64,000 bases of DNA from Nitratireductor basaltis. GTDB lineage: Bacteria > Pseudomonadota > Alphaproteobacteria > Rhizobiales > Rhizobiaceae. Location: contig NZ_JMQM01000001.1 of assembly GCF_000733725.1 (NCBI RefSeq), forward strand, positions 186,001-250,000. Direction: 5' to 3'. The translations under genes were made by a program, and so were the position numbers. Each line of letters begins with the position of its first letter. Position 1 is the first letter of the stretch. The notes beneath the pieces were generated by a model. It did no database searches. It saw nothing but the letters and a program-made list of their open reading frames with translations, and was not told the DNA's origin. Shown in pieces: positions 1 to 64,000 of this stretch.

Positions 1-360
1 GTAGAGAATTTCTGCACCTGGTTCGCCGAACATGGTGATTGCGGCGAACATTGTCGGCTTGCCGCCGGGCAGGATCATGACGTTGTCAGGCGAGACCTCC
101 ACACCGGTAGTCGCAAGCGTACGCCGCACGACGGCCTCACGGGCTGGCAGGATACCGGTGGCCGGCGTGTAGCCGTGGTGGCCGTCGCGCAAAGCCTTGA
201 TGGCAGCTTCCACGATATGTTCAGGGGTCTGAAAGTCTGGCTGACCGATGCCAAGATTGATGATGTCGCGGCCCTGCTGCGCCAGTTCCGTCGCCCGTGC
301 CAGAACCGCAAATGCGTTTTCCTCGCCGATACGGTTAAAGGCTTCTACGGTCTGGAGCAT
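1..360 (-). CDS. PLP-dependent aminotransferase (aspartate aminotransferase-like), 5' part only
   Basis: The reverse complement from the ATG at 358-360 reads open to the window edge: 120 codons beginning MLQTVEAFNRIGEENAF. The N-terminus has the fold-type I aminotransferase signature NLGIGQPDFQTPEHI (about residues 35-49), followed by GYTPATGILPAREAV and a glycine-rich LPGGKPTMF segment near the cofactor phosphate site. These match the AspC/AraT-like class I/II family, which moves amino groups between amino acids and 2-oxo acids in the cytoplasm. The lysine that binds the cofactor lies outside the window, so the substrate cannot be judged. The gene is divergent from the acetyltransferase that starts at 443. 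Confidence 0.85.
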   Translation of the reverse strand, partial: MLQTVEAFNRIGEENAFAVLARATELAQQGRDIINLGIGQPDFQTPEHIVEAAIKALRDGHHGYTPATGILPAREAVVRRTLATTGVEVSPDNVMILPGGKPTMFAAITMFGEPGAEILY

Positions 361-442
361 GTCGAAAGTCCCCCTGGTGCTGTTGTCCTCGCGGCGCTTT
401 TGTGATCGTTGCGAATGCTTTCGTCAATCGCGGGACCTTGTG

Positions 443-1126
443 ATGAGTGACCTGGATCAATGGAAAACGCGACCGCTTCCACAGCGCAATGCTCTTGCAG
501 GCCGCCTTGTCACCTTGGAACCGCTTGATCCCGCTCGACATGGAGACGATCTCTTCGAGGCTGCCAATGTGGCGGATGCCGAAGAGCGATTCCGATGGCT
601 TTTCGAACATCCACCTGCCAACAGAGATGATTTCCAGCGCTGGCTCGAGAAAGCATCCACCACGAGTGACCCGCTCTTCTTCGCTGTTTGCGAGAAGGGC
701 ACCGGGCGAGCGCTTGGCCGCCAGGCATTGATGCGCATAGATGCGGCCAATGGCGTGGCCGAGATCGGCAGCATCTATTGGGGGCCGGAACTTGCGCGTA
801 CGGCAGGAGCCACCGAGGCGGTCTATCTGTTTGCGCGCCACGTCTTCGATGATCTCGGCTATCGCCGCTTTGAGTGGAAATGCAACAGCCACAACGAGCC
901 GTCACGATTGGCTGCTAAGCGGTTTGGCTTCACATTCGAAGGTGTATTTCGCCAGCACATGGTCGCAAAAGGAGCCAATCGCGATACGGCGTGGTTCTCG
1001 ATCATCGACAGTGAGTGGCCTCGATTGCGGGCTTCCTTCGAAGCATGGCTTTCGCCTGATAACTTCGACGAGCGGGGTCGGCAGTTGAAAAGGCTGGTGA
1101 AAATGCGCGAAGGTCACTCCAGTTGA
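443..1126 (+). CDS. GNAT-family N-acetyltransferase (RimJ/RimL-like)
   Basis: This is a 227-residue protein starting MSDLDQWKTRPLPQ. The open frame extends upstream, but ATG 443 gives the canonical N-terminus and avoids overlap with the divergent aminotransferase. Family features are LAGRLVTLEPLDPARHGDDLFEA at the start, an acceptor region around residues 75-110 (ALGRQALMRIDAANGVAEIGSIYW) and NEPSRLAAKRFGF near residue 160, the usual RimJ/RimL acetyl-CoA-binding region. Relatives transfer acetyl groups from acetyl-CoA to amines or protein N-termini. Nothing in the neighbourhood indicates the substrate. Confidence 0.85.
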   Translation: MSDLDQWKTRPLPQRNALAGRLVTLEPLDPARHGDDLFEAANVADAEERFRWLFEHPPANRDDFQRWLEKASTTSDPLFFAVCEKGTGRALGRQALMRIDAANGVAEIGSIYWGPELARTAGATEAVYLFARHVFDDLGYRRFEWKCNSHNEPSRLAAKRFGFTFEGVFRQHMVAKGANRDTAWFSIIDSEWPRLRASFEAWLSPDNFDERGRQLKRLVKMREGHSS

Positions 1127-1176
1127 TTCTCTAGATGCAGCCGCAGGCCGCGTCTTCCTGGAGGGCGGAGAAGGCC

Positions 1177-1380
1177 ATGAAGGACAATCGCGACGCCATC
1201 ATCGCCGCCGCTTTCATCATTATCGGTTTCGGCGTGATCGGCTATTTCATGCCGCGTCTGGTTTTGGCCGTAGGCGAATTCTCGACGCTTGCTGCCGGTG
1301 CAATCGCCCTGCTTTTCGTCCTGGGCTTCTTTCTCATATTCTGGCTGCGGGGCATCTATCAGCGACGCAAGAACCGCTGA
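1177..1380 (+). CDS. small two-helix membrane protein, unknown function
   Basis: This 67-residue protein begins MKDNRDAIIAAAF. I chose ATG 1177 because a purine-rich ribosome-binding region (GGAGGGCGGAGAAGG) lies just upstream; the frame could also begin at 1135. Two hydrophobic stretches (about residues 7-25 and 36-57, the second ending IFWLRGIYQRRKNR) predict an inner-membrane hairpin with a basic tail. I do not recognise a family. It lies downstream of the acetyltransferase on the same strand and is convergent with the metal transporter, whose stop is at 1387. Confidence 0.6.
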   Translation: MKDNRDAIIAAAFIIIGFGVIGYFMPRLVLAVGEFSTLAAGAIALLFVLGFFLIFWLRGIYQRRKNR

Positions 1381-1386
1381 TGATCC

Positions 1387-2427
1387 TCAGGCGGCCAGCG
1401 AGGCCGCCAGAAGAACGAGACCCAATACAAGAACCAGAAATGCCCCGCCTATCTCGATGGCGTGGTGGATGTAGCCGCCGGTGCGGCCATCTCCTGCGAT
1501 ACGCAAGGCAACGTTCTTCGCAGTCACCGCGAGTGTCGCGAGCACGGAGACGGTAATCGCCGTGCCGATCGCCATGGCAAAGACCGAGACAATTCCCCCA
1601 AGCCACAGGGCATTCAGGAACGAAAACGTCAGGACGATGAGGGCGCCGGAACAAGGTCGCATACCGACCGCGGCTATGGCGGACCCCGCTGTTCTCCAAT
1701 CCAGCTTTTCGCCGGTCAGCACATCGGGCGAAGGCGCATGCGAGTGTCCGCATGAGGGACAGGCAAGTTCTTCATCTGCGTGGCGGTGCTCGTGGGGGTG
1801 GTGATGTGCATGGCTGCAGGTTTTACCATGATGGTGGTGATGTGTCTCGGCCGCGGAGAGAGAATGCATCCGGGGCTTTGGCAAAAGCGCTGAAAGCTTT
1901 CGATAGAGAAGCCAAGCGCCGAAAGCGGCGATAAGAGCGAAACTGGCGGTTTCCAGCCAGCGCGTGGCATCGGTCATCGAGACGGTGGTGCCGCGCAGCA
2001 CAAGGAAGACGAGGCCCATGACAGCGATCGCCACAACGGCTTGCAACATGGCGGAGGCAAACGAGAGCATGACACCGCGGCGCAGTGCGACCTCATTGGC
2101 CAGCATATAAGACGATATGACCGCCTTGCCGTGGCCAGGGCCGGCAGCATGGAAAACACCATAGGCGAAGGAAAGACCTATGAGGAACCAGAGCTTCGAG
2201 CCGTCCTCACGCATTTCCTTCAACGCACCCGTCAGGGCACGGTAGAATTCCTGCTGCTGTGTGTTCACCCACTGCAACAGCCCTGCAAACGGGCCTGTGG
2301 GGCTGATGGACGGCTCTGCTGCGCCAATGCCCAGCGAGCTTTGTGCGAAAGCTGGGTCCACAAGAAGCAGCGCACCTACAGTGCCCAGGCCCAGCGCAAC
2401 CCATGTCAGCTGTTTCATTTCAGCCAT
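1387..2427 (-). CDS. NicO/RcnA-type nickel/cobalt (or zinc) transporter with His-rich loop
   Basis: This is an integral membrane protein of about 346 residues. NicO-family marks are FAYGVFHAAGPGHGKAVISSYML (HAxGPGHGK, near residue 105) and GMRPCSGALIVLTF (near 265). Between helices is a histidine/cysteine-rich cytoplasmic loop (HHHHHGKTCSHAHHHPHEHRH, then CPSCGHSH) typical of metal handling. Members move Ni2+ or Co2+; alphaproteobacterial copies paired with DUF1007 have also been proposed to move zinc. It follows the DUF1007 gene, whose stop (2420-2422) overlaps ATG 2427 or abuts ATG 2418, so the two are coupled. A perfect 7-bp hairpin at 1390-1408 overlaps the last codons and may end transcription. 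Confidence 0.85.
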   Translation of the reverse strand: MAEMKQLTWVALGLGTVGALLLVDPAFAQSSLGIGAAEPSISPTGPFAGLLQWVNTQQQEFYRALTGALKEMREDGSKLWFLIGLSFAYGVFHAAGPGHGKAVISSYMLANEVALRRGVMLSFASAMLQAVVAIAVMGLVFLVLRGTTVSMTDATRWLETASFALIAAFGAWLLYRKLSALLPKPRMHSLSAAETHHHHHGKTCSHAHHHPHEHRHADEELACPSCGHSHAPSPDVLTGEKLDWRTAGSAIAAVGMRPCSGALIVLTFSFLNALWLGGIVSVFAMAIGTAITVSVLATLAVTAKNVALRIAGDGRTGGYIHHAIEIGGAFLVLVLGLVLLAASLAA

Positions 2428-3088
2428 TCGCCTTGCAGTCGATCTCAAGTTTGGTGGCAAAGATCTTGCTCAGGTCGTTACCGCCGGGATCATCGAAGAA
2501 AGCATCGGTCAGGGATTGCTGGTTCTGCGCAATCGCCTCGTCCGCGTCAGGACGAATGACCTGCTTGGTGCAGCTTTCGGGCAGGTTCTCGACGGAAAGA
2601 TATTCGTCTTCTGTGAAGTCTATGGCGGTGTAGAAGGTGGGGTCGTAGACGCCAAATGTCACCTTCTCATCCAGAGGGATCGCAGACGCGGGATGCGACT
2701 CGAACATGATGATGAGCTGGTTGTCGGTGAAATCCGCGATCATCGTATCCGGTTTCACCATGTCGACATCCTTGCCGCCCGCCGTAACGATCTGGAAGTG
2801 ATTGAACTCCGCGATGGATGCATTCACCACCTTGGCGACTTCCTCAAGCTCCTCGCTATCCAAGGTGAGATCCTTGTTGGAGTCGAATTCGACCAGCACG
2901 GTGGAGGAAAAAAGATCGTCGAAGCGCCAGAGATGGCGAAGTCCCTGCACCTGACCGTTTTCCACCACGACATCAAGGCGCGCTTCAGCGAATACATGGG
3001 GGTGGGCAATGGAAGTTGAGGAGCCACCAAGGGCAAAGATCGCGGCAGCGGCAATCGTCTTGGGGCGGTTCAAGGCGTGCATGCGCAT
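2420..3088 (-). CDS. DUF1007 periplasmic protein, partner of the NicO transporter
   Basis: The 222-residue protein has a signal peptide (KTIAAAAIFALGGSSTSIA) and a mature N-terminus beginning HPHVFAEARLDVVVENG, the DUF1007 signature with its HPH motif. Asp/Glu-rich stretches (EFDSNKDLTLDSEELEEV, an EF-hand-like acidic run) and later aromatic strands agree with a periplasmic metal-binding role. DUF1007 genes regularly precede NicO transporters, so it probably delivers or buffers the metal; this is inferred from pairing. An imperfect Zur-type palindrome lies at 3118-3132, just upstream. Confidence 0.8.
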   Translation of the reverse strand: MRMHALNRPKTIAAAAIFALGGSSTSIAHPHVFAEARLDVVVENGQVQGLRHLWRFDDLFSSTVLVEFDSNKDLTLDSEELEEVAKVVNASIAEFNHFQIVTAGGKDVDMVKPDTMIADFTDNQLIIMFESHPASAIPLDEKVTFGVYDPTFYTAIDFTEDEYLSVENLPESCTKQVIRPDADEAIAQNQQSLTDAFFDDPGGNDLSKIFATKLEIDCKANG

Positions 3089-3117
3089 CGTTCCGATCTT
3101 GAGGGGTTTTCAGTGGT

Positions 3118-3132
3118 TGTTACAGGATAACA
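3118..3132. promoter_or_regulatory. Zur/Fur-like inverted repeat upstream of DUF1007-NicO
   Basis: TGTTA-CAGGA-TAACA is a 15-bp inverted repeat 30 bp upstream of the DUF1007 start. On the coding strand it reads TGTTATCCTGTAACA, close to the alphaproteobacterial Zur consensus as I recall it (TGTTATA-n-TATAACA). Zinc control of this transporter pair is inference. Confidence 0.35.
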
Positions 3133-3154
3133 TGATCTCGGCGAAAATTGGACT

Positions 3155-4060
3155 TCAACCATCGCCGGAATGGTTGTCCTTCAACCAGTGGGCAAGATAG
3201 TCGACCAGCGTGCGAACCTTCGCCGGCAGATAGCGCCGGTGGGGATAGACGGCATAGATGCCCGCGCCGTCCGGCATCCGGTCATCGAACAGGCGGACCA
3301 GGCGTCCGGCCTCTACTTCGGATGCTGCGACGAATTCCGGCAGCAAGGCGAATCCAAGTCCGGCCTTGGCTGCGGCGCATACCGCAAGCGGGCTGTTGAC
3401 TTCCAGCCGACCGCTGACTGCAACGCTCATGGTTCCGCCTTCACCATCCAGAAACCGCCAATTGTTGCGATAGCGGCTGTTGGTATCGATGATGCAGGGC
3501 AGGTTCTGCAGATCTTCCGGTTTTTCAGGACGTCCCACCCGCTCGATCAGTTCCGGTGCGGCGACCAAGGGGACCGAAAAGGGAGCCAGCTTGCGGGCAA
3601 TGAGCGAGGAGTCGTCGAGACGGGTAATGCGGATGGCCAGATCGTATCCATCTTCCACCATGTCGACGAATCGGTCATCGAGATGAATGTCGAGCTCGAT
3701 TTCGGGATGCGCGATCGCGAAGTCGATCAGGGACTGTCCGGGTGCGGCATCGGCAAATGAGCGCGGGGCGGAAAGCTTGATGCGCCCGCGAATGTCGCCT
3801 GTGGCGTCGCGGATGCTCTCGGACAGACTGTCGATATCGCGGAGTATCTCAACGACCTTCCGATAGTAGTCATGGCCGGTCTGGGTGAGGGAGAACTGCC
3901 GTGTCGTGCGGTTCAGAAGCAGTACGCCCAACTCGTCTTCGAGTTCGCGCACATATTTGGACAAGAGGGCCTTCGAGCGGCCGATCTTGCGGGCGGCTGC
4001 CGAATAGCCTTCCGCCTCCACCACATCAACGAATGCGCGCATGCGCGTCAGTGTGTCCAC
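3155..4060 (-). CDS. LysR-family transcriptional regulator
   Basis: The likely start is GTG 4060 (VDTLTRMRAFVDVVEAEGY), giving about 301 residues; ATG 4042 is an alternative. Residues 1-60 form the winged helix (SAAARKIGRSKALLSKYVRELEDELGVLLLNRTTRQ), with Lys-Ala where many relatives have Ser-Ala/Val. The rest is the two-lobed effector-binding domain (RLDDSSLIARKLAPF; SPLAVCAAAKAGLGFALLPEFV) of the CrgA/DhcR-like subgroup. With the GTG start its 5' end overlaps the 3' end of the amidase by 13 bases, so the two are probably co-transcribed and the amidase substrate may be its effector pathway. The effector is unknown. Confidence 0.85.
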   Translation of the reverse strand: MDTLTRMRAFVDVVEAEGYSAAARKIGRSKALLSKYVRELEDELGVLLLNRTTRQFSLTQTGHDYYRKVVEILRDIDSLSESIRDATGDIRGRIKLSAPRSFADAAPGQSLIDFAIAHPEIELDIHLDDRFVDMVEDGYDLAIRITRLDDSSLIARKLAPFSVPLVAAPELIERVGRPEKPEDLQNLPCIIDTNSRYRNNWRFLDGEGGTMSVAVSGRLEVNSPLAVCAAAKAGLGFALLPEFVAASEVEAGRLVRLFDDRMPDGAGIYAVYPHRRYLPAKVRTLVDYLAHWLKDNHSGDG

Positions 4061-5259
4061 GTGCCGACCTTTCTTCCGTGAAGAATGTCCCTTGCCATTG
4101 AAACGAGCTGACGGTCCGAACCTTTCGGGCCAAGCAGCGATATTCCGAAGGGCGCGCCATGCACTTGGCCCAGCGGGATCGAAATCTGGGGCCATCCAAG
4201 CAGTGCCGCAATGGATGTCAGTGTCAGTGCCTTGACGCGGTAGCGCTCCAGTTCCTCCTGGGTCGAGTCCTTCAACGGCGCAGCCGAAGGCTGTGACGGC
4301 ATGATGACAACCATGTCGCTGTTCATCAAGGCTTCGAAATCGCCCCTGAAGGCGGCCATGCGTTGGCGGGCACGGGCATCCTGTTCCTGCGTGATGGCGC
4401 TTGCATAGTCGAACCTTTCCTTCACGCCTGGTCCGAGATTGCGGTCCTTTGCCATAAGAAAGGGACCGTGCACCTGCCAGGCTTCATAGGCCTGCATCTC
4501 CTTGAAACGCTCGAAAAGCTCCTCCGCCTCACCTGGCAGAGCCAGAAAGCCGGCGGTTTTGTGAAAGCTGTCATTCACCTGGGCGAGCATCCGCGCATAT
4601 TCGGCGCGCTCAGCTTCGCCAAAAAGGAGTGTTTCGAGCTCGGCAACCCGCATCGGGCGCAGCAGCTGTTCTTGATGCGTATCCGTTCCCAGAAGCACTG
4701 CGGCCACGCGCTCATAGATGTCCGCGTTCCTGGCGAACCAGCCGAATGTATCGAAGCTTGGGGCCAGCGCCATCGTGTGATCCAGCGGGATGCGTCCATG
4801 GGTGGTGCGCAAGCCGAGCAATCCGCAGAAGCTTGCAGGCGCGCGGATCGAACCATTGGTGTCCGAACCGGCTGCTATGTCGCAAAGTCCACCGGCAACC
4901 GCTGCTGCCGAGCCGGACGAGGAGCCGCCGGTAACGCGTTCGGGCGCTTCCGGATTGACGGGGGAAGGGAAATGGGCGTTCAGCCCGATCATGGAATAGG
5001 TCAGTTCCTCGGTCTGCGTTTTGCCGAGAAATTGCGCGCCGGCATCAAGGAGTCTGGCAATCGGGCTCGCGGTGGCTTCGGCACAAGGAAAAGCCTTCTC
5101 GCGTTGCGGATTGCCACCGCCGGTAGGCAAACCCCTCACGTCGAAAATGTCTTTCACACCGAGCGTCAGACCCGCAAGCGGCCCGATGTCACTGCTTGGG
5201 ACCTCTATTTCGCTTGGATAGTCTAGGAACGCGTTCAGCGCGTCGCGCGTGCCTGTCAT
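4048..5259 (-). CDS. amidase signature-family hydrolase
   Basis: This is a 403-residue protein. ATG 5259 is preferred because GGAGAAAGC precedes it directly; the frame opens further upstream. The catalytic Ser-cisSer-Lys triad is visible: Lys36 in GVKD, cis-Ser in RVTGGSSSGSAAAVAGG (residues 109-124), and the nucleophile Ser137 in GSDTNGSIRAPASFCGL. Members hydrolyse C-N bonds of amides. It lacks GatA-specific context (no gatB or gatC nearby), so it is a general amidase, and the start QPS/PSSDIGPLAGLTLGVKD resembles the AtzF/indoleacetamide-hydrolase-like group. The substrate cannot be read from sequence. The LysR gene follows and overlaps. Confidence 0.88.
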   Translation of the reverse strand: MTGTRDALNAFLDYPSEIEVPSSDIGPLAGLTLGVKDIFDVRGLPTGGGNPQREKAFPCAEATASPIARLLDAGAQFLGKTQTEELTYSMIGLNAHFPSPVNPEAPERVTGGSSSGSAAAVAGGLCDIAAGSDTNGSIRAPASFCGLLGLRTTHGRIPLDHTMALAPSFDTFGWFARNADIYERVAAVLLGTDTHQEQLLRPMRVAELETLLFGEAERAEYARMLAQVNDSFHKTAGFLALPGEAEELFERFKEMQAYEAWQVHGPFLMAKDRNLGPGVKERFDYASAITQEQDARARQRMAAFRGDFEALMNSDMVVIMPSQPSAAPLKDSTQEELERYRVKALTLTSIAALLGWPQISIPLGQVHGAPFGISLLGPKGSDRQLVSMARDILHGRKVGTWTH

Positions 5260-5339
5260 GCTTTCTCCATTGTGCAGAACCGCCACTCGGATGCGGGTAG
5301 GTGGACGGATCAAATCCGACTCTTTCTACTTGAAAAGGT

Positions 5340-6098
5340 TCAGATATTCATACCCGGCAATGTGACGATAATGGCACCGCTGTCGGTGGCGATCACCGTA
5401 TGCTCATATTGCACGGTCGGAGCCGGGGGCATGCCGTAGAGCGTCCATCCGTCGTCGCCATCAGCGGCATATTCAGCGCCGCGCGAAAGGAAAGGCTCGA
5501 CGGTCAGCACCAGCCCTTTATTGATGCGCCGCCGGTCCCCGCTGCCGGACCATGTGGCAATCTCCGTCGGATATTCATGAAGCGATCGGCCAACACCGTG
5601 GCTGGCAAGATTTTGCACCAGTGTGTAGCCGTTCTTGCTGGCAAATCTGCCAATGGCATCACCGATGCCATAGAGGGGTTTGCCTGTGGCTACCTGCGAT
5701 ATGCCTATCCGCATCGCCTTCTTGCCGTCACGGCACAGGCGCGCGCATTTCGCATCAACCGGGGGCACCGTGAAAGAGGCGCCGGTATCGGCGAAATATC
5801 CATCCTTGGAAGCCGACACGTCGATATTCACAAGATCGCCTGCAAGGATCACCCGATCTGACGGAATGCCGTGGGCGATCTCTTCATTAACGCTGATGCA
5901 GGTTGCACCGGGAAAATCGTAGCTGGACTCAGGAGCCGGTATCGCCCCTTCGCGCGTCAGGTAGCGCCGGCCGACATCATCCAGTTCGCGGGTGGTGATG
6001 CCTGGCTCCAACGTATTCGCCATCATCTGCAGCGTATCGGCAACAATCCGCCCAATCTGCTTAATCCCGGCAAGTTCATCTTCATTGGTAATGGTCAT
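5340..6098 (-). CDS. map: methionine aminopeptidase, type I
   Basis: The start is ATG 6098 (MTITNEDELAGIKQIG), giving 252 residues. The enzyme removes the initiator methionine from nascent proteins. The five metal ligands are recognisable: two Asp in NIDVSASKDGYFADTGASF, His in LASHGVGRSLHEYP, Glu in LTVEPFLSRG and Glu in VQYEHTVI. The length and lack of an N-terminal zinc extension fit bacterial type Ia. Several substitutions around the ligands suggest a paralog rather than the main housekeeping copy: SAS between the first ligands, a long DDGWTLYG insert, and CARLCRDGKKAMRIG. Whether a second map exists cannot be seen here. Confidence 0.85.
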   Translation of the reverse strand: MTITNEDELAGIKQIGRIVADTLQMMANTLEPGITTRELDDVGRRYLTREGAIPAPESSYDFPGATCISVNEEIAHGIPSDRVILAGDLVNIDVSASKDGYFADTGASFTVPPVDAKCARLCRDGKKAMRIGISQVATGKPLYGIGDAIGRFASKNGYTLVQNLASHGVGRSLHEYPTEIATWSGSGDRRRINKGLVLTVEPFLSRGAEYAADGDDGWTLYGMPPAPTVQYEHTVIATDSGAIIVTLPGMNI

Positions 6099-6229
6099 GG
6101 TGACTGCCTTGTCCGGTAGGGTTGGCGGAGACCTTAGCGCCTTATGCCGCAAATGTCGTCATCGGGAAGCGGAACGGCTCGTTTCCAAATTATATTTCGT
6201 CGGACCGATTTTTTGATTGATTGTGACAG

Positions 6230-6705
6230 GTGACGCGCCTATATGCGCGCTTGCCCAAAGTCGCACGTGCCTGTGGGTGTCCGCCGAACCTCGGAATGGC
6301 GAGGAAATCGGTACGGTACCTGGACCTAACCGCTCCAGTCGATTCTACGGCCACCCGCTGAATCGAGGACATCTTGAAGCAACGACGGTGCGGGCCTTTC
6401 TGGTGTCTGCCGGTTGTCCATAAACCGGGGTTACTGAAGAGGCACACCTTCATTGCCGGCAGTGCGGAGGGTTTTCCCATCCAAAGCTGAGGCAGACAGA
6501 GCGGATTTTCGCTTCTCGCAAGCGGTGATCCAACGCGGTGCGTCATGGCACCATGGCCGGTGCATTCCACCCTCCGGCTCGTGGAGTTCATGCGTGTTGC
6601 GCCTTTGTCCATCGCATGGCGGGCGGCATGCCCCTCATGCACGATTGAGAGCTTCAGTTCGGCTGCCCGTTGCGCGGAGAATCCGCCCGGGTGCCAAAGG
6701 GGAAA
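6230..6705 (+). ncRNA. long structured leader of ornithine decarboxylase, candidate speF RNA motif
   Basis: About 610 bases separate the methionine aminopeptidase start from the decarboxylase start, and no convincing gene lies between. The stretch is GC-rich with many short inverted repeats (for example GGTACGGTACC near 6312 and CATGGCACCATG near 6544). Alphaproteobacteria carry the described 'speF' structured RNA at exactly this place, upstream of ornithine decarboxylase. Boundaries are approximate, and identity rests on position and length, not on a covariance match. Confidence 0.4.
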
Positions 6706-6709
6706 ACAT

Positions 6710-7843
6710 ATGGCAACGCAGCGCATCCTCGACTTCCTCGCCACCCGACGTCCCGAAGGTCCCTGCCTCGTGGTCGATCTCGACGTTGTTCGCGAAAACT
6801 ATCAGGCCTTTGAAAAGGCGCTGCCCGACAGCAGCATCTACTATGCCGTAAAGGCCAATCCGGCGCCGGAAATCCTCAAGCTGCTGGCCACACTTGGTTC
6901 AAGCTTCGACACCGCTTCCGTTGCCGAAATTGAGATGGCGCTGAATGCCGGTGCCACGCCTGACCGCATCTCCTATGGCAACACCATCAAGAAGGAGCGC
7001 GACATTGCGCGTGCCTTCGAACTCGGCATTCGGCTCTTCGCCGTCGATTGCGTGGAAGAGGTGGAGAAGGTTGCACGTGTTGCACCCGGCAGCCGCGTAT
7101 TCTGCCGTGTGCTCACCGATGGTGCGGGTGCCGAATGGCCGCTGTCGCGCAAGTTCGGCTGCGTGCCGGCCATGGCGGTTGATGTGCTGCGCCACGCAAA
7201 GACGCTCGGCCTCGACCCCTACGGTGTCTCCTTCCATGTCGGTTCGCAGCAGACGGATCTCGATGCATGGGATCGCGCGCTCGCCGATGCGCAGGCCGTG
7301 TTCGCGCGTCTTGCCGAAGAAGGCATTGTCCTGAAGATGGTCAATATGGGCGGTGGCTTCCCGACCCGTTATCTGCGTGACGTGCCTGCTGCACAGGCCT
7401 ATGGCCAGGCGATCTTCTCCGCGCTGCGCAAGCACTTCGGCAACCGTATTCCAGAGACCATCATCGAGCCGGGCCGCGGCATGGTGGGCAATGCTGGCGT
7501 CATCAAGTCGGAAGTTGTCCTGATCTCCAAGAAGGCCGACAACGACAATGTGCGCTGGGTCTATCTCGATATTGGCAAGTTCGGCGGACTGGCCGAGACG
7601 ATGGATGAGGCGATCCGCTACCCCATCTCCACCCCACGCGACGGTGCGGAGACCGAACCTTGCGTTCTGGCCGGGCCGACCTGCGATTCCGCTGATGTGC
7701 TCTACGAGAAGACGCCTTATCCGCTGCCGGTCTCGCTGACCATCGGAGACGAGGTTCTGATCGAGGGCACGGGTGCCTATACGACGACTTATGCGTCCGT
7801 GGCATTCAACGGCTTCGAACCGTTGCGCGCCTACGTCATCTGA
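6710..7843 (+). CDS. ornithine decarboxylase, group IV (alanine-racemase fold)
   Basis: The start is ATG 6710 (MATQRILDFLATRRPEG), preceded by AAAGGGGAAAAC; the longer upstream frame is the leader. The protein has 377 residues, typical of the short eukaryote-like decarboxylases of alphaproteobacteria. The PLP lysine is Lys48 in YYAVKANPAPEIL. HVGSQQTD, VNMGGGFPTRY and IEPGRGMVG mark the barrel's phosphate-binding loops, and GPTCDSADVLYE carries the catalytic cysteine contributed across the dimer. It makes putrescine from ornithine; related enzymes also accept lysine. A GNAT gene follows after a hairpin. Feedback control through the leader is probable. Confidence 0.92.
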   Translation: MATQRILDFLATRRPEGPCLVVDLDVVRENYQAFEKALPDSSIYYAVKANPAPEILKLLATLGSSFDTASVAEIEMALNAGATPDRISYGNTIKKERDIARAFELGIRLFAVDCVEEVEKVARVAPGSRVFCRVLTDGAGAEWPLSRKFGCVPAMAVDVLRHAKTLGLDPYGVSFHVGSQQTDLDAWDRALADAQAVFARLAEEGIVLKMVNMGGGFPTRYLRDVPAAQAYGQAIFSALRKHFGNRIPETIIEPGRGMVGNAGVIKSEVVLISKKADNDNVRWVYLDIGKFGGLAETMDEAIRYPISTPRDGAETEPCVLAGPTCDSADVLYEKTPYPLPVSLTIGDEVLIEGTGAYTTTYASVAFNGFEPLRAYVI

Positions 7844-7859
7844 CGCGAGACAAAAAGAA

Positions 7860-7880
7860 GGCCGGGTGACGAACCCGGCC
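7860..7880. terminator. hairpin between ornithine decarboxylase and GNAT gene
   Basis: GGCCGGGT and ACCCGGCC form a perfect 8-bp stem with loop GACGA. No uridine run follows, so it may attenuate or protect mRNA rather than terminate fully. Confidence 0.45.
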
Positions 7881-7914
7881 ACCTCTCCATCATCTGTTGT
7901 TTGAGGATTGGGCC

Positions 7915-8493
7915 ATGGTCCACTCTGCTCTCCTGTCCGTCGTGGCGGGCGCCGTCTCCATTCATGCCGAAATGCCTGCAGATGTTCCTGCACGCGAAGC
8001 GTTGCTTAACCGCGTGATGGGGCCCAACCGTCGTCGCAAATCTTCCGAGAAGCTGCGTCGCGGCCGCATGCCTGCTGAAGGCCTGGCGCTTGTCGCGCGC
8101 AGCGAGAGTGGTGCGCTTGTGGGCACCGTGCGTCTTTGGAACGTGACGACCGGTGACGGGCGTCCCGCATTGCTTTTGGGGCCGCTGGCCGTCGACCTCG
8201 CCTGCAAGAGCGGCGGCATCGGTTCGGCTCTCATGCGCCACGCCATCGCCGAAGCTGTCCGCCTTGGCCATAGCGCGATCCTTCTGGTTGGCGATGCCGC
8301 CTATTATCAGCGTTTCGGCTTTGATGCGGCGAAGACCTCGGCGCTTTCCATGCCAGGTCCTTACGAGCGCGAACGCTTTCTCGCGCTGGAACTCGTGCCG
8401 CACGCGCTTGAAGGCGCACACGGCACGCTCAAACCCTCGGGGCGCAGATCAAACAAGACGCGGGGGCGCGTCGATCTGCTGAAGGTGGGGTGA
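7915..8493 (+). CDS. GNAT-family N-acetyltransferase (YhbS-like)
   Basis: The 192-residue protein starts at ATG 7915 (MVHSALLSVV), preceded by GAGGA. The acetyl-CoA-binding core is visible as LLGPLAVDLACKSGGIGSALMRHAIAEA, the Q/RxxGxG/A-type loop near residues 97-120, followed by ILLVGDAAYYQRFGFDAA, characteristic of YhbS/COG3153 proteins. A basic C-terminal tail (RRSNKTRGRVDLLKVG) is unusual for the fold and could bind nucleic acid. Its position immediately behind ornithine decarboxylase suggests a polyamine or ornithine connection, but no substrate can be assigned. Confidence 0.85.
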   Translation: MVHSALLSVVAGAVSIHAEMPADVPAREALLNRVMGPNRRRKSSEKLRRGRMPAEGLALVARSESGALVGTVRLWNVTTGDGRPALLLGPLAVDLACKSGGIGSALMRHAIAEAVRLGHSAILLVGDAAYYQRFGFDAAKTSALSMPGPYERERFLALELVPHALEGAHGTLKPSGRRSNKTRGRVDLLKVG

Positions 8494-8496
8494 GGC

Positions 8497-8526
8497 ACGG
8501 CCCGGAGCGGCGACGCTTCGGGCCGT
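8497..8526. terminator. perfect GCGA-capped hairpin between convergent genes
   Basis: A 13-bp stem (outer ACGGCCCG with CGGGCCGT, inner GAGCG with CGCTT including one G-T pair) is capped by a GCGA tetraloop. It lies between the convergent GNAT and azoreductase genes and can serve both strands. Confidence 0.7.
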
Positions 8527-8532
8527 ATCGTT

Positions 8533-9204
8533 TCAGGCAGCAACCGCGGCCACGTTGGCGGCCAGTTTCATAGCCAGTGCGCGTGCATTCTGATGTGCGT
8601 CATCGATGGAGCGGCGGTGGCGGTCATCCTTGAATTCCTGATACTCGATGGCGATGGTGTGAATGGCCTCTTGAGCCACGCCCCAATAATGGGCGCAGGC
8701 TCCAATGGCCGGGTCGAGCGCGTTGAGGTGAGCGCGTATTCCGCCGGGTGCGAACCCGAACTCGCCGCGGGCGGACAGCACGACGAGTGTCTTCCCGCTC
8801 AGGACTGGTTCAATCGGAAAATCGCCTCGTGAAAGGTCGAATGAGAAGGTGCGGCCGATACGGGCCACATGATCCACCCAGGCCTTGAGTGCTGCCGGCA
8901 TGCCGTAATTGTACATCGGCGCACCAAGCACGATGATGTCCGAAGCCACGACTTCATCGACCAGTTCATCCGACAGCGCCAGTCGCTCTCGCATCCAGTT
9001 CTCGCGCTGATCTGCTGGGGTGAAGGCAGCGTGAATGAAATCACTGGTGATGGCGGGCGGTGGTGTCTGGCCGACATCACGACGGATGACGCGGGCGCTT
9101 GCATGGGTGCCGAGATAGGCATCCATGAAGGTCTTGGTCAGTTGGCGGGTGAGGGATCTCTCTTCAAGCTGTGCGCTTGAATCGATGTGCAGCAAAGTCG
9201 TCAT
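8533..9204 (-). CDS. azoR: FMN-dependent NADH:quinone oxidoreductase / azoreductase
   Basis: The 223-residue protein begins MTTLLHIDSSAQLEERSLTRQL, where the flavodoxin-like FMN phosphate loop HIDSSAQ-xxxS is evident. VLGAPMYNYGMPAALKAWVDHV (near residues 93-114) is the AzoR signature contacting FMN, and SARGEFGF is the second flavin loop. AzoR enzymes reduce quinones and azo compounds with NAD(P)H. ATG 9204 has AAAGGA upstream. The gene is divergent from a LysR regulator beginning at 9322, and a symmetrical operator candidate (9292-9306) lies between them, so that regulator probably controls azoR. Confidence 0.88.
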   Translation of the reverse strand: MTTLLHIDSSAQLEERSLTRQLTKTFMDAYLGTHASARVIRRDVGQTPPPAITSDFIHAAFTPADQRENWMRERLALSDELVDEVVASDIIVLGAPMYNYGMPAALKAWVDHVARIGRTFSFDLSRGDFPIEPVLSGKTLVVLSARGEFGFAPGGIRAHLNALDPAIGACAHYWGVAQEAIHTIAIEYQEFKDDRHRRSIDDAHQNARALAMKLAANVAAVAA

Positions 9205-9291
9205 GCGCAGGTCCTTTCGCGGCTTTGAGGGTCTGGGCTTGTGCTACGCATCGGCAGGACACTTGGCCAAAGCGAATATCTCAGCCATAAG

Positions 9292-9306
9292 ATGAATGAG
9301 ATTCAT
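9292..9306. promoter_or_regulatory. palindromic operator candidate between azoR and lysR
   Basis: ATGAAT-GAG-ATTCAT is a perfect inverted repeat located 15 bp before the LysR start and 88 bp before the azoR start. It fits a LysR-type site in a divergent control region. Confidence 0.4.
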
Positions 9307-9321
9307 CATGAGATCAGAACC

Positions 9322-10218
9322 ATGCGTCGATTGCCGCCCTTGCATGCACTGCGCGCGTTCGAAGCTGCAGCGCGTCACTTGCATTTCTCCAAGGCTGCCG
9401 AGGAATTGGCTCTTACACCTACCGCTATCAGCCATCAGGTCAGGCAATTGGAGGCGCTGCTGGGTGTTCAGCTCTTTCACCGTTATCCGCGGCCGGTCCG
9501 GCTCACTGCTGATGGTGCAGCACTCTATCCGGTGCTGCGTGATGCGCTCGACGAGATCGCGGCCAAGATCGCCGAGCTGTCGAATAGTGGTGGTGCAGAG
9601 CCGCTGGCGGTTTCCGTCACACTGGCATTTGCCAGTCGCTGGTTGATGCCCCGCCTGCAGCGGCTACAGAATGAGACGGGGCTTCGTATAACCGTTGAAG
9701 CTGATGATCGCATTGCCAATCTTCATGGCGATACGGTTGATCTGGCGATCCGCTATTGCGCCAGTCCATCAAGCGGAGGGCGCTGGCAGAGGCTGTTTCA
9801 AGATCACTTCATCCCGGTTGCCGCACCAACGCTGTGTCCCGCCGGTGTAGAAGAGCTGGCTGTGCATGACATCGCGAAACTGCCCCTGATCCACTACAGG
9901 TGGAAGAACCAGACGCTGGACGCACCCGACTGGCAGAAATGGTTCTCCTTCGCGATCAAGGCACGCACCCAGATTGCGGTGGCGCAGGAGTTTTCGGAAG
10001 AGGTGTTGGCAATCGATGCTGCCGTTGCGGGGCAGGGGGTCGTGCTTGCTTCCCAAGTGCTGGTGAGCGACCTTCTTGCAAGCGGTCAGCTGGTGCAGCT
10101 TTCCCCAATGGACTTGCCCGGTCCCTCTTGTTGGGCGGTGCATCTTTCCAGCCATCCACGCCAGGCCGAGATCAACCGGCTTATCGAGTGGATGCGGCAG
10201 TCGCATATCGGTGATTAA
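9322..10218 (+). CDS. LysR-family regulator, GcvA-like
   Basis: ATG 9322 yields the canonical GcvA-group N-terminus MRRLPPLHALRAFEAAARH, giving 298 residues. The helix-turn-helix is HFSKAAEELALTPTAISHQVRQLEALLGVQLFHR. The effector domain has the subgroup strings LAFASRWLMPRLQRLQ, GDTVDLAIRYC and EFSEEVLAIDAAVAGQGVVLAS. GcvA-like regulators control very varied genes, so function comes from context: it is divergent from azoR and shares a 117-bp control region with it. Regulation of azoR in response to a quinone or electrophile is plausible but inferred. Confidence 0.88.
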   Translation: MRRLPPLHALRAFEAAARHLHFSKAAEELALTPTAISHQVRQLEALLGVQLFHRYPRPVRLTADGAALYPVLRDALDEIAAKIAELSNSGGAEPLAVSVTLAFASRWLMPRLQRLQNETGLRITVEADDRIANLHGDTVDLAIRYCASPSSGGRWQRLFQDHFIPVAAPTLCPAGVEELAVHDIAKLPLIHYRWKNQTLDAPDWQKWFSFAIKARTQIAVAQEFSEEVLAIDAAVAGQGVVLASQVLVSDLLASGQLVQLSPMDLPGPSCWAVHLSSHPRQAEINRLIEWMRQSHIGD

Positions 10219-10225
10219 CGGAAAA

Positions 10226-10253
10226 AGCCCCCGCATCGGGTGATGCGAGGGCT
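10226..10253. terminator. convergent terminator hairpin
   Basis: AGCCC-C-CGCATC pairs with GATGCG-A-GGGCT around a GGGT loop, with one mismatch. On the minus strand the stem is followed by TTTTTCC, a good uridine run for the SCP2-like gene; it can also close the LysR transcript. Confidence 0.7.
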
Positions 10254-10280
10254 TCCTGAACTTGTGGTCAGTCTTGTGGC

Positions 10281-10562
10281 CTAGAGCACCTGGCTCAGCT
10301 GCATCGCCACGCTCATGTCGCCATCGACCTTTAGCTTGCCCTGCATGAAAGCAGCGGTCGGGTCGAGGTCGCCGGAGACGAGGCTTTCAAGATCATCCTT
10401 GGCAAGGCTGATCGTGCAGTCGGCCGGCTGGTCGTCCTGGCTGACCTTGCTGCCGTCGATCACGATTACGCCTTCGCTGCCACAGTCGAACTTGACCGAC
10501 TTGTCGAAGCTCGAGCCTTCCACGCGCTGACCGATTTTGCCGGCGATTTCATCCATTCCCAT
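10281..10562 (-). CDS. SCP2 sterol-binding-domain protein
   Basis: This 93-residue protein is a single SCP2-like domain. Features are the N-terminal helix MGMDEIAGKIGQRV, the strands VKFDCGSEGVIVIDGSKV, then DCTISLAKDDLESLVSGDLDPTAAFMQGKLKVDGDMSVAMQL, which carries the diagnostic DPxxAFMxGKLKxxGD motif. Stand-alone bacterial SCP2 proteins bind hydrophobic ligands such as lipids or acyl-CoA; the ligand here is unknown. The gene lies downstream of the MarR gene on the same strand with a 114-bp gap. Confidence 0.85.
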   Translation of the reverse strand: MGMDEIAGKIGQRVEGSSFDKSVKFDCGSEGVIVIDGSKVSQDDQPADCTISLAKDDLESLVSGDLDPTAAFMQGKLKVDGDMSVAMQLSQVL

Positions 10563-10676
10563 CGGGCCACTCCCAAATCCGAATTGCGTTCCTGACGGGC
10601 GGGCTCGCCCGTGCCCCAGCAGCCGGCCTAGACCAGCATCGAGCGTTCCGGAACTAACAGGACTTTTACGTGCACG

Positions 10677-11240
10677 TCAATGGGAATTGCGAATGAGACC
10701 AGAGGCTTCAGCGGTAGACCGGTCAGCGCCGCTGCCGACAAGCAGGCGGTCGAGCAGCATGACGAGCTGGTCGCGGTTTTCTTCGCCGCCAAGTCGTTCG
10801 AGCATGCGTTCCTCGTGCTCGTTCCACAGCTTGCACATGTGAGACACGAATTCCTCACCGGCTTCCGTCAGATAGAGCGAATGCGAACGACGATCGTTCT
10901 CGCCCTTGCGCCTCTCAGCAAAACCGCGCGCCTCCAGGCTGTCCATCAGCGCGACGAAATTCGCACGCTTGATACCGAGTTCCTCGGCGATTGTCGTCTG
11001 CTTCTGACCCGGATGATTGGCAATCATTGCGAGTACGGAGAACTCTGCCGGCCGCAAGCGGCTGGTGGAGAAGGTCTCGATGAAGTCCTGAAAAACGAGA
11101 AGCTGTGCCCGGCGCAGCTTGTGATCAAGGATCGAGGTCATGCAGGGCAGACCCGACTGTCCGGTCTGGTCCCGGTTGGCGATGGTGTTCGTGCCCGTAT
11201 TGCAGCAGGCACTCTTTTCCCGTGCGGAAGGTTCAATCAT
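10677..11240 (-). CDS. MarR-family transcriptional regulator
   Basis: I chose ATG 11240 because TTGGAGTTTCC precedes it, giving 187 residues. The winged helix runs LRPAEFSVLAMIANHPGQKQTTIAEELGIKRANFVALMDSLEARGFAERRKGENDRRSHSLYLTEAGEEF, with the DRR of the MarR wing. The dimer helices flank it. The unusual N-terminus (about 33 residues, with a Cys pair in SACCNTG) is longer than in typical MarR proteins. MarR proteins usually repress their own operon and release DNA on binding aromatic ligands or on thiol oxidation. A palindrome at 11355-11367 is a candidate operator. Confidence 0.87.
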   Translation of the reverse strand: MIEPSAREKSACCNTGTNTIANRDQTGQSGLPCMTSILDHKLRRAQLLVFQDFIETFSTSRLRPAEFSVLAMIANHPGQKQTTIAEELGIKRANFVALMDSLEARGFAERRKGENDRRSHSLYLTEAGEEFVSHMCKLWNEHEERMLERLGGEENRDQLVMLLDRLLVGSGADRSTAEASGLIRNSH

Positions 11241-11354
11241 GGAAACTCCAAAAGTCATGCGTCATAAAAAATCCACCGGAACACCCGGTGCTGGGCAAAA
11301 TTCGGCGGCGTGCCACCTGGCTCGTTAGCGCTCAAAACAATCCGCTGACCGAGT

Positions 11355-11367
11355 CATAATCATTATG
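11355..11367. promoter_or_regulatory. palindrome upstream of marR, possible operator
   Basis: CATAAT-C-ATTATG is a perfect AT-rich inverted repeat about 115 bp before the marR start in a GC-rich setting. It fits a MarR-type operator. The rest of 11241-11450 shows no gene. Confidence 0.35.
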
Positions 11368-11453
11368 TGCGAATATGCGCTGGCCGCAACAATCGGCTGC
11401 GCGACATATGGTCCTTGGCAATGATGCTGCGTTGACGGAGGCAGGAACGTAAG

Positions 11454-11473
11454 GGCCCGGCAGGCGCCGGGCC
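11454..11473 (-). terminator. hairpin at end of the flagellar operon
   Basis: GGCCCGGC and GCCGGGCC form a perfect 8-bp stem with loop AGGC, just downstream of the last flagellar gene (stop at 11481). There is no uridine run. Confidence 0.5.
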
Positions 11474-11480
11474 GAAACCG

Positions 11481-11966
11481 CTACTCGTCGGGGCCGATAC
11501 GCCGGCGCATGGCATTGTCACGTATCTCGTCCTTGCCGAGATAGTCGATCTGCTCCACGAGCACGTCATGCACCAGCTTGTCGCCGACGCGCTCGTTGAT
11601 GCTGTCGCGAATGCCATCGCGCATCGCGTCGAGATCAAGCTCCTTGTGCCGGGAATAGTCGATCTGCGGGTTTGAATAGAGATGCGCGTGGAGCTGGTCG
11701 ACGAAAAGCACCTCCGGCGGCACCGAAAGCTTTTTCAGCTTTTCCGGCTCGACCGTGTAGACGAGGCGGGCGAGGAAATAGCCCGAAACCTGGCCGTCGC
11801 TGACAACCGGTACAGAGATCACGCCCGTATTCACGTAATCCAGCCCGCCGAAAAAGGCCGGCGGTGGCTCTGCCACCTTCTCCGCCTGTGCCGTCTTGAA
11901 CCCGTAGAAGACGGCTCCCAGCGAAGCTGCACAGATCCACAGTGCGGCGAAGATGAACTTGATCAT
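11481..11966 (-). CDS. membrane-anchored protein resembling FliL, flagellar locus
   Basis: This 161-residue protein has one N-terminal membrane helix (IKFIFAALWICAASLGAVFYGF) and a periplasmic domain. The domain layout resembles FliL: a strand pair GYFLARLVYTVEPEKLKKL, then DAMRDGIRDSINERVGDKLVHDVLVEQIDYLGKDEIRDN. It is distinct from the recognisable fliL at 34946. It is the last gene of the minus-strand flagellar run, and its ATG overlaps the stop of the preceding gene by 4 bases. A role in stator or basal-body support is inferred from location and fold resemblance only. Confidence 0.6.
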   Translation of the reverse strand: MIKFIFAALWICAASLGAVFYGFKTAQAEKVAEPPPAFFGGLDYVNTGVISVPVVSDGQVSGYFLARLVYTVEPEKLKKLSVPPEVLFVDQLHAHLYSNPQIDYSRHKELDLDAMRDGIRDSINERVGDKLVHDVLVEQIDYLGKDEIRDNAMRRRIGPDE

Positions 11967-12388
11967 GCGCCTGCCGGTGCCGCGCTGGCAAATTCACGGG
12001 CGGAGTATGTGCCATCTGCCTGCGCCCGTTCGATGGCGTCCTGCACCAACTCGGCGATCTCACCAACTGCGCCCAGATGCATCTCGATGGCGCGGGCGTT
12101 GATCGACAGGCGCTCGCGCATGTTTCTCACTGCATCCACGACCGCCTGTGACGGTTCGCTGTTGCCGAGTGCGCGAAAGGCCTTGCCGAGTTCATAGAGA
12201 TAGCGGCTCTTGCGGGTGTTCGAAGCCTTCAGGTCATAGTTCGGGTTACCCTTGATGGCTGCGGTTTCCTCGTCGATGAAGCTCTCGATACGAGCGACTA
12301 GATTGAGCAGACCGGCTTCTGGCCCTGAGGTCTCCTCGGTCGGCGCAGATGCATTGGCAGCGTTCATTGGAAATCTGTCCTGGTTCAT
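11963..12388 (-). CDS. possible FlgN-type flagellar chaperone
   Basis: The protein has about 141 residues from ATG 12388 (MNQDRFPMNAANASAP). After a low-complexity start it is predicted helical: LLNLVARIESFIDEETAAIKG, then NTRKSRYLYELGKAFRALG and VVDAVRNMRERLSINARAIEMHLGAVGEIAELVQDAIERA. Early helices with a conserved acidic/aromatic face and a long C-terminal amphipathic helix match the layout of FlgN, the export chaperone for FlgK and FlgL. Its place between flgJ and a FliL-like gene supports a flagellar role. Similarity is structural rather than motif-based. Confidence 0.5.
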   Translation of the reverse strand: MNQDRFPMNAANASAPTEETSGPEAGLLNLVARIESFIDEETAAIKGNPNYDLKASNTRKSRYLYELGKAFRALGNSEPSQAVVDAVRNMRERLSINARAIEMHLGAVGEIAELVQDAIERAQADGTYSAREFASAAPAGA

Positions 12389-12411
12389 TGCGGGTTCCAA
12401 TTCTCAAAGTC

Positions 12412-12996
12412 TCAGGGCTTGGCGCTGTTGGCCTTCGCCGCCATGTCCATATCCAGCGCTTTGGCAGCCTGGCGTTCGATCTCTTCAACCAGCGCCTCGG
12501 AAAGGTCTTCCTGCAGGCGGGCTTCTTCCGGCTTGCCGGAGATGCCGGCAATGGCCACTTTCTTCTCTCCGTCCAAATAGTGGTCGGAGAGGACACGCTC
12601 GGCAATGCCGATACCGCCCCTGGTGGCAATGGATTCAGCCACCTGCTGCGCGAGCAGTCCCTGCCACATCTCGCCTGCAAGGCCTTCGCCGTAAACACTC
12701 TGCGTGTCTTCCGGCATCATGGTTTTCAGGAAGTTCTGCAGGACCATCGCCTCGAACTTCACGAAATGCTCCGGTGGCCGCGCTGCAACCTTGTCCGTTG
12801 AAGTGTCGGGCTTGGCGGTCATCGACTTGGCGCGGAAATCTGCAGCAAAGCTCATGGCGGACGCACTTGCCTGGCTGCTGCGCGCCGTGCGCTGCGACGA
12901 CTGCGCCTGCAGTTTCTCACGCGCGGCTGCAAGCCTTGCCGGATCGGCAGCCTTTGCCACGTCCATCAGAATGTCGCCGGGTGGTTTGATGGCCAC
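12412..12996 (-). CDS. flgJ: rod-binding protein FlgJ (N-terminal domain type)
   Basis: The protein has 194 residues, starting at GTG 12996 (MAIKPPGDILMDVAKAADP). The rod-binding domain is at about residues 75-140: FVKFEAMVLQNFLKTMMPED, then EGLAGEMWQGLLAQQVAESIATRGGIGIAERVL. It ends with a charged tail and has no glucosaminidase domain, unlike enterobacterial FlgJ (about 310 residues). The domain caps or scaffolds the rod during assembly. The missing wall-cutting function is probably supplied by the transglycosylase at 22974. Confidence 0.8.
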   Translation of the reverse strand: MAIKPPGDILMDVAKAADPARLAAAREKLQAQSSQRTARSSQASASAMSFAADFRAKSMTAKPDTSTDKVAARPPEHFVKFEAMVLQNFLKTMMPEDTQSVYGEGLAGEMWQGLLAQQVAESIATRGGIGIAERVLSDHYLDGEKKVAIAGISGKPEEARLQEDLSEALVEEIERQAAKALDMDMAAKANSAKP

Positions 12997-13067
12997 GGGT
13001 ATTCAATCCTGTTGTTGCTGGTAAACACTATGGCAGGGAAAGCTTGTGGCAGGCTTGCGAGACATCT

Positions 13068-13460
13068 CTAGTCGGCTTTTGACGTATCGATTATCTGCAG
13101 AAGTTCCAGCAGTGCCTTTTCTTCGTGATCTCGATCCAGCTTGGATGCGAGAACGCGACGGTTATTCTCCGCGGTACGGGCGCGCGTTCTAGCCGTGGCG
13201 ACATGCTCGGCTTCGACCTGCGATGCCATTTTGGCCTTCTCGGCCCTGTCGAGCGCTGCACCGATGCGGCGGTGATAGAGTTCGGGAAAAAGTTCAGCCA
13301 GGCCATCATCGTCTTCGAAATGTCGTGCGATTTCCGCAGCCTCGGTGGAGGCCGCCTCGGCTTGACGTAGATGCGCGGCCTGCCGCGTTTCGTGGAGGCG
13401 CTTCAACTTGCCTTGAAGGTCGACCAGGCGGGCCAGGCGCCTTTCGCGTCGCTTGTCCAT
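13068..13460 (-). CDS. coiled-coil protein, candidate FliJ
   Basis: This 130-residue, almost wholly helical and highly charged protein reads MDKRRERRLARLVDLQGKLKRLHETRQAAHL and continues through EAEHVATARTRARTAENNRRVLASKLDRDHEEKALLELLQ. Size and antiparallel coiled-coil character match FliJ, the stalk-like activator of the FliI ATPase. No other fliJ is visible in the locus. Its ATG overlaps the fliR stop by one base. Coiled-coil composition alone is weak evidence, so this is a candidate assignment. Confidence 0.55.
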   Translation of the reverse strand: MDKRRERRLARLVDLQGKLKRLHETRQAAHLRQAEAASTEAAEIARHFEDDDGLAELFPELYHRRIGAALDRAEKAKMASQVEAEHVATARTRARTAENNRRVLASKLDRDHEEKALLELLQIIDTSKAD

Positions 13461-14221
13461 CAGCGCCCCAATGTCGTCGGCAGGAAGCCGTCAGCCATGA
13501 GCGAAAGGAAGGTCGAAATCCCGAAATAGGTGAGGACCAATCCGCCGGCGATCACGAAGGGGAGGGAGATGAAATAGATCGGAATCTGCGGCGTCAGCTT
13601 GTTCAAAAGACCGATGGCGAGATTCACCAGGATCGCATAGGCGAGATACGGGCTGCCAAGCCGCAGCATGATGAAAAAGGATTCAGCCAGCGTGTCAGTC
13701 AGGTCGATCAGCGCCGTCTGGGCGTTGAAGAGCGCATCCACTGGCGCGACGCGGTAAGAGGCGGCAAGCGCCTGCACCACCGCATGGTGAAAGTCCAAGA
13801 CGAAAAGCAGAAGCAGCGCGGAGAACGAAATGATGGCCGCAATGGCCGGCTGAGGTTCGTTCTCTTCAATCGCGATGCCGCCTGCCGCCATGCCAAAGCC
13901 GGACATCATGGCAATCGCAGCCGCGATGAACTGAACCGACAAGAGGTAGAAGCGTGCGACCAGCCCGATCAGTGCGCCGATCAGCAGTTCCGACCCGATG
14001 AGGAAGAGAAGCCGGGTAGGGCTCGTTCCCACATGGGGCGCGATCGCGTCCCATAGCGGCAGAGTGAGTGCCAGGCTTGCGCCGACCGCAACGAACAATC
14101 GCACCTGCATCGGCACACGCGCGGAGCCGAGGCCGGGAAGGAACAGGAAGCACGCCCCGATGCGACAGAATGCGAGGAACGCTGTCAGGATCGCGGTGTT
14201 GAGGACGACAGCGCTCAGCAT
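13460..14221 (-). CDS. fliR: flagellar export gate protein FliR
   Basis: The 253-residue membrane protein starts at ATG 14221 (MLSAVVLNTAILTAFLAFCRIGACF). Features typical of FliR are the early FCRIGACFLFLPGLGSARVP, the conserved GSELLIGALIGLVARFYLLSVQF in the middle, and helices running to GGLVLTYFGISTFLSLMADGF. FliR forms the export gate core with FliP and FliQ in the inner membrane. It lies downstream of flhA, separated by a RIME-like repeat at 14258-14408. Confidence 0.92.
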   Translation of the reverse strand: MLSAVVLNTAILTAFLAFCRIGACFLFLPGLGSARVPMQVRLFVAVGASLALTLPLWDAIAPHVGTSPTRLLFLIGSELLIGALIGLVARFYLLSVQFIAAAIAMMSGFGMAAGGIAIEENEPQPAIAAIISFSALLLLFVLDFHHAVVQALAASYRVAPVDALFNAQTALIDLTDTLAESFFIMLRLGSPYLAYAILVNLAIGLLNKLTPQIPIYFISLPFVIAGGLVLTYFGISTFLSLMADGFLPTTLGR

Positions 14222-14257
14222 GGGATGATTGCGGTGGGCCACTGCATGCGCGTGCCT

Positions 14258-14408
14258 ACCCCCCTCTGTCCTGCCGGACATCTCCCCCACAAGGAGGCAG
14301 ATTGGCCCTCATAGATGCTTCCGCTTGCCCTGGACATCTGCGCACCGCAATTGTCGCGCGTGATCTCCCCCCTTGTGAGGGAGATGCCCGGAAGGGCAGA
14401 GGGGGGCG
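14258..14408. repeat. RIME-like palindromic intergenic element, copy 1
   Basis: This element of about 150 bp lies between flhA and fliR. Its left end contains CCCCCTCTGTCCTGCCGGAC and CATCTCCCCCACAAGG, and its right end the inverted equivalents CCCCCTTGTGAGGGAGATGC and CCGGAAGGGCAGAGGGGGG. Related copies lie at 16637-16785 and 54533-54677. The sequence is like the RIME/Bru-RS type palindromes described in rhizobia and brucellae. It has no coding capacity and interrupts an otherwise tight operon. Confidence 0.8.
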
Positions 14409-14467
14409 CGAAGGAACGCTTCCATCTGCGATGACGCTGGGTGGCAGGAACACTCACCCCATCACTC

Positions 14468-16558
14468 TCAAGAGATCGCGCCAAGGACACGCAGCTCCAC
14501 ACCCTTGGCGATCTCCACATGGGAGAGCACGGGCAGGGTCGGATACAGCCGCTCGACGATCATGCGAACATAGGGGCGGGCTTCGGGGGCGGTGACGAGG
14601 ACGAAGCGCTCGCCCGCATCGAGCTGAGCCTGAATGGCCTTGCCTGCCTCCTTGCCGAATTCCTCCAGCTGGCGCGGATCGATGTCGAATTCGCGCACTT
14701 CGCCCTTGGCATCGCGCTTGAGACTCTGGTGGAAGGCGAGGTCCCAGCGGTTGCCGAGACGCAGCACCTTCAGGACACCGCCTTCGCTCAGGTCGCCGCA
14801 GATCTGCTGCGCCATGCGGATGCGCACATGTTCGACGATCTGCTCGGTGCGACGGATATGCGGTGCAATTTCGGCAATCGCCTCGATGATCAGATGAAGA
14901 TTGCGGATCGAGATGCGCTCGGCCAGAAGCAGCTTCAACACCGCCTGCAGGCCCGGATAGGTAATGTGCGAGGTGCAGATCTCTTCCGTCAGCTTTCGGT
15001 ATTCGGGATCAAGCCGCTCGATCAGCGCCTTCATGTCCTTGTAGGAGAGAAGCTGCGGCAGGTTGTTGCGGATCACTTCGGAAAGATGCGTCAGCAGCAC
15101 GGACATGTTGTCGGCATGGGGCAGCTGCAGCCGCTTCAGGTCTTCGGCAAACATCTCCGGCACGGAGAAGGCGCGCATTCCGAAGGCGGGTTCCTTCACC
15201 TCGTCGCCCGGCAGGTCGGGTTTCGGCTTGGAACCGAGCAGGACCATGAGCTCGCCCACGCGCAACTGGTGCTCCGAAACCACCGTGCCGTGGATCTTGA
15301 TCTGGTAGTTCTTCGGCTGGATGGAGAAGTCGTCGGCAAGCCGCACTTCAGGAACGACGAAACCATATTGAGATGCGAATTTCTTGCGCATCTTGTTCAT
15401 TCGGAACGCCAGTTCCTGATGCGAGGACAATAGGCGCGTCGAAAGCTGTTTGCCGATCAGAAGTTCGATCTCGGCGGTTCGCAGCGAGGCTTTCACCGAG
15501 TCCTGTTCTTCTTCCACCTTGGACTGCTGCTTGACCTTTTCCTGCGCCTCAAATTCGGCCTTCTCGCGGGCCGCGCGGCGCGGAAGGGCATAGCCAAGGC
15601 TGGCCATGACGATGGCCAGCGCCATGAAGGGGAGGACGGGCAGGCCGGGCGTCAATGCCAGTACCGTCAGGAGCATGGCTGCAACGAAAAGGGCGCGCGG
15701 ATAAGCGCCCAGCTGTCCAAACACGGCCTGATCAGCCGAGCCGCGTGTGCCCCCTTTCGAGACCAGGAGGCCCGCTGCCAGCGAGACGATCAGCGCGGGG
15801 ATCTGTGAAACAAGCCCGTCACCCACGGACAGCTTGGTGAAGATGTCGGCGGCTTCGCCAATGCTCATGTCATGGCGCGACGCGCCGATGGCAATACCAC
15901 CGACAATGTTGATCGCCGTGATGATGAGGCCAGCAATGGCGTCGCCACGAACGAATTTGGAGGCACCGTCCATGGAGCCGAAGAAGGAACTTTCCTCCTC
16001 AAGTTCGCGGCGGCGGCGCTGCGCTTCCTTGTCATCGATGGTGCCGGCAGAAAGATCGGCATCGATCGACATCTGCTTGCCGGGAATGGCATCAAGAGTG
16101 AAGCGCGCGCCGACTTCCGCGATACGGGTCGAGCCCTTGGTGATGACGACGAAATTCACGACAACGAGAATGAGGAAGACGATGAGGCCGATCACGAAAT
16201 CGCCGCCCATCACCATTTTCGAGAAACCGCCGATCACGTATCCGGCAGCATTCGTGCCCTCGTGTCCTTCGGAGAGAATGACGCGGGTCGTGGCGATGTT
16301 CAGGGACAGCCGCATCATTGTCGCAACCAGCAGAATGGTCGGGAACGACGAGAAATCGAGCGGCCGCTGGATCCACAGCGCCACCATCAGGATCAGCACC
16401 GAAAAGGCGATCGAGAAGGCCAGGCCGATATCGATCAGGAATGCCGGGATCGGCAGAAACAGGATCGCGAGAATCGCCACAATGCCCAGCGCAAAGCCGA
16501 TATCGCGGCTATGCTTGCGCGGGACCAATCCAACCGGTGTCGTTTCACTCAGCGCCAT
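14468..16558 (-). CDS. flhA: flagellar export protein FlhA
   Basis: The 696-residue protein has eight predicted membrane helices in the first 330 residues and a large cytosolic C-terminal domain. The FHIPEP signature region is clear: [31 protein letters not shown], and [36 protein letters not shown]. FlhA forms the nonameric ring that docks chaperone-substrate complexes and uses proton-motive force. It starts at ATG 16558 and has the usual family length. A RIME-like repeat lies on each side of it. Confidence 0.95.
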
Positions 16559-16636
16559 TCATGCCTCCGTAACGGGCCGGAGCATAGGAGGCGAAGCTTG
16601 TGCGAAGGTGGGGAGGGGGAGAGGATTGGCGCGCGG

Positions 16637-16785
16637 CACACCCCTCTGCCTTGCCAGGCAACTCCCCACAAGGGTGAGATTGGCTGTCGTAATCGCAGTA
16701 CCAACCTGCAAAATATAGGCGCCAGGTTTTCACGATGTATCTCCCCCTCGTTGGGAGACGTCCGACAGGATTGAGGGCGCGCGGA
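16637..16785. repeat. RIME-like palindromic intergenic element, copy 2
   Basis: This copy lies between fliQ and flhA. The left arm reads CACCCCTCTGCCTTGCCAGG then CAACTCCCCACAAGGGTGAG, and the right arm CTCCCCCTCGTTGGGAGACG then TCCGACAGGATTGAGGG. It is more degenerate than the copies at 14258 and 54533. The central part differs from them (AT-rich GCAAAATATAGG). Confidence 0.7.
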
Positions 16786-16817
16786 GAGGGCTGGGTCAAA
16801 TAACTGGCGAAGGCGCC

Positions 16818-17084
16818 CTAGAACCCGTCCTGAACGCGCTGAAAGATAACGGTCGTGAAGGAAGAAATCTGCGAGCCGACGAAGGGGCCGGAAAGAGCAA
16901 CCGTCAGCAGGATGGCCACGATCTTTGGCACGAAGGTAAGCGTTATTTCCTGCACCTGCGTCAGGGCCTGTACCAATGCGATACCCACGCCCACGACCAT
17001 CGCCACGACCACGGCAGGGCCCGAGGCGATGAGGACGGTCCAGATTGCGAATTGGACCAGATCAAGGGCGTCGGCTTCGTTCAC
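16818..17084 (-). CDS. fliQ: flagellar export gate protein FliQ
   Basis: The 88-residue protein starts at GTG 17084 (MNEADALDLVQFAIWTVL). Two membrane helices (IWTVLIASGPAVVVAMVVGVGIALVQA and IVAILLTVALSGPFVGSQI) flank the conserved TQVQEITLTFVPKI motif. Length and motif match FliQ exactly. It belongs to the FliPQR export gate. It lies 9 bp after flgD, with flhA downstream across a RIME-like repeat. Confidence 0.93.
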   Translation of the reverse strand: MNEADALDLVQFAIWTVLIASGPAVVVAMVVGVGIALVQALTQVQEITLTFVPKIVAILLTVALSGPFVGSQISSFTTVIFQRVQDGF

Positions 17085-17093
17085 GTGGGAACT

Positions 17094-17483
17094 CTAGCGT
17101 ACCGACACGCCCGGGCCGACAAGGATTTCCTTGCCGGAGCCCAGAACTGCAATGATACCGTCGGAGAAGAGCTTCACTTCCTTGACGGTGCCGGTGACAG
17201 TCCCGTCTGCGGAGGTCAGCTCGCGTCCGACCAGCGAACCGGCCTGGGCCAGAGAGGATGCTGCCAGAAGCTGGTCGAGCTTCGAGTTCATCTGGACCGA
17301 CTGCTCAACCTGCGAGAATGTCGCGAGCTGTGCGACATAATCCGTCGATTCCATCGGGCTCGTCGGATCCTGGTTCTTCATTTCCGCGACCAGCAGCTTC
17401 AGGAACGACTGATAGTCGACAGCCGTCCCAGAGGAAGCTGCACTCGGATTGGTCGATGCGGCGGTGGCACTGTTCACGATCAT
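17094..17483 (-). CDS. flgD: hook-cap protein FlgD, short form
   Basis: The 129-residue protein carries the FlgD N-terminal signature YQSFLKLLVAEMKNQDPTSPMESTDYVAQLATFSQVEQSVQMNSKLDQLL. The enterobacterial hook-cap protein is about 230 residues; here the C-terminal Tudor/FnIII part is reduced to one short strand segment (GRELTSADGTVTGTVKEVKLFSDGIIAVLGSGKEI), as is usual in rhizobia. FlgD caps the growing hook. It lies 4 bp after flbT. Confidence 0.92.
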   Translation of the reverse strand: MIVNSATAASTNPSAASSGTAVDYQSFLKLLVAEMKNQDPTSPMESTDYVAQLATFSQVEQSVQMNSKLDQLLAASSLAQAGSLVGRELTSADGTVTGTVKEVKLFSDGIIAVLGSGKEILVGPGVSVR

Positions 17484-17487
17484 TGCA

Positions 17488-17925
17488 TCAGGCTCCCACT
17501 GCCTTCTTGAATTCGGTCACGGGTGAGGAGGCGGGCTTGCCCACGATCTCCTCTTCCAGAGGATAGAGCTGGCGGATGGCCTTCAGCGCATCGTAGACCT
17601 GCGCCTCGACAACCATTTCATCCACATGCTTCAGGCCGGCAAGGATCTGCTCGTTGCGGAAGGCGCTGAGCAGGTTGTTCATCGTGGTGCGGTAAAGTCC
17701 CATGGTCTGCTCCCGGGATTCCGGGTTCATCAGCATGACCTGCACCACGAAGTAAAGCTGGCGCAGCGGGGTGACCGCCTCTTCGGGCTGCAGTACATGG
17801 TTCTGCAGCAGGAACTGAACGTCGTTCAGGAATTCCAGCTGACACTTGCGATCCACCTTGATGACCGCGCCGTTGACATAGATCTTCTCGCCGGCCTTGA
17901 GTGAAATCTTCAGCGTGTTCTTCAT
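17488..17925 (-). CDS. flbT: flagellin mRNA regulator FlbT
   Basis: The 145-residue protein begins MKNTLKISLKAGEKIYVNGAVIKVDRKCQLEFLNDVQFLLQ, the FlbT signature. In Caulobacter FlbT binds the 5' untranslated region of flagellin mRNA and controls its stability; in other alphaproteobacteria the effect can be positive. The flagellin genes here share a conserved leader (31687, 32862, 34044), a natural candidate target. Its ATG overlaps the flaF stop by 4 bases, so FlaF and FlbT are translationally coupled. Confidence 0.93.
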   Translation of the reverse strand: MKNTLKISLKAGEKIYVNGAVIKVDRKCQLEFLNDVQFLLQNHVLQPEEAVTPLRQLYFVVQVMLMNPESREQTMGLYRTTMNNLLSAFRNEQILAGLKHVDEMVVEAQVYDALKAIRQLYPLEEEIVGKPASSPVTEFKKAVGA

Positions 17926-18269
17926 CTCAAGCCGTCCCTGATGATCTGCGACACCTCAATGAGGCCGTCGAAATTACTGGAGCGACCCTGGCGGATCTCT
18001 TCCGCTTCGCGCAGCAGCCACAATCCGATGGAAATGAGATTGGCCCGCAGTTCCTGGGATAGCTCGTTTTCCGGGTCGCCGAGATCTTCGATCAACGCGG
18101 TCCAGACGCGGTTCATGAACAGAACCGCTTCGATGGCCTGTCGCGACTGCGGACCGGCATCGCGCGCCTCGATCAGAAGATCGATGGATCGGGAAAGAAG
18201 CTGCTGCTCACGATCCTTGGCGTCGGCGATGGAGTCCGTTTGAACCTCGCTATAGGAAAACTGATACAT
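17922..18269 (-). CDS. flaF: flagellar biosynthesis regulator FlaF
   Basis: The 115-residue protein starts MYQFSYSEVQTDSIADAKDREQQLLSRSIDLL and continues helical with ALIEDLGDPENELSQELRANLISIGLWLLREAEEIRQG, the FlaF pattern. FlaF acts with FlbT in flagellin production, probably as a secretion chaperone or positive factor. It sits between flgL and flbT, the standard alphaproteobacterial order. Confidence 0.92.
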   Translation of the reverse strand: MYQFSYSEVQTDSIADAKDREQQLLSRSIDLLIEARDAGPQSRQAIEAVLFMNRVWTALIEDLGDPENELSQELRANLISIGLWLLREAEEIRQGRSSNFDGLIEVSQIIRDGLR

Positions 18270-18292
18270 GGGCCGGCTGTCTTCTCGTGTTA

Positions 18293-19339
18293 TCAGAGGT
18301 GGCGAAGCAGGCTGAGCTGCTGGATACGGGCGGTGAGGGCGTAGGAGGTTTCGATCTGCGTCAGAAGCTCGTTGAGCTTGGTTGAAGCTTCGTAAGGGTC
18401 GACGCCCTCCATCTCATTGACAAAGAGTTTGGACAGGTCGATCTGGGCTTCCACGCGATCGGTGGCGTCCTTAACGCGAATTTCGGCTACACCTACTTCG
18501 GACTGGACGCGGGCGACGTCGGCGACGGCTTCACCCACCAGGGCGGTCGCCTTCGTGTAAAGCGCCTTCTGCGTTTCCTCCGAGAGCGGTATTTTCAGCA
18601 GATCGGACGTCATTGCGGTGGCAAGAGCCACCTTGCGCATGCCGATGCTGTTGGCGGTCGTCGATGTCTGCGCCGTTTCATTCAATGTGATGCGGCTGGT
18701 GATCGTCTCGTTGGATGCGTTGGACCATGCCGCCTGCCAGTCGGTGCCCAAGAAGCCGGGGAGCAGCGTGTTGTCGATGAAGTCGTTCATCTGGGCGGCG
18801 GTGATGCTTGCTGCCGCCGGATCCGACTGCGGGAAGCCGAAATGGGTCTGGAAATAGGTGTCGAACTGCGCCTGGTTGGGCGAACCCGGTGCGGTGAATT
18901 CGTTGACGGGTTTCACATCGGTGTTGATGCCCGCGAAGAGGTATTCACCGTTCATGTTGGTGTTGAGGATGCTTGTCACCGACTCCAGCGAGCGTGTTGC
19001 GGCAGCGCGCACGATGCTGGTGTCACTGACGCCTGAAACAGCCGCGGTCAGTGTGGAAAGCAGGTCCTGCGAAACGTTGGAGAATTGCTCCAGTGCATTC
19101 TGCGTGGCGCTAAGGCGGTTGGCTGCAAGTCCATTGGAATCCAGCAGGTTTTCCAGTCGCTGGATGTCGCGTGTCATCGAGAAGGAGAAGCCTGCGCGTG
19201 CGCCCAGTGTGGCGCCTGGATCGGCCAGGCGCTGCGTTGTCACTTCCTGCTGGCGCTGCACCAGCTCCACCTGCATGCGCATCATGTGGTTGCGCATGGT
19301 CTGGGATATGGCGCTGGAGGAAACGAAGGAGGTCTTCAT
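18293..19339 (-). CDS. flgL: hook-filament junction protein FlgL
   Basis: The 348-residue protein starts MKTSFVSSSAISQTMRNHMMRMQVELVQRQQEV. It has flagellin-like helical ends (LADPGATLGARAGFSFSMTRDIQRLENLLDSNGLAANRLSATQNAL; C-terminal EGVDPYEASTKLNELLTQIETSYALTARIQQLSLLRHL) and a variable middle containing NTNMNGEYLFAGINTD, the usual FlgL string. It joins hook to filament along with FlgK, which lies immediately upstream with a 2-bp gap. Confidence 0.92.
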   Translation of the reverse strand: MKTSFVSSSAISQTMRNHMMRMQVELVQRQQEVTTQRLADPGATLGARAGFSFSMTRDIQRLENLLDSNGLAANRLSATQNALEQFSNVSQDLLSTLTAAVSGVSDTSIVRAAATRSLESVTSILNTNMNGEYLFAGINTDVKPVNEFTAPGSPNQAQFDTYFQTHFGFPQSDPAAASITAAQMNDFIDNTLLPGFLGTDWQAAWSNASNETITSRITLNETAQTSTTANSIGMRKVALATAMTSDLLKIPLSEETQKALYTKATALVGEAVADVARVQSEVGVAEIRVKDATDRVEAQIDLSKLFVNEMEGVDPYEASTKLNELLTQIETSYALTARIQQLSLLRHL

Positions 19340-19341
19340 CT

Positions 19342-20799
19342 TTATCTCGCAATCGACATCAGGGTGGCCAGCATCTCGTCAACGACGCTCATCAGACGCG
19401 CGGATGCCTCGTAGGAATGCTCAAGCTCGAGAAGCAGCGCCATTTCCTCGTCCATGTTGACGCCGATTTCGTTGGACAGCGCGGTTGCCGTGCGAACGGA
19501 CAAGGCTTCCTTGGATTCTGCTCCGCGTGCCGCATCCTGGCGCAAGGCTTCAAGCCAGCCTATGGAATCGGCGGTGTAGCCCGTCAGGCTGCGCGGTGAG
19601 GCGATGCCAGCCGCAGGATCGAAGGCGATTGGTTCATCGAGCTTCTGGGTATAGGCAATCAGCGTATCCGAGTATGAAGCGGCGCCCGAGGTGTTTTTCA
19701 CATAGGCAGCACCATTCATGCCACCATCGCGCAGAAGCTGAACATTGCCGCCTTGTTCGGAATCAACGGCGGCGTTGACGGTAATCCGGCCGGCAAGTCC
19801 CTCGACGAGTGTTCCCGAAGCGGGAAGGGCAGGGCCGCCCGGCCAGGTAAAGAGTCCTGCCAGCGGATTCGTACCGGAGGCGTCGGTCTCGGCGAAGGCC
19901 TCGATCAGGCCGCGGGCCGTCTCGTCGAGCTGGCGCTGCATCTGGGGGGCGACCGTGTCGCGCATCTGCAGTTTGGCGGCCAAGGTGCCTTGAGAAGTCG
20001 TATTGCCTGCGGTGCCCGCGGACAATGGCACGCCGTCCACATAGATGGCATTGCCGGTCATGGCGGCGGTATAGGTTGTGTTCGGCGTGAAGGTCACCGG
20101 TCGCGCGACGGTTTCGAACAATGTGGCGCCGTCGGCAGTCAGCACCATCATGTCGTTCTCCTGTCTGCTCACGGTGGAGACAGGAACATATTCGGAGATC
20201 TTCTTGAGGAGATTGTCGCGTGCATCCAGCGCGTCTGCGGCATCGCTGCCAGCGCGGGTTGCTTTCACCACTTCCTTGTTCACCGTCTCGAATTCGGCAA
20301 GAAGCCGGTTCAGATCATCAACCGAGGTTTTTATTTCAGCGTCGATTTCCGCGCGATAGCTCTGGATCGCCTGGGTGCCGTTGTTGAGTGTCCGGACAAG
20401 GCCGCGCGCAGCCTCGACTGCGTTCTCTGCCAGCGTGGCGTTGGATGGAGTGGCCGCATAGGTTTGCAGCGCCTCCTGCAGCACACCCAATTTCTGGGCC
20501 GGAGACGTGGAGTTGTCCGGTCCATTGACGCGAAGCTGCAGCGTGTTGAGCCCGCTCGACAGAGAGGCCTGAGCCTGCCAGCCCGAAAGGGCCGACAGGT
20601 TTTGACGGAAAAGCGCCTCATTGGTGGCACGCCTGATCTCGCTGATGCGCGCGCCACCATTGGTGCTTGAATAGATCGACGTACGGCGTGCGTAATCGGG
20701 GTTGGAGGCTTCGGAGATGTTGCGCGAAACTACGCTTGTCTGGCGCGACGTGTTGAACAGCGCCGACTGAGCGATACTGAGTGCAGATGTAAGCGACAT
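19342..20799 (-). CDS. flgK: hook-associated protein FlgK
   Basis: The 485-residue protein begins MSLTSALSIAQSALFNTSRQTSVVSRNISEASNPDYARR, the rod/hook-family N-terminus, followed by FlgK strings LQEALQTYAATPSNATLAENAVEAARGLVRTLN and LLAEFETVNKEVVKATRAGSDAADALDARDNLLKKIS. The C-terminus GVNMDEEMALLLELEHSYEASARLMSVVDEMLATLMSI completes the pattern. It is the first junction protein, next to the hook. It lies 44 bp after flgE. Confidence 0.93.
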   Translation of the reverse strand: MSLTSALSIAQSALFNTSRQTSVVSRNISEASNPDYARRTSIYSSTNGGARISEIRRATNEALFRQNLSALSGWQAQASLSSGLNTLQLRVNGPDNSTSPAQKLGVLQEALQTYAATPSNATLAENAVEAARGLVRTLNNGTQAIQSYRAEIDAEIKTSVDDLNRLLAEFETVNKEVVKATRAGSDAADALDARDNLLKKISEYVPVSTVSRQENDMMVLTADGATLFETVARPVTFTPNTTYTAAMTGNAIYVDGVPLSAGTAGNTTSQGTLAAKLQMRDTVAPQMQRQLDETARGLIEAFAETDASGTNPLAGLFTWPGGPALPASGTLVEGLAGRITVNAAVDSEQGGNVQLLRDGGMNGAAYVKNTSGAASYSDTLIAYTQKLDEPIAFDPAAGIASPRSLTGYTADSIGWLEALRQDAARGAESKEALSVRTATALSNEIGVNMDEEMALLLELEHSYEASARLMSVVDEMLATLMSIAR

Positions 20800-20843
20800 T
20801 ACTCCTCTTTCCGGCCCCCCACGAGCCGATCAATGAACGGTCA

Positions 20844-22079
20844 CTATCTCTTCAGATTGACCAGCAGCTCCATGAGATCGGAACCGGTCTGGAACACTTT
20901 CGAATTTGCCGTGTAGCTGCGCTGGGACTCGATCATCTCGGTCAGTTCCTGCGCGATATCCACATTGGAATTCTCGACCGCGCCGGAGACGATATCGCCC
21001 ATGCCGCCATTGCCCGCGAAGCCGATGCGAACGGCACCTGAATTCGGGCTTTCGGTAAAGACATTGCCCGCCAGAACCTGAAGCTGGTCCGGGCTTGTCA
21101 CGCTTGCTACCGGAATGCGGTAAAGCGGCTTGAACGAGCCGTCGGCATACTGGGCGTAGATCACGCCGTCCGTGCCGATCTCGACGCTTTCGATCGTGCT
21201 CGGCGGTGCGCCATCCATGGCGGCATCCGAAATGTCGAACGGGGCGCCGAGCTGCGTCATGTTGCTCAGATCGAGTTCGATCGCCTGGCCGGAGGCAAGA
21301 GCGAGACTGGCGTTTGCCGGAGCTGTGAGCGCACCAGTATTGTCGAAGGTCATGGTCGCGGTGCCGCCAGGCACGAGGCTGCCGGTAGCTCGGTCGTAGA
21401 CCTCTACCTGCCACTCATCCACGCCAGTGCCGGTAGATGCGTCATATTCGCTGGTCTTCGACATGTAGACATCGAAGAGCATCTCTTCGCCCATTGTCCC
21501 ATAGGCAACGAGGGAGGTTTTCTTGGTGTAGTTGGTCGTGCTGGGTGCACCGGTCAGGACTTCAGCATCCGCGGGAAGATTACCCTTGAGGAAGCCGTTT
21601 TCCGTCGGCGTCGCGACGAGTTCACTCTGGGTGATCGTGACAGGCTCCAGGCCGGCATAGCCGTTGGCGGTCGCAGCGGGTTCGCCGTTTGCGTAGCTGT
21701 AGCCCATGAGCTGGAAGCCGCCGGCATTGACCATCTGGCCTTCGGAATTGAGAACGAAGGAGCCGGCACGCGTGAGAAGCGGTTGGCCGGACGGGTTCTG
21801 CACCACAAAGAAGCCTTCGCCCTTGATGGCGAGATCCGTCACCGAAGTCGTGTATTGCAGCACGCCCTGCGTCGAGATCGCATTGCGGACTGTCGTGGTC
21901 ACACCGCCGGAATTATAGGACCCCTGCGTGCTGGGAATGACCAGCGTGGAGAATTCCGTCTTGGCGCGCTTGTATCCGTTGGTGCTGGAATTGGCGATAT
22001 TGTCGGCGACGGTGGAGAGCCGGTTTGCCTGGGCATTCATGCCCGACACGCCGGTTCTCATCATTCCATAAAGGCTCAT
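20844..22079 (-). CDS. flgE: flagellar hook protein FlgE
   Basis: The 411-residue protein begins MSLYGMMRTGVSGMNAQANRLSTVADNIANSSTNGYKRAKTEF, the hook N-terminal domain, and ends VENSNVDIAQELTEMIESQRSYTANSKVFQTGSDLMELLVNLKR, the flagellar basal-body rod C-terminal domain. The central domain carries GLEPVTITQSELVATPTENGFLKGNLP and a beta-rich body. Size and context (rem upstream, flgK downstream) match rhizobial FlgE. Confidence 0.94.
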   Translation of the reverse strand: MSLYGMMRTGVSGMNAQANRLSTVADNIANSSTNGYKRAKTEFSTLVIPSTQGSYNSGGVTTTVRNAISTQGVLQYTTSVTDLAIKGEGFFVVQNPSGQPLLTRAGSFVLNSEGQMVNAGGFQLMGYSYANGEPAATANGYAGLEPVTITQSELVATPTENGFLKGNLPADAEVLTGAPSTTNYTKKTSLVAYGTMGEEMLFDVYMSKTSEYDASTGTGVDEWQVEVYDRATGSLVPGGTATMTFDNTGALTAPANASLALASGQAIELDLSNMTQLGAPFDISDAAMDGAPPSTIESVEIGTDGVIYAQYADGSFKPLYRIPVASVTSPDQLQVLAGNVFTESPNSGAVRIGFAGNGGMGDIVSGAVENSNVDIAQELTEMIESQRSYTANSKVFQTGSDLMELLVNLKR

Positions 22080-22166
22080 GCGGATTTCTCCTCGTTACGC
22101 TTATTGGAGGATAACCGTCGTGACTTGCGCGAAGCTGGCCACGAGCCTGTCGCCTTCCTTCTCGTG

Positions 22167-22838
22167 CTATTCCACCAGCCGGTAGCCGAGGTAGCGTTTT
22201 GAATCGATTGGATCGAATCCCAGCCGGGCGCGCAGCTTCTTGCGAAGCTTGGAAATGTGGCTTTCAACCACGTTCTCTTCGACTTCCTCGTCGAAAATGC
22301 CGTAGATCGCATTGAAGATCTGCGACTTGGTCACGCGACGCGAGGCGTTGCTCGCCAGATATTCCAGGATGCGGCGTTCCCTGCGCGGTAGCGGCAGCGG
22401 CTCGCCATCGATCTCGGGGTCGCGGCCATCGGCAAAGATGCGCATCGGTCCGATCTGGGTGAAGCTTGGCTGCTGCTGGGCGACGCGGCGACTGATGGCG
22501 GTGATGCGTGCGAGGATCTCGCGAACATGCACCGGCTTGCGAACCACATCGTCAACACCTGCTTCAAACAGGCGCAGCGTATCTTCCAGCGACTGCTGTT
22601 CGGCCAGTGCTATGACGGGAGCGTTCGAACGCTCGCGGATGCGTTTGGCGGGCATGTCGACTTCGCTGCATTGTCCAAGCAGGAACGCGCTGACGGCCTT
22701 CAGGTCGTCATCTGCCGCACTGTCTACCCATTCACCAAACTCGCCCGGACCAAATCCCGCCGTAGCCACACCTTCGCGGCCAAAAAGAGAATTATACCCC
22801 TGGGTTACAAGTTCACGCTCGTCCACCACAACGATCAT
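22167..22838 (-). CDS. OmpR-type flagellar response regulator Rem/FtcR
   Basis: The 223-residue protein has an N-terminal receiver-like domain (residues 1-118) and a winged-helix DNA-binding domain ([70 protein letters not shown]). Position and make-up match Rem of Sinorhizobium and FtcR of Brucella, orphan regulators of flagellar genes. The receiver is atypical: where the phosphoacceptor Asp should follow strand 3 it reads [13 protein letters not shown], and the usual Thr/Ser after strand 4 is Ala (VIALAE), while Lys101 is kept. It probably works without phosphorylation. The AT-rich 22839-22930 region holds its promoter. Confidence 0.88.
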
Positions 22839-22973
22839 GAAGAGCCCCCTTCCGAATCACTTGTTAACCAAGAAGTAACCGGTGGGCGGAATCGCTGACA
22901 ACATATATTTTCAATTATAAATATTTCAGGAGCAGCTGTGACTCATCTGCACAGTTGTCCTGACTGACAACAC

Positions 22974-23525
22974 TCACTGGTTGCAGAAGGTCCGCGCGCC
23001 TGGTGTCCATTCACCGAAGCCCGTTGCAACCATATTGGCGATCACCCGGCACAGATATCGCTTCTGGGCGGGGTCGTTGTTCGGGCCGGCGTGATACCGC
23101 GCGACTGCCATGGACCAGCTTTCATGACGCGCCTTCAATTGTTTCAGGAATCGGGCGGCATATTCCACATTCGTGTGTGGATCCAGCATGGCTGCCACAT
23201 CGTCGAATCTGGACGCGTGATAGTGATGATTGATTTGCATGCAGCCGAGATCGATAAGTTTGCGTCCTTCGGCACGGGCACGCTTGAAAGCCTGCAGTGC
23301 TTCTTCCTTCGATGATCCGTAGAAGGTCTGACCCTCGATATTGAGGGCATAGGGCTGAAGGCTGCCTTTCACGCCTGTTTCCGTCAGGCCTACAGCATAG
23401 AGAATTCCTGGCGGAATCGCATATTTCTCAGCAGCGGCAAGTATTTCTGCTTCGCATGGATTTGAAGCGGACAACGCTGCTGAAGCGTGGATGCTAAATA
23501 TACAGGCTGTCAGTATCCGCAGCAT
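22974..23525 (-). CDS. lytic transglycosylase (SLT domain) of the flagellar locus
   Basis: ATG 23525 gives 183 residues with a clean signal peptide (MLRILTACIFSIHASAALSAS); the frame extends further upstream but over fliK. The SLT fold is evident: AAAEKYAIPPGILYAVGLTETGVKG contains the catalytic Glu, IDLGCMQINHHYHA gives the GxMQIN motif, MLDPHTNVEYAARFLKQLKAR is the third motif, and VARYHAGPN the fourth. Such enzymes open peptidoglycan so the rod can pass. It overlaps the 3' end of fliK by 32 bases. FlgJ in this locus has no muramidase domain, so this is probably the dedicated enzyme. Confidence 0.85.
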   Translation of the reverse strand: MLRILTACIFSIHASAALSASNPCEAEILAAAEKYAIPPGILYAVGLTETGVKGSLQPYALNIEGQTFYGSSKEEALQAFKRARAEGRKLIDLGCMQINHHYHASRFDDVAAMLDPHTNVEYAARFLKQLKARHESWSMAVARYHAGPNNDPAQKRYLCRVIANMVATGFGEWTPGARTFCNQ

Positions 23526-24786
23526 TGTTCTGTTGGTTTTGCGCGCTGGCCCCGCCACGGCCTGAACCGCCTGGATCATTGCTCGACCCGCCCTTGTTTT
23601 GCGAGCCTGAACGGCCATCTGATGCGGCCTGTTCGAAGCCGTTTTCGCGTCCATGCGATCCGTAGTTCTGGGAGGTGGCGGAGTGGCTGTTGGCGTTTTG
23701 CTGAATGGTTATGCGGTCTATGTCATAGCCGAGCGATCGCAGGGCTTTTGCTATCGTGTCTCCGTCCACGGAAAGCTTGTTTCGAGCAGCCTCGGTTTCA
23801 ACCTGAATTTCAACGGTAAGTTGATCTCCGCTTCCTTTCAGGATTGCGGTGACATTGCCAAGCTCGGCCGGACGCAGCTGGATCTTAATTGTGTGCAAGA
23901 TGTCAGGGGTACTTGAATTCGCCCTAAAAATTTCTCTAGGGGCTGACGAAGCAGCAGCCTGGAATGCCTTGTCGCCGGAAAGTGCCGATGTCACCTGGTC
24001 GGCGATTGGTGAGGGAGCATGGGATGTGCCCGCGATAGGTTGCGGGGAAGACGTCACGCTTACGGTCTTGAAGACGTTTTGAGCATGCTCGTCACGCCGA
24101 CCGCCGCGCCCCATCTCGCTGCCCTGATCCTGCGAATTCGCATCGGCAGCCTTCATCAAGACGGAACGGTCCGTCGCCGGTGTTGCCGGCCTGGCAGTCT
24201 CCGTCTCGCTTTTTAGTGACTGCGCCGGAATGGCGGACTGCTTTTCAGCAGTGCCTACGGTCTCCGATCTGCCTGGTTCGGTCCCGGCGGAATTCACCGT
24301 CTGGGACGAGAAAGGTGCAGTCGTTACGACGGGTTCGTCAGTGACATCTTCCGGTGTCTCCTGATCAACAGATAGAGCCTTGGCAGCATCTGTCCCAGGA
24401 TTGGCATTCTGAACAGGTTTGGCAACCGGGAGCTCGGATAGTTCCGATCCAGCTTCACCTTCATCTTCGGCAAGAGCGTCCGGATCGCTCGTTGCAGCAG
24501 GACTGGCGGACAAAGTGATCCTGGCTAAAGGCTCCGGCGCGGAGACACCCTCCAATCCGGTTGAGAGCCTGCCCAGAATATCGTTGAGCTTCGTCGGACC
24601 TGCAACTTTCTCACCGGTTTCACCGGCGGGAAACTTGAGTGCGGTATCCTGATCCTGCTTCGCACCGAATTGCAGCGCGTTTTGGAACAGCTCCTTGGCA
24701 CCGTCGCCATCGATGTTTTTTGCAAGGCTTGTCTTGTCGCCTTTCGCGGGCAGACCGCCAAGGAGCGTGGACATGAGCGCGTTCAT
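23494..24786 (-). CDS. fliK: hook-length control protein FliK (formerly MotD)
   Basis: The 430-residue protein is low-complexity, rich in Ser/Ala/Thr/Glu over the first 280 residues, as is normal for the ruler part. The conserved C-terminal hook-length domain reads ILHTIKIQLRPAELGNVTAILKGSGDQLTVEIQVETEAARNKL followed by LRSLGYDIDRITIQQ. In Sinorhizobium the gene at this place was first named motD and later recognised as fliK. Its ATG overlaps the motC stop by 4 bases. Confidence 0.9.
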   Translation of the reverse strand: MNALMSTLLGGLPAKGDKTSLAKNIDGDGAKELFQNALQFGAKQDQDTALKFPAGETGEKVAGPTKLNDILGRLSTGLEGVSAPEPLARITLSASPAATSDPDALAEDEGEAGSELSELPVAKPVQNANPGTDAAKALSVDQETPEDVTDEPVVTTAPFSSQTVNSAGTEPGRSETVGTAEKQSAIPAQSLKSETETARPATPATDRSVLMKAADANSQDQGSEMGRGGRRDEHAQNVFKTVSVTSSPQPIAGTSHAPSPIADQVTSALSGDKAFQAAASSAPREIFRANSSTPDILHTIKIQLRPAELGNVTAILKGSGDQLTVEIQVETEAARNKLSVDGDTIAKALRSLGYDIDRITIQQNANSHSATSQNYGSHGRENGFEQAASDGRSGSQNKGGSSNDPGGSGRGGASAQNQQNNAADTDSLYI

Positions 24787-26012
24787 CGTTTTTCCTCCAG
24801 AAGCCGGTCAATGGCTTCGAGCTTTTTACGAGCATCCTGCAGATATGTGCCTTCGGCATCGGGTGCGGTTGGCGCAGTGGCAGAGGCGGGCACAAGGCTT
24901 GCCTCGTCATTCTCGTCCATCTGCGCCGGCTGCGGCGCCATGCTTGCTTCGACAGTGATGACCGGAGGTTCGATAACGCTGCGTGCGATTGCCTTGGCAG
25001 CCCGAAGCAGTTCCTTGTCACTTGCAGACAGGCGCTTCTCGTCAATCGACTGCAGCGTCGCAAGAACCTCGTTCACGTTTTCCTTGGTAACCGAGGCTGC
25101 GCTTTCATAGAGGATCGCGCGCGGGTCCTGCGGTTGAGGCTTGCCGGGATCACTCGGCTTCTTTTCCGCCTGTTCGGATGCGAATGCGAGCAGACCTTCA
25201 TGACCGTCGATGGCTGCCTGACGGGCAATGCGCAAATAAATCACGCGGGCTTGCTCATTGCTCATTCGGTCGGCGATCTGGGCAACTTCCTCCAGATCGA
25301 TGCGGTCGCGCATGGCCACGATACCGGCCACCAGGCTTTCGGCGAACTGACTTGCATAGGGCGAATGGATGAAGCGGCTGACATATTGTCGTGCGGCGCG
25401 CGCAAAACGCTCCGCGTCGCCGAGAATGGCGGTAGCATCCAGCGTGCGGCGAAGTGCGGCTTCCTCGAGAAGCGTGCCCGGTGCCATGAGACGCGTCTGA
25501 TCGAACAGTTCCAGCGCGCGTTGGGGCGTGTCGCGCATCAGAAGGGACCCGGCGACAAGGCCCAGTGGCGCGCCAACCGCATTGGGAAGATCCAGCGGAT
25601 TGACGCCGCCAAGCGCAGCGCGGGCGCGGTTAGGATCTCCAAGCGCATAGCTCAGGAGCCCGTCGCCGATAGTGCGCAAGTCGCCTTCGAGGCTGAGCGT
25701 GGCAAAAACCTCGCGGATTGTTGCCGGATTGCCGCCACTCGAGGCATAGGCCAGCAAGGCGTTCAGATTGCGCGCATCGTCATAGGCTTCGCGCGGTGCA
25801 TCGCGCAGCCGTGCATCGATGATGTTCAGTAGCTTGGTCTGCATGGGAAGTGCTGCATGATCGCCGTCGGCGATCCTGTCCTGCACGACCTGCAGCGAGC
25901 GCATCATCTGGTATGGCTCAAGCCCAGCGGCTTTGACAGGCAGGCTGGCTGCGAGCGCTGCCAAGCCCACAGTGCCAATTATCGCTGCAATGCGCCCGGC
26001 ACGCTGCGGCAT
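24783..26012 (-). CDS. motC: periplasmic motility protein MotC
   Basis: ATG 26012 overlaps the motB stop in a TGATG arrangement, giving 409 residues. A signal peptide (RIAAIIGTVGLAALAASLPVKA) precedes AGLEPYQMMRSLQVVQDRIADGDHAALPMQTKLLNIIDARLRD, the start of the MotC domain. Many helical repeats follow, and a low-complexity C-terminus ends GTYLQDARKKLEAIDRLLEEKR. In Sinorhizobium MotC binds the periplasmic part of MotB and is needed for motor rotation; its chaperone MotE is encoded at 36175. Confidence 0.9.
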   Translation of the reverse strand: MPQRAGRIAAIIGTVGLAALAASLPVKAAGLEPYQMMRSLQVVQDRIADGDHAALPMQTKLLNIIDARLRDAPREAYDDARNLNALLAYASSGGNPATIREVFATLSLEGDLRTIGDGLLSYALGDPNRARAALGGVNPLDLPNAVGAPLGLVAGSLLMRDTPQRALELFDQTRLMAPGTLLEEAALRRTLDATAILGDAERFARAARQYVSRFIHSPYASQFAESLVAGIVAMRDRIDLEEVAQIADRMSNEQARVIYLRIARQAAIDGHEGLLAFASEQAEKKPSDPGKPQPQDPRAILYESAASVTKENVNEVLATLQSIDEKRLSASDKELLRAAKAIARSVIEPPVITVEASMAPQPAQMDENDEASLVPASATAPTAPDAEGTYLQDARKKLEAIDRLLEEKR

Positions 26013-27328
26013 CAATCAACCTCCAGGAAGATGTCGATGCGTCGGTTGGCGTCCGCATAAGGATCATCAGGCAGCTTCAACTTGCGATCGGCAAAACCCG
26101 CGACTTCGGCTATGCGGTCTTCGGGCACACCGCCGCGTATAAGCATATATTGGGCCGCATGGGCGCGTGCGGTTGAAAGCCGCCAGTTGTCATAGTCGCC
26201 TCCCTCGAAGGGGCGGGCGTCGGTGTGGCCATGGACACGGATCGAACCGCCCTGTGCGGCCAGCGTGCGGCCAATCTTTTCCATCGCCGTGACGAGACTG
26301 CGCTGCGGCACTGCCGAGCCGATATCGAACATGGCTTCGCGCAGGTCATCGGTTACGGAAATCTGTACGCCCTGCTGGCCAGCGGTCACCGAGACGGAGG
26401 CGGCCAGGCCTTCGCCCTGCAGGGCCTGCGCGATCTGCTCACGCATACGTGCTGCCGCTTCCTGCACTTCCGCGTCAGGGGAAGGTTCCGGCTGCACCGG
26501 TTCTGCAGCTTCAGGAGCCGGTTGGGGATCAGGCTGGGCAACGGGCTCCAGCGGCTGCAGTTCCGCCACTTCACGGCGAACAGGTGCGGGCGCGGGTTCA
26601 TCAGGCATGCTGCTGTCCGCGCCTTCGGTGCGTTCGACCTGTCCATCTTCGGCAAGCTCGAATTGACCCGTCTCGATCGCGCGCTGGTCTGCACCTGATG
26701 GCTGTTGGCGTGCATTGTCCGGGTCGCCCTCAACGCCGATCTTCGGCTCGGCAACCTGCTGCGACCAGAAATCGGGTGCAAAGGGATCGCGATAGGCCTC
26801 GCCGCCGGAGGCGCCGGATGAGGGGCCGGAAGTCTGTGCGCCGCCTTCACCCTTGGCCGAGATGTTCTGCTCGCGGCCAACATCCGCTGCGATTTCCGCC
26901 AGAACGGCATAGGGATTGGCGAAGAAATTCTCGTCTGAAAATTTCTGGACCTCGGACATTTCGGTCGCGTTCTTGAAATCCGCGGGGCCGGATGTCTTCT
27001 CATTCCGGCCAGCAGGTGCCGCGCTGCCGTCTTCCACCTCTTCATTGGTAGAGGTCGATTGCGGCCCCTGACCGATTTCCTCAAGACCCTTGCGATTGGT
27101 GTTGCGGTCGATCAGTTTGACGGGATTGAAATAGCTGGCGAGTGCCGCACGCGTTTCCTCATTGGAGGCATTGATCAGCCACATGACGAGAAAGAAGCAC
27201 ATCATCGCGGTCATGAAGTCGGCGAATGCGATCTTCCATGCGCCGCCGTGATGACCGTCGTCCTCGTCATCGCCCCCGCGCCGGACGATGATGATTTCCT
27301 GCGGGCGTTCGGTGTCTTCTGCGCTCAT
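26012..27328 (-). CDS. motB: flagellar stator protein MotB
   Basis: ATG 27328 ([17 protein letters not shown]) overlaps the preceding stop by 4 bases, giving 438 residues. The single helix with the proton-accepting aspartate is [26 protein letters not shown] (Asp37). A long periplasmic linker of about 200 residues rich in Pro/Glu/Ala is typical of rhizobial MotB. The OmpA-like peptidoglycan-binding domain follows ([36 protein letters not shown], near residues 370-405). Its partner MotA is encoded far away, at 44053. Confidence 0.95.
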
Positions 27329-27942
27329 GCCAAAAGCTCCGAAAGCTGGCGCGACCATTCATATAGCCGGGTTTCGAGAAGGCTTTCGTTGATCTCAGCG
27401 GAAAGCTCAGGATTTGTGGTTTCGATCAGTTCGAACTGATGCGCACGATCTCCCAGACGCCCGCGCAAAGCTTCGAGCATCACCGCGTTGCCTTCGATGC
27501 GTATGCGCAGCGTTTCCTCGTCCTTCAGCGCGTCTTGCAGCCGGGCAGTGAATTCTTCCAGTGCCTTTTGCTGCAGTTTTTCCGTCAGCGCCAATCCGAG
27601 AACGCGCGCGGTCATCTCGCCTGCGGCATCCATGACGCGCTGCTCGGATGTCTGCAGGCTGTTGATCAGCGCAATGGCCATTTTCGCGCCAAGCTGCTGC
27701 TGGAGAGACAGGATCTCTTCTTCGTGATGCGCGCGTATGGCAGCCAGTTCTGCCTGATGCCTGTCGGTCAGTTCCGCGATTGCTTCTTCACGCGCCTTGG
27801 CCGTGGCTTCTTCGATCCGCCGTTCCGCGACTGCTGCATCATTGCGCTGAGGTTGTTGAGCTCTGGGTGCAGGCGCGCGCGGGGTGACCGGTATCGCATG
27901 CGCAAAGTCAGGCAGCGCATCTGCCAGGGTTGGAAAAGCCAT
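27325..27942 (-). CDS. FliH-like flagellar ATPase regulator (candidate)
   Basis: This 205-residue protein lies between fliF and motB and overlaps both (1 and 4 bases). Residues 38-85 form a charged coiled coil ([41 protein letters not shown]). The C-terminal half ([61 protein letters not shown], then a closing helix) follows the FliH/SctL/V-ATPase E-subunit layout. FliH regulates the FliI ATPase and links it to the C ring. Rhizobial loci often seem to lack fliH, and this gene fills the gap. The assignment is by architecture. Confidence 0.6.
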
Positions 27943-29591
27943 CAGCCAAGCGCCTCGCTCTCAGCACGTGACCATTTGCGCAGGATCTCTGCGGTTCGCT
28001 CTTCGGAGAGATCGACCATGCGCGCCAGGCGGTCCTGCGGGGCGGGACGCAACTTCAATGGCTCGCTACCGTCCTCGTCTTCCTCATGCTCGGAATAGGC
28101 CTGCTCGATTCCTGCTCCACCAGCAGCAGGAATCTGCGGTGCCCCGGACTGTCCCGGCAAGGCCGCCTGCATCTGGGAAGCTTCCTGGTTGGCGGTTGCA
28201 GTTCCAAGCAGCGCCTGGCTCATGGGCTTCAGGCCGAACCATGTCACGAGGAAAGCAACCAGCACGAAGGCTGCGGCATTGATGACCGTGCCGACATGGG
28301 TGGAGAGCTTGTCCATGATGCCGGGCTCGGCAATCTCCACACCGTCAAGGCCGTCTATGAACTCGACTGCAGCCACCTTGATGACGTCGCCGCGCGTTTC
28401 GTCATATCCCGTGGCCGATGCCACGACTGACTGGATTTCGGCGATGCGCTCATTCACCTGATCGGTGGTCGCGTTTTCGCCGAGAAGGCTCTTGATGCGT
28501 GCCTCATTCACGACAACGGCGATGGAAAGCTTGGTTACCTCGTAGCCATTGCTGGTGGTTGCGACACGCTTGGTGTTGAGTTCGTAATTCGTCGTTTCCT
28601 CACGACGCTCGCTTTCTTCGGACGAACGCGGGCGATCCGGTGCGGCGGGTTCCTCCTGGGGCAGATTCTGCAGAACCGTTGTCGGGCTGGTTGCCGTCTC
28701 CTGCGATGCATTCTCACTGGAGCGCACGACCTGCACCGAGCGCTCGACGCGCGAATCCGGATCGAAGATGACTTCTTCCACCTGGCGGGCGTCGGTGTTC
28801 ACATTGGCCTTGACGCTCGCGCGGAAATTGTCGGGCCCGAGATAGGGCGCAAGGGCGCGGCGGATGTTTTCTTCAACCTGTCCTTCAACCGTACGCTCAA
28901 TGCCGATGGAGCGTTGGGCGGAGTTGTTGGCCGGGTCATCGCCCGCAGCGAGCAGCGTGCCGGAAGAATCCAGAACGGTGACTTTTTCAGCATTAAGGCC
29001 CGGGACGGCAGCAGAAACCAGATAGCGGATCGAAGCGGCCTTCTCCGTGCCGTCGACGCCTTGCGCACGAATGACGACGGAGGCGGAAGGCTCCTGCTCC
29101 TCACGGCGGAAATTTCCGCGGTCGGGCATGACGATGTGAACGCGTGCGGCCTTGATGCCGGCAATGGACTGGATCGTTCGGGCGATTTCGCCTTCAAGGG
29201 CGCGAACGCGGGTCACTTCCTGCATGAATGTGGTCAGACCCAGCGAGCCGACATTGTCGAAGAGCTCGTAGCCTGCATTCGTGGAGCTTGGCAGACCCTT
29301 CTCGGCGAGCAGCATGCGTGCGCGGGCAGTGGTGCCGGCTGGTACCAGCACGGATGTGCCATTGGAATCCACGTCGAAGGAAATTCCGGACTCGTTCAGG
29401 ACAAGGCCGATCTGGTTCACGTCGGAACGTTCCAGCCCGACATAGAGCGTCTCATAGGCTGGCTTGTTGAGATAGATGGCTCCGGTGACGATCAGGCCCA
29501 TGACAAGCGCGAACATGCCGCCCATCATCATCAGGCGGCGCGGTCCCAGAGTTTTCAGGTTCTCGACTACGGTCTGCAGTTGCTCAGGCAA
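27942..29591 (-). CDS. fliF: MS-ring protein FliF
   Basis: The likely start is TTG 29591 (LPEQLQTVVENLKTLGPRR), with GGGGAG upstream, giving 549 residues; a longer in-frame extension runs through the flagellin-terminator region and looks non-coding. Helix 1 is MMMGGMFALVMGLIVTGAIYL and helix 2 is VINAAAFVLVAFLVTWFGLKPM. Between them are the YscJ/FliF ring domains (YVGLERSDVNQIGLVLNESGISFDV, LPSSTNAGYELFD, TFMQEVTRVRALEGEIARTIQSIAGIKAARVHIVMP). The C-terminal tail (RLARMVDLSEERTAEILRKW) binds FliG. It forms the inner-membrane ring on which the motor is built. Confidence 0.95.
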   Translation of the reverse strand: MPEQLQTVVENLKTLGPRRLMMMGGMFALVMGLIVTGAIYLNKPAYETLYVGLERSDVNQIGLVLNESGISFDVDSNGTSVLVPAGTTARARMLLAEKGLPSSTNAGYELFDNVGSLGLTTFMQEVTRVRALEGEIARTIQSIAGIKAARVHIVMPDRGNFRREEQEPSASVVIRAQGVDGTEKAASIRYLVSAAVPGLNAEKVTVLDSSGTLLAAGDDPANNSAQRSIGIERTVEGQVEENIRRALAPYLGPDNFRASVKANVNTDARQVEEVIFDPDSRVERSVQVVRSSENASQETATSPTTVLQNLPQEEPAAPDRPRSSEESERREETTNYELNTKRVATTSNGYEVTKLSIAVVVNEARIKSLLGENATTDQVNERIAEIQSVVASATGYDETRGDVIKVAAVEFIDGLDGVEIAEPGIMDKLSTHVGTVINAAAFVLVAFLVTWFGLKPMSQALLGTATANQEASQMQAALPGQSGAPQIPAAGGAGIEQAYSEHEEDEDGSEPLKLRPAPQDRLARMVDLSEERTAEILRKWSRAESEALG

Positions 29592-29656
29592 AAGTCTACA
29601 AGCTCCCCGGCAGGTTACGGATGGACCATAGGTGCTGAAGCTTGTGCGAAAATGTA

Positions 29657-29684
29657 ATGGGCCGCCCGGTATGGGGCGGCCCAT
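29657..29684 (-). terminator. flagellin terminator hairpin
   Basis: An 11-bp perfect stem (ATGGGCCGCCC with GGGCGGCCCAT, 6-nt loop) lies 28 bp beyond the flagellin stop at 29712. On the minus strand it is followed by TACATTTTCGC. It separates the flagellin transcript from fliF. Confidence 0.75.
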
Positions 29685-29711
29685 TCAGAAAACTGGAAGG
29701 TGGGGGAGGGC

Positions 29712-30584
29712 CTAGCCCTGGAACAGCGACAGGATGCTCTGTGCGTTCTGGTTCGCGATGGAAAGCGCCTGAATGCCAAGCTGCTGCTGCACCTGAAGCG
29801 CCTGAAGACGAGTGGATTCCTCGTTCATGTCCGCATCTACAAGCTGACCGACACCGCGTTCGATCGAGTCCATCAGGTTCGAGATGAAATCCGTCTGGAG
29901 ATCGAGGCGGGTCTTTGCTGCACCCAGCTCTGCTGCAGCATTGGCCATTGCGCTCATGGCAGCTTCGACATCGGTCAGGAAGCCGTCGATGGTGGCATCG
30001 GTGGCGCCATCGACGTCGATGGCCATGATATCAGTGGTGATTGTGGTGCCAGTGGCGCCATCGGCACTGAAAAGTCGAATATTGGTATTGGCGATGGTGA
30101 TCGAGCTGACGGATACCGTACCGTCGGATGCGCGATTGTAGCCCGCGACAATTTCAAGATCAGCCGTGGAATCGGTCGCCAGGATATTGGTTCCCGCATA
30201 GCTGGCGCCAATCGCCGCGCTGCGGATATGCTCCTGAAGGACAGCGATCTCGGACTGGATCTTCTTCTGGTTCTCGCCGCTTGCACCGCGCGCGCTCAGA
30301 ACCTTCGACTTGATCTCGTCGACCTGGTCGATGATGTTGCTCATCGCGGTATAGGCCGTGTCGATCTTGCCCGCACCCAGACCAAGCGAATCCTGGACGG
30401 CGGAGAGTGCCTTGTTGTCGGAGCGCATGGTTGTCGCGATCGACCAGTAGGCGGCATTGTCGCTGGCCTCGGCGACGCGGTAGCCGGTCGAGATACGACC
30501 CTGCGTGACATCCAGCGCCTTGTTGGTCATCTTCAGGCTTTGAAGCGCAACCATTGCGGATGCGTTTGTCATGATGCTCGACAC
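29712..30584 (-). CDS. flagellin, divergent paralog
   Basis: The 290-residue protein starts at GTG 30584 (MSSIMTNASAMVALQSLKMTN), with AAAGGGGC upstream; the start aligns with its paralogs. Conserved helical ends (ISTGYRVAEASDNAAYWSIATTMRSDNKALSAVQDSLGLGAGKIDTAYTAM; C-terminal NEESTRLQALQVQQQLGIQALSIANQNAQSILSLF) enclose a variable middle. It differs clearly from the three closely alike flagellins upstream, lacks their shared leader, and has its own terminator and a GTTAAC-repeat control region. It is probably a minor or differently regulated filament subunit. Confidence 0.95.
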   Translation of the reverse strand: MSSIMTNASAMVALQSLKMTNKALDVTQGRISTGYRVAEASDNAAYWSIATTMRSDNKALSAVQDSLGLGAGKIDTAYTAMSNIIDQVDEIKSKVLSARGASGENQKKIQSEIAVLQEHIRSAAIGASYAGTNILATDSTADLEIVAGYNRASDGTVSVSSITIANTNIRLFSADGATGTTITTDIMAIDVDGATDATIDGFLTDVEAAMSAMANAAAELGAAKTRLDLQTDFISNLMDSIERGVGQLVDADMNEESTRLQALQVQQQLGIQALSIANQNAQSILSLFQG

Positions 30585-30646
30585 GTGTCTGCCCCTTTAA
30601 CCCCGGTTCCGTTTCAAAGGCAGCGTTAGAATCAAAGCAACCTTTG

Positions 30647-30699
30647 GTTAAGCTTAGTTAAGAAACCTATGGTTAACGAGGGGTTAACGAGCATTAACG
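30647..30699 (-). promoter_or_regulatory. phased GTTAAC/G direct repeats upstream of divergent flagellin
   Basis: Five copies of G/A-TTAA-C/G begin at about 30647, 30657, 30672, 30683 and 30693. Spacings of 10, 15, 11 and 10 bp put most on one helical face. They lie 63-115 bp upstream of the flagellin start at 30584. Tandem direct repeats about one helical turn apart are how OmpR-family regulators bind, and one (Rem/FtcR) is encoded at 22167. Confidence 0.4.
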
Positions 30700-30705
30700 A
30701 AAAAT

Positions 30706-30727
30706 GCCGCCCGGTTACCCGGACGGC
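30706..30727 (-). terminator. intrinsic terminator of flagellin (30766-31686)
   Basis: GCCG-C-CCGG pairs with CCGG-A-CGGC (one mismatch) around a TTAC loop. On the minus strand it is followed by ATTTTTCG, a proper uridine run. Confidence 0.8.
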
Positions 30728-30765
30728 CTCTTTCAATCATGTTGCCAGTTGCCCGGCTCAACTCA

Positions 30766-31686
30766 TTAGCGGAACAGCGAAAGGATGTTCTGCGAGTTGG
30801 AATTGGCGATGGAGAGCGCCTGCGTGCCAAGCTGCTGCTGAACCTGCAGAGCGGAAAGGCGAGCGGACTCTTCATTCATATCTGCGTCAACAAGCGTGCC
30901 AACGCCGCGGTCGATCGCATCGGACAGCTTGGAGACGAACTCCTTCTGCAGGTCGATACGCGACTTTGCGGCACCGAGCGAAGCAGCGCCGGTGGCCATG
31001 TCGCCGAGCGCGGTTTCGATGTCGGTCAGCAGGTTGTTGAACTGGGCATCTTCCGTAGCACCCGTCACGCCTGCCAGTGTGGAGACGTTGAGCGTGAGAA
31101 CGGAAACGGCAGAGGCAGTACCTGCACCGTCCAGAATGCCAGCGTCTGCAGCATTCGTGTCGATCAGGCGCACGTCGTCATAGGCGACGTCGATGGTGCC
31201 GGTGGTCACGGCGCCGGTCGAGTCACGATTGTAGGACGAAATGACGCTGAGGTCGGTCGCGGCCGCGGTGGAATCCGTCTGCAGCAGGTTCTGGCCGGCA
31301 TAGGAAGCGCTTGCAACGCTGTCGGTCAGGTGCGACTGAAGAGCTGAAATTTCCGACTGGATCTTGGCGCGGTCCTCCGTGCTTGCGGATTTTGCAAGCA
31401 GAACCTTTTCCTTGATCTGGTCAACAACGCCGATGGCGTCGTTCATGGCGGTGTAGGCGGTGTCGATCTTGCCCGCACCCAGGCCCATTGCGTCCTGAAC
31501 GACCGAGTTGGCCTTGTTGTCCGACTTCATGGTCGTGGCAATCGACCAGTAGGCGGCATTGTCAGAGGCCTCTGCGACGCGCAGACCGGTCGAAATGCGC
31601 GACTGGGTCGTCGCCATGTTCTTGGAGATGGTGTTGAGGGTCTGCAGCGCGGTCATCGCCGACGCATTGGTGTTGATGCTAGCCAT
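30766..31686 (-). CDS. flagellin, main type, copy 3
   Basis: The 306-residue protein begins MASINTNASAMTALQTLNTISKNM and ends LSALQVQQQLGTQALSIANSNSQNILSLFR. N- and C-terminal D0/D1 helices are almost identical to the flagellins at 31947 and 33135; the central surface region (about residues 150-210, with SSYNRDSTGAVTTGTIDVAYDDVRLIDTNAADAGIL) differs. It carries the shared leader (31687-31760) and its own terminator, so it is a separate transcription unit within the tandem array. Confidence 0.96.
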   Translation of the reverse strand: MASINTNASAMTALQTLNTISKNMATTQSRISTGLRVAEASDNAAYWSIATTMKSDNKANSVVQDAMGLGAGKIDTAYTAMNDAIGVVDQIKEKVLLAKSASTEDRAKIQSEISALQSHLTDSVASASYAGQNLLQTDSTAAATDLSVISSYNRDSTGAVTTGTIDVAYDDVRLIDTNAADAGILDGAGTASAVSVLTLNVSTLAGVTGATEDAQFNNLLTDIETALGDMATGAASLGAAKSRIDLQKEFVSKLSDAIDRGVGTLVDADMNEESARLSALQVQQQLGTQALSIANSNSQNILSLFR

Positions 31687-31760
31687 TTTGGCATACGTCC
31701 TTTTACTGAAACAAACAGGACATACCGGGCCGTCCGGTTTGACGAAGAAGGCATCATGCC
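31687..31760 (-). promoter_or_regulatory. conserved flagellin leader, copy at 31687
   Basis: This leader of about 74 bases precedes the ATG at 31686. In transcription order it holds palindrome GGCATGATGCC, the CCGG-ACGGC-CCGG hairpin, TATGTCCTGTTTGTTTCAG, a Shine-Dalgarno AAAAGGAC, an upstream ATG nine bases before the true start, then the start. About 60 bases are identical to the leader at 32862. It is a candidate FlbT target. Confidence 0.65.
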
Positions 31761-31896
31761 TATGACAGCTGGGTCACCTCGTCATGCAGGAGCACTTTGC
31801 GGGCAAGTTCCTATCAAAGTGCTAACATACGAAAACTATTAGATTTTTCCCGTTATAGGCGAGTTGAATGCAACCGTGTGATAAGGTTGGAGAACG

Positions 31897-31924
31897 AAAA
31901 AAGGGCCGCTGATGCGGCCCTTTT
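31897..31924. terminator. intrinsic terminator of flagellin (31947-32861)
   Basis: AAAAGGGCCGC-TGAT-GCGGCCCTTTT is a perfect symmetrical hairpin with uridine runs on both strands. It lies 23 bp beyond the stop at 31947. Confidence 0.9.
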
Positions 31925-31946
31925 GAACATGTTGTGGCTGCTCCGA

Positions 31947-32861
31947 TCAACGGAAGAGCGACAGGACGTTCTGCGCGTTCGAATTGGCGATGGAAAGCGC
32001 CTGAACACCAAGCTGCTGCTGAACCTGCAGAGCGGAAAGGCGAGCGGACTCTTCATTCATGTCTGCGTCAACCAGCGTGCCGACACCGCGGTCGATCGCA
32101 TCGGAGAGCTTCGAGACGAACTCCTTCTGCAGGTCGATACGGGACTTTGCAGCGCCCAGCGAGGCTGCGCCGGTTGCCATGTCGCTGAGTGCGGATTCAA
32201 CGCCCGTCAGCATCTCGTCAAAATCGGTGCTGTCGAGATTTGCCGCCGTTACGTCGAGCGTCAGGACCGACTGCGTGACTGCGCCGGTACCGGTGGTGGT
32301 GAAGGTCGTGTCCAGAATGCCGGTGTTACCAGCCGAATCGATCAGGCGGACATCGGAGAGCGTCACATCGATCGTGCCGGTGGTCACGGCACCGGAGGAG
32401 TCGCGATTGTATGACGAGATGACGGACATGCTCGTGCCGGCTGCAGGATCCGTGTTGAGAATGTTCTCGCCGGCGTAGGATGCGCTGCCGATGGAGTCGG
32501 TCAGGTGTGACTGAAGCGCGGAAATTTCCGTCTGGATCTTGGCGCGGTCCTCGGTGCTTGCGGATTTTGCAAGCAGAACCTTTTCCTTGATCTGGTCAAC
32601 AACGCCGATGGCATCGTTCATGGCGGTGTAGGCAGTGTCAATCTTGCCCGCACCCAGGCCCATTGCGTCCTGAACGACCGAGTTCGCCTTGTTGTCCGAT
32701 CTCATGGTCGTGGCAATCGACCAGTAGGCGGCATTGTCAGAAGCGTCCGCAACGCGCAGGCCCGTCGAAATGCGCGACTGGGTGGTCGCCATGTTCTTGG
32801 AGATGGTGTTGAGGGTCTGCAGCGCGGTCATCGCCGACGCATTGGTGTTGATGCTAGCCAT
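31947..32861 (-). CDS. flagellin, main type, copy 2
   Basis: The 304-residue protein has the same N-terminus (MASINTNASAMTALQTLNTIS) and C-terminus (LGVQALSIANSNAQNVLSLFR) as its neighbours. Its own middle segment (ENILNTDPAAGTSMSVISSYNRDSSGAVTTGTIDVTLSDVRLIDSAGNTGILDTTFTTTG) keeps the strings SSYNRxSxGAVTTGTIDV and VRLID. The near-identity of flanks at DNA level with a variable centre suggests gene conversion among copies. The leader is at 32862-32935 and the terminator at 31897-31924. Confidence 0.96.
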   Translation of the reverse strand: MASINTNASAMTALQTLNTISKNMATTQSRISTGLRVADASDNAAYWSIATTMRSDNKANSVVQDAMGLGAGKIDTAYTAMNDAIGVVDQIKEKVLLAKSASTEDRAKIQTEISALQSHLTDSIGSASYAGENILNTDPAAGTSMSVISSYNRDSSGAVTTGTIDVTLSDVRLIDSAGNTGILDTTFTTTGTGAVTQSVLTLDVTAANLDSTDFDEMLTGVESALSDMATGAASLGAAKSRIDLQKEFVSKLSDAIDRGVGTLVDADMNEESARLSALQVQQQLGVQALSIANSNAQNVLSLFR

Positions 32862-32935
32862 TTTGGCATACGTCCTTTTACTGAAACAAACAGGACATAC
32901 CGGGCTGTCCGGTTTGACAGGGAAGGCATCATGCC
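32862..32935 (-). promoter_or_regulatory. conserved flagellin leader, copy at 32862
   Basis: This has the same layout as the leader at 31687: GGCATGATGCC palindrome, CCGG-ACAGC-CCGG, TATGTCCTGTTTG, AAAAGGAC and an upstream ATG that overlaps the flagellin start in another frame. It has only a few differences from the other copy, one of them inside the hairpin loop. Confidence 0.65.
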
Positions 32936-33073
32936 CTGACCGTTCATGGGGTCACCTGCCATGCGGGACTCAACGTGATGGTCTATTCCTACCAAAACCT
33001 GAATCGCTGTGCAGTCGGCACCGGTCAGGCCGCCTCGCGCGTCAGAAGCTGCCTTCTTGATTAACAGATTGCT

Positions 33074-33105
33074 AAAAAAGGAAGGGGCCGCCAGACGGCA
33101 GCCCC
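33074..33105 (-). terminator. terminator of flagellin (33135-34043)
   Basis: GGGGC-CGCC pairs with GGC-A-GCCCC around AGAC, with one bulged A. On the minus strand it is followed by TTCCTTTTTTAGC, a strong uridine run. Confidence 0.8.
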
Positions 33106-33134
33106 CTCGAATGTTCCAGCTGTGGCTGTTCCGA

Positions 33135-34043
33135 TTAACGGAAGAGCGAGAGGATATTCTGCGAGTTGGAGTTTGCGATGGAGAGCGCCTGAACGCCGAG
33201 CTGCTGCTGAACCTGCAGAGCGGAAAGGCGTGCGGACTCTTCATTCATGTCGGCGTCGACGAGCTGGCCTACACCACGGTCGATGGCGTCGGAGAGCTTT
33301 GACACGAACTCTTTCTGCAGATCGATGCGCGACTTGGCTGCACCGAGCTCGGCAGCACCGGTTGCCATGTCGCTGAGTGCAGCTTCGACGATGGTGAGCA
33401 TATCGTCGAAGTCGGCGGACTGGTGGGTTGCCGTGGTGACATCAAGCGTCAGTACGGAGACGTTGCCAGAGTTGGTGGTTGCGGTCTCAAGGTCCAGGAT
33501 GCCGGTGTTGCCAGTGGTATCGATGAGGCGGACATTGGCCAGTGCAACGTCGATGGTGCCGGTGGTCACGGCGCCGGCGGCAGATCGATTATAGGAAGAG
33601 ATCACGCTCAGGTTGCCGGCGCCACCTGGATCCGTCTGCAGCAGGTTGGAGCCAGCGTAGGATGCGCTGCCGATGGAGTCGGTCAGGTGCGACTGAAGGG
33701 CGTCAATTTCGGACTGGATCTTGGCGCGGTCTTCCGTGCTTGCGGATTTCGCAAGCAGAACCTTTTCCTTGATCTGGTCAACAACGCCGATGGCGTCGTT
33801 CATGGCGGTGTAAGCGGTGTCCACCTTGCCTGCGCCGAGGCCCATTGCGTCCTGAACGACGGAATTGGCCTTGTTGTCTGACCTCATGGTCGTTGCGATC
33901 GACCAGTAGGCGGCATTGTCGGAGGCTTCCGCAACGCGCAGACCCGTCGAAATGCGCGACTGGGTTGTCGCCATGTTCTTGGAGATGGTGTTGAGGGTCT
34001 GCAGCGCGGTCATCGCCGATGCATTGGTGTTGATGCTAGCCAT
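33135..34043 (-). CDS. flagellin, main type, copy 1 (first in transcription order)
   Basis: ATG 34043 gives 302 residues beginning MASINTNASAMTALQTLNTIS; an upstream in-frame extension lies in the leader. The D0/D1 ends match the flagellins at 31947 and 30766, and the centre is its own (SNLLQTDPGGAGNLSVISSYNRSAAGAVTTGTIDVALANVRLIDTTGNTGILDLE). The leader (34044-34117) is a diverged form of the one before the other two copies. It is the first flagellin after fliP, the position held by the principal flagellin in related loci. Confidence 0.96.
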   Translation of the reverse strand: MASINTNASAMTALQTLNTISKNMATTQSRISTGLRVAEASDNAAYWSIATTMRSDNKANSVVQDAMGLGAGKVDTAYTAMNDAIGVVDQIKEKVLLAKSASTEDRAKIQSEIDALQSHLTDSIGSASYAGSNLLQTDPGGAGNLSVISSYNRSAAGAVTTGTIDVALANVRLIDTTGNTGILDLETATTNSGNVSVLTLDVTTATHQSADFDDMLTIVEAALSDMATGAAELGAAKSRIDLQKEFVSKLSDAIDRGVGQLVDADMNEESARLSALQVQQQLGVQALSIANSNSQNILSLFR

Positions 34044-34117
34044 TTGGCATGTGTCCTTGAAACAAAAAACAAACAGGACATACCGGGCCGTCCGGTTCGG
34101 CGGAGAGGCATCATGCC
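34044..34117 (-). promoter_or_regulatory. conserved flagellin leader, diverged copy at 34044
   Basis: The GGCATGATGCC palindrome, CCGG-ACGGC-CCGG hairpin, TATGTCCTGTTTGTTT and AAGGAC are kept, but the segment before the start differs. Here the upstream ATG is closed after four codons (ATG CCA AAT GGC TAG) because one A is missing. The remaining 34118-34211 holds the promoter and shows no gene. Confidence 0.55.
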
Positions 34118-34211
34118 GTGAACAGCTGGTTGTGTTCACCCCGCCGAGCTGGACTTATGGTTAAGCTCGAATTACTACCAAATGGCTAACTTTAGGTTGT
34201 TTTGTGCAACC

Positions 34212-34949
34212 TCACGCGAAGGAGCGCACCAAGCTTCCGACAAGCAGGTTCCAGCCGTCGATCAGCACGAAGAACAGAAGCTTGAAGGGCAGCGACACCA
34301 CGGTCGGCGGCAGCATCATCATGCCCATGGACATGGTGATGGTCGCCACGATCAGGTCGATCACGAGAAATGGCAGGACGATCAGAAAGCCTATCTCGAA
34401 TCCGCGCCTGATTTCGGAGATCATGAAGGCGGGAATGAGCACGCGCAGATCCGCGTTCTCGGCCGTCACATCAACCTCGCCGCGCTCGAGAGCGAGGTCG
34501 GCGAAAAGGGCGAAGTCCTTTTCACGCACATTGTTGACCATGAAGGCGCGGAACGGGTCGGAGATGCGCTCCAGCGCGACTTCCTCGGTGATCTCATTGT
34601 TCATCAGCGGCTGCAAACCTTCATTCCATGCACGGTCGAAGGTCGGCGCCATGACGTAGAAGGTCATGAACAGCGCAAGGCTGATAAGGATGAGATTGGC
34701 CGGAGTGGTGGGCAGTCCCATGCCGGTGCGCAGGATGGAGAAGGCAATGACGAAGCGTGTGAAGCTCGTCACCATGATCAGGATGCCGGGTGCGATGGAT
34801 AGCACGGTAAGCAGGCCGAACATCTGGATGATGTAGCCGACGGTCGTGCCGTCCGCGTCACCCGCCAAAGCGCCGAAGTCGAGCGCCTGCGCAAAGGCAG
34901 TATCAGCTGCCACCAGCAGCGGCAGCGTCACAAGGAATACGCGCGTCAT
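34212..34949 (-). CDS. fliP: flagellar export gate protein FliP
   Basis: The 245-residue protein has a signal-like N-terminus (TRVFLVTLPLLVAADTAFAQA) and the FliP signature LTVLSIAPGILIMVTSFTRFVIAFSILRTGMGLPTTPANLILISLALFMTFYVMAPTFDRAWNEGLQPL. The C-terminal helices include PAFMISEIRRGFEIGFLIVLPFLVIDLIVATITMSMGMMMLPP. It starts the assembly of the FliPQR gate. Its ATG overlaps the fliL stop by 4 bases, and it is the last gene before the flagellins. Confidence 0.96.
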   Translation of the reverse strand: MTRVFLVTLPLLVAADTAFAQALDFGALAGDADGTTVGYIIQMFGLLTVLSIAPGILIMVTSFTRFVIAFSILRTGMGLPTTPANLILISLALFMTFYVMAPTFDRAWNEGLQPLMNNEITEEVALERISDPFRAFMVNNVREKDFALFADLALERGEVDVTAENADLRVLIPAFMISEIRRGFEIGFLIVLPFLVIDLIVATITMSMGMMMLPPTVVSLPFKLLFFVLIDGWNLLVGSLVRSFA

Positions 34950-35452
34950 TCGAAGAGGAATGTGCTTACCAGCACATCCTTCACCTTACCGTTCGCGCGG
35001 ATATTGGCGCGCTCGAGGAGATCAGCCTTTACATGCTGGAACCCGCTTGGACTTTCGATCTGACGAAGCTTCAGGGTGCGCAGATAGGCCACAAGGTCCT
35101 GATGAATGACCAGCGGCATGACCGGATCGGTGGCGTCTGCCATCAGGAGCTGAAGCTCGGTGCGCAGCCAGACCTCGCTTGGTTCTGCCAGATTGATCGT
35201 GATGGGATCGATTGGGACGAGGACAGGTGCCATGGCCTCTTCGGGGGCTGCGCCATCCTCGGCTTCAGCTTTCTCCTGGGGCTTCACACCGGCGGGTGTG
35301 TCGTCCTTGATCACCGGCTGAAGATCTTGCAGATACCCGCCTGCAAACCACCCGCTGCCGGCAGCAGCTGCGGTAAGCACAGCAAGCAGGCCAAGCTGCA
35401 CGACCATTGACGGTCCGGATTTCTTTTCAGTCGTTTCAGCCACGAGTGCCAT
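34946..35452 (-). CDS. fliL: basal-body-associated protein FliL
   Basis: The 168-residue protein has a cytoplasmic start, one membrane helix (VQLGLLAVLTAAAAGSGWFAGGYL), an acidic linker and the FliL domain (APVLVPIDPITINLAEPSEVWLRTELQLLMADATDPVMPLVIHQDLVAYLRTLKLRQIESPSGFQHVKADLLERANIRANGKVKDVLVSTFLFE). FliL surrounds the stator and supports torque. It lies between flgH and fliP. Confidence 0.92.
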   Translation of the reverse strand: MALVAETTEKKSGPSMVVQLGLLAVLTAAAAGSGWFAGGYLQDLQPVIKDDTPAGVKPQEKAEAEDGAAPEEAMAPVLVPIDPITINLAEPSEVWLRTELQLLMADATDPVMPLVIHQDLVAYLRTLKLRQIESPSGFQHVKADLLERANIRANGKVKDVLVSTFLFE

Positions 35453-35467
35453 TATCCATCATCGTCA

Positions 35468-36178
35468 TCAGAAGGGCAGGACGCGGTCCAGGAATTGCTG
35501 CCCATAGGGTGGCTCCTGAACCTCTGAAATGCGTCCGCGCCCACCATAGGAAATGCGCGCTTCGGCAATGCGGTCGTAGGAGATCGTGTTGTTCGGTCCG
35601 ATATCCATGGGGCGCGCAATGCCGGCTATGGTGAGAACGCGAAGCTCGGAATTCACGCGGACTTCCTGCGTGCCGGAAATGCGCATATTGCCATTCGGCA
35701 GGCGCTCGGTGACGACTGCTGCCACGGTCAGGTTGATCGCTTCGGACCGCTCGGTCGCGCCTGCACCTGTGGTCGAGGTGCCCGATCCGATCTCACCTTC
35801 GGCAGAACCGGAGGAGCCAGCGCCGCCAACCGCGAATGATCCTGCCAGACCGAGGTTGCGGCTGGCATTGCGTGAACGTTCGGATTCGTTCTTGAAGCGC
35901 GCGCGGTCATTGATGGAGATCTGCACCGTGAGGATATCGCCCACCTCAAGCGCGCGCGGGTCCGTGAAGAGGCGGCTTTGGCGGTCAGTCCAAAGCGAAT
36001 AGCGGCTGACCGGCGCAGCAGGCTCTTGCGGGTAATGATATGCCGGCAGGCTGGTTGGCTCCGCACCCGCACCAACGGGCGAGAGTGCGGGCGGCTGACC
36101 GAGCTCATGGGTAACCTGCGAACAGGCGGAGAGCGCGATGGTCGCGAGGACTGCCAGATTGCGCGGCTTGAACATCAT
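35468..36178 (-). CDS. flgH: L-ring lipoprotein FlgH
   Basis: The 236-residue protein has a lipobox signal peptide (NLAVLATIALSACSQ, cleavage before Cys19). FlgH strings are SLWTDRQSRLFTDPRALEVGDILTVQISINDRARFKNESERSRN, VTERLPNGNMRISGTQEVRVNSELRVLTIAGIARPMDIGPNNTISYDRIAEARISYGGRGRISEVQ and the closing QQFLDRVLPF. It forms the outer-membrane L ring. Its start overlaps the motE stop by 4 bases. Confidence 0.95.
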   Translation of the reverse strand: MMFKPRNLAVLATIALSACSQVTHELGQPPALSPVGAGAEPTSLPAYHYPQEPAAPVSRYSLWTDRQSRLFTDPRALEVGDILTVQISINDRARFKNESERSRNASRNLGLAGSFAVGGAGSSGSAEGEIGSGTSTTGAGATERSEAINLTVAAVVTERLPNGNMRISGTQEVRVNSELRVLTIAGIARPMDIGPNNTISYDRIAEARISYGGRGRISEVQEPPYGQQFLDRVLPF

Positions 36179-36675
36179 GAGGGGTCTTTCGGGCGGGCTG
36201 CACTTGCGATGATCGTGGTGAGCGTCGCGGCAGCCTTGCTGTTCATTTCGTTGAGGATAACGCCGGCAATCCGCGGCTCGAGCTTCATGAGAATGGCGGC
36301 GGCCAGATCGGAGCTGACTTCAGACAGGCGTTCGGCGGCCGCGTCGGGACGCATGCTGGCATAGATTGCAACGAGACCTTCCTCGGCCTTGGCGAGAAAG
36401 ACCTCGCGACGTGTAAGCCATTCCTCATATTCCGCGCGCTTGTCTTCGAGAGCGACGATGCGCTCATCCACATCGCTGCGCAGCTTGTTCAACTCCATCG
36501 TCTGCAGCGCGTAGCGGCGGTCGCGGGCAGCGTCCGCTATGTTGGAGCAGAAGCGCGCAATCTCGTCCTGATTGGCTTCCGAAAGGTTGGGCTGGGCAAA
36601 GGCCGCTGGCACGCTGAGCGCCGAAAGGCCGGTGGCGAGGGCGAGGAATGCGGCTGCGAGGCGGTTCATCTTCAT
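36175..36675 (-). CDS. motE: MotE, periplasmic chaperone for MotC
   Basis: The 166-residue protein has a signal peptide (NRLAAAFLALATGLSALSVPAAFA), a coiled coil (AARDRRYALQTMELNKLRSDVDERIVALEDKRAEYEEWLTRREVFLAKAEEGLVAIYASM) and a MgtE-N-like C-terminal half (RPDAAAERLSEVSSDLAAAILMKLEPRIAGVILNEMNSKAAATLTTIIASA). This is the MotE layout of Sinorhizobium, where MotE stabilises MotC. It lies between flgI and flgH, the normal place. Confidence 0.85.
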   Translation of the reverse strand: MKMNRLAAAFLALATGLSALSVPAAFAQPNLSEANQDEIARFCSNIADAARDRRYALQTMELNKLRSDVDERIVALEDKRAEYEEWLTRREVFLAKAEEGLVAIYASMRPDAAAERLSEVSSDLAAAILMKLEPRIAGVILNEMNSKAAATLTTIIASAARPKDPS

Positions 36676-36686
36676 TGGCCTTTTTC

Positions 36687-37907
36687 CTACTGGAGCACCA
36701 GTTCGGCCTGCAGGGCGCCTGCGGACTTGATGCCCTGGAGGATTGCGATGATGCCGTCAGGCTTCACGCCCAGGCGGTTCAAGCCCTGAACAAGGGTCTG
36801 AAGGTCCGGCCCATCCAGCACGGCCACGCGCGCGTCGGGTTGATCGGCCTGGATCGCGGTGAAGGGCTCGACGGCAGTCTCGCCGTCGGAGAAGGGCAGC
36901 GGCTGCACGACCTGCGGCATTTCGGTGATGCGCACGGTCAGCGCGCCGTGGCTGATCGCGACACGGGAGATACGGACATCCTGACCGATGACGACGGTGC
37001 CTGTGCGTTCGTCCACGACAACACGGGCAGGCGCATCAGATTCGACAATCAGGTTCTCGATCTCGGCATAAAAGCGTGCTGCCGATATTCCTGAAGGACG
37101 GTGGATCACCACGGTGCGGGCGTCCTTCTCGTTCGCCAGACGCTTGCCGAAATGCTGCGCGGTGTAGGCGTTGATGGCATCGGCAATGCGCACGGCGGTT
37201 GAGAAGTCCGGATTGCGAAGCTGCAGTGTGAGGCTTGCGATATCGGAAAGCTGCGCATCGACACTGCGCTCGATGATCGCACCATTGGGCACGCGGCCAG
37301 CGGTCGGTACACCCTGGGTGAGTGTTTCTGCCTGACCTTCAGCCGAGAAGCCGGAGACGATGACCGGTCCCTGGGATACGGCGTATATCTCGCCATCGGC
37401 AGCGCGCAGCGGCGTCATGACCAGCGTGCCGCCGGCAAGCGAGGTGGCATCGCCAAGCGAGGAAACCGTCACGTCGATGCGCGCACCCGATTGAACGAAG
37501 GGCGGCAGGTTTGCGGTGACGATGACTGCGGCAACATTCTTCGCGCGGGCCGTTCCACCTTCCGAGGCGATGCCGAGATTTTCCAGCATGGCGCGGATCG
37601 ACTGCTCGGTAAAAGGCGAATTGCGCAGGCTGTCGCCCGTGCCTTTCAGGCCGATCACGAGGCCGTAACCGACAAGCTGGTTATCGCGGGAGGCCTGAAG
37701 CTGGGCAATGTCCTTGATGCGCGACATGGCACCGATGCCCCGGCCAGCCATCATGTAGCGGTCCGAACCTTCGCCGCCGCCATAGGTGACATGGGATGCG
37801 GAGCCCGGCTGGCCGTCATAGCCGACTACCGTTGGCTCGAGATCGGCAGCGTTCACGCCTGCGCCAAACAGCGTTGCGGCAAGGAGGAGGGCGAGGCGGC
37901 GCATCAT
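36687..37907 (-). CDS. flgI: P-ring protein FlgI
   Basis: The 406-residue protein has a signal peptide (MRRLALLLAATLFGAGVNA). The FlgI body starts at AMSRIKDIAQLQASRDNQLVGYGLVIGLKGTGDSLRNSPFTEQSIRAMLENLGI and ends FSDGETAVEPFTAIQADQPDARVAVLDGPDLQTLVQGLNRLGVKPDGIIAILQGIKSAGALQAELVL. Between the signal peptide and the body is an extra segment of about 40 residues rich in Gly/Asp/Tyr that most FlgI proteins lack. It forms the periplasmic P ring. It overlaps the flgA stop. Confidence 0.95.
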   Translation of the reverse strand: MMRRLALLLAATLFGAGVNAADLEPTVVGYDGQPGSASHVTYGGGEGSDRYMMAGRGIGAMSRIKDIAQLQASRDNQLVGYGLVIGLKGTGDSLRNSPFTEQSIRAMLENLGIASEGGTARAKNVAAVIVTANLPPFVQSGARIDVTVSSLGDATSLAGGTLVMTPLRAADGEIYAVSQGPVIVSGFSAEGQAETLTQGVPTAGRVPNGAIIERSVDAQLSDIASLTLQLRNPDFSTAVRIADAINAYTAQHFGKRLANEKDARTVVIHRPSGISAARFYAEIENLIVESDAPARVVVDERTGTVVIGQDVRISRVAISHGALTVRITEMPQVVQPLPFSDGETAVEPFTAIQADQPDARVAVLDGPDLQTLVQGLNRLGVKPDGIIAILQGIKSAGALQAELVLQ

Positions 37908-38398
37908 GATGCCAGCACCCGGACTGAGCCATCCTGCATCACGATTCCTGAAAAGACCGCGCCGGAATCCACGTTGCGCAGCTTGATCACGTCACCAGCA
38001 GCGCCTGGCTGCAGCGGTACGGCCATCAGCGAAATCTGCAATGCGCCTTGTGCGAAGAGCACCGTTACCGCCGAGCCTGTCTCGACCAGATGCGGCTTGC
38101 GCACCGCAGAGGTCATGATCATGCGGCCGGGAAGAAGCGTGCGCTTGGCAACCAGCCCCTCGATCTCATCGGGAGAGCGGACGACTGATGTGCCGCCGCG
38201 CAACTGGCGACGAAGCTCGACCTCGTCAAGTGCGTCTGCGGTCACCGTCTGACCGGGATAGATGACACGATTGGGCACCACGACCATTTCCTGCGCATTG
38301 GCAGGCACGGCACCTGCAAGTGCAGCAAAAAGGGGCAGGGCTGCTGCCAGCCCTGCCAGTACGGTCCGCCGCTTGAAAAAGGTGCCCATGATGCTCAC
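37904..38398 (-). CDS. flgA: P-ring assembly chaperone FlgA, short form
   Basis: The start is GTG 38398 or ATG 38389 (MGTFFKRRTVLAGLAAALPLFAALAGAVPANA, a signal peptide); both have plausible ribosome-binding sequence. The SAF domain follows (MVVVPNRVIYPGQTVTADALDEVELRRQLRGGTSVVRSPDEIEGLVAKRTLLPGRMIMTSAVRKPHLVETGSAVTVLFAQGALQISLMAVPLQPGAAGDVIKLRN). At about 162 residues it lacks the N-terminal domain of enterobacterial FlgA, as in other rhizobia. It helps assemble the P ring. Confidence 0.9.
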   Translation of the reverse strand: MSIMGTFFKRRTVLAGLAAALPLFAALAGAVPANAQEMVVVPNRVIYPGQTVTADALDEVELRRQLRGGTSVVRSPDEIEGLVAKRTLLPGRMIMTSAVRKPHLVETGSAVTVLFAQGALQISLMAVPLQPGAAGDVIKLRNVDSGAVFSGIVMQDGSVRVLAS

Positions 38399-38405
38399 CG
38401 CAGTG

Positions 38406-39194
38406 TTACCTCAAGGATTGGGTGACGGTGGTGGCCATTTCGTCGGCCGCCTTGATGACTTTCGAATTCATCTCATAGGCGCGCTGCGCCGAGATCAGCT
38501 CGGTGATTTCCTTCACCGGATCAACGTTGGAATCTTCCAGGTAACCTTGTTCCACTGTCGCGAAACCGGGGTCACCAGGCACACCGAAATTGGCCGCGCC
38601 TGAGGCCGTCGTCTCGCGGAAGAGGTTGTCGCCCATGGGCGCGAGGCCCGCTTCGTTGGCGAAGGTTGCAAGTGTCAGCTGCCCGAGATCCTGCAGGTTC
38701 GCCTGTCCTTCCATCCGCGCGAAGATCTGGCCGGACTTGTTGACGATGACCTCGATCGCATCTTCGGGGATGACGATGGCCGGTGTGACGGGGAAGCCGT
38801 CTACGGTTACCAACTGGCCTTCGGCATTGGTATTGAAAGCGCCTGCGCGAGAGTAGAGCTGCTCGCCGTCAGCGCCTTCGATGGCGAACCAGCCCTTGCC
38901 GACAAGCGCGAGGTCCAGCTTGTTGCCCGTATTGGTGAGCGAACCCTGGATGTGAACATTGCGCACGGCCGAGGTTTTCACGCCAAGTCCGACCTGCGCA
39001 CCTTCGGGAACGATATTTGCGTTTGCCTGGTTGGGAACGCCCTGCAGACGCTCGGCCTGATAGAGAAGATCGGAGAATTCGGCACGTGCACGCTTGAAGC
39101 CGGTCGTGTTGATGTTCGCGATGTTGTTCGCAATAACTTCAAGGTTAAGCTGCTGTGCACTCATGCCGGTTGCGGCGATGGAGAGGGCCTTCAT
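38406..39194 (-). CDS. flgG: distal rod protein FlgG
   Basis: This 262-residue protein is typical in length. The start [46 protein letters not shown] carries the rod N-terminal domain. The centre has [55 protein letters not shown]. The end [49 protein letters not shown] is the rod C-terminal domain. It forms the distal rod. Confidence 0.96.
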
Positions 39195-39208
39195 CGGATT
39201 GTCCTTCT

Positions 39209-39520
39209 TCAGATCGCCATGCGGCTGACTTCGAGATATGCGGTGACGATCTTGTCGCGTATGGCGATAGCTGCCTGAAGCGATTGCTCGGCGCTCATGA
39301 CCGCGTCGACGACTTCACGTGTATCGGCCTCGCCCTGGATGGCTTTGACCGACATCAGTTCGGCGCCTTCGAGCTTGGAGACCGTGCTGGTGGCGAAATT
39401 CGAAAGCATGGTCGAGAAAGCTTCTCCTGCAGGAGCAGTGGCCTGGCTTGGCTGGCTGTCATCCAGGCTGTTCTGTCCAAGGCTTGTGAGGCGGCCGAGT
39501 TCGCCGATACCGGAAATCAT
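39209..39520 (-). CDS. fliE: MS-ring/rod adaptor FliE
   Basis: ATG 39520 overlaps the flgC stop (TGATG), giving 103 residues. The conserved C-terminal half reads [70 protein letters not shown], the FliE signature. FliE joins the MS ring to the proximal rod. The gene order flgB-flgC-fliE is standard. Confidence 0.93.
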
Positions 39521-39936
39521 CACGTGCTCCGCAGAAGATCGATGGTCATGGAAATGAGTTCGCGCGCCTGCTTCATCACCTGCAGGTTGGCTTCGTAGCC
39601 GCGATTGGCCTCGCGCATGTCGGCCATCTCAACGAGCATGTTGACGTTCGGCATCTTCACATAGCCGTTCTCGTCAGCCGCTTCGTGGCCGGGCTGGTAT
39701 TCCAGCGGAAACGCGGTGCTGTCGCGCGCGATGGCCGAGATGTTGACCATGCTGCCGCCGGACTCGCGGTCGAGTTCAGCTGCGAAGCTGATCGTCTTGC
39801 GCTGGTAGGGGTCGCCGCCGGGAATGTCGCTGGTCGATTGCGCATTTGCGAGGTTCTCCGACACAACGCGCATGCGTTCGGATTGTGCGCCAAGACCGGT
39901 GCCGGCCACCTTTACTGCTGTTGTCAGTGCGTCCAT
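39520..39936 (-). CDS. flgC: proximal rod protein FlgC
   Basis: This 138-residue protein has the rod N-terminal motif [32 protein letters not shown] and the FlgC-specific centre [21 protein letters not shown]. The C-terminal [45 protein letters not shown] carries the usual PNVN motif. Together with FlgB and FlgF it builds the proximal rod. Confidence 0.96.
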
Positions 39937-39944
39937 GGCGTCAA

Positions 39945-40322
39945 TCAGCTCCGGGTCGTCATCATCATCATGCGGTGAAAGGCCTTCACGATGGCCGTGT
40001 TGAGCTCGAAGGTCCGCTTGATCTCGCCCGACTTCACCAGCTCCTCTTCAAGCACCACGCTGTTCTCGGACGGCAAGAGCTTCGGATCGTCCGCTTCGTT
40101 CATGTCGAAGGACGCTGGCGTAGTGCCGTAAGCCTGGTGGGATGCATTGGTGGACTGCAGGGCGACACGGGTGTTGTTGAGCACGTTCTCGAACGGCTCG
40201 ACGTCCATGGCCTTGTATTCCGGTGTGTGGATATTGGCGATATTGCCTGCAACGGCCGCCTGTCTGGCCGAAAGCCACTTGGCTTGGCGTGTAGCCAGAT
40301 CAAACAGATTTACGGGTTCCAT
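39945..40322 (-). CDS. flgB: proximal rod protein FlgB
   Basis: ATG 40322 ([44 protein letters not shown]) matches the FlgB N-terminus; a GTG four codons upstream is possible. The protein has 125 residues. The C-terminus [34 protein letters not shown] completes the rod domain. It lies 8 bp before flgC and 83 bp after the membrane protein gene, so a weak promoter may lie at 40335-40405. Confidence 0.94.
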
Positions 40323-40405
40323 CACGACTCTCACATTGGGTTCGTGAGGAACCTACAACCCCGAACTTGCGTCAGCCTTGCGGCGCGCAAGTTTTGATTA
40401 ACCAT

Positions 40406-41002
40406 TCAGGGTGTGAGCGGGATTTCCTTGTTTGACGAGGTGACCAAAACCCATTCATCCCCGCGTCTTTCGATGGATGAGACTTTGGAGCCGTCCGGCA
40501 ATTTCGAGCCGCGCTGTACAATCCAGAAGCCAGCGTCATCCTCGATCATTGCCCGGCCGTGGGCCGCGTGAACGAGGCGGAAGGTGATGGCGTCACCTGG
40601 AAAGGGCTGGCGTGAGAGCTTGGCCGGGACTACCGGCTCGTCAGGGACATTGCCGGTTGCAAGAAAATCGAGACCCGGCGCGTCCATCGAGAGCGGCAGG
40701 CGCATACCGGTGAGATCAGGTGCCTCGCCCTTGATTGCAGTGAGATCGTTCCTGCCTTCGAATTGTAATGGCCTGATGCCGAACTTTTCCTGGTTGAAGA
40801 AAATGTACCAGGGAAACAACGCGCAGGTGAGTGCGAGGCCAAGACCTCCGAAGGCGAATGCAAGATCGCTTGTGCCCTTGCGTGCAATCCGGTCGCGCAG
40901 CCAGCTTCTGGCAACTGGCGCAGCTTCCGTTGCCTGCGGAGCAGGATCGTCCTCGACCGGAGTTTCGTCGGGCAGCACAAGACCTGCAAGCTTCTGGTTC
41001 AT
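40406..41002 (-). CDS. conserved single-helix membrane protein between fliI and flgB
   Basis: This 198-residue protein has a cytosolic start of about 45 residues rich in Glu/Pro, one membrane helix (DLAFAFGGLGLALTCALFPWYIFF), then about 130 predicted extracytoplasmic residues (FGIRPLQFEGRNDLTAIKGEAPDLTG; GDAITFRLVHAAHGRAMIEDDAGFWIVQRGSKLPDGSKVSSIERRGDEWVLVTSSNKEIPL). The last part reads like a small beta domain. Its ATG overlaps the fliI stop by 4 bases, so it belongs to the operon. I recognise no named family; a flagellar assembly role is inferred from coupling alone. Confidence 0.7.
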   Translation of the reverse strand: MNQKLAGLVLPDETPVEDDPAPQATEAAPVARSWLRDRIARKGTSDLAFAFGGLGLALTCALFPWYIFFNQEKFGIRPLQFEGRNDLTAIKGEAPDLTGMRLPLSMDAPGLDFLATGNVPDEPVVPAKLSRQPFPGDAITFRLVHAAHGRAMIEDDAGFWIVQRGSKLPDGSKVSSIERRGDEWVLVTSSNKEIPLTP

Positions 41003-42396
41003 TGCTGGTTCTCCCGTGCCTTGAGCATGTTGGCGAGTTCGCCGAAGGGATCTGAGGAGGGGCGGTCTGCAGGCGATTGCCTGAGCACGTCATAGATCGC
41101 GGGTACCTGGCGCACGGCCAGTTCCAGTCCCGGGTCCGCGCCTGCCTGAAAACCGCCGAGGAGGCGGATGTCGCGGGTTTCCTCAAAGCGGGCGATCATG
41201 GCCTTGAGCTTCTGGATGAGCTTGCGCTTGTCGTCGCTCCAGGCGCGATCTGCCAGGCGTGAGATGGATGCGAGCGGGTCGACGGGCGGATAGCGCCCCT
41301 GTTCCGCGATGGCGCGATCAAGAACGATGTGGCCGTCCAGAATGCCGCGCACGCAGTCAGCCACCGGATCGTTGTGGTCATCACCATCGACCAGAACGGA
41401 AAGTATGGCGGTTATCGCGCCACTGCCTGCTTCGCCCGGTCCCGCGCGTTCCAGAAGCTTCGGCATATCGGTGAAGACGGAGGAGGGATAGCCGCGGGCC
41501 ACGGGAGCTTCGCCCGCACCCGTGGCGACCTCGCGGCTGGCATGGGCGAAACGGGTGATTGAATCGAGAACGAGCAGAACCTGCTCGCCGCGGTCGCGGA
41601 AACATTCGGCAACCCGCATGGCCGTATCCGCCGCACGCCTTCGCATCATGGCGCTTTCGTCGCTGGTGGCGACGACCGCGATTGTTTTCTTCATACCTTC
41701 AGGACCGATCGTGTCCTCAAGGAATTCGCGCACCTCGCGACCGCGCTCGCCGATCATCGCCACGACAACCGTATCGAAGGCTTCGGCGCGTGCGAGCATG
41801 GCGAGCAGCGTTGACTTGCCCACACCTGAGCCGGCGAAGATGCCAAGACGCTGGCCGTGGCAGAGTGGCGTGAACATGTCGATGACACGCACGCCCGTCA
41901 GAAAGGGGCTCGCCACACGCTGGCGCGATAGAGGAGCCGGCGCTCCGCCTTTTGCACGCAGATGTGCGGGGCGGATCAGCGGCGGGCCGCTGTCGATGGG
42001 TTCAGCCAGCGCGTTCACCACCCGCCCGCGCCAGCTTTCATGTGCGGTGACGTGGAACGGGCCTTCGTTGAAGACCTTCTGGCCAAGGCTTGCCTGCATA
42101 TCCTGTTCGAACGGGGAAACGAGAACGTCCTGCGCGCCTATGCGAATGATTTCGCCGCGGTGCCGGCGGCCACCATGCTCGAATGCAACAATGTCACCCA
42201 GCTTCGCCGCACCCGACATGCCGCGCACGCGAAACTGCGTTGGCATGACTTCGCTGATGCGCCCGCCGGTTCGCACAAGCCTTTCGGGCTGCTGGAAACG
42301 CTCGAAGAGATGTTCAAGCGCTGCCAGCTTGTGAGAGCGAAGCGGTGCGGGGCCAGCAACGGGTGCTTCAGGCGGTGCAGCCGGAACGTCTTGCAT
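40999..42396 (-). CDS. fliI: flagellar export ATPase FliI
   Basis: The 465-residue protein has the Walker A motif GIFAGSGVGKSTLLAMLARA (near residues 180-200), VVVAMIGERGREVREFLED, the Walker B region QVLLVLDSITRFAHASREVA and EAPVARGYPSSVFTDMPKLLERAG, typical of FliI/SctN ATPases. The N-terminal about 100 residues bear the FliH-binding and beta-barrel parts. It powers unfolding and entry of export substrates. It overlaps flgF by one base and the next membrane protein by 4. Confidence 0.96.
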   Translation of the reverse strand: MQDVPAAPPEAPVAGPAPLRSHKLAALEHLFERFQQPERLVRTGGRISEVMPTQFRVRGMSGAAKLGDIVAFEHGGRRHRGEIIRIGAQDVLVSPFEQDMQASLGQKVFNEGPFHVTAHESWRGRVVNALAEPIDSGPPLIRPAHLRAKGGAPAPLSRQRVASPFLTGVRVIDMFTPLCHGQRLGIFAGSGVGKSTLLAMLARAEAFDTVVVAMIGERGREVREFLEDTIGPEGMKKTIAVVATSDESAMMRRRAADTAMRVAECFRDRGEQVLLVLDSITRFAHASREVATGAGEAPVARGYPSSVFTDMPKLLERAGPGEAGSGAITAILSVLVDGDDHNDPVADCVRGILDGHIVLDRAIAEQGRYPPVDPLASISRLADRAWSDDKRKLIQKLKAMIARFEETRDIRLLGGFQAGADPGLELAVRQVPAIYDVLRQSPADRPSSDPFGELANMLKARENQQ

Positions 42397-43115
42397 CAGG
42401 AGCCCATGGCCTTGATGGCGTCTTTGAGCGATGTGTCGCTGTCACGCATCAGTGTCGAGACCTGGTCGAAAGCGCGCTGAACCTGGATCAGGCGCATCAT
42501 CTCGTGCATCGGGTCGACATTCGAGTTCTCGACAAAGCCCTGCTTCACGCCAACCTCCGGCTGATCAACTACAGGCTGGGGTTGGTTGTCGGGAATGAAG
42601 CCGGAATTGCCAAAGCGCGTGGCAGTGGGGCCGGGCGCATAGGCATAGAGGCCGATGGCGCCCACCAGATTGCCGTTCTGGCGCAATGTACCGTCACCAC
42701 CTGCTTCAGGAGGCCCGGCATTGGGATCAAGCACGAGCGGTGCGCCACCTGCATCCAGAACCGGATAGCCCTGCAAGGTGACCAGTTCACCCGTGTCAAG
42801 CAGCGTGAAGCGCCCGTCGCGGGTCATCACCACGCCGGACGGGGTGTCGATCCCGAACCAGGCGTCACCACGCACCGCGAAGTCGAACGGATTGCCCGTT
42901 TCCTCAAATGCACCCGAACGTGTGTCATAGCTCGTCTCGCCCGATGAGACGAAGCTGACGGCCTCGTTGGTCAGGCCGGTCATCACGTCGTCAAAGGTGA
43001 TGCCGCCTGCACGAAAGCCGACGGTACCGGCATTGGCAACATTGTCTGCAAGGGTGGTGAGACGGCGCTCCAGCGCCATCTGTGCGGAAAGGGATACGTA
43101 AAGACCTGTCTGCAT
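42396..43115 (-). CDS. flgF: proximal rod protein FlgF
   Basis: The 239-residue protein begins MQTGLYVSLSAQMALERRLTTLADNVANAGTVGFRAGGITFDDV, with core NPFDFAVRGDAWFGIDTPSGVVMTRDGRFTLLDTGELVTLQGYPVLDAGGAPLVLD and C-terminal VKQGFVENSNVDPMHEMMRLIQVQRAFDQVSTLMRDSDTSLKDAIKAMG. It is shorter than FlgG and resembles rhizobial FlgF. It overlaps the fliI start. Confidence 0.93.
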   Translation of the reverse strand: MQTGLYVSLSAQMALERRLTTLADNVANAGTVGFRAGGITFDDVMTGLTNEAVSFVSSGETSYDTRSGAFEETGNPFDFAVRGDAWFGIDTPSGVVMTRDGRFTLLDTGELVTLQGYPVLDAGGAPLVLDPNAGPPEAGGDGTLRQNGNLVGAIGLYAYAPGPTATRFGNSGFIPDNQPQPVVDQPEVGVKQGFVENSNVDPMHEMMRLIQVQRAFDQVSTLMRDSDTSLKDAIKAMGS

Positions 43116-43124
43116 GAACTCGCT

Positions 43125-43898
43125 CTATTTGCGCATCTGCGCGATGGTCAGAAGCATGTCTGTGGAGATGCCGAACTCGGCAGGCTGGCTGAACAGCGCG
43201 GCGATGGAGGTGTTCTGCGTGTAGCTGGGATTGTTGATCTCCCAGAGCGTGGCAAAACGCTGGAGGAACTCGTCGACCTTTTCGGGATCCTGAAAATCCT
43301 CGATATCGATGCGGTCCTTGAACATCTCGACCTGCTTGTCGATATCGGCCTGTGCCAGGGACTCGGGAAAACCCAAGGCAGTGCGCACCACCTTGCCAAG
43401 GGCAGGGTCTGCGAGAACTTCATAGAAATTCTTTATGCCTGAGGCCTTGCGTTCGAAATATAGCGCCAACCGCACACCTTCATTGTTCTCGCCTGCGTCC
43501 TCTTCGAGCGTCTGGCGGAGATATTTGTCGATGGTGCCCGTGGTGGGGCTGTAGAAGCTGGTTGTTGCCTCGCCGTCTCGGGCGAAATTGAAGGTCTTCA
43601 CAAATTCCTTGTACCGCTTGTCGGTCAGGCTGTTCGCAAAGCTGTCGGGATCGTCGATCCCGCCTTCCAGTGCCTTGACCATGAAGGCCTTGGCGTAGGC
43701 CATGTCCGACAGGCCATGCGCCTTCATGGCGTAATTGAAGAGCCGCGTGTCCTCGACGAACTCCTCGATGCTTTTGATGTTGCCGATATTTTCGCGGTAA
43801 TATTCGGTCTCGCGACTGACCAGTGGCTGGGCCTCAACCCGCTTGATGGAAGTCGCGATGTCGCGCGATATCAGTTGGTAGCTCAAAAGAGTGTTCAT
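43125..43898 (-). CDS. DUF1217 protein, flagellar locus
   Basis: ATG 43898 (MNTLLSYQLISRDIATSIKRVEAQPLVSRETEYYRENIGNIKSIEEF) gives 257 residues; GCGGGAGCGG lies upstream. The sequence is almost wholly alpha-helical, with DTRLFNYAMKAHGLSDMAYAKAFMVKALEGGIDDPDSFANSLTDKRYKEFVKTFNFA, the DUF1217 repeat, and FPESLAQADIDKQVEMFKDRIDIEDFQDPEKVDEFLQRFATLWE near the end. DUF1217 proteins are confined to alphaproteobacterial flagellar loci; function is unknown. It is the first gene of the minus-strand operon and divergent from motA across 154 bp. Confidence 0.85.
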   Translation of the reverse strand: MNTLLSYQLISRDIATSIKRVEAQPLVSRETEYYRENIGNIKSIEEFVEDTRLFNYAMKAHGLSDMAYAKAFMVKALEGGIDDPDSFANSLTDKRYKEFVKTFNFARDGEATTSFYSPTTGTIDKYLRQTLEEDAGENNEGVRLALYFERKASGIKNFYEVLADPALGKVVRTALGFPESLAQADIDKQVEMFKDRIDIEDFQDPEKVDEFLQRFATLWEINNPSYTQNTSIAALFSQPAEFGISTDMLLTIAQMRK

Positions 43899-44052
43899 GG
43901 TCTGCCGCTCCCGCTTGGGTGAGCGCGACATTAGGATTCATGCCTTGCGCGAGGCTTTCGCCGCGCAATCGGGCAAATCGTCCATCTAACAAGCCTCACG
44001 CAAGCCACGCGCGCTACTCAGGTCTGCAACAAAACGAAAGTGCAGGTGCGTC

Positions 44053-44937
44053 GTGAGCATTCTCATCGGACTGGTAGTAACACTTGGTTGCGTCCTTGGC
44101 GGCTTCATGGCCATGGGCGGCAAGGTGTCCGTTCTGGCCCAGCCGTGGGAATTCGTGATCATCTGCGGCGCAGCGCTTGGCACTTTCCTTGTCGCCAATC
44201 CGATGGCAACGGTGAAGGATACCGGCAAGGCCTGCATGGAAGCGCTGAAGCAGAAGGTGCCCAAGCAGACGGAGTATCTGGAAACGCTCGGCGTTCTGCA
44301 CAGCCTGATGCGCGAGCTGCGCTCCAAGTCGCGGGCCGAGGTGGAAGCTCATATCGACAACCCGGAAGAGTCTGCCATCTTCCAGGCCTTTCCGACGGTG
44401 ATGGCCAACAAGGATCTGACCAACTTCATCTGTGACTATTGCCGCATCATCATCATTGGCAATGCGCGTCCCTTCGAAATCGAGGCGCTGATGGATGAGG
44501 AAATCCAGACCATCCGCCGCGACAAGCTGAAGCCTTATCAGGCCCTGCAGGGTGTGGCCGACGGACTGCCGGCGCTTGGCATCGTTGCCGCCGTGCTTGG
44601 CGTCATCAAGGCCATGGGCGCGCTGGACCAGTCGCCGGAAATCCTGGGCGCGCTGGTTGGTGCGGCGCTCGTGGGCACCTTTGTCGGCATCTTCATGTCC
44701 TATGCCGTGGTCGGGCCGATCGCCACGAAGATCAAGATCGTGCGCGAGAAGAACAATCGCATGTATGTCATCGTGAAGCAGACGCTGCTGGCCTATATGA
44801 ACGGCTCGCTTCCGCAGGTGGCGCTGGAATTCGGGCGCAAGACCATCTCGGCCTATGACCGTCCGTCCATTGATGCGGTGGAAGAGAACACGATGAATAC
44901 CGGCGGTGCCGCCGGTGCCGAAAAGCAGGCGGCTTGA
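44053..44937 (+). CDS. motA: flagellar stator protein MotA
   Basis: The 294-residue protein starts at GTG 44053 ([23 protein letters not shown]). Four helices are present. Conserved regions are [24 protein letters not shown] near the start, [58 protein letters not shown] with the two prolines that affect torque, and a cytoplasmic loop containing [22 protein letters not shown]. It pairs with MotB as the proton channel. It heads the plus-strand motor operon. Confidence 0.96.
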
Positions 44938-44945
44938 GCGTGGTC

Positions 44946-45884
44946 ATGAGCGAAGCGGCGGAAAATCCCGAGCTGATGCGCAAGCTGATCGTGGAGCGCC
45001 TGGTAGGGGCGACCGGCGATCCGCGCAAGGTCTGTGATGCGGCACGGGCGGTGGCCATGCGCGCCCTGCCCAATCTCATCGACGTTTTCCGCGACAAGCT
45101 CTCGATGCCCATGGCGATCGACGTCGCCAGCGTGGATATCGTGCGGCTGGCGGAAGTGAAACCGGAACGGGACAGCTTCGACGTGCTGGTGGTCGTTCCC
45201 GCCTATACATCCCGGGATGCTCTCACCATGCGGCTTGATCCGCAGGCGCTGTCTCTTCTTGTTTCAAGCTTTTTCGGTGGCGACCCCGACATTCCGCCCC
45301 CTCCGATCAAGCGTGCCCCGTCGAAGATCGAACGGGATGTCGCCTCCATGGTGTTCGAAGCCTTCGCCCATGCGATGAATGGTGAAGGCGTGCGCGCCTT
45401 GGGCCTGAAATATTCGGCCGCGACCGTGCTTTCCGGCGAAACCGATTTCAAGCGTTTCGTGGTGCGCGATGGCCCGGGTGTGAAGATCACCTTCACGCTG
45501 GGCGCGGGCGAAACTACGGGCGAACTGACCGCGTTCTTTCCCCAGCGCGTGCTCATGGAGACGCGGGTGCAGGCGCAGCCGGGTGCCGGCAGCGCAGAAG
45601 CAAAAGCCTGGCGCAGCCGCTTCAATGAAGAGGTGATGCGTTCCAAGGTCGAGTTGAAGGCCACCGTTCCGCTGATGAAGGTGCCGCTTGGCGAACTTGC
45701 ACAGCTACAGGTCGGCCAGGTGCTGGAACTTGACGAGAATGCTCGTTCGGAGACGCGGCTTTCGGCGCGCGACCGGACGGTCTTCCTGTGCGAGTTCGGA
45801 AAACTCGGACAACATTACACGGTGCGTGTGCGCCGGCCATTCGACGCGCGCCAGGAGGTCATTGATGGCCTTCTTGCGGGATGA
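44946..45884 (+). CDS. fliM: motor switch protein FliM
   Basis: The start is ATG 44946 ([19 protein letters not shown]); the frame also has TTG 44934 and GTG 44940, which overlap or abut the motA stop. The protein has about 312 residues. The middle domain has [43 protein letters not shown], and the C-terminal SpoA domain [55 protein letters not shown]. The N-terminus lacks the clear CheY-P-binding peptide of enteric FliM, and the sequence is divergent as in other rhizobia. Confidence 0.9.
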
Positions 45885-45910
45885 ATGGCGGAACAGAAGG
45901 AAGTGACAAC

Positions 45911-46288
45911 ATGAGCGAACCCCAGGCAGCAGAGACCGCCGGCGGCGAAGAGCATCTCGACCGGGCCATAGAGGAACTGCGGGACGTCCTGCATGACGAA
46001 AGCGGGCACGGCGGTAGCGCATCCCTGGGCAAGGGCAATCCCGATCTTGTCATGGGAATTCCGGTGGAGGTCCAGATCGTGCTGGGCTCGGCGGAGATGC
46101 CCGTTTCGGATCTGATGGCGCTTCAGAAAGGCTCCACCGTTTCGCTTGACCGACGCATTGGCGAACCGGTCGATATCGTCGTCAATGGACGGCGTATCGC
46201 CCGCGGCGAGATCACGCTCCTGGAGAGTGATCCCAGCCGTTTCGGCGTGAAGCTTACCGAAATCGCCGGCCAGACGGCCAAGAGCTGA
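45911..46288 (+). CDS. fliN: motor switch protein FliN
   Basis: I chose ATG 45911 ([23 protein letters not shown]) because AGGAAGTGACAAC precedes it; ATG 45881 overlaps the fliM stop (ATGA) and is a coupled alternative. The protein has 125 residues. The SpoA domain fills the second half: [74 protein letters not shown]. It forms the base of the C ring. Confidence 0.94.
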
Positions 46289-46320
46289 CTTCTCTACAAA
46301 CCTGCGCGAGGCATCTGACC

Positions 46321-47328
46321 ATGGGCGTTCCAATGAAGCTCACCCAGCCGCAAAAAGCGGCAGCGATACTGGTGGCGATGGGCAAACCGTCGGCGGGCAG
46401 GCTATTGAAGTTCTTCAAGCAGGAAGAGCTGAAATCCCTTATCGAAGCAGCTCGCATGCTGCGCACGATACCCCAGGCGGATCTCGAGCAGGTGGTTGCC
46501 GAGTTCGAAAAGGAATTCACCGTCGGCGCGGGTCTGCTCGATTCCGCTGACAGCATGGACACCATTCTGACCGAGTCGCTTTCGCCGGAAGAGGTCAATG
46601 TACTGTTGGGCCGCTCCGAGCCGGCACCCGTCTCCCAGGACGAGGTCTGGGAAGAGCTTGGGCGGCTTGACCCGACGCGCCTGGGGCAGATCCTGTCAGG
46701 AGAGCACACGCAAACGGTGGCGGTCGTTCTGGCCAACATTCCGCCGCAGGCCGCCTCACAGGTCATTCTGCTTCTGGACAAATCCATGCGTGGCGACGTG
46801 GTCCGTCGCATGGCGACCATGGGGCAGGTGCCTTCCAGTGCACGTGCCGTCATCGAGCGCCGGGTTTCTGAAATCCTGCAGGCTGAAGCCAATGGCAAGG
46901 ATGCGTCCGCAGGCCATGCACGCGTTGCGAATGTTCTCAACGAGATGGAAAAGGAACAGGTGGACGAGGTCATGGCCGATCTTGAGGCCGCCGGTGCTTC
47001 CGATGTCGACGCCATTCGCGCACGTCTGTTCACCTTCGAGGAGATTGTCGTGCTGTCGCAGCGTTCACGCGTAGCGCTCTTCGACGGTCTGCCGACGGAT
47101 CTCGTTACCATGGCGCTGCGCAAGGCACCTGCCGATCTCAAGGAAGCGGTTCTTTCCGCACTTGGCGCCCGCTCGCGCCGCATGATCGAGGCGGAGCTTG
47201 GTGCCGGTGACGATGCCGCACCCGATGACGAGATTTCGCGTGCACGCCGCCGTATCGCTTCCACTGCCGTGCAGCTTGCGCAGCAGGGCACGGTGGAGCT
47301 TCCCTCCACCCAGTCGCAAGCTGCCTGA
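46321..47328 (+). CDS. fliG: motor switch protein FliG
   Basis: The 335-residue protein has three FliG domains: N-terminal QPQKAAAILVAMGKPSAGRLLKFF, middle HTQTVAVVLANIPPQAASQVILLLDKSMRGDVVRRMATMGQVPSSARAVIERRVSEIL (with the EHPQ-type motif as EHTQT), and C-terminal LFTFEEIVVLSQRSRVALFDGLPTDLVTMALRKAPADLKEAVLSALGARSRRMIEAEL with the charged torque helix. It links FliF to FliM and contacts MotA. Confidence 0.95.
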   Translation: MGVPMKLTQPQKAAAILVAMGKPSAGRLLKFFKQEELKSLIEAARMLRTIPQADLEQVVAEFEKEFTVGAGLLDSADSMDTILTESLSPEEVNVLLGRSEPAPVSQDEVWEELGRLDPTRLGQILSGEHTQTVAVVLANIPPQAASQVILLLDKSMRGDVVRRMATMGQVPSSARAVIERRVSEILQAEANGKDASAGHARVANVLNEMEKEQVDEVMADLEAAGASDVDAIRARLFTFEEIVVLSQRSRVALFDGLPTDLVTMALRKAPADLKEAVLSALGARSRRMIEAELGAGDDAAPDDEISRARRRIASTAVQLAQQGTVELPSTQSQAA

Positions 47329-47344
47329 CGCTGCAGGCGCTTGA

Positions 47345-48430
47345 ATGGCGGACGCACCCGACAAGGAAAGCAAAACAGAAGAAGCCACGGAGAAGAAAAT
47401 CCGTGACTCCGTCGAGAAGGGACAGCTTCCCTTTTCGAAGGAAGCGCCGATTCTTGCCTCCTTCCTCGCCATTCTGACCTTTGCGATCTTCTTCGCCAAC
47501 GACACGGCGATGCGGCTGGCCGGCTTCCTGTCCATTTTCCTCGAGCGCGCAGACGACTGGTCGCTGGAGACACAGACGGATGCCATCGCGCTCTACCGGA
47601 TCGTGTTCTGGGAGATCGCCAGGGCGGTGGCACTCTTGATGCTGATGATGGTTGCCGCAGGCGTGGCCGCATCGGTCTTGCAGAACATGCCGCGTTTCGT
47701 GCTTGACCGTATCAAGCCGAAAGCCGAGCGGATTTCGCTGGTCAAGGGCTGGAGCCGCTTGTTCGGCCTGAAAGGCTGGGTCGAATTCGCGAAATCCCTC
47801 GGCAAGGTGCTGGTCGCGGGCGGCTTCGTGATCTTCACGCTGCGTCAGGCCGACAGCCAGCTTCTGTCGGGCATGGTCACGCATCCGGTCGCATTTTCGG
47901 ACACGATCCGCGAGATAGCGGTCGAGATCCTGTTGGCGATCGTTCTGGTGATGGTGGTGATTGCAGGCGCCGACCTTGTCTGGTCCCGCTTCAACTGGCG
48001 CCAGGACCTGCGCATGACGAAGCAGGAAGTGAAGGACGAGCACAAGCAGGCCGAGGGCGATCCAATCGTCAAGGCGCGCCAGCGTTCGCTGCAAAGGGAT
48101 CGGGCGCGCCAGCGCATGATGTCGTCAGTGCCGCAGGCAACGCTCGTCATCGCCAATCCGACCCACTTCGCCATCGCAATGCGCTATCAGCGCGACAAGG
48201 ATGCAGCACCCGTGGTCGTCGCCAAGGGGCAGGACCTCGTCGCACTCAAGATTCGCGAGATTGCGGAAGCCAACAATATCCCGGTTTTCGAGGAGCCTGT
48301 CCTTGCCCGTTCCATGTACAAACAAGTTTCGGTGGATAGCATGATCCCAGCACAGTTCTACAAGGCGGTCGCCGAGCTTGTTCGGCGGGTTTATCAGGTG
48401 GGCAATCGCCCAGGTATGGCCGGAGCATAA
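47345..48430 (+). CDS. flhB: flagellar export switch protein FlhB
   Basis: The 361-residue protein has a cytosolic start (DKESKTEEATEKKIRDSVEKGQLPFSKEAP), four membrane helices and a cytosolic domain. It carries the autocleavage motif NPTH in ATLVIANPTHFAIAMRYQRDKDAAPVVVAKGQDLVALKIREIAEANNIPVFEEPVLARSMYKQV. FlhB switches export from hook to filament substrates after self-cleavage between Asn and Pro. It ends 2 bp before the next gene. Confidence 0.96.
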   Translation: MADAPDKESKTEEATEKKIRDSVEKGQLPFSKEAPILASFLAILTFAIFFANDTAMRLAGFLSIFLERADDWSLETQTDAIALYRIVFWEIARAVALLMLMMVAAGVAASVLQNMPRFVLDRIKPKAERISLVKGWSRLFGLKGWVEFAKSLGKVLVAGGFVIFTLRQADSQLLSGMVTHPVAFSDTIREIAVEILLAIVLVMVVIAGADLVWSRFNWRQDLRMTKQEVKDEHKQAEGDPIVKARQRSLQRDRARQRMMSSVPQATLVIANPTHFAIAMRYQRDKDAAPVVVAKGQDLVALKIREIAEANNIPVFEEPVLARSMYKQVSVDSMIPAQFYKAVAELVRRVYQVGNRPGMAGA

Positions 48431-48432
48431 AG

Positions 48433-48864
48433 ATGAATCCTCAGATCCATTCAAAGGCGCGCGAAAAGATCGTTGCCGGGGCCATGCAGGAAGTGGCGAA
48501 CGAGCTGCGTCTCATCGAGCTTGCCGATTTCGTGGCCTTCATCAGGCTCGACAGCCTTGCAAGCATCTCCGACATCGTCGAATCGGCTGCAGAGCTTTAC
48601 TTCATGCCGGGCACATTGCGTCTAGGACATGGCTGTGAAGCCTATGTGACATGGACGGACAATCCGCGCATCGTGCTAGATCTGGAACTGCGACCACGCG
48701 GTGCGACGGTCTATTTCAGCCTGTCGCTCAGCGCGCATGATGCAGGAGTCGAAGTCGGCTATGTCTCTTTCGATCAGCCGTCGGATTGTCCTGAAGCGAA
48801 TACGCGTTTTCTGGCCGAGACGCTCGAGCATTCGCGCATCCGCAAGTCACGCAGTGCGGCCTGA
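48433..48864 (+). CDS. conserved small protein behind flhB, unknown function
   Basis: This 143-residue soluble protein begins MNPQIHSKAREKIVAGAMQEVANELRLIELADFVAFIRLDSLASISDIVESAAELYFMPGTLRL and has a beta-rich second half (CEAYVTWTDNPRIVLDLELRPRGATVYFSLSLSAHDAGVEVGYVSF). GGAGCATAAAG precedes ATG 48433, which lies 2 bp after flhB, so it is the last gene of the motA-fliMNG-flhB operon. I recognise no named domain. Small genes at this position are seen in related flagellar loci, which suggests a flagellar role but does not prove it. Confidence 0.7.
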   Translation: MNPQIHSKAREKIVAGAMQEVANELRLIELADFVAFIRLDSLASISDIVESAAELYFMPGTLRLGHGCEAYVTWTDNPRIVLDLELRPRGATVYFSLSLSAHDAGVEVGYVSFDQPSDCPEANTRFLAETLEHSRIRKSRSAA

Positions 48865-48927
48865 CCGGACTGCGCGCCGCGAAGCTGCTTATTGGACAAG
48901 TGACGTGCGATGAGGCATGAGCGCGGC

Positions 48928-49821
48928 ATGACTGCAGACGACACGATAGGAACTGGCGACCTGGTGGTTGCCGTAGATGGCGGCGGGACCGGCTGTCGCG
49001 TGGCGATTGCCGAGCGCTCCGGCCGCATCCTCTCCACGGCCAATGGCGGCCCTGCGAATGTGTTCAGCGGTTTCGATGCTGCTGTTACGAATATCGTCGA
49101 GACAGTGAACGCTGCCTGTGTTGCCGGCGGCATATCGGTGGAGCAGCTTCGGCAAGCCGATGCGGTTCTCGGCCTGGCGGGCGCCAATGTCGGCGATGCG
49201 GCGCTGCGTCTTCCCAAGAGGTTGCCCTTTCGCGAAAGCCTGGTCTTGTGGGATGCAGAGACTGCCATCCGCGGTGGTCTGGGCGGCGAGGATGGTGCTG
49301 CGGCCATTCTTGGCACAGGATCGGTCTTTGGTGCGGTTCATGGCGGCACGGCGCGGCTGATGGGCGGCTGGGGATTCGTGCTTGGCGATCAGGCGAGCGG
49401 TGCATGGCTCGGGCGCCGGCTACTGGAACGCGTACTTCTTGCCCATGACGGACTATTGGAGGCGTCACCCTTGTGCGACGTCATTCTTTCCCGCTTCGGC
49501 AACGCTCCCGAGGAAGTCGTGCAATTTGCCACGTCAGCTGGCCCACAGGCTTTTGCCGGCTTTGCACCGCAGGTGCTCGAACATGCCGCGCAGGATGATG
49601 CGATAGCGCTTGATCTTGTGCGCGGCGGCGCGCGCTTCGTGACGGCGTCGCTGAAGAAGCTCCTGCCCGAAGGAGCTTCCCGCATCTGTCTCATCGGTGG
49701 CCTCGGCGCACAATATGCGCCTTATCTTCCCAATGAAATCACTGTCATGCTGGCCGCGCCGAAAGGCAATGCGCTTGATGGCGCTCTGGCTATTGCGCTG
49801 GAGCGATACGGCGCGGCCTAG
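48928..49821 (+). CDS. BadF/BadG-type sugar kinase, N-acetylglucosamine kinase-like
   Basis: ATG 48928 gives about 297 residues (48910 is possible). The actin-like ATPase phosphate-1 loop is VVAVDGGGTGCRVAIAERSG; VLWDAETAIRGGLGGEDGAAAILGTGSVFGAVHGG is phosphate-2; and MGGWGFVLGDQASGAWLGRRLL is the signature of the BadF/BadG/BcrA/BcrD family that includes N-acetylglucosamine kinase. The adenosine region is RICLIGGLGAQYAPYLP. It probably phosphorylates an amino sugar for wall recycling. Its stop overlaps the stop of the convergent oxidoreductase by 4 bases. Confidence 0.85.
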   Translation: MTADDTIGTGDLVVAVDGGGTGCRVAIAERSGRILSTANGGPANVFSGFDAAVTNIVETVNAACVAGGISVEQLRQADAVLGLAGANVGDAALRLPKRLPFRESLVLWDAETAIRGGLGGEDGAAAILGTGSVFGAVHGGTARLMGGWGFVLGDQASGAWLGRRLLERVLLAHDGLLEASPLCDVILSRFGNAPEEVVQFATSAGPQAFAGFAPQVLEHAAQDDAIALDLVRGGARFVTASLKKLLPEGASRICLIGGLGAQYAPYLPNEITVMLAAPKGNALDGALAIALERYGAA

Positions 49822-51101
49822 ATGAAGCTGCGCAGCAGATGCAGGGCACTTGCGCCGTGGCGGATACCCGCTTCCTGGATGCCGCGTATTTTCCGAGGCC
49901 GTGGCTGTGTGACGGGGAGGGGAAGCCCGGCTGCAGATATGCGATCCGTAGCGAAATCGGCAAGCACCCGTCCGAACACGGTCCCCGGTGCGATGCCGCG
50001 GCCATTATAGCCGGAAAAGCCGAAAATGTTCTCGTCAAGCTTGTGGAAGCGCGGCAGGTGGTCGTCGGTCATGCCGATCATGCCATACCAGCTCTTCTGA
50101 AAGGCTATGCCCTTCAGTTGCGGAAACAGCTTCTCCATCCGGCGTCGTGCCCATAGCGCGTGCACGCGCGCATCCATGCCCTCCAGCATTCCCACACTGC
50201 CGAAGATGAAGCGGCCGGTTTGGTCCTTACGGAAGGAGGTGAGCACCTTTTTCGTATCCCATGCGCCGTGTCCTTCGGGCAGGATCGTGTGGCCAAGTGA
50301 AGCGGGCAGGGGCTCGGTGGCGAAGTTGAAATAGGGCAGGAAGACAAGCTCGGAACGCAGCTGCGGCCACAGATTTACCGTATAGGCATTGGTCGCGACG
50401 ATGATCCTGGAAGCCGTGACGTGACCCTTGGGCGTTTCCACGCACCAGTCCGAACCTGCGCGCACCACCTTTACCGCCGGCGATTGCGTGTGGATCGTCG
50501 CGCCGGCTTGAATTGCTGCGCGTGCGAGTTCGCGAGCATAGGCAAGCGGCTGGATCGTGCCAGCGCGCCGGTCGAGCAACGCGCCGTGATAGGAGCCGGT
50601 TCCGGTAAGACGCGCGGTCTCGCCAGCGTCCAGCAGTTCGACCGGCGCATTGCGCGCCTGCCACTGGGCAGCACGTGTCTGCAATTGCTTCAGACCTGTT
50701 GCGTCGGCTGCCAGGTGGAGCGTTCCCTTTCGCACGGCCTCGCAATTCATGCCGTGGCGGTCGACCAGTTCGTAGACGAGCGACGGTGCGTCAGCGAGCA
50801 GGTTCAACAGGCGTTCGCCATGAGGCGCGCCAAGCGTTGCGGGAAGATCGTCGGGCAGAACCCACATGCCCGCATTGACCAGTCCCTTGTTGCGGCCTGA
50901 ACCGCCATGACCGATCTCCATGGCCTCAAGCACGACCACCGAAACGCCTTGTTGTGCCAGATGAAGTGCTGCCGAAAGACCGGTATACCCGGCCCCGACA
51001 ATGGCGATATCGGCTGTGCCGGCGCCTTCCAGGGGTAGGGCCTTCGGCGGCTGTGGTGCGGTTGCGGCCCAAAGGCTGTCGGCAGGTAGAAAGGTGGTCA
51101 T
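49818..51101 (-). CDS. FAD-dependent amine oxidoreductase (PuuB-like, DAO family)
   Basis: The 427-residue protein starts at ATG 51101 with GGGAG upstream. The FAD dinucleotide-binding fold is DIAIVGAGYTGLSAALHLAQQGVSVVVLEA (residues 31-60), followed by GHGGSGRNKGLVNAGMW, the GxSGRNxG motif of glycine/D-amino-acid oxidase relatives including gamma-glutamylputrescine oxidase. KSWYGMIGMTDDHLPRFHKLDENIFGFSGYNGRGIAPGTVFGRVLADF closes the FAD site. PuuB-like proteins oxidise secondary amines to aldehydes; an ornithine decarboxylase lies 42 kb away, so a polyamine link is only suggestive. Confidence 0.85.
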   Translation of the reverse strand: MTTFLPADSLWAATAPQPPKALPLEGAGTADIAIVGAGYTGLSAALHLAQQGVSVVVLEAMEIGHGGSGRNKGLVNAGMWVLPDDLPATLGAPHGERLLNLLADAPSLVYELVDRHGMNCEAVRKGTLHLAADATGLKQLQTRAAQWQARNAPVELLDAGETARLTGTGSYHGALLDRRAGTIQPLAYARELARAAIQAGATIHTQSPAVKVVRAGSDWCVETPKGHVTASRIIVATNAYTVNLWPQLRSELVFLPYFNFATEPLPASLGHTILPEGHGAWDTKKVLTSFRKDQTGRFIFGSVGMLEGMDARVHALWARRRMEKLFPQLKGIAFQKSWYGMIGMTDDHLPRFHKLDENIFGFSGYNGRGIAPGTVFGRVLADFATDRISAAGLPLPVTQPRPRKIRGIQEAGIRHGASALHLLRSFI

Positions 51102-51320
51102 GAAAGCTCCCGATATCGCGCCGAGGAGAGCCGGATTTGACCTGCGCCGTCAAGCGTGGGGATTGTGCCGCGGATGCTCCTTGCATGGAGCCAGCGGGCC
51201 ATGCTGCATAGCGGGCACAGTCAAGTAGCAAGGCAGTCACTTTTGCGATTGCCTGTGCGTATCAGGGATAAGTTCAACTATCCGTTGACAGGCGATGCTC
51301 CCGCGATACTAGATATAGTC

Positions 51321-51511
51321 ATCACGGTGCCTTCGAGTCGCAAATGCGGCTTGCGGGCTAAGAGGGAAGCCGGTGCGCGAGATGTCTCGCAAGACCGGCG
51401 CTGCCCCCGCAACTGTAAGCAGTGAGTTCGTGCCGAACATGTCACTGGCGCTTGGCCGCCGGGAAGACAGGCAGGAGCGTTTGAGCTGCAAGCCAGGAAA
51501 CCTGCCGTGAT
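51321..51511 (+). ncRNA. cobalamin riboswitch upstream of nrdAB
   Basis: Conserved pieces of the B12 riboswitch are in order: P1 5' strand ATCACGG (51321), GGGAAGCCGGTG (51364), GCTGCCCCCGCAACTGTAAG (51400), the B12 box AAGCCAGGAAACCTGCC (51490) and P1 3' strand CCGTGAT ending 51511. The aptamer binds adenosyl- or other cobalamins and turns off the downstream gene. The expression platform follows: a hairpin with loop GGCGGGG (51526-51544) and a Shine-Dalgarno-sequestering hairpin (51597-51625). The stretch from 51102 to 51320 holds divergent promoters and no gene. Confidence 0.95.
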
Positions 51512-51525
51512 GAAGATGAAACGTC

Positions 51526-51625
51526 CACGGGCGGGGTGTCCCGGAGGTGCGCTTGAGCTGCTGCGCCAGTGCGCGTGTGCAGTTCGGCATGCTTCTTTTC
51601 CCCGTCTTCGCTCTCACGGGGGAAA
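51526..51625 (+). promoter_or_regulatory. riboswitch expression platform of nrdA, translation type
   Basis: The hairpin CGGG-CGGGGTGT-CCCG (51528-51543) exposes GGCGGGG. Seventy bases on lies CCCCGTC (51600). The segment TTTCCCCGT pairs with ACGGGG(G)AAA at 51616-51625, which contains the ribosome-binding GGGGGAA for ATG 51635. GGCGGGG can pair with CCCCGTC (one G-U pair), which would free the site. The same layout and the same 70-base offset are found before metE. Confidence 0.6.
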
Positions 51626-51634
51626 TGAACCGAA

Positions 51635-54505
51635 ATGCCCAGTGCTGCCGCCACCCAGACCTCGCCGCAAAATGGCGTTCACCACGAGCCGGAATTCAAG
51701 TTCGAGCAGGAAGCGGCTCGGAGTGAGCCGGGTTTCCGCGTCATTCGCCGCAATGGCGGTGTAACGCCCTTCGACCCTTCCAAGATCACGGTTGCGCTGA
51801 CCAAGGCCTTTCTTGCGGTGGAAGGCTCCACGGCTGCCGGATCGCGCCGCGTGCATGACGTGGTGGAAGAGCTGACCGAGCAGGTCGTGGGCGCACTCAC
51901 GCGTCGCGGCGAAACGGGGCGTCTCTTCCATATCGAGGAAATCCAGGATCAGGTCGAACTGGCACTGATGCGCAGCGAGCACCACAAGGTGGCGCGCGCT
52001 TATGTGCTTTACCGCGAGGAGCGTGCACGCGAGCGGCATGCGGATGAAGCCGTGACAGTCGAAGCTGCAGCTCCTGCTGGCCTGACCATGACGCTTTCAG
52101 ATGGAAGCACGGTGCCGCTTGACGAAAAGCGGCTGGCCGTTGTCATCGAAGAGGCCTGCGCTGGGCTTGCGGATGTTTCGGCAGAGACGATCCTGAAAGA
52201 GACGCGGCGCAATCTTTATGACGGCATCCGCCAGGACGAGCTGGCATTGGCACCCATTCTCGCCGCGCGCACGCTTGTCGAACAGGAGCCGAACTATTCG
52301 CAGGTCTCTGCGCGCCTGCTTCTCGACAAGCTGCGCCGCGAAGTGCTGAGTTTCATCGAAAAGCGCCCGACCGAGGCCACGCAGGCCGAGATGTTCGAGC
52401 GCTACCCAGCCTATTTCAAGGGCTTCATCGAGGCAGGCATCGAGGCGGAGATGCTGGACCCGGAGCTTGCACGCTTCGATCTCGACCGCATCGCAGCTGC
52501 ACTGAAGCCAGAGCGTGACCTGCAATTCCAGTATCTGGGGCTGCAGACGCTTTATGATCGCTACTTCCTGCACAAGGACGGTGCGCGCTATGAGCTGCCG
52601 CAGGCCTTCTTCATGCGTGTCGCGATGGGGCTGGCCATTCGCGAGATCGATCGCGAGGCGCGGGCCATCGAGTTCTACAATCTGATCTCGTCCTTCGACT
52701 TCATGTGCTCGACCCCAACGCTCTTCAATTCCGGCACGCGGCGTCCGCAGCTTTCCTCCTGCTTCCTGACGACGGTTGCCGATGATCTCGACGGCATCTT
52801 CAAGGCGGTGAAGGACAATGCGCTTCTGGCGAAATATTCGGGCGGGCTTGGCAATGACTGGACGCCGGTGCGCGGGCTTGGTGCACATATCAAGGGCACG
52901 AATGGCGAAAGCCAGGGCGTTGTGCCGTTCCTGAAAGTTGCCAATGACACGGCGATTGCGGTCAATCAGGGCGGCAAGCGCAAGGGTGCGGTCTGCGCCT
53001 ATCTGGAAACCTGGCATATCGACATCGAGGAGTTTCTCGATCTGCGCAAGAACACCGGCGATGACCGGCGGCGCACCCATGACATGAACACGGCCAACTG
53101 GGTGCCGGACCTGTTCATGGAGCGGGTGGAAGCCGATGGCGAATGGACGTTGTTCTCGCCCGATGAGACGCCTGATCTGCACGACCTGTACGGCGTGGAT
53201 TTCGCCAAGGCTTATGCGGCTTACGAGGAGAAAGCGAAGCGCGGGGAACTGCGTGTCTACAAGACGCTGCGCGCGGTCGATCTGTGGCGGCGGATGCTGA
53301 CCATGCTCTTCGAGACAGGCCATCCGTGGATCACGTTCAAGGACCCGTGCAATCTGCGCTCGCCGCAGGGCCATGTCGGCGTGGTTCACTCGTCCAATCT
53401 GTGCACGGAAATCACGCTCAACACGTCCAGGGATGAAGTGGCTGTCTGCAATCTGGGCTCGGTCAATCTTGCCGCCCATATCGGTGAGAAGGGGCTCGAT
53501 TTCGAGAAGCTCGAACGCACCGTGAAGACGGCGATGCGGATGCTCGACAATGTGGTCGACATCAATTTCTATACCATTCCCGAAGCGCGGGCTTCCAATC
53601 TGCGTCACCGTCCGGTCGGTCTTGGCCTGATGGGCTTTCAGGATGCCTTGCAGAAGCTGCGCATTGCCTATTCGTCCGATGAGGCGGTGGAATTCGCCGA
53701 CCGCTCCATGGAAGCGATCTCCTATCATGCGATTTCGGCTTCAACCGATCTTGCTGAAGAGCGCGGCGCCTATGCCAGCTTCAATGGTTCCCTCTGGTCG
53801 AAGGGTGTGCTGCCCATCGACAGCATCAACCGCGTCAGCCATGCCCGTGGCTTTAACGAGATGGACGAGACGATCACGCTCGACTGGGAGACATTGCGCA
53901 AGCGGGTGAAGAAGGCCGGCATGCGCAACTCCAACTGCATGGCCATCGCGCCGACAGCGACGATCTCCAATATTTGCGGCGTCAGCCAGTCGATCGAGCC
54001 CGCCTATCAGAACCTCTTCGTCAAATCGAACATGTCGGGCGACTTCACCGTCGTGAATGCAGCACTCGTGCGTGACCTGAAGGCGCGCGGGCTGTGGGAC
54101 GAGGTGATGGTGTCGGACCTGAAATATTATGACGGTTCTGTCGGCCAAATCGACCGCATACCCGACGATCTCAAGGCCCTTTACGCGACCGCCTTCGAGA
54201 TGGATGCAAGCTGGCTGATCGAAGCGGCCTCGCGACGTCAGAAATGGCTCGATCAGGCACAGTCGCTCAATCTCTACCTCGCCAATCCGTCCGGCAAGAA
54301 GCTCGATGCGCTGTACCGGCTGGCATGGCGCAAGGGCTTGAAGACCACCTACTATCTGCGCGCCAGTGCCGCGACTTCCGTGGAGAAGTCGACGCTCAAA
54401 GGTACGGACGGGAAGCTGAATGCCGTGTCGGTGGAACCGACGGTCTACGCCTCTGCGCCGAAGGCCTGTGCGATTGATGATCCTGAATGTGAGGCTTGTC
54501 AGTAA
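51635..54505 (+). CDS. nrdA: ribonucleotide reductase large subunit, class I (with two ATP cones)
   Basis: This 956-residue protein is longer than enterobacterial NrdA (about 761) because of two N-terminal ATP-cone regions: FRVIRRNGGVTPFDPSKITVALTKAFLAVEG (about 34-125) and a second starting TMTLSDGSTVPLDEKRLAVVIEEAC (about 150-235). Catalytic landmarks are SSCFLTTV (active-site Cys), SSNLCTEITLN (thiyl-radical Cys), VAVCNLGSVNLAAHI (partner Cys), KTTYYLRA (radical-transfer tyrosines) and C-terminal CEAC (Cys952, Cys955). It reduces ribonucleotides to deoxyribonucleotides. B12 represses it through the riboswitch, implying a B12-dependent isozyme elsewhere. Start ATG 51635 has GGGGGAA upstream. 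Confidence 0.95.
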   Translation: MPSAAATQTSPQNGVHHEPEFKFEQEAARSEPGFRVIRRNGGVTPFDPSKITVALTKAFLAVEGSTAAGSRRVHDVVEELTEQVVGALTRRGETGRLFHIEEIQDQVELALMRSEHHKVARAYVLYREERARERHADEAVTVEAAAPAGLTMTLSDGSTVPLDEKRLAVVIEEACAGLADVSAETILKETRRNLYDGIRQDELALAPILAARTLVEQEPNYSQVSARLLLDKLRREVLSFIEKRPTEATQAEMFERYPAYFKGFIEAGIEAEMLDPELARFDLDRIAAALKPERDLQFQYLGLQTLYDRYFLHKDGARYELPQAFFMRVAMGLAIREIDREARAIEFYNLISSFDFMCSTPTLFNSGTRRPQLSSCFLTTVADDLDGIFKAVKDNALLAKYSGGLGNDWTPVRGLGAHIKGTNGESQGVVPFLKVANDTAIAVNQGGKRKGAVCAYLETWHIDIEEFLDLRKNTGDDRRRTHDMNTANWVPDLFMERVEADGEWTLFSPDETPDLHDLYGVDFAKAYAAYEEKAKRGELRVYKTLRAVDLWRRMLTMLFETGHPWITFKDPCNLRSPQGHVGVVHSSNLCTEITLNTSRDEVAVCNLGSVNLAAHIGEKGLDFEKLERTVKTAMRMLDNVVDINFYTIPEARASNLRHRPVGLGLMGFQDALQKLRIAYSSDEAVEFADRSMEAISYHAISASTDLAEERGAYASFNGSLWSKGVLPIDSINRVSHARGFNEMDETITLDWETLRKRVKKAGMRNSNCMAIAPTATISNICGVSQSIEPAYQNLFVKSNMSGDFTVVNAALVRDLKARGLWDEVMVSDLKYYDGSVGQIDRIPDDLKALYATAFEMDASWLIEAASRRQKWLDQAQSLNLYLANPSGKKLDALYRLAWRKGLKTTYYLRASAATSVEKSTLKGTDGKLNAVSVEPTVYASAPKACAIDDPECEACQ

Positions 54506-54532
54506 GTAGAAGTTGAGGTCTGCGCCTGGCGC

Positions 54533-54677
54533 ACCCCCATCTGGCTTGCCAGCCATCTCCCCCTCAAGGGGGGAGATCAGTCGTGGCAATCGCAGCACCT
54601 GATCGTTGGCGATCTAATGCGTGATGGCCAATCTCCCCCCTTGAGGGGGAGATGCCCGGCAGGGCAGAGGGGGGTGG
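54533..54677. repeat. RIME-like palindromic intergenic element, copy 3
   Basis: This element lies between nrdA and nrdB. The left arm is CCCCATCTGGCTTGCCAGCC then ATCTCCCCCTCAAGGGGGGA, and the right arm CTCCCCCCTTGAGGGGGAGA then TGCCCGGCAGGGCAGAGGGG. It is the most regular of the three copies here and can fold into one long stem. It ends about 45 bp before the nrdB start. Confidence 0.8.
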
Positions 54678-54723
54678 GGCGCGCCCGCTTTCAATAAGAA
54701 TATCTCGACCCCGGAGAACCCGA

Positions 54724-55830
54724 ATGCTGAACTGGAACGAAGAAACACCCACATCCGCATCCCAAACAGCCGAGGCCGATGCCACCGGTCTTGGCGCGAT
54801 CGAACGTGGTGGCGCACGCGTTTCTGTTGATGACAAGCGCATGATCAATGCGCGTGCGGATGTGAACCAGCTTTTGCCACTGAAATACAAATGGGCGTGG
54901 GAGAAATATCTCTCCGGCTGCAACAATCACTGGATGCCGACGGAAGTGTCGATGCAGGCCGATATCGCGCTTTGGAAGTCACGCGAAGGGCTGACCGAGG
55001 ACGAGCGGCGCATGCTCAAGCGCAATCTGGGCTTCTTTGCGGCTTCGGAGTCGCTGGTGGCCAACAATATCGTGCTTGCCATCTACCGGCACCTGACGAA
55101 CCCCGAATGCCGGCAATATCTGCTGCGCCAGGCCTTCGAGGAGGCGGTCCACACGCATACCTTCCAGTATATCGTGGAAAGCCTCGGCCTGGATGAGGGC
55201 GAGCTCTTCAACATGTATCGTGAAGTGCCGTCCATCACTGACAAGGCGGCCTGGGCGCTGGAATATACCAAGCATCTGGACGATCCGGATTTCCAGACCG
55301 GCACGCGGGAAGCCGATCAGGCTTTCCTGCGCGATCTGGTCGCCTTCTATGTGATCTTCGAGGGCATGTGGTTCTATACCGGCTTCGCGCAGATCCTCTC
55401 TCTTGGGCGGCGCAACAAGATGGTGGGGATTGCCGAGCAGTATCAGTACATCCTCCGCGATGAGAGCATTCATCTGAATTTCGGCATCGACGTCATCAAC
55501 CAGATCAAGCACGAAAACCCGCATCTGTGGACCGATGTCTTCAAGAACGAAGTGCGCAGCATGATCCGCGAGGCGGCGGAGCTGGAAGCGGCATACGGCC
55601 GCGATACGATGCCGCGCGGCTTCCTTGGGCTCAATGCCGAGCTTTGCGAGCAATATATGCACTTCATCGCCAATCGCCGCTGCGCGCAGTTGGGGCTTGA
55701 GGCGGTTTTCGAGGCCACCGAAAACCCGTTCCCGTGGATGTCGGAAGCGATGGATCTGAAGAAGGAGAAGAACTTCTTCGAAACCCGCGTGATCGAATAC
55801 CAGAATGGTGGTGCACTGAGCTGGGATTGA
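54724..55830 (+). CDS. nrdB: ribonucleotide reductase small subunit, class Ic type (Mn/Fe)
   Basis: ATG 54724 ([14 protein letters not shown]) with GGAGAA upstream gives 368 residues; the frame upstream crosses the repeat and is not coding. Metal ligands are Glu109 ([12 protein letters not shown]), Glu140 and His143 ([11 protein letters not shown]), Glu213 (VIFEGMWFY), Glu247 and His250 ([10 protein letters not shown]). Two positions break the class Ia pattern: the first ligand is Glu rather than Asp, and the radical tyrosine position, four residues after His143, is Phe147. Both are the marks of class Ic (Chlamydia type), which uses a Mn(IV)/Fe(III) cofactor in place of a tyrosyl radical. It works with NrdA under the same riboswitch. 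Confidence 0.93.
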
Positions 55831-55911
55831 GATGTCGGCCTATCACTTAAAGATATAAACATTTCCTTATATCCCATTGACACTGGCGCGGCTTCGGGCG
55901 AAGCTGCGCCT

Positions 55912-56096
55912 GTCGTGGTTCCGGCGCATGGATGGTCCATGTTTCGGCCAAGAGGGAATGCGGTGCGCCGGTGACGGCTAATCCGCGGCTGCCCCCGCAA
56001 CTGTAGGCGGAGAGCGCCTGTCCATCATGCCACTGCGCGAAAGCGCGGGAAGGCGGGCAGGGGCGATGACCCGCAAGCCAGGAGACCTGCCACGGC
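55912..56096 (+). ncRNA. cobalamin riboswitch upstream of metE
   Basis: Aptamer pieces are in order: P1 5' strand CGTGG (55914), GGGAATGCGGTGCGCCGGTG (55953), AATCCGCGGCTGCCCCCGCA with ACTGTAGGCG following (55980), the B12 box AAGCCAGGAGACCTGCC (56075) and P1 3' strand CCACG (56090). B12 should shut off metE, whose job is done by MetH when B12 is present. The upstream stretch 55831-55880 is AT-rich (CACTTAAAGATATAAACATT) and probably contains the promoter; no gene lies there. Confidence 0.95.
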
Positions 56097-56106
56097 GCAT
56101 CACAAC

Positions 56107-56203
56107 CACGGGCGGGGTGTCCCGGTGAGGGTTTGCGTTGCGGCCATCCGTTGCCGTGCGCTTTTGCCTTTCCGCCATAACCCCGTCCTGACAGACCGGG
56201 GTT
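56107..56203 (+). promoter_or_regulatory. riboswitch expression platform of metE, translation type
   Basis: CACGGGCGGGGTGTCCCGG (56107-56125) is identical, base for base, to the element before nrdA. CCCCGTC lies at 56181, exactly 70 bases after GGCGGGG at 56111. AACCCCG (56179-56185) pairs perfectly with CGGGGTT (56197-56203), which covers the ribosome-binding GGGG for ATG 56208. Confidence 0.6.
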
Positions 56204-56207
56204 TGAA

Positions 56208-58523
56208 ATGTCTGGAAATATCAAGATTGCAGCACTCGGCCTGCCGCGTATCGGCGCCAGGCGGGAACTGAAATTCGCGCTGGAGGGCTTCTGGTCGGGA
56301 AAACTGACCGAGGCCGAACTTCTCGCAAAGGCGGCAGAATTGCGCGCAGAAAACTGGAGGCGCCTGCAGAGACTAGGTGTGGATGTCATCCCGTCCAATG
56401 ATTTTTCGCTCTATGACCACGTGCTGGACATGGCGGTGACCGTGGGCGCGGTGCCTGAGCGCTTCGAGCAAGTGAAGGCGGGCGGTGTACTGGCGACTTA
56501 TTTCGCCATGGCGCGTGGCAGTACGGGCACTGAGCGTGACGCCTGCGAACATTCTCACGGTGACGGCGTCGCAGCGCTTGAGATGACCAAATGGTTCGAC
56601 ACGAATTACCACTACATGGTGCCGGAACTGCACGCCGGACAGGCGTTTGCTCTGGCTGGGGAAAAGCCGGTTGCCGAATATCTGGAAGCCAGGGCGTTGG
56701 GCATCGAAACGCGGCCCGTACTGCTTGGACCGGTATCCTTCCTGAAGCTCAGCAAATGTGTTGACGGGAGCGATCCACTGGCGCTGTTGCCGCGATTGTT
56801 GCCTCTCTATGTCGAACTTCTCGCGCGTTTGCGTGAGGCGGGAGCCGAATGGGTGCAGATCGACGAGCCTTGCCTGGTACTCGACCTTCAGGAACGTGAG
56901 CGCGAGGCCTACGCGTTTGCATTCGGTGCGCTGGCCACGAAAGATGCGCCGAAGATCATGCTTGCCACCTATTTCGGTGGGCTTGGAGAAAATCTCGCCG
57001 TCGTTTCCACCCTTCCGGTACACGGCCTGCATGTTGACCTCGTGCGTGCTCCCGACCAGCTTGATGCAGTTCTGGATGCGATACGTCCGGAGAGCGTGCT
57101 TTCCCTTGGCGTGATTGACGGGCGCAATGTGTGGCGGGCGGATCTTGCGCGCCTTATCGAGCGGCTGGAGCCGGTGGTAAGAGGGCGTCAGGGTGTAGTG
57201 CAGATCGCACCTTCCTGCTCGCTTATTCATGTGCCGATTGATCTGGAGCTTGAGACCGAGCTCGATGTGGATTTGAAGACCTGGCTGGCTTTTGCTCTAC
57301 AGAAGATCGAGGAGCTAGGCGTTCTGAAGGCAGCCCTTTCTGGCGAGGCGGCGCGTGTAGGCGAACGGATTGAGGCGGCCACCCACGCGCTTGAGGCGCG
57401 ACGCAGATCGGCGAAAGTGCATAGTCAGGCCGTTGCGGCTCGTCTTGCGCAGGTCAGGGCGGGATTGACCAGGCGCAGCCTTGATTTCCAGTCGCGTCGA
57501 AAGTTGCAGAATGCGGCGCTTGGCCTGCCATCGTTCCCCACAACCACCATCGGCTCCTTCCCGCAGACGCCAGAGGTGAGGAAAGCGCGGGCCGCGCATC
57601 GTCGGGGCGAGATTCAGACCGCGGATTATCTCAGCTATCTGCGTCGGGAAACCGAAGCGGCCATTCGCTGGCAGGAAGAGGTGGGGCTGGATGTGCTCGT
57701 GCATGGCGAGTTCGAGCGCAACGACATGGTGCAGTATTTCGGAGAGCAGCTGTCGGGCTATGCCTTCACAAGCCATGGTTGGGTGCAAAGCTACGGGTCA
57801 CGCTATGTGCGTCCGCCAGTGATCTTCGGCGACGTCTCGCGACCGGAGCCCATGACCGTGGACTGGGCGAAATTTGCACAATCGCTGACGGACAAACCGG
57901 TGAAGGGCATGCTGACTGGGCCGGTCACCATGCTGCAATGGTCGTTCCCACGCGATGACGTGCCACGGGAGACGACCTGCCGACAGATCGCGCTGGCGCT
58001 GCGGGACGAGGTGCAGGACCTGGAAGCCGCCGGGATCAGCATCATCCAGGTGGATGAGCCGGCGCTGCGCGAGGGGCTGCCCTTGAAGCAGGGAGAATGG
58101 CACGACTATCTCGAATGGGCAGTCGACTGCTTCCGTCTCGCGACCTGCGGCGTGGCCGCTGAAACGCAGATCCACACCCATATGTGCTATGCCGAGTTCA
58201 ACGATATCATCGAAGCCATCGAGGCGCTGGATGCGGATGTGATTTCGATCGAGACCTCCCGCTCACGCATGGAGCTTCTGGATGCCTTCTCCAGCCATGC
58301 CTATGGGAAGGATATCGGGCCGGGCGTCTTCGACATTCATTCCCCGCGCGTTCCGCCGGCAGAGGAGATGTCGGAACTTTTGCAGAAGGCCAAAGATGGT
58401 CTGAAACCCTGGCAGATCTGGGTCAATCCCGATTGTGGCCTGAAGACGCGGGCCTGGGAGGAAGTCAGGCCCGCACTTGCCAATATGGTAGAGGCGGCGC
58501 GTCGGTTGCGCTCCAGCGTTTGA
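56208..58523 (+). CDS. metE: cobalamin-independent methionine synthase MetE
   Basis: This 771-residue protein is full length. The N-terminal barrel reads LGLPRIGARRELKFALEGFWSGKLTEAELL, and the C-terminal catalytic barrel starts LPSFPTTTIGSFPQTPEVRKARAAHRRGEI. Zinc and substrate residues are seen in HMCYAEFNDIIEAIEALDADVISIETSRS and VNPDCGLKTRAWEEV; VHGEFERNDMVQYFGEQLSGYAFT is the homocysteine region. It transfers a methyl group from methyltetrahydrofolate polyglutamate to homocysteine without B12. A B12 riboswitch lies directly upstream, and B12-dependent metH lies 1.8 kb downstream. Confidence 0.96.
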   Translation: MSGNIKIAALGLPRIGARRELKFALEGFWSGKLTEAELLAKAAELRAENWRRLQRLGVDVIPSNDFSLYDHVLDMAVTVGAVPERFEQVKAGGVLATYFAMARGSTGTERDACEHSHGDGVAALEMTKWFDTNYHYMVPELHAGQAFALAGEKPVAEYLEARALGIETRPVLLGPVSFLKLSKCVDGSDPLALLPRLLPLYVELLARLREAGAEWVQIDEPCLVLDLQEREREAYAFAFGALATKDAPKIMLATYFGGLGENLAVVSTLPVHGLHVDLVRAPDQLDAVLDAIRPESVLSLGVIDGRNVWRADLARLIERLEPVVRGRQGVVQIAPSCSLIHVPIDLELETELDVDLKTWLAFALQKIEELGVLKAALSGEAARVGERIEAATHALEARRRSAKVHSQAVAARLAQVRAGLTRRSLDFQSRRKLQNAALGLPSFPTTTIGSFPQTPEVRKARAAHRRGEIQTADYLSYLRRETEAAIRWQEEVGLDVLVHGEFERNDMVQYFGEQLSGYAFTSHGWVQSYGSRYVRPPVIFGDVSRPEPMTVDWAKFAQSLTDKPVKGMLTGPVTMLQWSFPRDDVPRETTCRQIALALRDEVQDLEAAGISIIQVDEPALREGLPLKQGEWHDYLEWAVDCFRLATCGVAAETQIHTHMCYAEFNDIIEAIEALDADVISIETSRSRMELLDAFSSHAYGKDIGPGVFDIHSPRVPPAEEMSELLQKAKDGLKPWQIWVNPDCGLKTRAWEEVRPALANMVEAARRLRSSV

Positions 58524-58531
58524 TCCGGTGG

Positions 58532-58552
58532 GCGGGTGCATAACGCACCCGC
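58532..58552. terminator. convergent terminator hairpin after metE
   Basis: GCGGGTGC and GCACCCGC form a perfect 8-bp stem with an ATAAC loop, between metE and the convergent small membrane protein gene. No strong uridine run follows on either strand. Confidence 0.6.
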
Positions 58553-58555
58553 TCG

Positions 58556-58738
58556 TCAATGCCGTGGTGGCATTGTCGGGTCGTCCTGGTAGACACGCTC
58601 GGTGCCTTCGTGCTGGCGAATTTTCTCGCTGGCTTTCAGCCTGCGGCGGCGCATTACCGCGTAGATCACCGCGATGCCAAGAATGATCGGACCGCCTGCT
58701 ACCGTCAGCAGCCACAGGAAATTGCTCGAATGTATCAC
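58556..58738 (-). CDS. small single-helix membrane protein, unknown function
   Basis: The 60-residue protein starts at GTG 58738 (MIHSSNFLWLLTVAGGPIILGIAVIYAVMRRRR), preceded by CAGGAGCAAGGC, a good ribosome-binding site. One membrane helix (about residues 8-28) is followed by a basic stop-transfer and a polar tail (LKASEKIRQHEGTERVYQDDPTMPPRH). Its make-up is common among small rhizobial inner-membrane proteins. I do not recognise a function. It is convergent with metE and divergent from the DUF427 gene. Confidence 0.65.
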   Translation of the reverse strand: MIHSSNFLWLLTVAGGPIILGIAVIYAVMRRRRLKASEKIRQHEGTERVYQDDPTMPPRH

Positions 58739-58875
58739 GCCTTGCTCCTGTCGTGATTGATGCGGTGTAGGACCGCCTTGCTTGAGGGAACAATGCGAGC
58801 GTAGTCGCGTGGTTCCCTCTGGAACCCAAAGCGCGTGGGTGTCGTTCTTCTGGCAAGTGACAGCGAGGAATGACG

Positions 58876-59262
58876 ATGAGCGCTACATCCGAACGCATTT
58901 CCATCCGCCCCTATGACGGCACGGTCAATATCTTCTTTTCCGATGCGGTGGTCGCATCGACGGAGAAGGCACTGGTTTTGGAGGAGCAGGGGCACAAGCC
59001 CGTCTACTATGTGCCGTTCGAGCACATCTATTTCGATTTTTTCCGCAAGAGCCCGACCACCACAACCTGCCCGTTCAAGGGTCAGGCCTCATACTGGAGC
59101 GTGGAGGCTGTCGGCGAAGCTGCCGACGATGTGCTGTGGTCCTATGAGACTCCGCATGAGGATGTGAGGCAGATTGCAGGCTATGGTGCGTTCGATCCAA
59201 ACAAGGTCGACATCGAAGCCGCCCCCAAGGACAGCCCGCGGCACGTGCCTGAAGGGGACTGA
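58876..59262 (+). CDS. DUF427 domain protein
   Basis: ATG 58876 (MSATSERISIRPYDGTVNIFFSDAVVASTEKALVLEEQGH) is preferred, as GAGGAATGAC gives it proper spacing; ATG 58870 is close behind the same site. The protein has 128 residues. DUF427 marks are KPVYYVPFEHIYFDFFRKSPTTTTCPFKGQASYWSVEAVGEAADDVLWSYETPHEDVRQIAGYGAFDPNKVDIEA, including the YxPxxxV/I-xxxF and TxCPFKGxAxYW motifs. The family's biochemical role is unknown. Confidence 0.88.
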   Translation: MSATSERISIRPYDGTVNIFFSDAVVASTEKALVLEEQGHKPVYYVPFEHIYFDFFRKSPTTTTCPFKGQASYWSVEAVGEAADDVLWSYETPHEDVRQIAGYGAFDPNKVDIEAAPKDSPRHVPEGD

Positions 59263-59433
59263 CTGCAAGAGACCACTGATCAGGCCGGATCGAGCCGTCG
59301 AGCGCAAGTTCGGCGGCTTTTCTTTTACTTGCGCATCGCTGTATGAGCTTCTTGGACAAAGCAGGTCATCGCGAATAGGCTGGTGATCCTGCAAGAAGAC
59401 AGTCGACAAACCTAAAGCGGGTGGGCGGGTACG

Positions 59434-60165
59434 GTGAACAAGGATGAGCGGTCCTTTCTGATCAACATGCTGGAGCGGCATGACAACCTGAGTGACGAGG
59501 AGCGGCAAGCCATTATCGCATTGCCGGCCCGCATGCGCAGCTTCGCTTCCGGCGAAGAGCTTGTCGCCGAGGATTCGCGTCCTGAGGAGGCCTGTCTTAT
59601 CGTTGAAGGTTTCGCCGCCCGCGCGCAATATCTGGCCAATGGCAAGCGCCAGATTTCGGCGGTGCATATCCCCGGAGATTTCGTCGATCTGCACAGCATG
59701 TTGCTGAAGACCATGGACCACGCGGTGATTGCCGTCGGGCCCTGCCGCGCGGCATTCGTGCCGCATGGCAATCTTCGTCGCCTGACGGAAACGCACCCGC
59801 ATCTGACCCGTCTTCTGTGGCACACGACACTGGTGGATGCAGCTATTCAACGGGCCTGGATCGTCTCACTTGGGCGTATGAGTGCCGAGCAGCAAATGGG
59901 TCATCTGCTCTGCGAGCTTTACACGCGGTTACGGGCAGTGGGGGTCATCGAGGGCGACAGTTTCGACTTCCCACCGACGCAAGCCATGATCGGTGACATG
60001 CTGGGCATGTCGACCGTCTATGTGAACAAGACACTCGCGAATTTGCGCTCCACCGGATATGTCGAATGGCAGGACCGGCGTGTCCGTATCGTCGATTACG
60101 AGCGGTTGGCGGAGATGGCAGAGTTCGACCCGCGTTATCTCAATCTGTGGCGCGAGCCCCGATAG
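59434..60165 (+). CDS. Crp/Fnr-family transcriptional regulator
   Basis: The 243-residue protein starts at GTG 59434 (MNKDERSFLINMLERHDNLSDEERQAI). The cyclic-nucleotide-binding-like fold covers residues 30-140 (FASGEELVAEDSRPEEACLIVEGFAARAQYLANGKRQISAVHIPGDFVDLHSMLL). It lacks an FNR-type N-terminal cysteine cluster and the cAMP-contacting arginine motif of CRP. The helix-turn-helix is FPPTQAMIGDMLGMSTVYVNKTLANLRSTGYVEWQDRRVRI. The subgroup is common and numerous in Hyphomicrobiales, often with unknown ligands. It precedes metH but is probably a separate unit, because metH has its own control region. Confidence 0.88.
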   Translation: MNKDERSFLINMLERHDNLSDEERQAIIALPARMRSFASGEELVAEDSRPEEACLIVEGFAARAQYLANGKRQISAVHIPGDFVDLHSMLLKTMDHAVIAVGPCRAAFVPHGNLRRLTETHPHLTRLLWHTTLVDAAIQRAWIVSLGRMSAEQQMGHLLCELYTRLRAVGVIEGDSFDFPPTQAMIGDMLGMSTVYVNKTLANLRSTGYVEWQDRRVRIVDYERLAEMAEFDPRYLNLWREPR

Positions 60166-60262
60166 CTCGAACTCTGCCTGTCTGTTGCCTATCTACCGGA
60201 TTATAGTGGTGCCAGCACGGAACAATGCTCGCGCCGGACAAGGCTGTGCGGCCCGTATATTG

Positions 60263-60282
60263 ACATAAAGATGTCTTTATGT
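60263..60282. promoter_or_regulatory. perfect palindrome upstream of metH, probable operator
   Basis: ACATAAAGA-TG-TCTTTATGT has 9-bp perfect arms and lies 34 bp before the metH start. TTGACA (60260-60265), a possible -35 box, overlaps its left arm. Palindromes of this AT-rich type precede methionine-cycle genes controlled by ArsR-family (SahR-like) regulators in Proteobacteria. Which regulator binds here is inference. Confidence 0.6.
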
Positions 60283-60316
60283 GATTGCTCCGGCGAAATC
60301 CATGAGAGGAAATTGC

Positions 60317-64000
<3,684 letters not shown>

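Follow-up and report, generated by a model that had tools for sequence, protein, structure and literature searches.

Nitratireductor basaltis encodes, behind a cobalamin riboswitch, a ribonucleotide reductase R2 subunit with the class Ic sequence signature

The window, that is, the whole stretch of 64,000 nucleotides of Nitratireductor basaltis DNA that was analysed, carries a class I ribonucleotide reductase (RNR) operon followed by methionine synthase genes, all on the forward strand. A cobalamin riboswitch aptamer (51308..51523; Rfam RF00174, 124.1 bits, E 1.1e-30) ends 111 bases before nrdA (51635..54505), the gene for a class I catalytic subunit of 956 aa (NF005544, 1719.9 bits; PF02867, PF00317, PF03477) in which the ATP-cone model PF03477 matched two stretches. 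By alignment, NrdA keeps the E. coli residues C225, N437, C439, E441, C462, Y730, Y731, C754, and C759, and the Cys triad, Tyr dyad, and C-terminal Cys pair expected in a class I RNR operon are all present. After a gap of 218 bases comes nrdB (54724..55830), which encodes the R2 subunit. A second cobalamin riboswitch aptamer (55899..56108; RF00174, 123.2 bits) lies between nrdB and metE, 99 bases before the latter (56208..58523), which encodes the B12-independent methionine synthase (TIGR01371, 1099.5 bits against a cut-off of 929.95). The region 3′ of nrdAB (56208-64000) holds, in addition to metE, genes for a DUF427 protein and a Crp-like regulator (59434-60165), with metH, the gene for the B12-dependent methionine synthase, farther along. 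The activation domain of metH was mapped to 63212..64000 and runs off the window end (PF02965 at C1:249212-250030, the window being C1:186001-250000).

An NrdR-box consensus had no match in the window, and a promoter and terminator scan of the window returned 0 and 2 sites, respectively, versus shuffle means of 1.2 and 4.2. Elsewhere in the window, the Alphaproteobacterial sRNA ar45 was found at 6253-6399 and, 8 bases further on the same strand, a speF leader at 6408-6557.

The nrdB frame translates to a class Ic-type R2 subunit of 368 aa, as assigned from the ORF translation, Pfam, NCBIfam, and alignment. A longer ORF starts at 54652; the ATG at 54724, with a GGAG 7 bases 5′ of it, is a plausible start. 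The protein is an R2 by Pfam (PF00268, E 2.7e-94) and scored 682.8 bits with NCBIfam NF005550, for a cut-off of 309. The match of the Chlamydia trachomatis (Ct) class Ic R2 spans residues 31-367. A sequence-only reading of this DNA had named E109, E140, H143, F147, E213, E247, and H250 as the residues of the metal and radical site, and all of them are present in the translation. In the alignment, the first metal ligand E109 (55048..55050), an Asp in class Ia, corresponds to Ct E89, and the further ligands E140 (55141..55143), H143 (55150..55152), E213 (55360..55362), E247 (55462..55464), and H250 (55471..55473) correspond to Ct E120, H123, E193, E227, and H230, respectively. The radical-tyrosine site is taken by F147 (55162..55164; Ct F127). 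In addition, alignment to chain 1syy matched W70 (54931..54933) to Ct W51 and F217 to Ct F197, while Y242 (55447..55449) was matched to Ct Y222, which serves as an electron relay (PMC4118035), and the C-terminal radical-transfer tyrosine Y359 (55798..55800) to Ct Y338. In E. coli NrdB, the residues at positions 109, 147, and 242 are Asp, Tyr, and Leu. Alignment to the C. trachomatis and E. coli proteins thus placed a Phe, and no Tyr, at radical position 147, as had been claimed from the sequence.

The class Ic features found in NrdB are Glu as the first ligand, Phe four residues after the first His ligand, the Ct Y222 equivalent (Y242), and the C-terminal Tyr (Y359). Among these, Y242 is also present in the near and mid-distance relatives that have an Asp/Tyr pair at positions 109 and 147 and is not discriminating for class Ic. 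The class Ia features, an Asp first ligand and a radical Tyr, are replaced in NrdB by E109 and F147, which rule out that it is class Ia. Across 183 aligned R2 rows, not all independent because some share a genome or stem from near-identical ones, the pair at 109/147 is Glu/Phe in 101 and Asp/Tyr in 82, with no mixed row, and such strict pairing rules out a chance origin of the Glu/Phe signature. These rows are the window NrdB, two PDB chains, and 180 fetched loci; L001 and L002 (own genome) and L195 (a duplicate) were left out. The remaining loci numbered 194, of which 14 yielded no R2 row, these being loci of other genes or riboswitches and L017, whose PF00268 match is below the cut-off. L010 and L019 are apparently one genome, with identical riboswitch coordinates, and L042 and L162 are identical across the tree columns. 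In a set of 105 loci, Glu/Phe was found in 91 of the 94 with an R2 match, namely the 80 best relatives (the best 80 of at least 593 confirmed stretches), 9 other same-family carriers, and the two own-genome loci; the remaining three are Asp/Tyr proteins, 23-25% identical.

At six positions, 73, 76, 109, 146, 147, and 219, no letter of the 101 Glu/Phe rows recurs in the nearest Asp/Tyr rows, of which there are 52 (59-70% identity by BLAST), and this holds with Chlamydia counted among the Glu/Phe rows. At position 73, the more distant Asp/Tyr rows have yet other letters. Position 76 is Ser in 2 of the 21 far Asp/Tyr rows, position 146 is Thr in 6 of the 9 mid-distance ones, and position 219 is Ser in 6 of the 21 far ones as well as in Chlamydia. 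Because their letters recur in distant Asp/Tyr rows, positions 76, 146, and 219 are less telling. NrdB is 85.5% identical to the R2 of Saccharopolyspora erythraea (6y2n), 59.1% to that of Chlamydia (335 columns), and 22.3% to E. coli NrdB. Outside class Ic, its nearest relatives are Asp/Tyr proteins of class Ia-like type, which at 65.5-67.6% identity (four rows) are closer than Chlamydia. The near Asp/Tyr proteins, from the same phylum but other classes, also score in NF005550 and keep Y242. They are unlike the window NrdB in their Asp/Tyr site and in their upstream DNA, where a riboswitch was found in 0 of 22 loci (30 of the 52 near rows are too short upstream to be judged).

For the position of NrdB among R2 proteins, a careful tree was built from 78 chosen rows of the 183, with columns 109, 147, and 242 removed. 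A single branch (bootstrap 96, SH-aLRT 57) set apart all 38 Glu/Phe rows, Chlamydia included; next to them stood a group of 20 Asp/Tyr rows, and rooting on the mid-distance Asp/Tyr proteins placed the Glu/Phe group nested among Asp/Tyr rows. This nesting suggests, if not firmly, a descent of class Ic from a class Ia-like ancestor. The branch leading to Chlamydia measures 2.23 changes per column in the careful tree, and a quick tree of 81 chosen rows needed two changes between Asp/Tyr and Glu/Phe. AU tests rejected neither a tree that joins Chlamydia to the Asp/Tyr sister group (p-AU 0.485) nor one that puts it outside both groups (p-AU 0.219). Alignment, residue set, and tree together upheld the class Ic membership that the sequence-only reading had proposed for NrdB. 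On the R2 phylogeny, where that reading had asked for it to be placed, NrdB stood with the Glu/Phe rows; by the AU tests it may share an origin with Chlamydia. If Glu/Phe arose twice, the carry-over of the Chlamydia cofactor to NrdB would be weaker. The available text of PMC3824934 has a single R2c clade and cites Lundin et al. 2010 as finding R2c polyphyletic. That of PMC8463856 describes Ic-like sequences as grouping with Ia-like ones in a cluster 2 that includes Pseudomonas aeruginosa, a grouping that agrees with the near Asp/Tyr relatives found here.

Two loci of the tree, L165 and L166 (genomes G447 and G141), have a Glu/Phe NrdB in genomes of the same phylum but other classes, nested in actinobacterial sequences. 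They sit beside L092 (98/95, careful tree) and are without riboswitch; judging from their placement, these genes look like a transfer from Actinobacteria. The nrdB match at G648:C89:25829-26902 contains one in-frame TAG, which may reflect a broken gene or a fault in the assembly.

The C. trachomatis R2 (1syy, 4d8f, 4m1h, 4m1i) has the same metal ligands and radical-site Phe as NrdB and shares the W51, F197, Y222, and Y338 equivalents, but differs in its long separate branch and in having P at 76 and S at 219. The R2c of C. trachomatis binds Mn in site 1 and Fe in site 2, reacts with O2 to Mn(IV)/Fe(IV), receives an electron via Y222 and W51, and uses the resulting Mn(IV)/Fe(III) in place of a tyrosyl radical (PMC8463856, PMC4118035). 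All residues of that mechanism are present in the NrdB alignment. PMC4118035, a review from 2014, counts three Mn/Fe proteins studied up to that time, with that of C. trachomatis as the sole R2c, and states that in vivo Mn/Fe occupancy had been shown for no R2c. The actinobacterial S. erythraea protein, which has the same Glu/Phe site as NrdB, was published as a crystallography test case (PMC7467353).

We consider it likely, with good confidence, that NrdB is a class Ic R2 with a Mn(IV)/Fe(III) cofactor and that its operon is a backup for B12 shortage. By analogy with C. trachomatis, NrdB would require Mn, pass through the same redox states, and work without a tyrosyl radical. Apo-NrdB would take Mn(II) into site 1 (E109/E140/H143) and Fe(II) into site 2 and then react with O2; one electron would enter via Y242 and W70, giving Mn(IV)/Fe(III) as the resting state. 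This center would oxidize the NrdA cysteine C590 through W70, Y359, and the tyrosine pair YY(906/907), and no tyrosyl radical would form at position 147.

That the Glu/Phe site uses another metal pair in the cell, either a high-valence Fe/Fe or a class Id-like Mn/Mn, is unlikely in our judgment. The alphaproteobacterial/actinobacterial branch may not share the origin of the Chlamydia protein, as the trees and AU tests allow, R2c readily loads Fe/Fe or other metals in vitro (PMC4118035), the texts consulted gave no metal analysis of a member of this branch, and the word manganese is absent from the available text of PMC7467353, the source of the 85.5%-identical 6y2n. However, NrdB keeps all the Ct site residues that were checked, the Y222 and F197 equivalents included, and high activity of the Ct R2c is limited to its Mn/Fe form (PMC4118035). 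We regard as very improbable a class Ia-like NrdB having a diferric cofactor and its radical on another tyrosine such as Y242. The Asp/Tyr pair of the nearest non-Ic relatives, which also have Y242, speaks for it, but in these proteins Y242 stands alongside the normal radical Tyr; moreover, it is the equivalent of the Ct Y222 relay, and F147 is found in all 101 Glu/Phe rows. Finally, an R2-like ligand-binding oxidase (R2lox), which is no RNR subunit and likewise has no radical Tyr and a Glu first ligand (PMC3824934, PMC4118035), is a reading of next to no probability, refuted by the adjoining complete nrdA, by the C-terminal Tyr Y359, and by R2lox model scores of 31-55 bits against cut-offs of 194-346.

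The backup role in the preferred reading, a Mn/Fe class Ic enzyme for B12 shortage, draws on the rest of the genome (3.55 Mb, 5 contigs, 100% complete). NrdB is its single PF00268 match, and one NrdJ, an AdoCbl-dependent class II RNR of 1254 aa, was found (NF005736, 2361 bits). Chlamydia is not known to have a class II RNR beside its class Ic enzyme. A third cobalamin riboswitch of the genome lies before genes for a BtuB-like receptor and a B12/iron-type ABC transporter, names that are approximate as the scores are below the NCBIfam cut-offs, and PF02514 (CobN) had no match in the genome. This layout is that of an organism predicted to import B12 and use it when possible, with B12-free spares for both enzymes. 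NrdAB shows both marks of an isozyme under AdoCbl-riboswitch control, a cobalamin riboswitch upstream and a B12-dependent isozyme elsewhere in the genome. The earlier suggestion that nrdAB serves when B12 is scarce was supported by the riboswitches at nrdA and metE and by the presence of NrdJ and MetH. A role of NrdAB as B12 backup is well supported by these genes, and from the same sequences we infer the direction of the regulation, namely repression by B12. With AdoCbl plentiful, the riboswitches would turn off nrdAB and metE and the cell would use NrdJ and MetH; with B12 (or cobalt) short, the Mn/Fe enzyme would take over.

A similar arrangement was found in many relatives. Among the best 80 of at least 593 confirmed stretches, a cobalamin riboswitch lies upstream of nrdA, on the coding strand, in 62 of the 75 testable loci, L021, L023, L056, L080, and L097 having been left out for upstream DNA that is too short. 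The riboswitch-bearing loci belong to relatives named as Alphaproteobacteria, Acidobacteria, and Actinobacteria. The 13 of 75 without riboswitch are L039, L050, L052, L064, L076, L078, L082, L084, L088, L092, L094, L095, and L096, eight of which were rescanned whole. Among same-family Glu/Phe carriers, the riboswitch is upstream in 10/10, and in the phylum sample it was found at 7/9 Glu/Phe loci, the exceptions being L165 and L166. It is also present at 6 of the 7 testable mid-distance Asp/Tyr nrdAB loci (9 loci in total, ~40% identity; L169-L171 and L173-L175), so that the riboswitch cannot serve as a class Ic mark. Because it lies upstream of these Asp/Tyr operons too, the riboswitch probably goes with the role of backup to a class II enzyme and not with Mn/Fe chemistry. 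All 35 genomes searched, which were picked from those behind the 80 best relatives to spread over the named taxa, have one or more additional large-subunit genes away from the nrdA locus; assignment of such a gene to class II by NCBIfam applies to the window genome only.

At ten loci (L034, L041, L048, L051, L053, L055, L063, L068, L069, and L159), two cobalamin riboswitches stand back to back, each on its own strand, and one of them faces nrdA. From their orientation, such pairs would be two divergent B12-controlled units. In Pelagibacterium lentulum (L039, G074:C42:8000), the open frame that contains nrdA runs to 2444 codons, more than in any other of the 35 genomes.

The presence of class Ic nrdB was also compared with that of cobN, whose absence is a stand-in for no de novo B12 synthesis, PF02514 being the sole marker of the pathway. 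In the genus (G000-G015), a Glu/Phe R2 was found in 9/16 genomes and CobN in 8/16. Eight genomes have the R2 without CobN, one has both (G013), seven have CobN without the R2, and none has neither (Fisher p 0.0014, kinship ignored). CobN lies ~2 kb downstream of a same-strand riboswitch in all eight genomes that have it. An rpoB tree of the genus, covering 14 of the 16 genomes (the other two have no full rpoB match) and with its intended outgroup split, G018 falling inside the genus on a long branch, gave 3 changes for each trait and 2-3 independent pairs; the sign test on these pairs had a median p of 0.5. The near-exclusion of class Ic nrdB and cobN observed in the genus is suggestive only, because there are just 2-3 independent pairs. 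In the order-wide set of 229 genomes, NF005550 scored above the cut-off in 31 and PF02514 was missing in 22. Absence of PF02514 was found in 5/31 carriers versus 17/198 others (Fisher p 0.19, two unlisted genomes being taken as without class Ic; p 0.017 at the extreme, with both taken as class Ic), and most class Ic carriers of the order have a PF02514 match. CobN is over-counted order-wide because PF02514 also takes in magnesium chelatase subunits.

Much of this has been described before: class Ic itself, the B12 riboswitch on nrdAB, and the co-occurrence of B12-dependent and B12-independent RNRs are already known (PMC8463856, PMC4991794, PMC6461909). A link between class Ic and the B12 riboswitch was not seen in the available text of PMC9936198 and PMC4428469, in a search that misses most subscription papers. 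The Streptomyces nrdABS operon resembles that of the window, with a riboswitch before nrdAB and NrdJ as the main RNR, and PMC4991794 labels this riboswitch-controlled NrdAB class Ia. The Streptomyces nanshensis locus L085, in the clade of NrdB, has a Glu/Phe NrdB and a cobalamin riboswitch upstream. This locus suggests that the Streptomyces ‘class Ia’ operon may be mislabelled.

NrdB joins a known enzyme subclass as an ordinary member, and its setting is informative. Its system offers a free-living setting in which to test why the Mn/Fe cofactor evolved, where one cell should make dNTPs with cobalt (NrdJ) or with Mn and Fe (NrdAB), the riboswitch choosing between them. The positions that travel with the difference between Asp/Tyr and Glu/Phe do so at ~66% identity, near enough for residue swaps. 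More tentatively, and as a serious possibility rather than a likely one, class Ic may be the B12-switched spare RNR of free-living Alphaproteobacteria, Actinobacteria, and Acidobacteria, in which cobalt is traded for Mn and Fe, and which lineages that lost B12 synthesis keep and B12 makers drop. If this is true, positions 73, 76, 146, and 219 would be candidate determinants of metal choice beside E109 and F147, the Streptomyces nrdABS, long called class Ia, would be class Ic, and class Ic would no longer be chiefly a peculiarity of Chlamydia, archaea, and extremophiles.
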